Shown here: positions 1-41,045 of the stretch, one piece after another
Position numbering within the stretch: position 1 is the stretch's first letter
Layout: the number at the start of each line of letters is the position of its first letter
Source of the DNA: Minisyncoccota bacterium
GTDB taxonomy: Bacteria; Patescibacteriota; Minisyncoccia; Phycocordibacterales; Phycocordibacteraceae
Direction: 5' to 3'
DNA length: 41,045 nucleotides
NCBI GenBank assembly: GCA_022842585.1
Contig: JALHPI010000005.1
Location: 1-41,045, forward strand
Translations under genes and position numbers: made by a program
The notes under the pieces: generated by a model
Database searches by the model: none
What the model was told of the DNA's origin: nothing
Seen by the model: the letters and a program-made list of their open reading frames with translations, nothing else

Positions 1-2
1 TC

Positions 3-248
3 AACTACACGACGCCGAATGCAGGCATTACCTGCAACGGTGTCGCCATTACGAACTACGCGACCGCGCAGGCAGGCGGTACCCGCACGACAACCTTTAC
101 CGTGCCGTGTGCAGGTTCCGGTGAGCGTGGACGGGCGACTATCTATAAGACAAGTGCCGCGGCAACGCAGATTTTTGCCCAGGGCTACAACACTTGCGAC
201 ACGACGAATACGCGCCGTACTGAGCGCGGCCTTAAGGTTGTTTACTAG
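3..248 (+). CDS. C-terminal end of a secreted/surface hypothetical protein (5' truncated by window)
   Basis: Open frame from position 3 reads NYTTPNAGITCNGVAITNYATAQAGGTRTTTFTVPCAGSG...GLKVVY* and stops at TAG 246-248; Thr/Cys-rich extracellular-type composition. The ORF-track entry 19..279 is a different frame. Confidence 0.55.
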   Translation, partial: NYTTPNAGITCNGVAITNYATAQAGGTRTTTFTVPCAGSGERGRATIYKTSAAATQIFAQGYNTCDTTNTRRTERGLKVVY

Positions 249-426
249 CGTGCATTTTGGAAGACTTCCGTTCGGGTGAAGCACCCTCACTTTCGTCTTC
301 CGCCGCTAGTTCCCCATAAGAATGGGGACCCCATTTAAGAAATACAGCATATAGGGTCAAAACCGATGGCTTCCGGTAAGTGAGCTTAGAATGGGGAACC
401 CCGAAATACAAATGCTCGGAAAATAA

Positions 427-2454
<2,028 letters not shown>

Positions 2455-2468
2455 TAGAGTAGCGACAA

Positions 2469-2759
2469 ATGGCTTCCGTAGATGACGTAAAAAAGCTCGC
2501 TGCGCTCGCTCGTATCGGGGTGGGGGAGGCTGAGCTTGAAAAATTCGCGAAAGAATTCGATGGCATCCTTGCGTATGTGGGGCAGCTTGACGCGCTTTCC
2601 GTAGATACTAAGGAACGCGTGCTTCCGGCGGTCCGTAACGTCATGCGTGAGGATGGGGAACCGCATGCTCCTGGGGCGTATACCGAGGCTCTTGCGAAGC
2701 AATTCCCGGAGCGCGAAGGGAATTATCTTTCGGTTAAGCAAATCATTTCCCATGACTAA
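2469..2759 (+). CDS. gatC: Asp-tRNA(Asn)/Glu-tRNA(Gln) amidotransferase subunit C
   Basis: Small GatC-like protein (VKKLAALARIGVGEAELEKFAKEFDGILAYVGQLDALS) directly upstream of gatA. Confidence 0.9.
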   Translation: MASVDDVKKLAALARIGVGEAELEKFAKEFDGILAYVGQLDALSVDTKERVLPAVRNVMREDGEPHAPGAYTEALAKQFPEREGNYLSVKQIISHD

Positions 2760-4167
2760 GGCGTTGAATGAGCTCACCATAGCGGAGGCGGCACGTGCCC
2801 TACGGGCGAAGGAATGCACGGTGCGCGAACTCTGGGATGCGTGTGTGTCGGAATCAAAAAAGCGAAACGGCGAATTAAACGCGTATCTCGAACTTTTCGA
2901 GGCGGACGATGTAGCAATAGAGGCAGCACAGAAGCGCATAGACGAAGGAGACACTTCCATGCTCTGTGGTATCCCGCTTGCAATGAAAGACAATATCCTC
3001 ATAGAAGGGCATATCGCAAGCGCATCCTCAAAAATGCTTGCGAACTATGTCGCAACGTATGACGCGACCATCACGAAGAAACTAAAGGAAGCCGGCGCTC
3101 TTTTCCTCGGACGCACAAACATGGATGAGTTTGCGCTTGGTGGATCTACGGAGAATTCAGCGTATGGCGTTACTAAAAATCCTCACGATTTAACGCGCGT
3201 AGCGGGTGGTACCTCGGGCGGCTCCGCTACGGCGGTAGCGGCGCACATGGCTATCGCAGGCTTAGGTACCGATACGGGCGGTTCGCTCCGTAATCCAGCG
3301 AGTTATTGCGGTCTTATCGGCCTCAAGCCTACCTACGGTGCAGTATCTCGTTCAGGACTTATCGCGGCCGTATCTTCTTTCGATCAGGCAGGGCCGCTAA
3401 CAAAAACGGTTGCGGACGCAAAAGCGCTCTTTGATGTCATACGCGGAAAAGATCTGATGGATAGCACATCCATTGACACAGTCGCTATTCCGGAAAAGGT
3501 GCAACGTATTGGGGTATTGGCTTCTCTAATGAAGGGAATTGCCGGGACTCCGGTTGAAATTCAATTCAATAAAACAATAGATTACCTCCGCTCCAGAGGT
3601 ATGGAAATAGTGGAAGTAACTATCCCTTCAGTTTCGCCTGCGCTTGCCGCTTACTACATTATTAACTTTGCTGAAGTCTCTACTAACATGGCGCGTTTTG
3701 ATGGTATCCGTTATGGCATGGCAGTGCGCGGTAAGACGCTACTCGAGGACTATGTACAGAGTCGCACGGAAGGGTTCGGTCAAGAAACGAAGCGGCGCAT
3801 TCTTCTTGGAACCTATGTATTGTCTGCGGGGTATATAGATGCCTATTACCGGAAGGCCAATAGCGTGCGCGAGCTTTTGCGTGCGGAGTATGCAAAAGCG
3901 TTTGAAGCGGTTGACGTAATCGCGACTCCTACTATGCCGACCCCGGCTTTCACTATCGGCGCAAAAGCCGACCCCGTTTCGCTTTACCTTGAAGACGTTT
4001 TCACTGTTATGGCAAACTTGACTGGCACTCCTGCTATCTCCATTCCTATGGAATCGATAGTGGAGAACGGAAAGGAACTTCCAGCAGGTATCCAATTTTC
4101 GGCTCCTCATGGCGGGGAAGAGCGATTATTCAATATCGGCGCACTCGTGCGGGGAGAGAAGATGTAG
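2752..4167 (+). CDS. gatA: Asp-tRNA(Asn)/Glu-tRNA(Gln) amidotransferase subunit A
   Basis: Amidase signature GGTSGGSATAVAA, GTDTGGSLRNPAS and Lys in PLAMKDNI; start ATG 2752 overlaps the gatC stop (ATGACTAA). Confidence 0.95.
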   Translation: MTKALNELTIAEAARALRAKECTVRELWDACVSESKKRNGELNAYLELFEADDVAIEAAQKRIDEGDTSMLCGIPLAMKDNILIEGHIASASSKMLANYVATYDATITKKLKEAGALFLGRTNMDEFALGGSTENSAYGVTKNPHDLTRVAGGTSGGSATAVAAHMAIAGLGTDTGGSLRNPASYCGLIGLKPTYGAVSRSGLIAAVSSFDQAGPLTKTVADAKALFDVIRGKDLMDSTSIDTVAIPEKVQRIGVLASLMKGIAGTPVEIQFNKTIDYLRSRGMEIVEVTIPSVSPALAAYYIINFAEVSTNMARFDGIRYGMAVRGKTLLEDYVQSRTEGFGQETKRRILLGTYVLSAGYIDAYYRKANSVRELLRAEYAKAFEAVDVIATPTMPTPAFTIGAKADPVSLYLEDVFTVMANLTGTPAISIPMESIVENGKELPAGIQFSAPHGGEERLFNIGALVRGEKM

Positions 4168-4185
4168 GCAGGGTATAATCGGGGA

Positions 4186-4797
4186 ATGGAAGTAGGCGCC
4201 CCGACAACGATTCAGTACCTCAATCTTGAGTATTTCTTTCGGCTTTTGTACGAAAGCCGGGTCGGCATAACGGGGACTTCGACCACGCCCATATCGTTTT
4301 TCGCAAGCTTTACCGAATGGGTCGGACACGTATGGAGCGTGCTCGGCTCCGTATCTTTCGTCTTTTCGCTTGCGGCGTTCGCCGTGCTCGCATACTCCAC
4401 CGTGCGCATGTATCAGATAAAGATGCGCGAAGAGCATGAGCGCTGGTCCTTACTTGACCAGGATGTAGCAGAAAAAGAAAAGGACCGTTCGCGCTGGGCG
4501 CATATCCAAAGTCTCATAGAAAGCCCGCAGGAGCGCGATTGGCACGAAGCTATAAGCGAAGCGGATGTGATGCTTGAAGACATGCTTGTCGAGCACCGGT
4601 ATGCGGGCGACACGACCGAGGAGCGACTTGCCAAAGCCGACCCTGCTACCTTCAAGACGCTCACTGAGGCGCGTGAGGCGCACCAGACGCGCGTCGATAT
4701 GCTCTTGGGTGGTCCTGATTTCAAATTGGATGATAAGACGGCGTATAGAACGATTAAAAAATACGAGCTTGTCTTCAAAGAATTCGGCGAAATCTAA
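4186..4797 (+). CDS. hypothetical membrane-anchored protein
   Basis: One strong TM segment followed by a charged cytoplasmic region; TATAAT at 4174-4179 just before the ATG. Confidence 0.7.
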   Translation: MEVGAPTTIQYLNLEYFFRLLYESRVGITGTSTTPISFFASFTEWVGHVWSVLGSVSFVFSLAAFAVLAYSTVRMYQIKMREEHERWSLLDQDVAEKEKDRSRWAHIQSLIESPQERDWHEAISEADVMLEDMLVEHRYAGDTTEERLAKADPATFKTLTEAREAHQTRVDMLLGGPDFKLDDKTAYRTIKKYELVFKEFGEI

Positions 4798-4802
4798 AAA
4801 CT

Positions 4803-4915
4803 CGCAAAATCACCCCGTCTGCTTCGTTACGGGTCCCACTGATTTTCTCCGTCGTACTATGTGTACGTCTACGAAAATCAGCATCCCGTGCCTCGCATAC
4901 GGAATAATTTTCCGA
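4803..4915. repeat. long imperfect palindromic intergenic element (related to 37752-37859)
   Basis: CTGATTTTC 4839-4847 pairs GAAAATCAG 4873-4881; outer CCGT(c)TGC 4815-4822 pairs GCA(t)ACGG 4895-4902. Confidence 0.6.
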
Positions 4916-4972
4916 ATTTTTTCTTGCAAAACTGAATAAAAACGCTATAGTGCGTAGGTACGCGATATATAT

Positions 4973-5043
4973 CGCGGGGTAGAGGAGAGGTACCTCGGGA
5001 GGCTCATAACCTCCAGACGCCGGTTCGATTCCGGCCCCCGCAA
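4973..5043 (+). tRNA. tRNA-fMet (CAT), initiator
   Basis: Cloverleaf with C1xA72 mismatch, A11:U24, anticodon loop CTCATAA, T-loop TTCGATT. Confidence 0.9.
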
Positions 5044-5054
5044 CACGAAAGACA

Positions 5055-5082
5055 GAAAGCCGCCGTAGGGCGGTTTTCTGCT
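5055..5082 (+). terminator. Rho-independent terminator after tRNA-fMet
   Basis: CCGCC-gtag-GGCGG followed by TTTTCT. Confidence 0.6.
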
Positions 5083-5244
5083 TGCGTGTTGACGGGGGAG
5101 AGAAGCGCGGGACGCTTCTCGTCCGGAATCGAAAGCCGGAAGCGCGACGGCGCTGAGGCGGGGTCGCGGAATTTTCCAGCAGGAAAATATCCGTGACCGA
5201 TGCGTGCCTGATTCTTATTCAGGACACTTCCGGCCCCCGCAACA
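5083..5244 (+). repeat. tRNA-tail-flanked structured element, fMet copy
   Basis: Inverted tRNA tail CGTGTTG-A-CGGGGG/CCGGAATCGAA (5085-5133, interrupted by a hairpin), core AGCCGGAAGCGCGACGGCGCTGAGGCGGGGTCG...CGTGACCG, direct tail TTCCGGCCCCCGCAACA 5228-5244 (same as 5029-5045). Confidence 0.75.
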
Positions 5245-5249
5245 TGAAA

Positions 5250-5281
5250 TAAGAAAACCGCCTGAAGGCGGTTTTCTTATA
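5250..5281 (+). terminator. second terminator after the fMet element
   Basis: AAGAAAACCGCC-tgaa-GGCGGTTTTCTT; resembles the terminator at 5055-5082. Confidence 0.65.
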
Positions 5282-5329
5282 TACGTACCTTAGTTTTAAG
5301 AGACATAAAGAAAGCAGTGCTACCATCAG

Positions 5330-5941
5330 GTGATGCCTGACCTGACCGTGCTGATGGTTATTGTCGCTTCTCTCCTTGCCGTTATCGGCAACATCTCCTA
5401 TCTCAAGGACACCCTCGCAGGAAGGGTGAAACCCCATCCCTACACGTGGTTTATTTGGTCAATCGTATCTATGACCACGTTCCTTGGTGGGGTCGCAAAG
5501 GGGGCCGGCATAGGCGCCATTCCTACGGGAATTGCCGAAGGATTTACGATTCTCATTTTTCTCCTATCACTCAAGTATCTTTTTAAAGATCATGCACGCC
5601 ATATACGCCCAATCGATAATTACTTTCTCGGCATAGCAGTACTTGGTCTCATTCCCTGGTTCCTTACGAACGACCCGACAATATCAGTGGTCATCATGGT
5701 TGGAATCGATATCGTGGCCTTCATCCCGACGCTTCGAAAGACCTGGATGCATCCTGAAACGGAGAAGCCACTCCTGTATGGGATGAATGTCGGACGCCAC
5801 GCACTCACACTGTTGTCTCTTGGCTCGTACAATATCGCCACGACTATTCATTCGATTGCGATGATTTTCATAAATACGCTTATGGTTCTGTTCATACGAA
5901 GGAAGTCCTCCGGAAAAGAAATTGCACCCCTACCTCATTAA
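5330..5941 (+). CDS. multi-pass integral membrane protein, hypothetical
   Basis: Several hydrophobic helices (VIVASLLAVIGNISYL..., YTWFIWSIVSMTTFLGG...). Confidence 0.7.
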   Translation: MMPDLTVLMVIVASLLAVIGNISYLKDTLAGRVKPHPYTWFIWSIVSMTTFLGGVAKGAGIGAIPTGIAEGFTILIFLLSLKYLFKDHARHIRPIDNYFLGIAVLGLIPWFLTNDPTISVVIMVGIDIVAFIPTLRKTWMHPETEKPLLYGMNVGRHALTLLSLGSYNIATTIHSIAMIFINTLMVLFIRRKSSGKEIAPLPH

Positions 5942-5967
5942 AGTACTGGCGCAACAGAATTTTTGCA

Positions 5968-6693
5968 TTACGCCGGGTCCCAAATGCGCCGATGACTCGT
6001 GATTTCGCGGATGGAGCGATTGCGGTGGATGAGCTCGTCGTTGCGGACTGATTCGAAGAATTCATATTCGTTTTTAACGTTGCGACCGTAGAAGTCGAGG
6101 AAATCGGAGACGAGCGGCTTTTGCTTGAGTGTGTCACCCTCTTGCTTCAAGAATTCGTTGTACTGCTGGTACGCGTGTGACTCGAAGAGATAGTTCAGTT
6201 CAAGGGCCGCCTTGTGCGAGACCATGTAGATAAGGTAAATGACCCAGAAGTAGAAGAAAGAAAAAAGAATCGGGATAAGCGTGTGGCGGAAGAATGCGTC
6301 CTTATGCATCTTCTGTACGATGTTGGAAATGACGACGACGTGCATCGTTTCGTTATCTTGTGCGAAGCGACCGAACGCCGCCATCTTGCAGAGCCGTATG
6401 GCATGCCGTTCGTTTCCGTAAAAGGCGGTGAGCATCGTATAGGCGGCCGACTCCCACGACTGGTAGGGGATGCGAGCGATGACTTCGACCGCTTTGAATT
6501 TCAGATAGGAGGGTTTCTTTCCGTAAAAGGTGTTTCCGGCAGTTACAAGAAGCCATCCGAGGATGGTTGGAACAAGGCCCGTTTTATACCCGTTCAACGG
6601 TGCGGCATATTGGGTGCGCAGTTCATCGTTATTGAGCTCGCGCACGAGCTTTTCATGGGCGACATAATCGTCGTTCATCTTAAAGAGTTCCAT
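5968..6693 (-). CDS. alternative oxidase-like diiron membrane protein (AOX/PTOX family)
   Basis: Four ligand motifs in order: WES, NETMH (ExxH), LFESHAYQQYNEFL, RNDELIHR (ExxH); paired hydrophobic helices. Confidence 0.75.
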   Translation of the reverse strand: MELFKMNDDYVAHEKLVRELNNDELRTQYAAPLNGYKTGLVPTILGWLLVTAGNTFYGKKPSYLKFKAVEVIARIPYQSWESAAYTMLTAFYGNERHAIRLCKMAAFGRFAQDNETMHVVVISNIVQKMHKDAFFRHTLIPILFSFFYFWVIYLIYMVSHKAALELNYLFESHAYQQYNEFLKQEGDTLKQKPLVSDFLDFYGRNVKNEYEFFESVRNDELIHRNRSIREITSHRRIWDPA

Positions 6694-6772
6694 GGTGTGT
6701 TTTTGGTGTATGTAAAACGCGGTGCGTGTGTACTACCGCGCCTCCTGATTATATCGTATAGTCTTGAGCATT

Positions 6773-7456
6773 ATGCAGGCAGTCATCGTCGCCGCCGGAG
6801 AAGGGAAGCGCATGCGCCCCCTGACGCTTGAGCGCCCGAAACCTCTTATCCTTATCGCGGGGAAGCCCATCATCGAGCGTGTCATCGACGCACTCCCTAA
6901 AGAGATAGACGAGGTCATAATCGTCATTGGCTACAAAGGGGATATGATTCGTGCGCATCTTGGCGAGTCGTACGGAGGCCGTACGATACGCTATGTCCAT
7001 CAGTGGATGCCTGCAGGCACGGCGCACGCGCTCTCGCTTGCGCGTCCATTCCTTTCCGGAAAATTCATGTTCTTGAATGGCGATGACATTCTAGGTCCGG
7101 AGGCGCTTGCAGAAGCAATCAAGCACCCACTCGCTATTCTGGTCGCTACGCATGATAAGCCTGAGACCATGGGAGTGATAACGAAGCGCGCTGACGGCAC
7201 GCTCGAGCGCATAGATGAAAAACCGGAGAAACCGTCGTCGAATCTCGTGAATACGGGGACGATGGTGCTTGATGAGCGTCTCTTTACCTACGAGGCGCCA
7301 CGCCACGCGTCAGGGGAATACTTCATGACCGACCCCGTGTCGCTCCTAGCTAAGGATCATCCGGTCATGGTCATCGAACAGCCGCTCTGGATTCCGGTAG
7401 GGTACCCTGAGGACATTCCGAAAGCCGAGGCGAAGCTCAAGGAGCTCGGGCGATAA
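6773..7456 (+). CDS. nucleotidyltransferase (NDP-sugar pyrophosphorylase family)
   Basis: MQAVIVAAGEGKRMRPLTLERPKPLILIAGKPIIERV signature; TATAGT 6757-6762 upstream. The track start at 6764 uses a TTG. Confidence 0.85.
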   Translation: MQAVIVAAGEGKRMRPLTLERPKPLILIAGKPIIERVIDALPKEIDEVIIVIGYKGDMIRAHLGESYGGRTIRYVHQWMPAGTAHALSLARPFLSGKFMFLNGDDILGPEALAEAIKHPLAILVATHDKPETMGVITKRADGTLERIDEKPEKPSSNLVNTGTMVLDERLFTYEAPRHASGEYFMTDPVSLLAKDHPVMVIEQPLWIPVGYPEDIPKAEAKLKELGR

Positions 7457-7465
7457 GCGTAAAAA

Positions 7466-7611
7466 TGTGCTGGTGGAAGGCCTGTTCACGCATAAATCCT
7501 TGCTAGGATTTTGCGCGAACCCGCCTCGCGCCGTCGCGCTCCGGCCTGCAAGTCCTTCACAGCATGCGCCCCACGCATGCCTCACCAGACTCAAAACGCT
7601 ACGCTTATTTG
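7466..7611 (-). repeat. tRNA-tail-flanked structured element, CAU-tRNA copy (minus strand)
   Basis: Direct tail TGTGCTGGTGGAAGG at 7466-7480 and 7610-7624; inverted tail TGCAAGTCCTTC 7547-7558 and CACCAG 7583-7588 separated by a GCATGC hairpin; minus-strand core GGCCGGAGCGCGACGGCGCGAGGCGGGTTCG...CGTGAACAGG. Confidence 0.75.
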
Positions 7612-7685
7612 TGCTGGTGGAAGGACTTGCACCTTCGACCTTGGGTTTATGAGTCCCATGCTCTAACTACCTGAGCTACACCAGC
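7612..7685 (-). tRNA. tRNA with CAT anticodon (elongator Met, or Ile2 if lysidinylated), unusual elbow
   Basis: GCTGGTG/CACCAGC acceptor, D-arm GCTC-AGGTAGTTA-GAGC, anticodon loop CTCATAA, T-arm GAAGG-TGCAAGT-CCTTC, discriminator A. Confidence 0.8.
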
Positions 7686-7780
7686 AATAGAATGGAGAGT
7701 ACTATCTTTACGTAGGTTCTTCAACCGTAAAGGGTCCAGACCTTGCCCAGAAGGCAAAAAACCGTTAAAGTCTCAGAACT

Positions 7781-7854
7781 GCGGCCATAGCTCAACTGGT
7801 TAGAGCACTCGCCTGTCACGCGAGAGGTTGCCGGTTCAAGTCCGGTTGGCCGCG
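7781..7854 (+). tRNA. tRNA-Asp (GTC)
   Basis: GCGGCCA...TGGCCGC acceptor; anticodon arm CTCGC-CTGTCAC-GCGAG; T-loop TTCAAGT. Confidence 0.93.
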
Positions 7855-7886
7855 CAAAGTTTAGATACAGTACCTATCCCGTGCCT

Positions 7887-8774
7887 TTATAAGAGCTCTT
7901 TTTGAAACGCATCCGCGGTAAGGCGGAGTGCCTCAAGGCGCTTTTCGTACGACATGCTGATAGGGGGAGAGATACTCGTTTTGTTCGCATCAACGATGTA
8001 TATCTCCCGGCTTTCCTTATCCCGTAACACATCAAGCTCTCCGAAGTCGAGACCAAGCATGCGGGAAAAATCGAGTATCTGTTTTTGTTCTGTGGGAGAG
8101 AAGACTTGGTCGGGCAACTCGACACGTGCGGTTATGCTACTGCTCTCAAATCGTCTCGTCGCGAGCCGTTGTTTTCGGTACACAAGTGGAAGGGTGCTCC
8201 CGACGACAAGTACCCGTAAGTCTTCCACATATCCCTCTTCGGTCGCATTGTCGACGAATCGTTGATACGAGCAGTCCTGCTTTGCTTTCGTAAGAGGTCC
8301 CTTCACGATACGTCCGTCGTGCACGCCGTTTGTTTCCGACTTTTCCACCAAGAGACCTTCGTATACGGTCGGGTCTACCGCAAGGGTCCTGCCAAAAACG
8401 GTGCCGAATACTTCACCAACTTTGGTCTTGCTGATATCGAGACAATTCCCGTTTATATAGCTATGACTTGCTCCAGGCGTTCTCTCGGGACGAATCTTCG
8501 TGAGGTCGAGCCAGAGAAGGGTCTTCGCACTCGGGCGAGGGACAAGCTTGAGTCCGAGAATCTGTGCGATGCCCCATATGGTGTAGAGGGGAAGCGGGAC
8601 CCGAGGCACCACCCCAAGCTCTCTCTGGTGTTGCGCGTTGCGGTGCATGAGACCAAAGCACAAGAGTCGTACGCAATGCAGCGTGTACCGTACGGTGAGT
8701 ATCGTCAGTTCAACCGGACGGCTAAACGGTTTCTTGAACCGCTTCGCGAACTCGCTGATTGAATTACGACGCAT
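7887..8774 (-). CDS. ATP-grasp-like hypothetical protein
   Basis: C-terminal LDFGELDVLRDKESREIYIVDANKTS resembles an ATP-grasp metal-binding D...N motif. Confidence 0.55.
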   Translation of the reverse strand: MRRNSISEFAKRFKKPFSRPVELTILTVRYTLHCVRLLCFGLMHRNAQHQRELGVVPRVPLPLYTIWGIAQILGLKLVPRPSAKTLLWLDLTKIRPERTPGASHSYINGNCLDISKTKVGEVFGTVFGRTLAVDPTVYEGLLVEKSETNGVHDGRIVKGPLTKAKQDCSYQRFVDNATEEGYVEDLRVLVVGSTLPLVYRKQRLATRRFESSSITARVELPDQVFSPTEQKQILDFSRMLGLDFGELDVLRDKESREIYIVDANKTSISPPISMSYEKRLEALRLTADAFQKELL

Positions 8775-8800
8775 TTCTGCAAGAATAGCACTACTCGGAT

Positions 8801-9199
8801 ATGTTCAATAAAAAATCGATAACCCGGTTTAGTAAGTCCTTCGGGGTGGGACTTGGCACCTTCGCGCTCGACCTCATGCTCCTATCCCTCTTCATCGATG
8901 TTTTACATCTGTATTACGTGGTTGCGGCCGGAGTGGCGTTTATCATCGCCACCTCACTCAACTACGTCATCTCGCGCCGCTACGTGTTTACCGGTTCGGA
9001 GCGTGGAGTACGTTCCGGGTATCTCCTCTTTTTGCTTATCGGCGGGGTAGGGGTTCTCATTATTATGACGCTCATGTACGTGCTCGTGGATGTGTTTGCG
9101 TTTCATTACCTCGTAAGCAGGATACTCATAGCCGGTGTCGTCGGTTGGTGGAACTATCTCATGAACCTGCATGTGAATTTCAAGGTCGCCGGTACCTGA
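8801..9199 (+). CDS. GtrA-like family membrane protein
   Basis: Four TM helices; FGVGLGTFALDLMLLSLF...ATSLNYVISRRYVFTGS. Confidence 0.85.
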   Translation: MFNKKSITRFSKSFGVGLGTFALDLMLLSLFIDVLHLYYVVAAGVAFIIATSLNYVISRRYVFTGSERGVRSGYLLFLLIGGVGVLIIMTLMYVLVDVFAFHYLVSRILIAGVVGWWNYLMNLHVNFKVAGT

Positions 9200-9230
9200 T
9201 GCAGGCAAGTCAAAGTGCTACAATTTCCGC

Positions 9231-9701
9231 ATGAGTGAACAAGCACCGAAGGCACCGCCTCTTGAGGTGAAAACGGAACGATTGTACAGACTGATGGCGC
9301 TCGACCCAGTGCGTTTTTTCGCGGCAAGCCCTAACACAAAACTGGAGGATATCTTTTCCATACTCTCCCAGATGCGTACTCGCGCAAGCCTTCCGGAAGG
9401 GAACCCTGGAAAATTTTCCTTGAAGCGGTCCGAAATGGATGCGGACCTCGCACAATTCGTGGTAACGCCGAATTCCAAACAGGAGTACTACATCGCACTT
9501 TTTCGGATAGTCCGCCGTCTCGGCTTCAGTACGCAAGACTGCATCACCGTGCTTATGAAGGATATCGACCTTGAGAAGACTACCGGCGATCTGACCGAAT
9601 GGACCGCACTCTTGAACACGGCGCAGATACTCGTGGATGGCGATGAAAGCCTTCCTCCGGTGACCAAAGAAATGAAGCACGTTCCGGAAACGAAAAACTG
9701 A
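9231..9701 (+). CDS. hypothetical protein
   Basis: Intact ORF with CTACAAT upstream; no family recognised. Confidence 0.6.
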   Translation: MSEQAPKAPPLEVKTERLYRLMALDPVRFFAASPNTKLEDIFSILSQMRTRASLPEGNPGKFSLKRSEMDADLAQFVVTPNSKQEYYIALFRIVRRLGFSTQDCITVLMKDIDLEKTTGDLTEWTALLNTAQILVDGDESLPPVTKEMKHVPETKN

Positions 9702-9734
9702 TTCAGGCGGGTACCGCCTTGGTATACTTCCATC

Positions 9735-11132
9735 ATGTTTGATTTCTTCTTCGGGCCTTTTAGGAAAGGCTTCGAAAAGCTCCGCGATAATCCGCAACTC
9801 ATCTACACCGCGCTCGTCGCGTTCCTTATCGTGGTCGCGTTCCTATTCATGGCCGAGCGTTTCATCGGCATCGCCTCAAGCGCCCAAGAGCGGCTCGTGA
9901 ACGTGCGTGCAGGCTCCATCCAGGACGCGTTCGCGTCCTTTGCCGGAGACCGTATCTACGATACCGACTACCTGAACGAAAAAATACAGGAGACTATTAT
10001 AGTCAACGAAACCATCCGCTCGTTCCAGGTGGTCGTAAAGAGCAGCGTGCTTGCCACTGCATCGACGACCGTGCTCGGTGAGCGCATCGTGGTCGCCTCA
10101 AATGACAAGGAGGAGCTGAACCAAATAGACCGCGGCAACGACTTCCTTTTCTCGCTCGCGGCAAGCGACCCGTCCCACTCAATCACCATTGAGGAAACGA
10201 AAAACGGCGAACGCCTTTTCAATACCGCCCGCGCGATTACGGACGCCTCCGGCGAAGTCATCGGTGCGGTGATTACCGTCCAGACGCTCTCGGAAGCAGA
10301 CCGTGCCATCCAGAACGACATAAACAACAGCCTCGGACTTCTGGTGGCAGTGCTACTCATCCTCATGCTTCTCTTCCTTCGATTCACTAAGGTCATCGAC
10401 TATATGAGTCTGTATAGAAAGTTGAAAGAAGTGGACCAGCTTAAAAACGACTTCATCTCTATGGCATCCCATGAGCTGCGGACCCCACTCTCCATCATCC
10501 GTGGCTACGCCGAATACATAGGGGAAGCGCCGGAACTCTCTCCGACGACTAAGGAGTACGCAAATAAAATAGGTATCTCGGTCCAAGGGCTCGATTCGCT
10601 TGTGGCCGACATCCTCGATGTCTCACGCATCGACCAGGGCCGAATGTCGTTTACGCTTGAACCGGTTCACCCCGAGCTTCTTATAACGGATGTCGTCGCC
10701 GAGCTTACGGGTCAGGCAAAAGAAAAGGGTATTACGCTTTCGTTCGATACGACCGGGATCACCACGGCGCAAGTCATTTTCGCGGACAAAAGCCGCTTTA
10801 AGCAGGTACTCGTGAATATCATCGGAAATGCCGTGAAATACACGGTACAAGGGGGAGTAAACGTCCGACAGTATGAAGAGCAGGGGAGGGTGGTCATACG
10901 CGTCAGCGATACGGGCTTTGGTATGAGCGAAGAAGAACGGACGCACCTCTTCGAGAAGTTCTACCGCATTAGGACCAAGGATACGGAAAATATCCGCGGT
11001 ACCGGCCTTGGTCTCTGGATTACGAAGCAAATCATCGAAGCCATGAAGGGCACCATCTCGGTGGAGTCGATAAAGGGGGTCGGGTCGCATTTCATCATCT
11101 CGTTCCCGACCACTGGACAACCTGTTTCCTAA
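9735..11132 (+). CDS. membrane sensor histidine kinase
   Basis: Two TMs with extracytoplasmic sensor, H-box FISMASHELRTPLSIIRGY, N-box NIIGNAVKYT, G boxes DTGFGM, GTGLGLWI. Confidence 0.93.
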   Translation: MFDFFFGPFRKGFEKLRDNPQLIYTALVAFLIVVAFLFMAERFIGIASSAQERLVNVRAGSIQDAFASFAGDRIYDTDYLNEKIQETIIVNETIRSFQVVVKSSVLATASTTVLGERIVVASNDKEELNQIDRGNDFLFSLAASDPSHSITIEETKNGERLFNTARAITDASGEVIGAVITVQTLSEADRAIQNDINNSLGLLVAVLLILMLLFLRFTKVIDYMSLYRKLKEVDQLKNDFISMASHELRTPLSIIRGYAEYIGEAPELSPTTKEYANKIGISVQGLDSLVADILDVSRIDQGRMSFTLEPVHPELLITDVVAELTGQAKEKGITLSFDTTGITTAQVIFADKSRFKQVLVNIIGNAVKYTVQGGVNVRQYEEQGRVVIRVSDTGFGMSEEERTHLFEKFYRIRTKDTENIRGTGLGLWITKQIIEAMKGTISVESIKGVGSHFIISFPTTGQPVS

Positions 11133-11159
11133 AGGTGGTTACCCCGTATACTTACAGCT

Positions 11160-13064
11160 ATGTTTTCCCACCTCACTACGAAGGAACTGGCGTTCTATGG
11201 GGTGAGCGCATCAGTGGGGTTGCTTCTGCTTGTCGCGGGAGTCCTGGGGCACGCACAGTACGCTGACAGGGAAAAGCTCGCTTCCGCAACCACGTCGACT
11301 TGGAATACCTTCAACACAAATACCGACGGTACATTTTATAATTACGGAGACACTATAGCGACGAGCTCGCCGGAAATCATCCGTCTCTTCACCATGGAGA
11401 CTACTAAAGGAGCCTGCGGTAGCGGTGCCATTAAAATAAGTTGGACCTCTTTGGATTCGGATGCGGAGTACCGTCTCTATAGAAATGGCATCGAGATTTT
11501 CGAAGGCCGCAAGCCGAGCTATAACGATACCAAACTTCCTGCAGGCTCCACTAACTCATATATCGTATATGCAAACATGTCAGGTGCGTCCTATAGCCAC
11601 GTAGCGACCGCACTTACTACTGCACCGACGGCGTGTGACGCAGTTCCTTTAACGGGCACGGGCGGTGGAACTGCAATCGCAACAACGACCGGAGTTGCCC
11701 CTACGTTGCCGCCGGCGCCACGCCTCATACCTATTGCCACTACGACACTAACGGCAACGCCGGCACCCGCCACCTCAACGGTACCTACCACCCCTCCCCC
11801 CGCCACCCTTATATCACCCCCACCAGTATCGTCTCCTGCACCTGGTATAAATCCGCCGGCCACTACCGTACCATCTCCTGAACAGGCTCCGGTGCCACAG
11901 CAGGTAGTGAATCTTCCAACACCGGTCGTACAAAATAAGGAGCGCGCGCTCGTGTTTGCGACTACGACGCCAAACGCGCAACCATCAGCACTTTCAAGTA
12001 CCACGGAAGCGAAGGTAACAAAGCTCTTTACGGTCGTATCGGTCTTCGATGAGACGGATAAGGCGCGTCAACAGGCACGCAGGTCGCTCGTGGCGTTCAT
12101 CGACGAGAAGATACGCGACGCCTTTGCGTCTATGAATGACGAGGAGCGGGCCGGAAAAAAAGAATCCCTCGACCAGCTTCGCGCCTCCATACTCACCCGC
12201 ATCGACGAGCGATTGAATGCGGGGACCGACGTGCGGGCAGAAGCATCCTTACTTGCTTCCGAAATCACTGAAAAAATTTCGGAACTCTCTGTATACGGCG
12301 TCACTACCGACAGCGCTGCCGTGGGTGCGCTCGTCGACTCCGCAATCGCACCCCTTACCGTGGCTGCTGAAGAAGAATCGAAGGCACTCAAAGAACAGGG
12401 AGGTGACCTGCTCTACAAGGATACGAACAAAGACGGTATCTCCGACTACGATTCCGTGCATGTCTATAATATCGACCCGGTAAAACCTTCTCCGACAAGT
12501 GTGTACAAAGGACGCAAGATTACTGCAGGCGAAAAAGTAGCGCTCGGATACGACCCGACGCAGACTAAGCTTGTGCAGGTAACTCCGGAAGAACCGGAAC
12601 GCTCTTCCGCCCCGATTGCACGCTCCTACCAGGTTTCCTCCGTAGCGCTTACGGAAGAGAAGAAAGTGGCACTCACCGGCCGCGCACTCCCGAACAGCTT
12701 CGTCACGCTCTATATCTACAGCACGCCGGTCGTTGTCACCGTCAAAACGGATGCAAACGGAAGCTGGAAATACACGCTCAACAAAGAGCTTGAAGACGGA
12801 AGTCACACGGTGTCGGTGGCAACGGTTGATAACAGTGGGAAAATCCTCGCAAAATCCTCACCGATTCCGTTTACGAAGACCGCGCAAGCCGCAACGCTTG
12901 ATTCGGCAAGTACAAGCTTCATTTCTGAAAGTGGCCAACCGACGTTGTTCTCGGGTCGCACACTCTATATGCTCATCATGGTGTGCGCCGGCATCATCTT
13001 CTTCACGCTTGGTATTATGGGACTGAATACCAGACGTCAGGAAGAGACGCCAACCGCCGCCTAA
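11160..13064 (+). CDS. secreted/cell-surface multidomain protein with Pro/Thr linker, Ig-like domain and C-terminal TM
   Basis: N-terminal signal/TM, long P/T-rich linker, TNKDGISDYDSVHVYNIDP calcium-type repeat, Ig-like segment, C-terminal TM. Confidence 0.75.
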   Translation: MFSHLTTKELAFYGVSASVGLLLLVAGVLGHAQYADREKLASATTSTWNTFNTNTDGTFYNYGDTIATSSPEIIRLFTMETTKGACGSGAIKISWTSLDSDAEYRLYRNGIEIFEGRKPSYNDTKLPAGSTNSYIVYANMSGASYSHVATALTTAPTACDAVPLTGTGGGTAIATTTGVAPTLPPAPRLIPIATTTLTATPAPATSTVPTTPPPATLISPPPVSSPAPGINPPATTVPSPEQAPVPQQVVNLPTPVVQNKERALVFATTTPNAQPSALSSTTEAKVTKLFTVVSVFDETDKARQQARRSLVAFIDEKIRDAFASMNDEERAGKKESLDQLRASILTRIDERLNAGTDVRAEASLLASEITEKISELSVYGVTTDSAAVGALVDSAIAPLTVAAEEESKALKEQGGDLLYKDTNKDGISDYDSVHVYNIDPVKPSPTSVYKGRKITAGEKVALGYDPTQTKLVQVTPEEPERSSAPIARSYQVSSVALTEEKKVALTGRALPNSFVTLYIYSTPVVVTVKTDANGSWKYTLNKELEDGSHTVSVATVDNSGKILAKSSPIPFTKTAQAATLDSASTSFISESGQPTLFSGRTLYMLIMVCAGIIFFTLGIMGLNTRRQEETPTAA

Positions 13065-13076
13065 CAACTCATATCT

Positions 13077-13481
13077 ATGACTAACCCCGACGTAGTAAAG
13101 AAAGAGCATCCGAAAAACTGGCATAACGAGCATCAGTCGACCTTGACGCTCGGAGAGCGTCTCTCGGACTGGATTTCTGATTTCGTCGGTTCATGGACAT
13201 TCGTGTTCATCCATATCGTATGGTTTGGCGTCTGGCTTCTCGTGCCGATTGAGCCGTTTCCGTTCGGACTTCTGACTATGATTGTGAGCCTTGAAGCAAT
13301 ACTTCTCTCTACGTTCATCATGATGAGTCAGAACCGTGCCGCCGACCGCGACCGTCATCAGGCAAAAGCCGACTACGAAACGAACCTGGAAGCGAAGAGG
13401 GAGATAGAGACGCTTCAAATTGCACTTGATCGCATTGAAAGCGAAAAGCTTGACCAGATACTCGCTATCCTAAAAAAGTAA
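13077..13481 (+). CDS. DUF1003-family membrane protein
   Basis: GSWTFVFIHIVWFGVWLLVP...SLEAILLSTFIMMSQNRAADRDR is typical of DUF1003. Confidence 0.85.
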   Translation: MTNPDVVKKEHPKNWHNEHQSTLTLGERLSDWISDFVGSWTFVFIHIVWFGVWLLVPIEPFPFGLLTMIVSLEAILLSTFIMMSQNRAADRDRHQAKADYETNLEAKREIETLQIALDRIESEKLDQILAILKK

Positions 13482-13499
13482 GGAAGTAGAGTGCTCTGT

Positions 13500-13700
13500 C
13501 TAGCCGCGCTCGCAACAGGAGCAGGAGCGACCAGTAAGCTTCGCTACTCCGGCGACAATAAGAAGGATTGGCCAGATGAATGCGGCTAGGCCCGTATCTA
13601 TGATTTTAAAAGCGTGGAGGAGGAAGGTGATACCGATAAGGATGACCATCAACGGCACAATTTTGTGGTGATTGCAGGGGCAAAAAAGAGCGGCGCTCAT
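13500..13700 (-). CDS. small two-TM membrane protein with terminal Cys motifs
   Basis: MSAALFCPCNHHK...LTGRSCSCCERG; plausible short ORF between neighbours. Confidence 0.5.
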   Translation of the reverse strand: MSAALFCPCNHHKIVPLMVILIGITFLLHAFKIIDTGLAAFIWPILLIVAGVAKLTGRSCSCCERG

Positions 13701-13757
13701 TCTAGCTAGCGTAGCACTCCGCCGTTGATATCTTCTAGGATTTTGCAGTGGATAGTG

Positions 13758-15584
13758 TTACTCCACGGTGACTGACTTCGCCAAGTTTCGCGGCATGTCG
13801 ATATTGAGACCGCGCTCAAGTGCCACATAGTACGCAAAGAGCTGGACCGGGATAGTCGTCAGGATAGGGAGGAGCGCCTCGTGTACGTTCGGGACGCTAA
13901 TGACGTCGTCGGCAAGTCCCTTCAAGTCATCCTCCTTTCCGTCGGTAGTGATAGCGATGACGGTGCCGCCGCGCGCGCGTATCTCCTGGATGTTCGATTT
14001 CGATTTTTCGTACATGGAGTCGTCCGGTACGAGTACGACGGAGAGGAAGGATGGCTCGATGAGTGCGATAGGACCGTGCTTCATCTCGCCTGCGGCGTAG
14101 CCCTCGGCGTGTATGTAGGCGATCTCTTTAAGCTTTATGGCGCCCTCGTAGGCGATAGGGCACTGGAACTTCCGGCCGAGGAAGAATGCGTTTTGGACCT
14201 TCGCGTATTTCTTCGCAATCGCCTGTATGGACTCGCGGCGCGAGAGTATGGTGCGCGCAAGGTCCGGAAGCTTCTGAAGCTCGGACACAAGGTGTTCGCC
14301 GTCAGTAGAGGAGAGGCCATTCTGACGGCCAAGCAGTATAGAAATGAGCGCAAGCACGGTCATCTGGGAAATCACCGCCTTCGTGGAGGCGACGCTGATT
14401 TCAGGACCTGCATGGTTATAAACTCCCGCCGTCGTCTCTCGGGCAATGGAGGAGCCGACGACATTCACGACACCGAGCGTAAGCACGCCGTGCCGCTTCG
14501 CTTCGCGTATGGCTTCGATAGTATCCAAGGTTTCGCCCGATTGGGAAATGGCAAGGAGGACGGTCTCTTTCGGGTCCATGGTATGACGACGGTAGCGGAG
14601 TTCCGAGCCAAGCTCCACTTCAACGGGGATGCCGGCGAATTCCTCAAGTAAAAGCTCGCCGACCCTGCCTGCGTAGGAGGCGCTTCCGCAGGCGGTAATC
14701 ATGATGCGTTTTGCGGAGCGTATCTGCGGGAGCACATCGCGGAGCCCGCCGAGCTTTACGTCGCCCTCTTTCGGCAAGAGACGCCCGCGAAGCGTGTTTT
14801 CAATGGTCTCCGGTATTTCCATCATCTCCTTCATCATGAAATGGTCGTAGCCTTTCTTCTGAGCGCTCTCCACGTCCCATTCAAGCGTTTCCACTTTCTT
14901 ATCAAGCGGGGTTCGCGAAAGGGTGGAGATTTCGTATCCTTCGCGCGTAAGCGTCGCCACTTCGCCGTCTTCAAGGTAAATCACGTCGCGCGTATGCTTC
15001 AAAATCGCACTCGCATCAGACGCGATGTAGTACTCGTCCTTTCCGATGCCGAGCATGACGGGGCTTGAGAGACGAGCAGCGACAAGCTTTTCCGGCTCGC
15101 GCACAGAGGCGGCCGCAAGGCCGTAGGTACCGCGCACTTCTTTAAGTGCCCCGCACACCGCGTCTTCAAGAAGAACACCTTCGGTGTATTTTTTTCCTAT
15201 AAGCGCTGCGAGCACCTCCGTATCGGTTTCGGATTTGAAGATGACGCCGTCTTTTTCGAGCGCCGCCTTTATGTCAGCGTAGTTTTCAATAATGCCGTTA
15301 TGGATTATCCATACGGTACCGGTGGGGTCGCAGTGGGGATGGGCATTCGTCTCGGTAGGTGCGCCGTGGGTCGCCCAGCGTGTATGCGCGATGCCGCAGG
15401 TGCCGGTGAAATCCTCCGGAATTGCGTCGGCAAGCTCCGATACTTTGCCGGAGCGCTTCAGGGCGCCACGGCCTGCGACGAAGACGCCCGCAGAGTCGTA
15501 TCCCCGGTACTCAAGGGCGCGCAAACCCTCGATTAAAATAGGGGTCGCATTTCTCGGGCCAATGTATCCGATGACGCCACACAT
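13758..15584 (-). CDS. glmS: glutamine--fructose-6-phosphate aminotransferase (isomerizing)
   Basis: MCGVIGYIGPRNA N-terminal Cys, two SIS domains, C-terminal DMPRNLAKSVTVE; start is ATG at 15584, not the track's 15875. Confidence 0.96.
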   Translation of the reverse strand: MCGVIGYIGPRNATPILIEGLRALEYRGYDSAGVFVAGRGALKRSGKVSELADAIPEDFTGTCGIAHTRWATHGAPTETNAHPHCDPTGTVWIIHNGIIENYADIKAALEKDGVIFKSETDTEVLAALIGKKYTEGVLLEDAVCGALKEVRGTYGLAAASVREPEKLVAARLSSPVMLGIGKDEYYIASDASAILKHTRDVIYLEDGEVATLTREGYEISTLSRTPLDKKVETLEWDVESAQKKGYDHFMMKEMMEIPETIENTLRGRLLPKEGDVKLGGLRDVLPQIRSAKRIMITACGSASYAGRVGELLLEEFAGIPVEVELGSELRYRRHTMDPKETVLLAISQSGETLDTIEAIREAKRHGVLTLGVVNVVGSSIARETTAGVYNHAGPEISVASTKAVISQMTVLALISILLGRQNGLSSTDGEHLVSELQKLPDLARTILSRRESIQAIAKKYAKVQNAFFLGRKFQCPIAYEGAIKLKEIAYIHAEGYAAGEMKHGPIALIEPSFLSVVLVPDDSMYEKSKSNIQEIRARGGTVIAITTDGKEDDLKGLADDVISVPNVHEALLPILTTIPVQLFAYYVALERGLNIDMPRNLAKSVTVE

Positions 15585-15687
15585 CCGAGTAGTGTATAGG
15601 TAGTAGGGGATAGTGTATAGATAAGAAAATTGAAATAAGAGCGAGAATTGGGTAGGATGCGAATACGAGTAGGAAGCCCTGGTTCGC

Positions 15688-15710
15688 CGATGTAAGCAAA
15701 GCTTGCATCG
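15688..15710. repeat. small hairpin starting with tRNA-Thr 5'-end-like sequence, copy A
   Basis: CGATG-t-AAGC-aaa-GCTT-g-CATCG within GCCGATGTAAG. Confidence 0.55.
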
Positions 15711-15724
15711 TGCTCGCTCGGGCG

Positions 15725-15761
15725 AAGCAGTACAGATGCATGCTATGCATCTGTACTGCTT
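15725..15761. repeat. 17-bp perfect inverted repeat with 3-nt loop
   Basis: AAGCAGTACAGATGCAT-GCT-ATGCATCTGTACTGCTT. Confidence 0.9.
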
Positions 15762-15773
15762 ACCCTCACTCGC

Positions 15774-15795
15774 CGATGTAAGTAGGCTTTCATCG
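15774..15795. repeat. small hairpin starting with tRNA-Thr 5'-end-like sequence, copy B
   Basis: CGATG-t-AAG-tagg-CTT-t-CATCG within GCCGATGTAAG; same fold as copy A. Confidence 0.55.
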
Positions 15796-15842
15796 TCTGC
15801 ACTCGCAGTGGATAAAAGAGGACTTTCATCACGTGCTCGTTT

Positions 15843-15918
15843 GCCGATGTAGCTCAGTTGGTAGAGCACCACCATGGTAAGGTGGGGGTCGTCGGTTCAA
15901 TCCCGACCATCGGCTCCA
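15843..15918 (+). tRNA. tRNA-Thr (GGT), CCA encoded
   Basis: GCCGATG/CATCGGC acceptor, anticodon arm CCACC-ATGGTAA-GGTGG, T-loop TTCAATC, TCCA end. Confidence 0.95.
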
Positions 15919-15925
15919 AATAAAG

Positions 15926-15950
15926 CAAAAGCGCGAAAGCGCTTTTTCTA
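15926..15950 (+). terminator. terminator after tRNA-Thr(GGT)
   Basis: AAAAGCGC-gaaa-GCGCTTTTTC. Confidence 0.7.
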
Positions 15951-15955
15951 TTTGT

Positions 15956-16113
15956 GCCGATGGTCGGGATTGGGGGAAGGGGGAGGAGATGCATGCGAGA
16001 ACACGCAGCATGCATGGAGTTTCCCCGTGGAGGAAAGCAGTGAGTCATCGAGCGCTGAAAACCGAGAGGTTTTCAGGGAGGAGTCCGCGACGACAATCTC
16101 GCACCATCGGCTC
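15956..16113 (+). repeat. tRNA-tail-flanked structured element, Thr(GGT) copy (divergent core)
   Basis: Inverted tail GCCGATGGTCGGGATTG 15956-15972 (reverse complement of 15898-15914); direct tail ACCATCGGCTC 16103-16113; internal hairpins ATGCATGC...GCATGCAT and CTGAAAACC-gaga-GGTTTTCAG. Confidence 0.65.
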
Positions 16114-16140
16114 AGATAACGTACAAGCGCGAAAGCGCTT

Positions 16141-16554
16141 TTACGCTTTTTCGGGTTTTGGCGCTTCCCACGCGTTCAGCACGCCCTGAATCTGGTGGAC
16201 GATGGTGTCGAGTGTTACGTACGCCTTCACGAAGAATCCCGCAGCCCCGAGCGCGGTGCATTCGTCCACGTGCGCCTGGTCATCAAGGTTTGAGAACATC
16301 AAGACCGGTATCCCTTTCGTTGCATCATCCGACTTTAGTATCTTCAGGAGTTCGACGCCGTTCATTCCGGGGAGGAGGATATCCAAGAGGATAATGTCGG
16401 GTCGTTCAGAGACGACGAGCGTAAGCGCGTCCTGAGCGTTCACTGCGTGGACAATACGGAAATTTTCCGCGGCAAAGCGCTGATCGATGAGGCTTCCGAG
16501 CACAGTATCGTCTTCTACCCAGAGGATGGTTTTCGGTGAGTCGGTCATACGCAT
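16141..16554 (-). CDS. CheY-like response regulator (receiver domain only)
   Basis: ILWVEDDTVLGSLI, DIILLDILLPGMNGVELL, VLMFSNLDD. Confidence 0.9.
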   Translation of the reverse strand: MRMTDSPKTILWVEDDTVLGSLIDQRFAAENFRIVHAVNAQDALTLVVSERPDIILLDILLPGMNGVELLKILKSDDATKGIPVLMFSNLDDQAHVDECTALGAAGFFVKAYVTLDTIVHQIQGVLNAWEAPKPEKA

Positions 16555-16687
16555 AGTGTACGATACGATGGCATCAGAAATGGTAAGGGTGTGGGCGAGA
16601 TATAGTCTGTGGTTTCAGGGAAAAAAACGTGGTATCTTCCGAGTCGTTGCCACCGTATGGATTACCATACGTCTGGCTCGTTCGGAG

Positions 16688-16723
16688 AATCCGCAAATTC
16701 ATGCAGACATGCATTTGCGGATT
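16688..16723. repeat. inverted repeat directly upstream of tRNA-Thr(CGT)
   Basis: AATCCGCAAAT (16688-16698) / ATTTGCGGATT (16713-16723). Confidence 0.8.
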
Positions 16724-16732
16724 TCCTCACTC

Positions 16733-16808
16733 GCCATCGTAGCTCAGTTGGTAGAGCACTTCACTCGTAACGAAGAGGTCGCCGGTTCAATCCCGGCCGA
16801 TGGCTCCA
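16733..16808 (+). tRNA. tRNA-Thr (CGT), CCA encoded
   Basis: GCCATCG/CGATGGC acceptor, anticodon arm CTTCA-CTCGTAA-CGAAG, T-loop TTCAATC, TCCA end. Confidence 0.92.
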
Positions 16809-16891
16809 AAATCGAAATCAGCCCAGTTTTTGAGTAATCCCCGCCAGCCCCTAGCGAAGACTACGGTAGTAGGTAGAATCATGATAAACCC

Positions 16892-19312
16892 ATGACTCCT
16901 TCTAACCGTATGCGCTTTCTTGCCGTACTGTTTGTTATTGCTGTTGTGACATCCGGTGTGGGTGTTGTTATTCGTCCGGACGCTGTTTCTGAGACCCTTA
17001 AATCAAATGCGCGCCTTCTTGGAAGCGTGCAAGCATCTCTTTTTTCAATGGTAGGTATTCAAAAGTCGTGTGAAGTGCGCGGGAGTACGCTTGCGTCGGG
17101 CACCAGCAAGGTCTTCTATCGCGTGCCTTCGGTTGCGTCTGGGGACACATGCGCAAGCGTTGAGCAGGTGCGCAGCTGTACAAACGGCGTCCTCTCCGGC
17201 TCCTCTTCGTATACGTATTCTTCTTGCTATGTAGACACGTCACTTAAGCAGATCCGTGAGAATCTTGAGGATTTCCTCCCGTATGTATGGTCCACCACCT
17301 GGTACCCATGGTTCAACGACACGGTCGGCACTGATACGGCAGGACGCGGCTTTACGCTGTTTAAAAAACATATAGACGATATCAAAGCCCAAGGCTTCAA
17401 CACAGTATGGATTGGCGGCATCTTCACCTGGAAGTCGCTTCAACCGACGCCTGGTACGTGGAACGCGCCTGCGCTTCAAGCAGTAAAAGATCATCTCAAA
17501 GTGCTTCAAGACAATAATATGCGTGCGATTATTCAGTTGAACTACATAGGGCCTGGCTACACGCCTACTGGCATAGATGGGTGTAATTGGATGAAAGACC
17601 CTGCGCAGGTAGCAAAATTCACCGAGTTCGTGACCGCGCTTGGCTCCGAACTTGCTCCGTACAACTACATGACCTATTACATGGTCTTTACGGAGCAACC
17701 TACCAGCTGCCTTATCGCTCGCAATCAATTTGACCTCTATGAAGGGTTCCGGCTACAGCCGAATGGCACGTCAGTTGCTATAGACCCGTCGGTGCAGCGT
17801 ACTTCGCATCAAGAAGACGTGAAGGAGGTGAATGACATGCTGAAAGCGTCCATTGGCAGTCTCCCGACCGCCATGCCTTCCGCGGTCCGCAACCAGATGT
17901 ATATCGGCATCCATGATGCTCTCGTATCAGAAGGGTATACCGGCACGGACGGCCCGGCACAGAAGCCTTTCGCGTTTGATTACTTTAGCTTCGCGTACTA
18001 CCCAACGCATGGGACGCTTGCGGCATATCCGAGCGACGCTGCGGTAGGCAACGACTTGGCGGGCGCAAAGACTCAAATCACCACGATACTCAATCGCGCG
18101 AAAGACCGCGTCGAGAAAGCGTACCCGTCAGCCGCTATTTTAATGGGTGAGTTTGGCTGGGCTTCATGGGACACTGCATCAAACGCTCCTGCGTTCAAGC
18201 TCGATTCAGCGGCCCGCAATGTGGCTGTGGGCGCGATGCTCGATTGGAGTATTGCTCAAAAAATTGGCTTCAACTTTTGGGCCTGGGTGCCGCGGTATAT
18301 AGACACGCCGTCAAAAGATACGCCGTATGAGAATGCTCAAAGCATCGTCGCTCGAGACGCAAACCTTGAGACAGCGACCCCTACCTTATCAACCGTCTCC
18401 TCAATGTTCAGACAGAAGCTTCTCGGTGAAGCACCCCCACCTTCTTCGTGTTCCTGGAATAATGCCTCACTTGCTCACGGAGCATCGGTGACCGCATATC
18501 AAGCATCGAGCGTCGTAAGCGGACAGACGTGCGTCGCACAGACTCGTACATGTAGCGATGGAACCTTGTCGGGAACATATACCTCTCCAGCATGCACCGT
18601 TTCCACAGCGCCAACGATACTTACTGCCTCTTGTAGTACCAATGGAACCAAAGGCACCTTCTCTTGGCCCTCGGCAGTCGGTGCTACAAGCTACTACTTA
18701 AACGTGTACGACTCCACCACTCAAAAATACGTGAAAGGACCTAATGCGGTCGCGACAAGTCCTCTAACGGTAACCACGATTCCCGGCAATACCTACACTT
18801 CTTGGATATACGTCGTAACTCCGGCAGGCTGGAGTGCTGCCGTAGGAGCTGCTCCCGTTACCTGCCCGGTTCCGGTAAATGCATCCTGCAAACTTGAGGG
18901 GAAAACGATTGCGCATGGTGAGTCCACGACCGCATATCAAACAAAGACGGTCGCATATGGGAAAACGTGCGGTGCCGAGACGCGCACCTGCACCAACGGG
19001 ACACTCTCTGGCACCTATGCGTATTCCTCATGCAAAGTTGACCCGCTTACTACCGTCTCGTCGTCATGTTCCTCTGACGGCACCAAGGCGACGTTCTCTT
19101 GGACTGCGGTTCCTGGTGCAACGGCGTACTATTTCAACGTGAATGATACGACTGCAAACCAATACGTGAAAGGACCAAACGCAGCTGCAACAAGCCCCGT
19201 TACCATAACGAGTGTTCCAGGCCACACCTACACATCATGGGTATATGCCGTGACGGCTTCCGGATGGAGTCCGGCGGTAGGCGCCGAGCCGGTCGTGTGC
19301 GCGAAGCCCTAG
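16892..19312 (+). CDS. surface glycoside-hydrolase-like (clan GH-A type TIM barrel) protein with Cys-rich and FN3-like repeats
   Basis: N-terminal signal/TM; barrel motifs FNTVWIGGIF, MVFTEQP (candidate acid/base E) and ILMGEFGWAS (candidate nucleophile E); three Cys-rich repeats and two FN3-like repeats. Confidence 0.7.
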   Translation: MTPSNRMRFLAVLFVIAVVTSGVGVVIRPDAVSETLKSNARLLGSVQASLFSMVGIQKSCEVRGSTLASGTSKVFYRVPSVASGDTCASVEQVRSCTNGVLSGSSSYTYSSCYVDTSLKQIRENLEDFLPYVWSTTWYPWFNDTVGTDTAGRGFTLFKKHIDDIKAQGFNTVWIGGIFTWKSLQPTPGTWNAPALQAVKDHLKVLQDNNMRAIIQLNYIGPGYTPTGIDGCNWMKDPAQVAKFTEFVTALGSELAPYNYMTYYMVFTEQPTSCLIARNQFDLYEGFRLQPNGTSVAIDPSVQRTSHQEDVKEVNDMLKASIGSLPTAMPSAVRNQMYIGIHDALVSEGYTGTDGPAQKPFAFDYFSFAYYPTHGTLAAYPSDAAVGNDLAGAKTQITTILNRAKDRVEKAYPSAAILMGEFGWASWDTASNAPAFKLDSAARNVAVGAMLDWSIAQKIGFNFWAWVPRYIDTPSKDTPYENAQSIVARDANLETATPTLSTVSSMFRQKLLGEAPPPSSCSWNNASLAHGASVTAYQASSVVSGQTCVAQTRTCSDGTLSGTYTSPACTVSTAPTILTASCSTNGTKGTFSWPSAVGATSYYLNVYDSTTQKYVKGPNAVATSPLTVTTIPGNTYTSWIYVVTPAGWSAAVGAAPVTCPVPVNASCKLEGKTIAHGESTTAYQTKTVAYGKTCGAETRTCTNGTLSGTYAYSSCKVDPLTTVSSSCSSDGTKATFSWTAVPGATAYYFNVNDTTANQYVKGPNAAATSPVTITSVPGHTYTSWVYAVTASGWSPAVGAEPVVCAKP

Positions 19313-19459
19313 CGCATTGTTTGGATTCGAAAATGGTTCCAACGGAGTATAGTAGGGTCTCCATAAGAAAAACCACTCCGGCGGTTTTGACACCTCAAGA
19401 GCGCTTCCGAATCCCTAACTCGCTTCACTCATAGGGGATTCTCGGCGTATACTCCTTCA

Positions 19460-20341
19460 ATGACCGATGAGAACCCGCGCCTTGCGGAAATAGAAGCCGC
19501 GATGGCTTCCGCAGACTTCTGGAAAGACCCCGCCGCAGCTCAGGCTATCGTGCGCGAGTACCAGGCGCTTAAAGAAGGAGGAAGCGGAGACCCGTTAGAT
19601 AGCGGAGACGCGACACTCACCATTCTCGCGGGAGCCGGAGGCGACGATGCGGAAGACTTCGTCGCCATGCTCCGTCGCATGTATGAAGGCTATGCGGCTG
19701 GGAAGGGATGGGGTATGCGCGAACTTGATGCGAGCGAAAACAATCATGGCGGCTACCGGAGCGTCTTGCTTGAGGCGCGGGGCGCGGGCGCGTACGGACG
19801 CTTGCGATACGAAGCGGGCGTGCACCGGCTCGTGCGCATCTCCCCGTTTAATGCACAGGACAAGCGGCAGACGTCCTTTGCGCTCGTAGAAGTGCTCCCG
19901 AAGCTCGCGGCAACGCACAAGGTTGATTTGAATACGGACGATTTGGAAATCACGTTTGCAAGAAGCGGCGGGGCGGGCGGCCAGAACGTGAACAAGCGCG
20001 AGACCGCGGTGCGCATCGTGCATACCCCTTCCGGCATTTCCGCGCACGTCTCAAGCGAACGCAGCCAGCAGGCGAATCGTGAGAAAGCGCTCGAGCTCGT
20101 GAAAGCGAAGCTTTTCAAATTCCAGGAGGAACAGCGCAAGGCGGAAGCGGAAGGACGCTCGATTGCAGGCTCGGTGAAAAACGAGTGGGGAAGCCAGATG
20201 CGCTCCTATGTGCTGCATCCGTACAAGATGGTGAAAGACCATGAGACCGGGCATGAATCGTCTAATCCCGACTCCGTTCTTGCGGGAGAGTTAGACGATT
20301 TTATAGACGCTGCGGCTCAGCATCATGGAAAAGACTCCTAA
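19460..20341 (+). CDS. prfB: peptide chain release factor 2, shortened N-terminal domain
   Basis: GGQ motif [22 protein letters not shown] and SPF tripeptide VRISPFNAQ (RF2 type); only 293 aa. Confidence 0.9.
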
Positions 20342-20852
20342 TTTTGAAACGTCCGTGGCTTTTCCCGAGCTCGCAGTAGAGCTCGCTGCGATGAGCGACA
20401 TCGACCAGCAGATGCGCATAAAATCCCACGAAGACGGTACGTGGGACGTAACGATCGATGCGCGCAATACGAAGCGGATGAAGGAAATCGTCTCAACAGT
20501 CGGATGGCCGACGATAGCAAAAGTAGGAAAGGAAGGGGCGGATGCTGCGTGGCTCTTGGTCCAGCATGCGGACCGAGATGTCTCATTTCAGAAAACGTGC
20601 CTTGCTCTCATGAAAGCAGAACCAGAATCCAGTGTCTCTCGCATCGACATCGCGATGCTCGAGGATCGGGTACGCATAAATAGCAACCAGCCTCAGCTTT
20701 ATGGCACGCAGTTCAGGCAGGAAGGGGGCGCTCATGTGCCACTCGAGATAGAAGAGCCTGATACAGTTGATGAGCGAAGAGCTTCCATGGGCCTAGGGAC
20801 GCTTGAAGAGGGTATACGCGCCATGTACGAAAAGTACGGCACGCCCGAGTGA
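20325..20852 (+). CDS. DUF6624-like protein
   Basis: [38 protein letters not shown] pattern; overlaps the prfB end. Confidence 0.65.
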
Positions 20853-20912
20853 GCTCAATCCGAATCCTATTCATAGACGCTGCGAGTGCTACTGGGGTAT
20901 AATGCGCGGGTC

Positions 20913-21593
20913 ATGATTTATTTCGACCAAGTATCGAAGCAGTACCGAGACGGCACTCCCGCACTTGAAAACGTCACCCTCTCCGTTTCTCCAAAGGAAT
21001 TCGTTTCCATTGTCGGCCACTCGGGCGCGGGCAAGACCACGCTCCTCAAAATGCTGCTCGCGGAGGAGAAACCAAGCGCTGGGAATGTCTTTTTTGAAGA
21101 AATAGATATACACGGTCTTCCGAAAAACGCACTCCACCACTATCGCCGGAAAATCGGCACGGTGTTCCAGGACTTCCGCCTCATTCCGACCAAGACCGCC
21201 TACGAGAATATCGCGTTTGCGATGGAAGCGGTGGGTCGCCGGGACGACGAAATCGCGTCCGACGTGCCCTACATCCTCGACCTCGTGGATATCGGGGACA
21301 AGGCGCATCATTTCCCACACCAGCTCTCAGGCGGAGAGCAGCAGCGCGTGGCTATCGGTCGCGCCATCATAAACCAGCCGGACGTTATCGTTGCAGATGA
21401 GCCGACGGGAAACCTCGACCCGGTAAACACGTATGACGTCATCGAAATTTTGAAAAAGATAAACGAGCTCGGTACGACCGTCATCATCACCACGCACAAC
21501 AAGGGCGTTGTGGATGCCATGAACAAGCGCGTCATCACCATGGACAAGGGAAAGGTGGTGCGGGACGATATGCATGGTCATTACATCCTCTAA
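20913..21593 (+). CDS. ftsE: cell division ATP-binding protein FtsE
   Basis: Walker [11 protein letters not shown], signature [15 protein letters not shown], Walker [13 protein letters not shown]; followed by ftsX. Confidence 0.95.
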
Positions 21594-21596
21594 TCT

Positions 21597-22523
21597 ATGA
21601 GCACCATGATGATTCGGCGGGTATTCGTAAACGGCGCAAAGAACTTCGTGCGTAGCGGTTCAGTGACCGCCGCTACCGTGCTCATCATGACGGTGACGCT
21701 CGCTATCGTCGGTCTCCTTATATTCCTCTCAGCCATCCTTACCAATACGCTCACCGCCATCAAGGACAAAGTGGACGTAAACGTGTACTTCGTTACAACC
21801 GCAGGGGAAGGGGAAATCATCTCGCTCCAGAACAAAATTGCCGACCTCACGCAAGTCGCAAGTGTTACGTACACGTCGCGCGAAGAAGCGCTTATCTCAT
21901 TCAAAGCACGGCACGCGACCGACGAGCTTACGCTTCAGGCGCTTGAAGAACTCGGAGATAACCCGCTTGGCGCGTCTCTTTCCATAAAGGCGAAGGACCC
22001 GGGACAATACGAGGGCATCGTACAGTTCCTTTCGGATAATCCGACAACGGGTGCAGATGGGAAATCCATCATAGACCGGGTCAACTATTTCCAGAACAAA
22101 ATAGTCATCGATCGCCTCACGGGTGCCATCCGCGCGACCGAACAGGCGGGTGCCGCCATAGTCCTCCTCTTTGCGCTTGCCTCAGCAGTGATAGCCTTTG
22201 CGACCGTCAGGCTTGCCATCTATACGGCACGCGAGGAAATAGCCGTCATGCGCCTCATGGGGGCTAGTAACGCCTATATCCGAGGCCCATTCATCGTCGC
22301 GGGTATCCTCGCGGGAGTGGTCGCCTCATTCATCGTGCTGACGCTCTTCTACCCGCTCTCCTGGTACGCAGGCAGTGCGCTCTCTTCCTGGCTTGGCGGA
22401 TTCAACCTCTTTAGTTACTACCTAGGAAATTTCGCGCTCTTCTTCAGCATCCTGACCGGCTCAGGCTTCCTACTTGGGGGAGTGGCAAGCTTCATTGCGG
22501 TGCGACGATATCTCCGTGTATAA
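21597..22523 (+). CDS. ftsX: cell division protein FtsX
   Basis: Four-TM FtsX architecture (KDKVDVNVYF, AREEIAVMRLMGASNAYIRGPF) directly after ftsE. Confidence 0.95.
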   Translation: MSTMMIRRVFVNGAKNFVRSGSVTAATVLIMTVTLAIVGLLIFLSAILTNTLTAIKDKVDVNVYFVTTAGEGEIISLQNKIADLTQVASVTYTSREEALISFKARHATDELTLQALEELGDNPLGASLSIKAKDPGQYEGIVQFLSDNPTTGADGKSIIDRVNYFQNKIVIDRLTGAIRATEQAGAAIVLLFALASAVIAFATVRLAIYTAREEIAVMRLMGASNAYIRGPFIVAGILAGVVASFIVLTLFYPLSWYAGSALSSWLGGFNLFSYYLGNFALFFSILTGSGFLLGGVASFIAVRRYLRV

Positions 22524-22530
22524 CTAGGGT

Positions 22531-24177
22531 ATGGCGCAAGACGGACATAAATACATATTCGTAATAGGCGGAGTGATGAGTGGCGTCGGGAAGGGTATTG
22601 CCGTCTCCTCCATGGGTCTCATTTTGAAACAGCGCGGCTACGCGGTGAATCTCGTGAAGATAGACCCGTACCTGAATGTGGACGCCGGTACGATGAACCC
22701 GACCGAGCACGGCGAAGTGTTCGTCTTGGACTCCGGACTTGAGACCGACCAAGACATGGGCAACTACGAGCGTTTTCTCGACCGTGATTTGACCAATCAG
22801 GACTATATGACGAGCGGCATGGTGTACCGCACGGTCATTGATAACGAACGCGCACTTAAATACGGCGGTAAGTGCGTTGAGGCGATTCCGCACGTACGCG
22901 ACGAAATCCTCCGCCGCGTCGAGGCTGCTGCGGAACATAACGGTTCGAAGATTTCAGTCATAGAGATAGGCGGTACCGTAGGCGACTTCCAGAATGCGCT
23001 CTTTATCGACGCGGCACGCGTGATGAAGATGAAGCACCCAAACGATGTCGTCTTCGTGATGGTCTCCTACCTTCCGGTTCCGGGAACGCTCGGGGAAATG
23101 AAGACGAAGCCGACCCAGAGCGCGATACGTGAATTGAATTCGTACGGTGTCCAGCCGGATTTCATCATTGCGCGTTCGACCACTGCTATTGATGATAAGC
23201 GCAAAGAAAAGCTCGCAACGTCCTGCAACGTGCTTCCGGAGCGCGTCATTTCAGCTCCTGACGTCGAATCCATTTACGAAGTCCCGCTTAATTTCGAGAA
23301 GGATGAGTTTGGCGACCATTTGCTCGAAGCGCTCGGCCTTTCCGAAAAGAAGAAGCCGGATCTTCGTGAGTGGCAGAAGTTCGTCGACGCGCTCGCGACG
23401 AGTGAACCGGTCCTTAAAATCGGCATCGTCGGCAAGTATTTCGATACGGGCGACTACATCCTGTCAGACGCGTACCTTTCGGTCATCGAGGCCTTGAAGT
23501 TCTCCGGTGCGGCGATAGGTGCCAAGCCGAAAATCGACTGGATAAACGCCAAGGAGTTCCAGAACGGGGAAGGGGTGGAGAAGCTTGCGCAGTACGATGG
23601 CATTATCGTTCCGGGAGGCTTTGGTGAGACCGGCATCGAGGGGAAAATCCACGCCATCAAGTTCGCACGCGAGAATAAAATTCCGTACTTCGGCCTCTGT
23701 TATGGTATGCAACTTGCGGTTATAGAAGTGGCGCGTCACGTGCTTGGTATCAAAGAAGCGCACACGGTCGAGATAAACCCGACGACCGCGCACCCGATAG
23801 TGGATGTGATGCCCGAACAGAAGGACCTCATAGCGGAGGGGAACTACGGAGGCACCATGCGTCTTGGCGTTTACACGGCGGAATTAGGCAAGGGCACAAT
23901 CGCGCGTGAAGCATACGGTAAGGACAAAGTGGAGGAACGTCACCGCCACCGCTACGAGATAAACCCAGAATACATTGAGCAACTTGAAAAAGGAGGCATC
24001 GTATTCTCCGGCAAGTCGCCTGACGGCGTACTTATGGAAATAGCAGAGCTTCCGCAGGACGTGCATCCGTTCTTCCTCGGTACCCAGTTCCATCCGGAAC
24101 TGAAGGCGCGCCCACTTTCCCCACACCCCTTGTTCACCGCGTTCCTTAAAGCAGCAAAAGAAAGAAATACGAAGTAA
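22531..24177 (+). CDS. pyrG: CTP synthase
   Basis: YIFVIGGVMSGVGKGIAVSSMGLILKQRG, KIDPYLNVDAGTMNP, glutaminase FGLCYGMQ. Confidence 0.97.
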   Translation: MAQDGHKYIFVIGGVMSGVGKGIAVSSMGLILKQRGYAVNLVKIDPYLNVDAGTMNPTEHGEVFVLDSGLETDQDMGNYERFLDRDLTNQDYMTSGMVYRTVIDNERALKYGGKCVEAIPHVRDEILRRVEAAAEHNGSKISVIEIGGTVGDFQNALFIDAARVMKMKHPNDVVFVMVSYLPVPGTLGEMKTKPTQSAIRELNSYGVQPDFIIARSTTAIDDKRKEKLATSCNVLPERVISAPDVESIYEVPLNFEKDEFGDHLLEALGLSEKKKPDLREWQKFVDALATSEPVLKIGIVGKYFDTGDYILSDAYLSVIEALKFSGAAIGAKPKIDWINAKEFQNGEGVEKLAQYDGIIVPGGFGETGIEGKIHAIKFARENKIPYFGLCYGMQLAVIEVARHVLGIKEAHTVEINPTTAHPIVDVMPEQKDLIAEGNYGGTMRLGVYTAELGKGTIAREAYGKDKVEERHRHRYEINPEYIEQLEKGGIVFSGKSPDGVLMEIAELPQDVHPFFLGTQFHPELKARPLSPHPLFTAFLKAAKERNTK

Positions 24178-24183
24178 TCTCGC

Positions 24184-24903
24184 ATGTCGCTTTCTCTTAT
24201 TTGCGTAAATGTAGAGTGGAGCAAACATCTGGATACGGTAATTCCGTTTCTTAAAGCTCATCCAGTAGACGTAGTCTGCATTCAAGAACTAGTTGAAAAA
24301 GACATCCCTGTTTTTGAAGCGGTCTGTGGACCTTGTATTGGATATGCTCCAAACGGACTAAAGGAGATAGACGGTGGAATTCATTCATTTGGCAACGGGA
24401 TCTTTTCACGAAAAGAAGCAAAAATTCGCATAGAATACTATGCGGGTTCAGCTGAGGTAATACGACTTGATAATGGAGTTAGTGATGTTGATGTTCATTC
24501 ACTCGTCATTGCTGAGATAGCGTCCGAAGGAGAGCCGTATCGCATCGCCACGACCCACTTCACTTGGACTCCTAATGGGGAAGCAAACGAAATCCAACGC
24601 AAGCATTTCGTATCTCTGTCAGAAAAGCTTGCTTCGCTTCAAGAATTTGTGCTTTGTGGTGATTTCAACGCGCCGCGCGGAAGAGAAATGTTTACCGCAT
24701 TTGCTGAACAATACACCGATAATATTCCTGCTGAATATGAAACGAGTCTAGATCCTGTTCTCCACACCAAAGCAGGACGTCCTCTTCCGTATATGGTGGA
24801 TGGGTTATTTACCACTCCCACCTATAAGGCAACAGATGTGCGCCTAGAGTTCGGCATCTCCGACCATGCGGCCATCATCGCCACGATAGAAAAAGCCGCC
24901 TGA
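24184..24903 (+). CDS. endonuclease/exonuclease/phosphatase family protein
   Basis: VVCIQELVE, LCGDFNAPRG, FGISDHAAI motifs. Confidence 0.85.
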   Translation: MSLSLICVNVEWSKHLDTVIPFLKAHPVDVVCIQELVEKDIPVFEAVCGPCIGYAPNGLKEIDGGIHSFGNGIFSRKEAKIRIEYYAGSAEVIRLDNGVSDVDVHSLVIAEIASEGEPYRIATTHFTWTPNGEANEIQRKHFVSLSEKLASLQEFVLCGDFNAPRGREMFTAFAEQYTDNIPAEYETSLDPVLHTKAGRPLPYMVDGLFTTPTYKATDVRLEFGISDHAAIIATIEKAA

Positions 24904-24922
24904 TTGCTCAGGCGGTTTTTCC
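24895..24922 (+). terminator. Rho-independent terminator
   Basis: GCCGCCTGA-ttgc-TCAGGCGGTTTTT. Confidence 0.75.
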
Positions 24923-24962
24923 ATTTCTTCATCTCTCAGTCTTCAGCACCCCAGAACACTCG

Positions 24963-24998
24963 CACTAAACTGATATGATATATCATATCAGTTTAGTG
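24963..24998. repeat. 36-bp perfect palindrome between convergent genes
   Basis: CACTAAACTGATATGATA|TATCATATCAGTTTAGTG is its own reverse complement. Confidence 0.95.
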
Positions 24999-25011
24999 AA
25001 GAGATACTGTC

Positions 25012-26064
25012 TTAGATTTTTATTATTTCTTCCCATGAGCGGCCGGCAACGCCGAAGTGTCCGTATGCGGCCGTTGGGCGGAAGATAGGATTCCGGAGTC
25101 CGAGACGCTCGATGATGGCTTGCGGGCGGAAGTCGAAATTCTTATTCACGATCTCAGAGAGGTTCTTTCCAGTGTCGTCATAGGCTTCCACCATCACCGG
25201 TTCTACGCGGCCGATAGCGTAGGCGACTGATACAAGCGCCTTCTTAGCATAACCGTTTGCAACCAAGTTCTTTGCAACGAAGCGGCACATGTAGGCCGCA
25301 GAGCGGTCTACTTTCGTAGAGTCCTTGCCGGAGAATGCGCCTCCGCCGTGAGGCATGAGGCCGCCGTAGGTGTCCACCATGATTTTGCGTCCGGTGAGCC
25401 CTGCGTCTGCCTCAAATCCGCCCTGCACGAAGCGTCCCGTAGGATTCACGAGGATTTCAATACCGGAGATATCACCAAGGACTGCAGGGAAGAGGTGTTC
25501 GGTGAGGTCGGCGCGTATCTGCTCGAGCTCCGCTTCTTCTGCGTGCTGGGTCGAGGTGAGTGCGGTAATGACCTTTCCGTCTTTAAGCGTGACCTGTGTC
25601 TTGCCATCAGGACGCAGATAGGGAAGGGTGCCGCTTGTGCGGAGGTTTTCAAGCTTGCGAGCGAGCGCATGGGCGAGTACCACGCCTTTTGGAAGCATCT
25701 CTTCCGTTTCATCAGTTGCGTAGCCGTACATGATGCCTTGGTCGCCTGCGCCCCCTGTGTCTACCCCCATCGCGATGTCGCCTGACTGGGTCACAACGCG
25801 CGCGAGGATATCCAAGGGCTCGGTGTATCCGATGTCTTCATACACGCGTCGCGCGACGGCCGCGTAGTCTACGTTCGCGTTTGTCGTGACTTCGCCGCCA
25901 ATCATAAGTGTGCCGTGGCTTCCGAAGGTTTCTACCGCGACGCGGGACTTCGGGTCCTGCGCGAGACAAGCATCAAGTATCGCATCCGACATTTGGTCAC
26001 ACACCTTGTCGGGGTGTCCGTTCGTGACTGATTCAGTCGTGTAGGTAGTAAGCAAGTGGAACAT
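25012..26064 (-). CDS. metK: S-adenosylmethionine synthetase
   Basis: TTESVTNGHPDKVCDQMSDAILDA, GAGDQGIMYGYATDET, GGGAFSGKDSTKVDRSAAY. Confidence 0.97.
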   Translation of the reverse strand: MFHLLTTYTTESVTNGHPDKVCDQMSDAILDACLAQDPKSRVAVETFGSHGTLMIGGEVTTNANVDYAAVARRVYEDIGYTEPLDILARVVTQSGDIAMGVDTGGAGDQGIMYGYATDETEEMLPKGVVLAHALARKLENLRTSGTLPYLRPDGKTQVTLKDGKVITALTSTQHAEEAELEQIRADLTEHLFPAVLGDISGIEILVNPTGRFVQGGFEADAGLTGRKIMVDTYGGLMPHGGGAFSGKDSTKVDRSAAYMCRFVAKNLVANGYAKKALVSVAYAIGRVEPVMVEAYDDTGKNLSEIVNKNFDFRPQAIIERLGLRNPIFRPTAAYGHFGVAGRSWEEIIKI

Positions 26065-26090
26065 AAGGAAAAGTAAAGAGAATAAAATAC

Positions 26091-26127
26091 AAAAGAAATA
26101 GTCCCGCTTTAAGGGACTATTTCTTTT
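26091..26127 (-). terminator. strong attenuator/terminator hairpin in the metK leader
   Basis: Minus strand AAAAGAAATAGTCCC-ttaaagc-GGGACTATTTCTTTT, 15-bp stem followed by a T-rich stretch. Confidence 0.8.
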
Positions 26128-26138
26128 TGGAATATAGG

Positions 26139-26216
26139 CCCCCGAAGGGCTGGAGGGAGCACCGTTGCCTTTTCGGGCTGGTTGCTAGCAGTTCGTCGAG
26201 CCAGTGCTCTCCCTGC
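26139..26216 (-). promoter_or_regulatory. SAM-I/SAM-IV superfamily riboswitch-like leader of metK
   Basis: Minus strand GGGAGAGCACTGGCTCGACGAACTGCTAGCAACC...GGCAACGGTGCTCCCTCC resembles the S-box core CUGGCCC-gaUGAA-CC-GGCAACC ... GGUGCU--UCC; P1 AGGGAgAGCAC/GTGCTCCCT. Confidence 0.7.
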
Positions 26217-26316
26217 TTCTGTATATCTATTCAGTTGTACGGGGAGTATAGCACGCGTTGAAATAGAAGGGTCAATGCGGTATTGTCAGGACTATCGCGA
26301 CGTAGAGTCGCATCTT

Positions 26317-26387
26317 TGCCAGATCGTCTAATGGTAGGACAACGGACTCTGAATCCGTTTATCTAGGTTCGAATCCTAGTCTGGCAG
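26317..26387 (+). tRNA. tRNA-Gln (CTG)
   Basis: TGCCAGA/TCTGGCA acceptor, anticodon arm ACGGA-CTCTGAA-TCCGT, T-arm CTAGG-TTCGAAT-CCTAG. Confidence 0.92.
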
Positions 26388-26427
26388 CAGATCAGCAAAA
26401 CGCCGGCGTAAGCCGGCTTTTGCGTTA

Positions 26428-26567
26428 CTGCTGCCAGACTAGGATTCGAAAGCCGGAAGCGTCCTTCCGGGGGAAGGATAGCTGAGGCGGGGTCGAGAGT
26501 GCGAGCTGGATTGCGACAGCAGGAAGCAATCCAGCCGCAACTCGTGACCGAACCAGTCTGGCAGCAG
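26428..26567 (+). repeat. tRNA-tail-flanked structured element, Gln copy
   Basis: 26428-26450 is an exact 23-nt reverse complement of tRNA tail 26368-26390; core AGCCGGAAGC...GCTGAGGCGGGGTCG...CGTGACCG; direct tail CCAGTCTGGCAGCAG 26553-26567. Confidence 0.8.
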
Positions 26568-26591
26568 TGGGCAGAAACCGACAAGAGGTCA

Positions 26592-26636
26592 GGACTCTGA
26601 ATCCGTTTATCTAGGTTCGAATCCTAGTCTGGCAGC
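26592..26636 (+). pseudogene. truncated tRNA-Gln 3' half (45 bp)
   Basis: Identical to 26344-26388 of tRNA-Gln; upstream sequence cannot form the acceptor 5' strand. Confidence 0.85.
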
Positions 26637-26655
26637 GCATGATATCCTTGTCCAT

Positions 26656-27144
26656 ATGAACAAGGTCTCCCACGATAGCGAAACCCCCGCAGAAGGGAAG
26701 CAGGTTATAACTGCCTGTGCTTTTATCCATCAAAAGTTCGATGATGTAGAAAAAGTATTCCTACCTAAGCGTGCTGCTACAAAAAAATTCCTCCCTAATA
26801 TTTTTGAAATTCCTGGAGGACATATTGATTTCGGTGAAGACGTAATAGCAGGACTGAAGCGAGAAATAATGGAGGAGGTGGGAATGAATGTTTCAATTGG
26901 AGACCCTTTTGCAGTTTTCACTTACACTAACGAGGTAAAGGGTTCGCATTCAGTTGAGGTAGTTTATTTTGCTCGATTCACCGACCCGCTCGAAAATATT
27001 CGTCTCATTCCTGAAGACCATTCAGAATATATCTGGGCCTCTAGGGAGGAGGTGCCTAAGGTCGGCTTGATGAGTGCAGAGGAACGCGCAAACGTCCTGA
27101 AGGGTTTCGCCTTGCTAAACGGAGAAGTTCATAGTTTCGGATAA
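26656..27144 (+). CDS. Nudix hydrolase
   Basis: Nudix box GHIDFGEDVIAGLKREIMEEVGM. Confidence 0.9.
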   Translation: MNKVSHDSETPAEGKQVITACAFIHQKFDDVEKVFLPKRAATKKFLPNIFEIPGGHIDFGEDVIAGLKREIMEEVGMNVSIGDPFAVFTYTNEVKGSHSVEVVYFARFTDPLENIRLIPEDHSEYIWASREEVPKVGLMSAEERANVLKGFALLNGEVHSFG

Positions 27145-27148
27145 AGTC

Positions 27149-27180
27149 GTTCCATAATCGTCCCAGACAGCCAGCAACTT
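27149..27180 (+). repeat. dispersed repeat copy A (diverged)
   Basis: GTTCCATAATCGTCCCAGACAGCCAGCAACTT, close to copies B and C. Confidence 0.75.
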
Positions 27181-27326
27181 TTTAAAAAAAAAAGATATTG
27201 CACCGTTTCAGACAGATATTATCTAGCTTTTCCAGAGTTCAATACTAATTGCGAGACAACAGGAGTTGGGTTAAGGTTGCCTCGGAAGCCTGTTCTGGTG
27301 CAGGTTTCTTCAATAGGAGTTAAGAG

Positions 27327-27956
27327 ATGAATATCTCTGATGCTATCCGCGCCACCGCTCTTGAAATCATCATGCACAATATCGACGCTGAAGGCACAAG
27401 CCTCTGCGATGTTATCGGGCTCTGCCGGTACAAGACCGGCGAGAAGTTCTCAGACTACGACCACTCGGTCGGTAGGCTGAGCCACTTGGTTCCGGCTCTC
27501 ATCGACATCGATACGGGCACGGTATCGCCGGGAGGTGAGACCAACCAGCAATTCGTGGATAGTTGGCATCATGCACTTAAGGCAGTGGACTCGCCGTTCG
27601 TTCTTCCTGAAGAAGACGGCGTGGTGATTGAATCGCCAACCTTCGTGTTCGATATGCAACGGGACGGCGTTCCGCAGGCATCCGAACAACTGATGCGTGC
27701 GTTTCTCATTCGGGTCGCTGACTATGGCGACGACGAAAATCTGATGATTGCCTATATCCGTGTGATTGGAAAACTCACCGATCTCTCGGACGAAGTGAAA
27801 GCGTTCTTGCGTCCCAAGGTGGAAGCGGCAGCAGCGGAGCTCTTCGACCAATACGGCTATGACGAGAAGCGGGACGACGATCCGTTAGGGCTCTACTATG
27901 CTCCGACGACGTTCAACCCCGCCCTCGAAGTGGTCGGCTCGACGAAGCGCTATTAA
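27327..27956 (+). CDS. hypothetical protein with a strong SD
   Basis: AGGAGTTAAGAG-ATG leader, 209 aa, followed by terminator GAGCCCG-gaaa-CGGGCTC. Confidence 0.75.
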   Translation: MNISDAIRATALEIIMHNIDAEGTSLCDVIGLCRYKTGEKFSDYDHSVGRLSHLVPALIDIDTGTVSPGGETNQQFVDSWHHALKAVDSPFVLPEEDGVVIESPTFVFDMQRDGVPQASEQLMRAFLIRVADYGDDENLMIAYIRVIGKLTDLSDEVKAFLRPKVEAAAAELFDQYGYDEKRDDDPLGLYYAPTTFNPALEVVGSTKRY

Positions 27957-27973
27957 GACCTACCAAACCTTAT

Positions 27974-28000
27974 GAGCCCGGAAACGGGCTCATCTTTTTA
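27974..28000 (+). terminator. Rho-independent terminator
   Basis: GAGCCCG-gaaa-CGGGCTCATCTTTTTA. Confidence 0.8.
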
Positions 28001-28003
28001 TAA

Positions 28004-28032
28004 AAAGTTCCAATATCGTCCAGAGACAGCCA
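28004..28032 (+). repeat. dispersed repeat copy B (29 bp)
   Basis: AAAGTTCCAATATCGTCCAGAGACAGCCA, identical to 28462-28490. Confidence 0.95.
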
Positions 28033-28061
28033 GCAACGCTAACTTTAGTATGCAAAAGTCT

Positions 28062-28089
28062 AAGGCCGCCCTTTTGGAAGGGGCGGCCT
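28062..28089 (-). terminator. terminator of the minus-strand 98-aa gene
   Basis: GGCCGCCCCTTcCAAAAGGGCGGCC on the minus strand. Confidence 0.65.
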
Positions 28090-28097
28090 CGGGAAGA

Positions 28098-28394
28098 TCA
28101 TACGATCTGCACGTAGTGCAATATCGTGTACATGAGTGGTAGGACGAGAAGCATCGTAGCGATAGTCAGGCCCTGCGGTATTTGTAGTGCGGCGACTACA
28201 ACAACGTACGGGTGTAAGGCTTGCAGACTTGGAGCGCGAGCAAGATTCACGATAGACCCGATGACGTAGAACACCACGAGAGCCAGGCACTCGTACCTTC
28301 CCCAAAGGATGACGGCTTCCGGAAGAACCGGAACCACAGCGCATATCACTGCCAGGACAGCGGTGATACCGAGGGCGGGTAGTATCCAGTACAT
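28098..28394 (-). CDS. small integral membrane protein (98 aa)
   Basis: Three to four hydrophobic segments; SD-like GCGAGGTGAATT before ATG; own terminator. Confidence 0.65.
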   Translation of the reverse strand: MYWILPALGITAVLAVICAVVPVLPEAVILWGRYECLALVVFYVIGSIVNLARAPSLQALHPYVVVVAALQIPQGLTIATMLLVLPLMYTILHYVQIV

Positions 28395-28461
28395 AATTCA
28401 CCTCGCTTTCTACCCAGGCAGACCTTAACAGGTCATAGATTTTTCTGCAATTTGTGTCAGG

Positions 28462-28490
28462 AAAGTTCCAATATCGTCCAGAGACAGCCA
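28462..28490 (+). repeat. dispersed repeat copy C (29 bp)
   Basis: Identical to 28004-28032. Confidence 0.95.
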
Positions 28491-28573
28491 ACCCGATTCA
28501 AAAAGGCGCTCGTTCTACGACGGTACTGGCCGCCACCTGTACGATTTTTTTCGAAAAAGGGTAGTATGGCGCT

Positions 28574-29014
28574 ATGGCTCATCTCATATCAGAACGCGGT
28601 TCAAAGAACTTCTTTTTGCGGAACATGGTCGCGTTTCCGCTTGTGTGGCTTATGATAGTTCCGATAGTCATCGCCGACCTTTTTCTTGAGTTCTACCACC
28701 GGATTGCATTTCCTATACTCGGTATACCGCTCGTAAAGCGTTCTTCATATATTCGCATTTCTGACCGCGAGAAACTTCCGTACCTCACCTGGCTCGAACG
28801 TTTTGCTTGTGCGTACTGCGGGTATGTAAACGGGTGGCTACACTACGCATCTGTTATTGGCGGACGTACGGAGAGTTATTTTTGTGCGATAGCGCATCTT
28901 GAGAAGAAAGGATACGTTCCTTCAGAGCACGAACGTTCGTTTATGAAATATGGTGATGAGGCAGCGCTCAAGAGGCGCTACGCACGGCATGAAAGGGAAT
29001 CAGAGTCTGAATAA
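28574..29014 (+). CDS. hypothetical membrane-associated protein
   Basis: Hydrophobic segment FPLVWLMIVPIVIADLFLEFY then Cys motif FACAYCGYVNGW. Confidence 0.7.
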   Translation: MAHLISERGSKNFFLRNMVAFPLVWLMIVPIVIADLFLEFYHRIAFPILGIPLVKRSSYIRISDREKLPYLTWLERFACAYCGYVNGWLHYASVIGGRTESYFCAIAHLEKKGYVPSEHERSFMKYGDEAALKRRYARHERESESE

Positions 29015-29118
29015 ATGGAACGCCCGGATGTACTATGAGGAAATTGGGTCAGTCACCATCTACCATTCCAATTCGTACTGAAAAATCAAACAGAGATACA
29101 GTAAAATAGGGAAGACCT

Positions 29119-29697
29119 ATGGAGGCCGTACCGTTCATCGCCGAATACAAGCATCTCTTCGTCATTGCGCATGTCCTTGCGGTGGTTGTCGGTATGGGAA
29201 CGGCGGTGGTGACCGACATCCTCTGCTTGCGGTTTGGTTTTAATAAAAAACTCTCGCGCTTTGAGGTCGGGACGATACGCTTTTTGTCGCAGGTGGTGAC
29301 GGTGAGCCTCTTCGGAATTGTCGCTACGGGCGCATTAGTGTTTCTCTCCGACCCCGAGCGGTATCTCGCCTCGGTGAAGTTTCTCACCAAGATGAGTATC
29401 GTCGGCGTACTGTGTGTAAATGGCTTCCTCCTCCATCGCTACGTCTTTACGCATATCGGGGACAAAAACATCCTCACCAGTCCACGTGCGCGTACATTGC
29501 GGAAAATCGGTTTCGCTCTCGGTGCGGTCTCGCTCGTGTCATGGGTGTCTGCACTTAGTCTTGGTGTCCTGCTCCATATCCCGGTCTCCTACAACACCGC
29601 CATTCTCATATACGTTTTTGCACTCGCATTAGGCGTCATTGCCTCCCAGATAATCGAATCCCTCGCTCTTGAGCGAAACAAGCCGCAGAAGCTATAA
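29119..29697 (+). CDS. multi-pass membrane protein, hypothetical
   Basis: Five or more hydrophobic helices; His residues within helices (HLFVIAHVLAVV). Confidence 0.7.
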   Translation: MEAVPFIAEYKHLFVIAHVLAVVVGMGTAVVTDILCLRFGFNKKLSRFEVGTIRFLSQVVTVSLFGIVATGALVFLSDPERYLASVKFLTKMSIVGVLCVNGFLLHRYVFTHIGDKNILTSPRARTLRKIGFALGAVSLVSWVSALSLGVLLHIPVSYNTAILIYVFALALGVIASQIIESLALERNKPQKL

Positions 29698-29757
29698 GGA
29701 TTTTGCTCCGTTTTTTACAAGTTGGTATACTCGTCAAAAAGTAACCATATCTTCACT

Positions 29758-30054
29758 ATGAACTGTCCAACCTGTGCTATTCCGCTGCTTATAACTGAAC
29801 GCTCCGGTATCGAAATCGACTACTGTCAGAAGTGCCGTGGCGTCTGGCTTGATAGGGGAGAACTCGACAAGCTCATAGAACGAGTGGGAACAGGGACGGG
29901 AGGTGGTCAGCGCATGTCTAGAGATGGAGATGATGAGGACGAATCATATGAGCGTCCGCGTCAGGGCGGGGGCATGATGGGAGGAAACCCAATGGGCGGA
30001 GGCCATCGTCGCGAACGCGAAAATCCTATCGGCGAACTGTTTGATTTCTTCTAA
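29758..30054 (+). CDS. TFIIB-type zinc-ribbon protein
   Basis: MNCPTCAIPLLITERSGIEIDYCQKCRGVWLDRGELDKLIE, CPxC...CxxC with WLDRGEL. Confidence 0.88.
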   Translation: MNCPTCAIPLLITERSGIEIDYCQKCRGVWLDRGELDKLIERVGTGTGGGQRMSRDGDDEDESYERPRQGGGMMGGNPMGGGHRRERENPIGELFDFF

Positions 30055-30093
30055 TTGAAGCTCTCGCTTCCTGAAAAGCACCGTAGCGTGTCG

Positions 30094-30471
30094 TTATGAC
30101 ACTACGGTGTTTTTCTTTTCTTTTGCGGGAGCAAGCAGTGCAAGCGCAAACGTCGCACAGGTCAGCCCGAAATCGCGCACACCGATGGCAGTCGCGCCTA
30201 TTTCTACGGTAATGATAAGGAGGTGAATACCGAGCAAGAGCGCGGCAGGGCGCACGAAGAGCCCGAGCGCAAGCAAGGAGCCAAGCACCACCTCAAGAGC
30301 CCCGTTGAGAAGCACTATCATCGCGGGCGGAAGGCTGAGCATGTTCACCGCCCACTCAGGCACCCAGCTTACCCACTCGATACCGTTAAAAAGTTGTGAG
30401 AAACCGAACCAGAGGAACATCGCCGCGATACCGAAGCGGAGAATATGGTACCCGATAGTCTGGAGCGGCAT
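30094..30471 (-). CDS. DoxX-like membrane protein
   Basis: Four-TM; RFGIAAMFLWFGFSQLFN...NGALEVVLGSLLALGLFVRPAALLL. Confidence 0.75.
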   Translation of the reverse strand: MPLQTIGYHILRFGIAAMFLWFGFSQLFNGIEWVSWVPEWAVNMLSLPPAMIVLLNGALEVVLGSLLALGLFVRPAALLLGIHLLIITVEIGATAIGVRDFGLTCATFALALLAPAKEKKNTVVS

Positions 30472-30472
30472 A

Positions 30473-30946
30473 CTATTTTGCTGCTACGCCAATTTTGAAT
30501 CCTGAAAGAAGCGCGACTTTCTTCGCGTCATTACCATGTTTGCCGTTGAATTTGCCTGAGCCGTCTTTCCCGCAGATACCAAGAATTGCTCCCTCACCGC
30601 CCGGGTGCTTCGGAATCCAGCTCGTGAGGTCGTAGACGTTTCCATTGATAGTGGACCAGCAGCTTTCTCGCGAGGCGTGTGTGGCAACTTCGCTTGCGGT
30701 GATGCCGCTTGGCGTTGGAGCAGAAGAAGGGCTTGGTGAAGAGGGGGTAGGCTGTCCCGCTTCCGTACTTGGCGGGATTGCGGCGCTTCCCGTGGAATCG
30801 GTTGTCTGCGCACCCGACTCTGCCGGAAGTGTTGATGTATCTGGTAGCGGGGCTGGAGCAGGGATATCGTTATTCTGCATAAAGACGAACGCGCCGATGC
30901 CGATGATAAGGAGTGCGCCTATGCCAAGCGGGAGGTGTGGTTTCAT
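30473..30946 (-). CDS. exported cytochrome b5-like heme-binding protein
   Basis: N-terminal signal/TM, P/S linker, VATHASRESCWSTINGNVYDLTSWIPKHPGGEGAIL (HPGG) and second His KHGNDAKKVALLSGFKIG. Confidence 0.85.
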   Translation of the reverse strand: MKPHLPLGIGALLIIGIGAFVFMQNNDIPAPAPLPDTSTLPAESGAQTTDSTGSAAIPPSTEAGQPTPSSPSPSSAPTPSGITASEVATHASRESCWSTINGNVYDLTSWIPKHPGGEGAILGICGKDGSGKFNGKHGNDAKKVALLSGFKIGVAAK

Positions 30947-30984
30947 ATGGGTAGGTTGGTTATGTACGAGTATACTAGAAATAC

Positions 30985-31461
30985 ATGTCACTCCCTACCC
31001 TCGGTAAAAAAGCGCCCGCGTTCTCACTTCCGGATCAGGATGGGAAAACCCATACCCTCGCCGACTATGTGGGGAAGTGGGTCCTCATCTACTTCTATCC
31101 GAAAGACGATACGCCCGGCTGCACCATAGAGGCGTGCACGATTCGCGACCAATTTAAAGATTTCAAAAAAATAAAAGCGGAGGTACTCGGCGTTTCAACT
31201 GATAGCATAAAAAGCCACAAGCGTTTTGCGGATGCCTATGAGCTTCCGTTCACCTTGCTTGCTGATGAAGAAAAGAAGATGGTGCAGGCGTACGGCGTGT
31301 GGGGAGAAAAGAAGATGATGGGACGCGCCTATATGGGTACGAAGCGCACATCGTTCCTCCTAGACCCGAAAGGAGTAGTGCGCAAGATATACGAGAACGT
31401 AAAACCGCCCGTGCATGCGGGGCAGGTACTGAAAGACCTACGCGAGCTTCAGGCGCAGTAG
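30985..31461 (+). CDS. bcp: peroxiredoxin (BCP/PrxQ type)
   Basis: YFYPKDDTPGCTIEACTIRDQF with C-x4-C. Confidence 0.92.
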   Translation: MSLPTLGKKAPAFSLPDQDGKTHTLADYVGKWVLIYFYPKDDTPGCTIEACTIRDQFKDFKKIKAEVLGVSTDSIKSHKRFADAYELPFTLLADEEKKMVQAYGVWGEKKMMGRAYMGTKRTSFLLDPKGVVRKIYENVKPPVHAGQVLKDLRELQAQ

Positions 31462-31505
31462 CACTGTTCGCCTGATACGGTACCGGTATCGGGTATACTT
31501 TTACT

Positions 31506-32702
31506 ATGGACTTGGAGAAAGAGGTACGCGCACTCTATCTCAATAATCGTCGTATCAAGAACGGCTACCAATTCACGGTTCCGTCTCCGGGAACGTATCC
31601 GTACCAGTGGATGTGGGATTCGTGTTTCCACGCCATCGTCCTCTCTCACTTTGACCCGGAGTCCGCAAAGAAAGAATTGTTCTCGCTCCTTTCTCGTCAA
31701 TTGCCCGACGGCATGGTGCCGCACGTCATTTTCTGGAAGCAGGGACTCATCCGTCCGTACGAGTGGGGGTGGGGGAAGGATGACATTGGCTCCATTACCC
31801 AGCCGCCCATGCTTGCGTATGCGGCATGGGAAATACATCGCCGAGCGCCTGACGGTGCGTTTCTTGAGAAAATCTATCCGCAACTTCTTGCGTTCTATAA
31901 GTTCCTTATAGAAAAGCGTGACCCGCGCGACCACCACCTCATCGGCATTGTGAATCCGGACGAATCCGGAGAAGACAATTCGCCGCGCTTTGACGCGCCG
32001 CTCAATTTGAAGCCGGACGTATCGTTCGTGCACCACTATCTGCGCCGCCACAAGCTCGTGGACCAGAACCGCAAATGCAATTTCGATGCGGAGCTTTGCA
32101 TGAGTCAGACCTTCTGGGTAAAAGACGTGCCATTCAATGCCATCCTCATCCACAATCTCCAGGTCTTAAGCCACATCGCCTCCTTCCTCGGACACAAGGC
32201 GGGCGAACACTTTGCCGAGCAGAATCACCAGCTCATAAAGACCGCGATGCGTGAGTACCTCTTTAAGGACGGGGTGTATTGGTCAAGCTATGACTATGAC
32301 TACAAGCCTTTGCAAGTCGCGACGTGGGCGCACTTCGCGCCGTTGTTTGCTGGTCTCTATACGCAGGAAGAAGCACAGAAATTGGTGGACACTCATTTTA
32401 AAAACGAAGAAACATTCCACGCGTCCTACGGTATTCGCACGGTCTCAAAGCAGGAACCGTCCTATCGTTCAACTGAGTTTTGGCGCGGGCCGATATGGTT
32501 TGCGCCGCACTGGTTTATGTACAAGGGACTGCGCGCATACGGCTTTAAGGAGGAGGCGCGCTTCCTCCGGAACGCAAACCTCACCCTTTTGAAACAGAAC
32601 GGATTCCGCGAGTACTTTAACCCTGAGACGGGGAAGGGGCTTGGTGCGAAGGACTTCACGTGGGGGACGTTGACGCTCGATATGCTTGACGATGACATAT
32701 AA
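31506..32702 (+). CDS. MGH1-like/(alpha/alpha)6 glycoside hydrolase
   Basis: YPYQWMWDSCFHAIVLSHFDPESAKKELFSLLSRQLPDGMVPH and WRGPIWFAPHWFMYKGL motifs. Confidence 0.8.
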   Translation: MDLEKEVRALYLNNRRIKNGYQFTVPSPGTYPYQWMWDSCFHAIVLSHFDPESAKKELFSLLSRQLPDGMVPHVIFWKQGLIRPYEWGWGKDDIGSITQPPMLAYAAWEIHRRAPDGAFLEKIYPQLLAFYKFLIEKRDPRDHHLIGIVNPDESGEDNSPRFDAPLNLKPDVSFVHHYLRRHKLVDQNRKCNFDAELCMSQTFWVKDVPFNAILIHNLQVLSHIASFLGHKAGEHFAEQNHQLIKTAMREYLFKDGVYWSSYDYDYKPLQVATWAHFAPLFAGLYTQEEAQKLVDTHFKNEETFHASYGIRTVSKQEPSYRSTEFWRGPIWFAPHWFMYKGLRAYGFKEEARFLRNANLTLLKQNGFREYFNPETGKGLGAKDFTWGTLTLDMLDDDI

Positions 32703-32757
32703 CTCAAAAGGCGCATACTAAGAAGAGGAACCCTATTACCCACTCATTCACTTCACC

Positions 32758-33159
32758 ATGAAAGGATTTGTCACCAACATAGAGCAGGCAGCACTTGAAA
32801 ACGAAGATTTCCGCCGCGTACTCTACACCGCAAAGAACTGCCAGCTCGTCGTCATGTGTATTCCTGCAGGAGAGGATATCGGCGCGGAGACGCACCAGCT
32901 CGACCAGTTCATCCGCGTAGAGGAAGGGGAAGGCAAGAGCGTCTTGGACGGCGTTGAGCGCGATTTGACCGACGGGTCCGCCGTCATCATTCCGGCTGGC
33001 ACGCACCACAACATCATCAACACGTCGGAAAGTGACTCACTGAAGCTCTATACGGTATACGCACCGCCAAACCACAAGGACGGCACGGTGCATGCGACGA
33101 AGGCAGACGCTACGCAAGACGAAGAACACTTCGATGGCGTAACGACCGAAACGCTATAG
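32758..33159 (+). CDS. cupin-domain protein
   Basis: PAGEDIGAETHQLDQFIRVEEGEGKSVLDG...VIIPAGTHHNIIN. Confidence 0.9.
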   Translation: MKGFVTNIEQAALENEDFRRVLYTAKNCQLVVMCIPAGEDIGAETHQLDQFIRVEEGEGKSVLDGVERDLTDGSAVIIPAGTHHNIINTSESDSLKLYTVYAPPNHKDGTVHATKADATQDEEHFDGVTTETL

Positions 33160-33215
33160 TGGGTTGCTGAAAGCCTTTACGTTCGGATAGAAAAAGTATG
33201 TTAGAGGAAAGAGAG

Positions 33216-33243
33216 AAGGGCCCGCAGATATCTGCGGGCCCTT
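33216..33243. repeat. 28-bp perfect palindrome (possible bidirectional terminator)
   Basis: AAGGGCCCGCAGAT|ATCTGCGGGCCCTT. Confidence 0.9.
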
Positions 33244-33267
33244 ACGCAAAGTCGATTGCTCGACTCA

Positions 33268-33507
33268 TTATTCGTTGAACGTTTGTGTTTTGAGCCAGCT
33301 CTCCAAGCGTTCGGCCTGAGCGTTATTTAATTGAAGCTCGTAGCCTACTTTGAATTGCTCCGCTTCAAATCCCGCTTGTCCGCGTGCGGTTGGATTCAGT
33401 ATCTCTGCCGGTAGATGACTGAAGAGGGCGGTACCGAATAGAAATCCGTTCACGCCCGTCGACTGTCGTTCTACCCGCAGGGTTTTAATCGTTGCGGTAG
33501 TGGTCAT
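33268..33507 (-). CDS. small hypothetical protein with a strong SD
   Basis: Minus strand AGAAGGAGTACTTTTG-ATG; 79 aa. Confidence 0.6.
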   Translation of the reverse strand: MTTTATIKTLRVERQSTGVNGFLFGTALFSHLPAEILNPTARGQAGFEAEQFKVGYELQLNNAQAERLESWLKTQTFNE

Positions 33508-33613
33508 CAAAAGTACTCCTTCTGTTCCTTTGACCCTATTTTTTTATACCGCAGAAGTATCAAAACGCGAAGGCATGGTGTCCGACTTGCCTGCGTGTCC
33601 GTGAGGGCTTAGG

Positions 33614-34873
33614 GTGGAGAGAATGAAGAAAGTAGACCCCATGCGCTTCGATGTCATCGTTATCGGCGGGGGAGCTGCGGGCATGATGGCGGCGGGCACC
33701 GCAGCTGCGCGCGGGAAGCGCGTGCTTCTGTTTGAGAAGAACGACCGGCTCGGCGAGAAGCTCCGTATCTCGGGCGGGGGCCGGTGCAACATCACGAACG
33801 CCGAAGAGGACGTGAAGGTACTCCTTAAAAAATATGATGAAGCGGAGCAGTTCCTCTACTCCGCCTTTTCGGAATTTGGGGTGAAAGATACGTTTTCGTT
33901 TTTTGAATCCCGCAACCTGCCGCTTGTAGTGGAGGCAAACAAGCGTGCGTTCCCGAAAAGTCAGTCGGCCGCAGACGTGGTGCGTATCATGGCCGAGTAT
34001 GTCGCGAAGGGGAAGGTGGACGTGCGTCTGAAGACCTCGGCGCGTCGCATTGTCGGGAAGGACGGAAAGGTGGAGAAAGTGATCGCAAGCGGGGGCGAGT
34101 ATTTCGCCGACTCCTATATCTTGTCGACGGGCGGAGTGTCGCACCCAGAGACTGGTTCGACCGGAGATGGCTTCGCATGGCTTAAGGAGCTTGGGCATAC
34201 GGTCGCGGACCCGACCCCGACCATCGTCCCGCTTAAAGCAAAGGAGAAGTGGCTCCGTGACCTTTCGGGCACGACCTTGCCTGCCGTGAAGATTACGTTT
34301 TATGTGGGCAAGGAAAAGAAATTCACTAAGACGGGGAATATCCTGCTCGCGCACTTCGGACTTTCAGGGCCGCTCATTTTAAATAGTGCCGCACAGGTCG
34401 CCGACCTACTTCAGGAGGGTACGGTCACCGCACGCATAGACTTATTTCCCTCGCTTGATATCGGTGCCTTGGATAAAAAACTCACGGAGCATTTCGACAC
34501 GAACAAGAACAAGCTTTTGAAAAACGTCGTGAAAGAATTCACGCCGTCAGGCACAGGTGACGTCCTGCTTACGCTCGTGCCAACCGTTGATCCGGAAAAG
34601 AAAGTGCATAGCATCACAAAAGAAGAGCGCCGCGCGCTCGTCGATATGCTGAAAGGGCTTCCGGTCACCATCCCCGGGCTCATGGGTCTTGATAGGGCGG
34701 TGATAGCAGACGGGGGCGTGCCGCTCACCGAGATGGACATGCGCACGATGCGCTCAAAGGTGTGTACGAACCTCTTCATCATTGGCGACCTCCTGCATAT
34801 CAATAGGCCGTCGGGCGGGTATTCGCTTCAGTTGTGCTGGACTGAGGGGTATGTCGCCGGAATGAATTGTTAG
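33614..34873 (+). CDS. NAD(P)/FAD-dependent oxidoreductase, BaiN/YhiN (HI0933) family
   Basis: VIVIGGGAAGMMAAGTAAARGKRVLLFEKNDRLGEKLRISGGGRCNITN...RPSGGYSLQLCWTEGYVAG. Confidence 0.92.
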   Translation: MERMKKVDPMRFDVIVIGGGAAGMMAAGTAAARGKRVLLFEKNDRLGEKLRISGGGRCNITNAEEDVKVLLKKYDEAEQFLYSAFSEFGVKDTFSFFESRNLPLVVEANKRAFPKSQSAADVVRIMAEYVAKGKVDVRLKTSARRIVGKDGKVEKVIASGGEYFADSYILSTGGVSHPETGSTGDGFAWLKELGHTVADPTPTIVPLKAKEKWLRDLSGTTLPAVKITFYVGKEKKFTKTGNILLAHFGLSGPLILNSAAQVADLLQEGTVTARIDLFPSLDIGALDKKLTEHFDTNKNKLLKNVVKEFTPSGTGDVLLTLVPTVDPEKKVHSITKEERRALVDMLKGLPVTIPGLMGLDRAVIADGGVPLTEMDMRTMRSKVCTNLFIIGDLLHINRPSGGYSLQLCWTEGYVAGMNC

Positions 34874-34990
34874 AGCATTTTAAAAACCTACTTCATCGGT
34901 ACTCCGTTTGGAACACCGCTCCGGGCCGCTTGGCCAAGTCTTAGTATTCCAAACGAAGTACCGATTCCGTCTCAGATTTTTTAATGCTCT
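34872..34990. repeat. ~119-bp long imperfect inverted repeat
   Basis: AGAGCATT/AATGCTCT outer arms; ATCGGTACTcCGTTTGGAA 34895-34913 / TTCCAAACGaAGTACCGAT 34947-34965. Confidence 0.85.
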
Positions 34991-35033
34991 GGAACACTTT
35001 CGATAATGCGTCAAATGCGGTAAGGTACAGGGA

Positions 35034-36536
35034 ATGGCGAAAGGTTCTGAAAGCAAGGCCGCCCCGAACGGACCGCAGGAAGCGGTCCTCCGCTTTGAAG
35101 AGGTGTCGTTCGGGTACGGCCACAATCATCCTATCCTCGAAGAGGTGGATTTTTCGCTACGTCGGGGAATGAAGGTAACGGTGATGGGGCAGAACGGTGC
35201 AGGCAAGTCCACTATCTTCTCCCTTATTACTGAGGAACAATCTCCGGACTCCGGAAAGATACAGAAGTCCCGTGGACTCACCATTGCGCTCTCGCGCCAG
35301 GTCATAGCACCTGCCGAGCGCGAGCTCACCGTGCGTGAGTTCTTCGCGAAGCGTTTTAAGGAAAAGGTCTATGACCTTGATCCGAAGATAGATGCGGTAC
35401 TCGAGATAGTGAACCTCGCCGCCCCGCATGACCGCATAGTCAAGTCGTTTTCGGGCGGCCAGCAGGCGCGCCTCTTGCTCGCCTCAGCCCTCATACAGGA
35501 CCCAGACCTCCTCCTTTTGGACGAGCCGACGAACAACCTCGATACCGCAGGCATCGAGCACCTCACCGCATTTCTTAAGTCCTACGAAAAGTCCTGCCTC
35601 GTTATTTCCCACGATGCGGAATTCCTAAACTCGTTCACGGACGGCATCCTTTACTTGGATGTGCATACGCGCAAAGTGGAGCAGTACTTCGGAAACTACT
35701 TCGACCTCCAGAAGGAAATTCTCGCCCGCATCGAGCGCGAGAACCGCAAGAACGCGCAGTTCGCAAAGAAAATCCAGGATAACAAGGACAAGGTGAACTA
35801 CTTCGCCGCAAAGGGAGGTAAGATGCGCCTCATCGCGAAAAAGCTTCGCGACGAAATCGAGCAGATGGAGGAAGACAAGGTAGACGTGCGCCGCGAGGAC
35901 AAGACCATCCGTCCGTTCACTATTCCCGCACAGCCGGAACTTATCGGGGAAATGATGAGTATCACTTCATACAAAACGATTGATACGAAAACGCATAAGC
36001 CCAAAGTGCATACCGCAGATATCTCACTTAAGAAAAAACAGCACCTCCTTTTGAAAGGACCAAACGGCATAGGGAAGTCCACCTTGCTTGAAGCGCTTGC
36101 AAGCGGGAAAGCGGAAGGAGCTAAAATTGCGCCAGGCGTAAAGGTGGGCTACTACCGCCAAGATTTCTCTACACTCAATTTCGAGGACACGGTCTTCGCT
36201 TCGCTTATGGGCGTGATGAAAAAGCAGGACGAGGAAAAGATGCGCGCGGTTGCCGCTGGATTCCTCATCACTGCGCCCCTCATGGGAAAGAAGATAGGCA
36301 TGCTCTCGGAAGGGCAGAAGGGCCTCGTCGCATTCGCGCGCCTCGTGCTTGAGAGCCCGGGGCTTTTGATACTTGATGAGCCGACGAACCACATAAACTT
36401 CCGCCATCTTCCGGTGATTGCGAAAGCACTCGATGAATACGAGGGAGCGATGATCCTCGTCTCGCACGTACCGGAGTTCGTCGAACAGATACGCATTGAC
36501 GATATACTCGACCTCGGAAAGGAGAAGAAAGCATAA
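35034..36536 (+). CDS. ABC-F family ATPase
   Basis: Two ABC domains (GQNGAGKSTIFS, LLLLDEPTNNLD; GPNGIGKSTLLE, LLILDEPTNHIN), no TMs, charged linker. Confidence 0.93.
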   Translation: MAKGSESKAAPNGPQEAVLRFEEVSFGYGHNHPILEEVDFSLRRGMKVTVMGQNGAGKSTIFSLITEEQSPDSGKIQKSRGLTIALSRQVIAPAERELTVREFFAKRFKEKVYDLDPKIDAVLEIVNLAAPHDRIVKSFSGGQQARLLLASALIQDPDLLLLDEPTNNLDTAGIEHLTAFLKSYEKSCLVISHDAEFLNSFTDGILYLDVHTRKVEQYFGNYFDLQKEILARIERENRKNAQFAKKIQDNKDKVNYFAAKGGKMRLIAKKLRDEIEQMEEDKVDVRREDKTIRPFTIPAQPELIGEMMSITSYKTIDTKTHKPKVHTADISLKKKQHLLLKGPNGIGKSTLLEALASGKAEGAKIAPGVKVGYYRQDFSTLNFEDTVFASLMGVMKKQDEEKMRAVAAGFLITAPLMGKKIGMLSEGQKGLVAFARLVLESPGLLILDEPTNHINFRHLPVIAKALDEYEGAMILVSHVPEFVEQIRIDDILDLGKEKKA

Positions 36537-36550
36537 GGCATACTTGAGAG

Positions 36551-36817
36551 ATGTCTCCTTGGTACATCTACATAGTGGAGTGCAAAGACGGCACACTATA
36601 CTCGGGTATTACGACCGACGTCACTCGGAGAATTGCGGAGCACAACGACTCCCCGAAGGGTGCGCGCTACACGAGAGCGCGCCGGCCTGTCGCGCTCGTG
36701 TATAAGAGGAAGTGCGCGTCGCGAAGCGACGCGTCTATGAAAGAGTACGCACTGAAACAGCTTTCACGCGAAGAAAAAATAAAACTTATCAAAAAGAAAA
36801 AACTGTCCCGCGCTTAG
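36551..36817 (+). CDS. GIY-YIG endonuclease domain protein (UPF0213/YhbQ type)
   Basis: WYIYIVECKDGTLYSGITTDVTRRIAEHNDSPKGARYTRARRPVALVY. Confidence 0.93.
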   Translation: MSPWYIYIVECKDGTLYSGITTDVTRRIAEHNDSPKGARYTRARRPVALVYKRKCASRSDASMKEYALKQLSREEKIKLIKKKKLSRA

Positions 36818-36835
36818 CTCTGCTATACTTTTCAT

Positions 36836-37246
36836 ATGTCACCCATAGAAATGCAGTTCCTTACCGGGCTCGGAGTATCCATTGTCCTTGGATTCATCAT
36901 CGGGCTCGAGCGCGAAAGCCGCGGAAAGGATGCGGGCATCTCGACCCATATCCTCGTCATCGGTGGGGCCATGCTGTTCACCATGATTTCCGCCATAGTG
37001 GATCCTGAGTCTACCTCCCGTATCGCTGCGAACATCATTCCCGGCATCGGATTCCTTGGCGCGGGTCTTATCCTTAAGGAAGGGGGGAACGTCCATAACC
37101 TCACGACCGCCGCCTCCCTCTGGTTTTCCGCCGCCATCGGTATGGCAATCGGCTTCGGGTTCTATACCATTGCCATCATTGCAGGCGTCGTATGCATGCT
37201 CGTTCCTCGTATTCCGGGCCTACGGAAGGATCAGGTACGCCACTAG
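36836..37246 (+). CDS. MgtC/SapB family membrane protein
   Basis: LGFIIGLERESRGKDAGISTHILVIGGAMLFTM...IIPGIGFLGAGLILKEGGNVHNLTTAASLW. Confidence 0.93.
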   Translation: MSPIEMQFLTGLGVSIVLGFIIGLERESRGKDAGISTHILVIGGAMLFTMISAIVDPESTSRIAANIIPGIGFLGAGLILKEGGNVHNLTTAASLWFSAAIGMAIGFGFYTIAIIAGVVCMLVPRIPGLRKDQVRH

Positions 37247-37322
37247 GGCTTTTCGCTATACACGTATTTACCTCCTAGACAGAGGGTTATACTACTAAGG
37301 TATTACCAGTCTTATACGCTTT

Positions 37323-37745
37323 ATGAAAAATTTGATGAATTGCCTGTGTCTCGATAAGTGGCAAGCGGTAGCACCCTTGGTGCTCCGCGTGGTGCTCGGT
37401 GTCATCTTCGCGATGCACGGCTACCAGAAGCTTACGATGATGGGCGTGCCGGGCGTATCAGGATTCCTTGCGACGCTCGGATTCCCACTACCGGACGTGT
37501 TCGCGGTCCTGCTTATTGCGGCAGAGCTTGGCGGTGGTATCTTGCTCATCCTCGGTCTTTGGACGCACTGGACGGCAAAGATTCTCGTACTCGTGTCCAT
37601 TGTCGCACTCGCGACCGTACACCTCTCGAAAGGCTTTTTCCTTCCGGGATACGAGTTCATCCTTCTTATCTTGGCGGCGTCTATCTCCGTCATGATTACG
37701 GGAGCGGGGAAGTGGTCGCTCGACCACAAGCTAAAGAAGCACTAG
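37323..37745 (+). CDS. DoxX family membrane protein
   Basis: LRVVLGVIFAMHGYQKLTMMGVPGVSGFLATLGFP...AELGGGILLILGLWT. Confidence 0.92.
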   Translation: MKNLMNCLCLDKWQAVAPLVLRVVLGVIFAMHGYQKLTMMGVPGVSGFLATLGFPLPDVFAVLLIAAELGGGILLILGLWTHWTAKILVLVSIVALATVHLSKGFFLPGYEFILLILAASISVMITGAGKWSLDHKLKKH

Positions 37746-37751
37746 AGACTC

Positions 37752-37859
37752 CTGAAATTCCGTCGTCTGCTGCGTTAGCTTCGTCTCGTTCGTCCTCACC
37801 GTACGCTTTGTACGGCTCGGACGCCCGCCCCTCGCTGCCTTGCATACGACGTTTTTCAG
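37752..37859. repeat. long imperfect palindromic intergenic element (related to 4803-4915)
   Basis: CTGAAA/TTTCAG, CGTCGTcTGC 37761-37770 / GCAtACGACG 37842-37851, inner CCGTAC-gcttt-GTACGG. Confidence 0.65.
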
Positions 37860-37987
37860 CAGCCTCTTAAAGACAATCACGGTTTCTTGCGCAAACGGCC
37901 CTTCGGGGCCGTTTGCGTTTGTCACATATGCAAGGACACCTCGTCTGTTACACTGGGAACGGTTATTAAAGAAAACTAACTACATTC

Positions 37988-38872
37988 ATGGAAAAAACTC
38001 CGATTCATAAGAAAGTAGCGGCATTCGCAGTTGCGCTTGCGCTCTCACTGGGTATGTTTGGCGGCGTAAGCTACCAGACCGCGCACGCGGAAAGCGGCTC
38101 CTCACACAGCTCATCCTTGAGCTCAATGTCAGAGGCGAATCTTATCGCGCTTTTGCAGGACCTTATCAAGCTCCTTGAGACCCGCCTTCAGGCACTCATT
38201 GATGCCCGTGGTGACGTAGTAAAGGATGATTCTTCCAAGGACGACGATGACTCATGCGACGACGGAAGCTCGGACGACAGAGGTTTGACCGAACTTGAGG
38301 CTGATATCTTCACCAATGAAACGGTTGTTAAAGTGGAAATTGACGGCGATACGGCGGTATTCACGACCGACGCTGATACCCGCGCCGAAATCATTGACGC
38401 CATTCTTGCCAAGTACAAGACGTTGACCAAGAATGAAGTCGAAAAAGTGCTTGAGGTAGAGACCGAGGACCGTGCCAGTCGCACGTCCGACAAGACCGTG
38501 AAGAACGATGATGATTGTGATGATAAGAACGACACCGTCACCAAGGCGGATGCCGAAGCGGCCATCGATGACCTTGAGGACGCTATTGAGGACGCGGAGA
38601 AGAGCATTGATGACTCGAATGCCGATTCTGACGACATTGAGGACGCAGAGAAGAAGCTCGACGATGCCCGTGAGAAACTAGCAGATGCTAAGAAAGAACT
38701 TGCTGATGGCGACTACGATAGCGCGGTCGACAAAGCAGAAAAGGGTGAAGATAAGGTTGAAGATGCGCTTGATGAAATTGGAGAAGGTGACGATGATGAT
38801 GATGATGATGACGACGATGACGATGAAGATGACGACGACGATGATGAGGATGACGACGAAGACGACGACTAA
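37988..38872 (+). CDS. exported, extremely acidic Asp-rich protein
   Basis: Signal peptide ending TAHA|ES; C-terminus is an almost pure D/E tract. Confidence 0.8.
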   Translation: MEKTPIHKKVAAFAVALALSLGMFGGVSYQTAHAESGSSHSSSLSSMSEANLIALLQDLIKLLETRLQALIDARGDVVKDDSSKDDDDSCDDGSSDDRGLTELEADIFTNETVVKVEIDGDTAVFTTDADTRAEIIDAILAKYKTLTKNEVEKVLEVETEDRASRTSDKTVKNDDDCDDKNDTVTKADAEAAIDDLEDAIEDAEKSIDDSNADSDDIEDAEKKLDDAREKLADAKKELADGDYDSAVDKAEKGEDKVEDALDEIGEGDDDDDDDDDDDDEDDDDDDEDDDEDDD

Positions 38873-38893
38873 TCTCTAGTAGAGACACTGTGC

Positions 38894-38929
38894 AAAAACA
38901 CGCGGCCCCGTACGGGGCCGCGTGTTTTT
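38894..38929. terminator. 36-bp perfect palindromic bidirectional terminator
   Basis: AAAAACACGCGGCCCCGTACGGGGCCGCGTGTTTTT. Confidence 0.9.
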
Positions 38930-38947
38930 GACTGCTACAATAGGGGT

Positions 38948-39361
38948 ATGACCCTCATCCAATCACTTTCCGTCTACGCACTATCGGTTCCGGTATTTTT
39001 TATCATTGACATGATTTGGCTTGGGCTTATTGCAACGGGGTTCTATAAATCAAACCTCGGTCACCTCATGAGTGATACGGTGAATTGGCCTGTCGCCATC
39101 GCGTTCTACCTCATATTCTTAGTAGGACTTCTCATTTTTGCGGTATCTCCAGCACTCGCCGCAAAAAGTCTTATGCATGCGGTGATATTCGGCGGGTTGT
39201 TCGGATTCTTCACCTACGCGACCTACGACCTCACGAACTGGGCAACCCTTAAGGATTGGCCGCCCATTGTCGCATTCGTAGATATAGTGTGGGGTACCGT
39301 TCTCTCTGCGTCTGTGGCAGGTATCACGTACCTGCTCGCCGTCACGTTCGTCATCCGTTAA
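38948..39361 (+). CDS. DUF2177 family membrane protein
   Basis: [27 protein letters not shown]...[23 protein letters not shown]. Confidence 0.9.
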
Positions 39362-39363
39362 GT

Positions 39364-40137
39364 ATGATGATTCTCGCCGCATCGCTTGCCATCCTCCTCG
39401 TCTACATGACGCTCCTGTTCGTCATCGGCACGGTGACGAAGAACAATGGGGTAGCGGACGTGGGGTACGGCATCGCGTTCATCGTGCTTATCTGTGCGGC
39501 CCTCATGCTCTCTCCGGCTACGTCAGTCTACGCAATTGCGCTCGCTATCCTCCCGTTCATCTGGGGGCTCCGCCTTGCAAGCCGTATCTATCATAAGAAC
39601 TTGGGGAAGCCCGAAGACTTCCGCTACAAGGCATGGCGCGACGAGTGGGGAAAGACATTCTTCATCCGGAGCTTCCTCCAGGTCTATATGCTCCAAGGCC
39701 TCGTGGTATTCATAGTCGCGCTCCCGGTCACGCTTGCGATTGTATCTCCATCCTTCATTATCGACACGATTCCGTTCTGGGTAGGTATCGCGCTCTGGGT
39801 CGTCGGCTTTTTCTTTGAAGCAGTCGGAGACGCACAGTTGGACACATTTATTAAAAATCCCGCGAACAAGGGAAAGATACTGACGCTCGGACTCTGGAAG
39901 TACTCCCGCCATCCGAACTACTTCGGCGAGAGCCTTATGTGGTGGGGGATAGCACTCGCGTCCTACGGTATCTCATCCATGACCGTTGTCGGGTTCGTAG
40001 GTCCTGCACTTATCACCTTCCTCCTGCTTAAAGTCTCCGGTGTACCGATGCTTGAAAAGCACTTCGCAGGGAATCCCGAATGGGAGGCGTACAAAAAGCG
40101 CACCTCGGTATTTTTCCCGCTTCCCCCACGTCCCTAG
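39364..40137 (+). CDS. DUF1295 / steroid 5-alpha-reductase-like membrane protein
   Basis: [58 protein letters not shown]. Confidence 0.9.
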
Positions 40138-40166
40138 TTCCCGCCACTGTGCGGTATAGTAGTAGT

Positions 40167-41045
40167 ATGTCTGTTGCTTCGCTCTTTTCTACTGGAGTGA
40201 CGTGGGTACGCGAGAGACCGCGCGTCTCAGTCCTCGTACTAGTGCTTGTGGTACTTCTTATAATTGCGGGAACGCAAGCGCTTACGCAAAAAAACGGCGC
40301 AGAGACGCTGGTGGTTCAACCGGGAGATTTTTTCGTACGAGTCGCTGATTCGGGCAAGGTCATTGCAGCGGATGAAGTCTCTATGGCCTTTGAGGTGAGC
40401 GGTCGTGTCGCTTCTATAGCGGTTGAAGTCGGGGACGAGGTATCCGCAGGTGCCCGGCTTGCATCTCTTGAAACGGGCACCCTTGCCGCCGAGCTCGCGT
40501 CTGCTGAAGCAGAAGTGTCCGTAAAGCGCGTCGAGCTCGATAATCGGGGCGTAAACCTCGATTCCGTGAAGCGCAAGCAGGATACGCTTGTGGCAAACGC
40601 GGCGAGAAACCTCTATTCAGAAGGTCTCATCGCCGTTCCAAGCTCGGACTCCTACGATCTCACTCCTCCAGTGGTGAGCGGTGCGTATAACAGCCTTGAG
40701 AAAGGAGTGTATAAGATTGCAATTGAACGCGATGTTGTCGGAAGCAATAATGTTGAATTGCGATTGTTTGACTTGGAGCGAATGGATGCGATACGCGTAC
40801 CCGAGGATGAGCCGGTAGCGCTTGGTTCGCGCGGATTGTATCTTTCGTTTCCGGACCGCCCCGTATTCTATGCCGGCACCATCTGGTACGTGACGGTGCC
40901 AAACGTGAAGAGTGCTTCGTATCTTGCAAACTACAACGCCTATCAGGAGGCGCTTCGCGTACGCGAGAGTGCTGTATCGGATGCGGAGGCGGACCTCTCT
41001 GAGCGTTCAGTAGGGCAGACGATTGCACGCGCGGAGCTGCAGAAG
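40167..41045 (+). CDS. RND/HlyD-type periplasmic adaptor subunit (3' truncated by window)
   Basis: Open frame ATG 40167 to the window end: single TM then VADSGKVIAADEVSMAFEVSGRVASIAVEVGDEVSAGARLASLET lipoyl-like motif and coiled coil. Absent from the ORF track because no stop is in the window. Confidence 0.85.
   Translation, partial: MSVASLFSTGVTWVRERPRVSVLVLVLVVLLIIAGTQALTQKNGAETLVVQPGDFFVRVADSGKVIAADEVSMAFEVSGRVASIAVEVGDEVSAGARLASLETGTLAAELASAEAEVSVKRVELDNRGVNLDSVKRKQDTLVANAARNLYSEGLIAVPSSDSYDLTPPVVSGAYNSLEKGVYKIAIERDVVGSNNVELRLFDLERMDAIRVPEDEPVALGSRGLYLSFPDRPVFYAGTIWYVTVPNVKSASYLANYNAYQEALRVRESAVSDAEADLSERSVGQTIARAELQK

Follow-up and report, generated by a model that had tools for sequence, protein, structure and literature searches.

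In this study, we found that many tRNA genes of Patescibacteria are directly followed by folded sequences of about 70-170 bases, apparently a family of tiny mobile elements that has so far escaped description and that enters tRNA genes without disrupting them. These sequences have a conserved and covarying core, favour tRNA genes and their strand, are framed by copies that match the tail of their own tRNA, occur with target duplications, nest in one another and are patchily distributed. We consider it rather probable that they are structured mobile elements of one non-autonomous family, whose insertions fall mainly at the T-loop or the 3' end of a tRNA gene and keep the tRNA intact. The window (the whole stretch of 41,045 nt presented here) is contig 5 of a 657-kb Kaiserbacteria-like genome, G000, in 35 contigs, all of which were analysed. 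The same core is also present in named relatives, including Candidatus Kaiserbacteria. The tRNA-fMet locus of the window is organized as follows:

4973-5044, plus strand: tRNA-fMet, the target gene (ARAGORN and Rfam RF00005)
5050-5082, plus strand: first terminator, whose hairpin runs on into the tail/inverted-tail palindrome (sequence, inverted repeats)
5085-5098, plus strand: inverted copy of the tRNA tail, acceptor part and trailer (X'a), CGTGTTG-a-CGGGGG (sequence)
5100-5120, plus strand: side hairpin P1b, interrupting the inverted copy at the acceptor/T-stem boundary (fold and position analysis)
5123-5133, plus strand: inverted copy, T-stem and T-loop part (X'b), CCGGAATCGAA (sequence)
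5131-5200, plus strand: conserved core (98 bits with covariance model R1; covariation across 78 distinct homologues), comprising P2 at 5135-5159 (GCC/GGC, internal loop GGA/GA), a GG linker, and P3 at 5162-5198 with an invariant G.U and a bulged A, followed by GA
5201-5227, plus strand: optional 3' hairpin module P4 (TGCGTGCCTGATTCTTATTCAGGACAC)
5228-5244, plus strand: direct copy of the tRNA tail (displaced tail), 17 nt identical
5249-5280, plus strand: second terminator (perfect inverted repeat)

The order of tRNA, terminator, inverted tail, core, direct tail with 17 identical nucleotides and second terminator is seen in the sequence, as a preliminary description of this locus had claimed; the side hairpin at 5100-5120, which splits the inverted copy, had gone unmentioned there. 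The tail of tRNA-fMet, TTCCGGCCCCCGCAACA, recurs exactly over the 17 nt of 5228-5244, and this match is part of a 48-nt repeat of 73% identity that spans both terminators. The fold of the full element, 5083-5250, has an energy of -90.7 kcal/mol (z = -7.25). Its P4 module is shared by the fMet, Arg-GCG, Arg-CCG and Ser-GCT copies and has relatives at Glu-TTC and Gly-CCC. Further elements and a partial tRNA copy lie elsewhere in the window:

7466-7588, minus strand: element behind the second CAU tRNA (7611-7685, minus strand), with X' at 7588-7582 and 7558-7547, hairpin at 7581-7562, core at 7549-7482 and direct tail to 7466
15956-16113, plus strand: element behind tRNA-Thr(GGT), with the same layout and a different core; X' at 15956-15972 (17 nt), direct tail at 16103-16113
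26428-26568, plus strand: element behind tRNA-Gln(CTG), with X' at 26428-26450 (23 nt exact), core at 26448-26551 and direct tail at 26554-26568
26592-26636, plus strand: further partial copy of tRNA-Gln, 45 nt identical to tRNA positions 28-72

The recurrence of the core at the CAU tRNA and at tRNA-Gln was confirmed by R1 matches. The three loci named at first are real, and the tRNA-Thr(GGT) element and the partial copy at 26592-26636 had been missed. Two other features of the window, both on the minus strand, are a protein matching the alternative oxidase family (5968-6693; PF01786, E 9e-7), unexpected in a reduced genome, and an ordinary SAM riboswitch (26129-26229) upstream of the S-adenosylmethionine synthetase gene (25012-26064, minus strand).

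In the whole 657-kb genome, 11 of the 35 tRNA genes have both an inverted copy (at least 8 nt) and a direct copy (at least 10 nt) of their own tail within 356 nt downstream. The same criterion found no case upstream, a mean of 0.01 (maximum 1) in dinucleotide shuffles and a mean of 0.47 (maximum 3) with the tails of other tRNAs. These tail copies lie about 70-320 bp from the tRNA. The reported core is present at seven loci (fMet, second CAU, Gln-CTG, Arg-GCG, Arg-CCG, Val-TAC and Ile-TAT), and the remaining frames hold a second core at Glu-TTC and Gly-CCC, a third at Thr-GGT and a core-less form at Ser-GCT. Every close match to the core motif that has the stems is located behind a tRNA and in the same sense; a few weak R1 matches (E about 1e-5 to 4e-4) occur elsewhere in G000. 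We also observed partial direct tRNA copies, with neither inverted copy nor core, behind Ile-GAT, Asn-GTT and Gln-TTG and at 26592-26636 of the window, the latter coming after an element. These are possibly remnants of older insertions.

Searches in other genomes were conducted with R1, a covariance model of the core; one of its six seed sequences is a hand-shortened Ile-TAT copy, which served only for searching. We detected matches in 76 of 99 relatives. Within the order, 184 of 247 genomes and 119 of 151 genera have them; across the phylum, with other classes included, 32 of 287 genomes do. Homologues in related genomes, which the preliminary description had proposed to look for, are indeed frequent downstream of tRNA genes. 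Of 191 non-redundant copies, 112 follow a tRNA or tmRNA on the same strand, at a median distance of 62 nt and with 39 types represented, and 28 precede one on the same strand, several of these inside a partial tRNA copy. Only 2 are on the opposite strand, and 49, many from copy-rich genomes, have no tRNA within 260 nt. Thus, 140 of the 142 copies near a tRNA or tmRNA are on its strand. Insertions at tmRNA genes were found at two loci (L125 and L190).

The presence of the element at a given locus is patchy. Among the same-genus genomes viewed at the fMet locus, only G000 has the reported core; near relatives mostly lack it there, and in some of them the same frame is occupied by other cores. 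A further core type (motif GGTGTACTGAxxCTGTAAGxxTCGA) lies in the same tail-copy frame at L251, L253, L269 and L274 and in modules of L307 and L324, and is also seen inserted into the 3' arm of type-A copies. In addition, tRNA-fMet itself is split in the anticodon-loop region by about 215-270 bp, probably an intron, in several relatives (G002, G004, G005, G013, G015, G016, G019, G023, G030, G034, G037, G039 and G078).

The core is a conserved structure. In 78 distinct homologues, 97.5% of the cells of the core pairing are paired, compared with 79.4% in shuffles, and 18 of the 23 pairs have changed on both sides, which bears out the expectation of covariation. Doubly changed cells number 277, compared with 65 after shuffling, in an alignment that was built by the model itself and is biased towards the structure; such a bias is unlikely to be the full explanation because the effect is so large. 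Moreover, sliding the pairing partners abolishes the covariation signal. In 76 of the 78 homologues, P3 has a G.U at its fifth pair. Outside this invariant wobble, mismatches are G.T in 47 cases and A.C in 11, and the folding strand is therefore the one read with the tRNA. This bias fits either an RNA or a top-strand single-stranded DNA.

Several lines of evidence show that the element is mobile. In one genome (G084), six copies of one unit share about 92 nt with unrelated flanks, and at least three of them are nested in the P3 stem of other copies. Exact direct repeats around the core, made of tRNA tail and downstream DNA, reach at least 16 nt in 46 of 106 copies, at least 20 nt in 26 and at least 30 nt in 6. 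The longest across a single element is 49 bp (L198); a 64-bp repeat at L184 is a tandem duplication of tail and element in a tRNA array. At the fMet locus of another genome (L239 of G070), an element with a type-C core (GTGGAGGAAGGCAG), which resembles the Thr-GGT copy of the window, lies between two exact direct copies of a 67-bp sequence, terminator included. Insertions are also found outside tRNA genes, in a 5S rRNA (L118) and at the end of a protein gene (L115 and L201), which by its last residues we take to resemble rplK. Altogether, mobility is shown by the nesting, by the unrelated flanks of the 92-nt unit, by the patchy presence and by target duplications of 20-67 bp. The preliminary description had argued that the copies are not a simple transposed unit; this holds for the outer stem and is incorrect for the inner unit, which transposes. 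One of the two options offered there, a mobile hairpin that captures the tRNA tail, is the better supported, given the 92-nt unit, the nesting, the target duplication and the insertions in 5S rRNA and at protein-gene ends. As a separate observation, four copies in G074 (L142, L144, L151 and L158) lie beside or inside another palindromic repeat family (GTCATCC..GCGAATGCGAGG), and in three near-identical longer units of the same genome (L145-L147; more than 200 bp), perhaps part of a larger repeat, the element has a diverged P3.

The arms indicate where the element inserts. Direct tail copies match their own tRNA better than other tRNAs (12.6 vs 5.3), as do inverted copies (9.3 vs 4.9). Of the right junctions of 106 copies, 55 fall in the T-loop, at 56^57, and 9 at the 3' end; an extra module sits inside the arm in 11 copies, and the other 31, about a third, are of no clear class, which weighs against the reading favoured here. 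The terminator hairpin runs without a break into the tail/inverted-tail palindrome in several copies, forming a single stem, which suits a fold-back. Under the reading that we favour, the moving unit would be about 70-100 nt long and would usually consist of a short 5' hairpin (P1b) and the two-stem core, P2 with its GGA/GA internal loop and P3 with its invariant G.U. It would insert in the transcriptional sense of its target, mainly a tRNA gene, where the T-loop (about C56^R57) would be the commonest site and the position immediately ahead of the discriminator (72^73) a rarer one. Insertion would duplicate the 3' end of the tRNA, from T-loop to tail and often with the terminator, so that the insert would be flanked by an intact tRNA and by a displaced tail. 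Recognition in trans of the folded strand, either RNA or top-strand single-stranded DNA, may drive this step. The inverted copy would be made from the target at insertion, as a putative fold-back, and would pair with the tail copies; such copying of the 3' end would generate the order tail-terminator-inverted tail-core-tail. A single fold-back copy accounts for the order of the element and does not predict a side hairpin at one tRNA-defined place; nor does it explain the insertions in partial tRNA copies, found among the 28 upstream cases. A bolder version, which we regard as possible and somewhat improbable, is a selfish replicon, made of either RNA or single-stranded DNA, which would be transcribed together with the tRNA, wear its acceptor/T-arm helix as a tag for processing and targeting and re-insert at T-loops through structure-guided machinery unlike that of known transposons, with several unrelated cores using one frame.

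Where a side hairpin splits the inverted copy, it does so at the boundary of acceptor and T-stem in 13 of 18 cases (binomial p 6e-6), a placement that resembles a helix with tRNA topology, as if the hairpin took the place of the D and anticodon arms. Such a placement would be expected if readthrough of the tRNA terminator produced a functional small RNA, with the core as its active part and with the helix of X' and tail imitating the acceptor-T arm for trimming by RNase P and RNase Z. The layout of tRNA, terminator, element and terminator, the strand bias, the covariation and the invariant G.U agree with such an RNA, and E. coli offers a precedent, since the small RNAs RrA, RrB and RrF lie between dual rRNA terminators and are made by readthrough (PMC8144298). 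However, within the T-stem part X' has changed by itself at 63 positions and together with the other arm at only 3; the outer stem therefore does not look maintained. Part of the right arm is lost in many copies, the helix is impossible for copies located in 5S rRNA, at protein-gene ends or nested in each other, and the element is absent at most tRNA loci of near relatives. Thus, the second option of the preliminary description, an RNA mimicking the 3' end of a tRNA, agrees with the side hairpin and with the strand and G.U biases, but not with an outer stem almost devoid of compensatory change, and we regard a functional small RNA as unlikely.

The preferred reading, a non-autonomous mobile element, calls for a mobiliser, and the failure to find a mobilising gene counts against it. 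Reverse transcriptase was rejected, as its genes are absent from G000 and their occurrence across genomes bears no relation to copy number. Tyrosine integrases are near-universal, usually as one Xer-like gene per genome (one in G000), and are thus uninformative. Y1 transposase genes occur in 122 of the 184 genomes with the element and in 23 of the 63 without it (Fisher p 5e-5, odds ratio 3.4), and this association, with the top-strand hairpins and nested insertions, speaks for a REP/REPIN-like palindromic DNA moved as a single-stranded hairpin by a Y1 (RAYT) transposase. However, G000 has no Y1 gene despite its many copies, about one third of element-bearing genomes also lack one, and no model match was found around 12 Y1 loci. 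The correlation may only mirror genomes rich in mobile elements, and long target duplications are not expected of Y1 insertion. Y1 was therefore rejected as the mobiliser, and this explanation appears distinctly improbable. Cargo-less footprints of ordinary tyrosine-integrase islands are very improbable: a regenerated tRNA, a displaced tail and insertion at the T-loop or 3' end are the island signature (PMC4383910, PMC1762012), but these inserts measure only about 150-200 bp and have an inverted tail copy, their covarying core is common to tRNAs of all kinds, and G000 has no larger island with distant copies of the same tails.

The family adds an abundant, so far unannotated component to some of the smallest bacterial genomes and shows a route for harmless insertion beside essential tRNA genes. 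It also raises the question of what is moved, a structured RNA or a hairpin of single-stranded DNA, and of which host enzyme moves it. In practical terms, the tail copies may affect tRNA annotation and 3'-end calls in Patescibacteria.

In agreement with the preliminary description, which knew of no named family with this layout, the element has no Rfam match. Rfam 15 returned only tRNA, rRNA and one SAM riboswitch for the window and 19 related loci, so that group I and group II introns and riboswitches were discarded as its identity, and a permissive scan of 5040-5290 gave nothing near a threshold. Viral, phage and plasmid sequences gave no convincing match, and we found no description of such an element in the literature. 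The palindromic elements of Rickettsia and Wolbachia are likewise small palindromic inserts in genes and RNA genes; they insert mainly in frame in protein genes and are not known to have a tail-copy frame. The distal repeats of E. coli tyrT, or rtT RNA (Rfam RF00391), a single locus of tandem repeats, also place repeat units behind a tRNA gene, each with a copy of its 3' end. Unlike rtT, the element is spread over many loci, and to our knowledge rtT has no inverted arm or covarying core. RrA, RrB and RrF share with the element an RNA-like structured sequence between two terminators behind a stable-RNA gene; in contrast to it, they have another sequence, no reported copies of the upstream gene's tail and no described mobility (PMC8144298). 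The closeness to REP, BIME and REPIN sequences with their RAYTs lies in being small, gene-free, hairpin-forming, non-autonomous intergenic repeats, whereas the element is tied to tRNA genes and their strand, is framed by copies of the target tail, shows strong pair covariation across the phylum and occurs in G000 without a RAYT. With tRNA and tmRNA islands of the Islander type, moved by tyrosine integrases, it shares insertion at the T-loop or 3' end, an intact tRNA and a displaced tail, but it has neither integrase nor cargo, measures about 0.2 kb, bears an inverted tail copy and uses one core for all tRNA types. Altogether, the element is partly like tRNA-integrating islands and partly like REP-type hairpins, and by the defining tests of each it belongs to neither.
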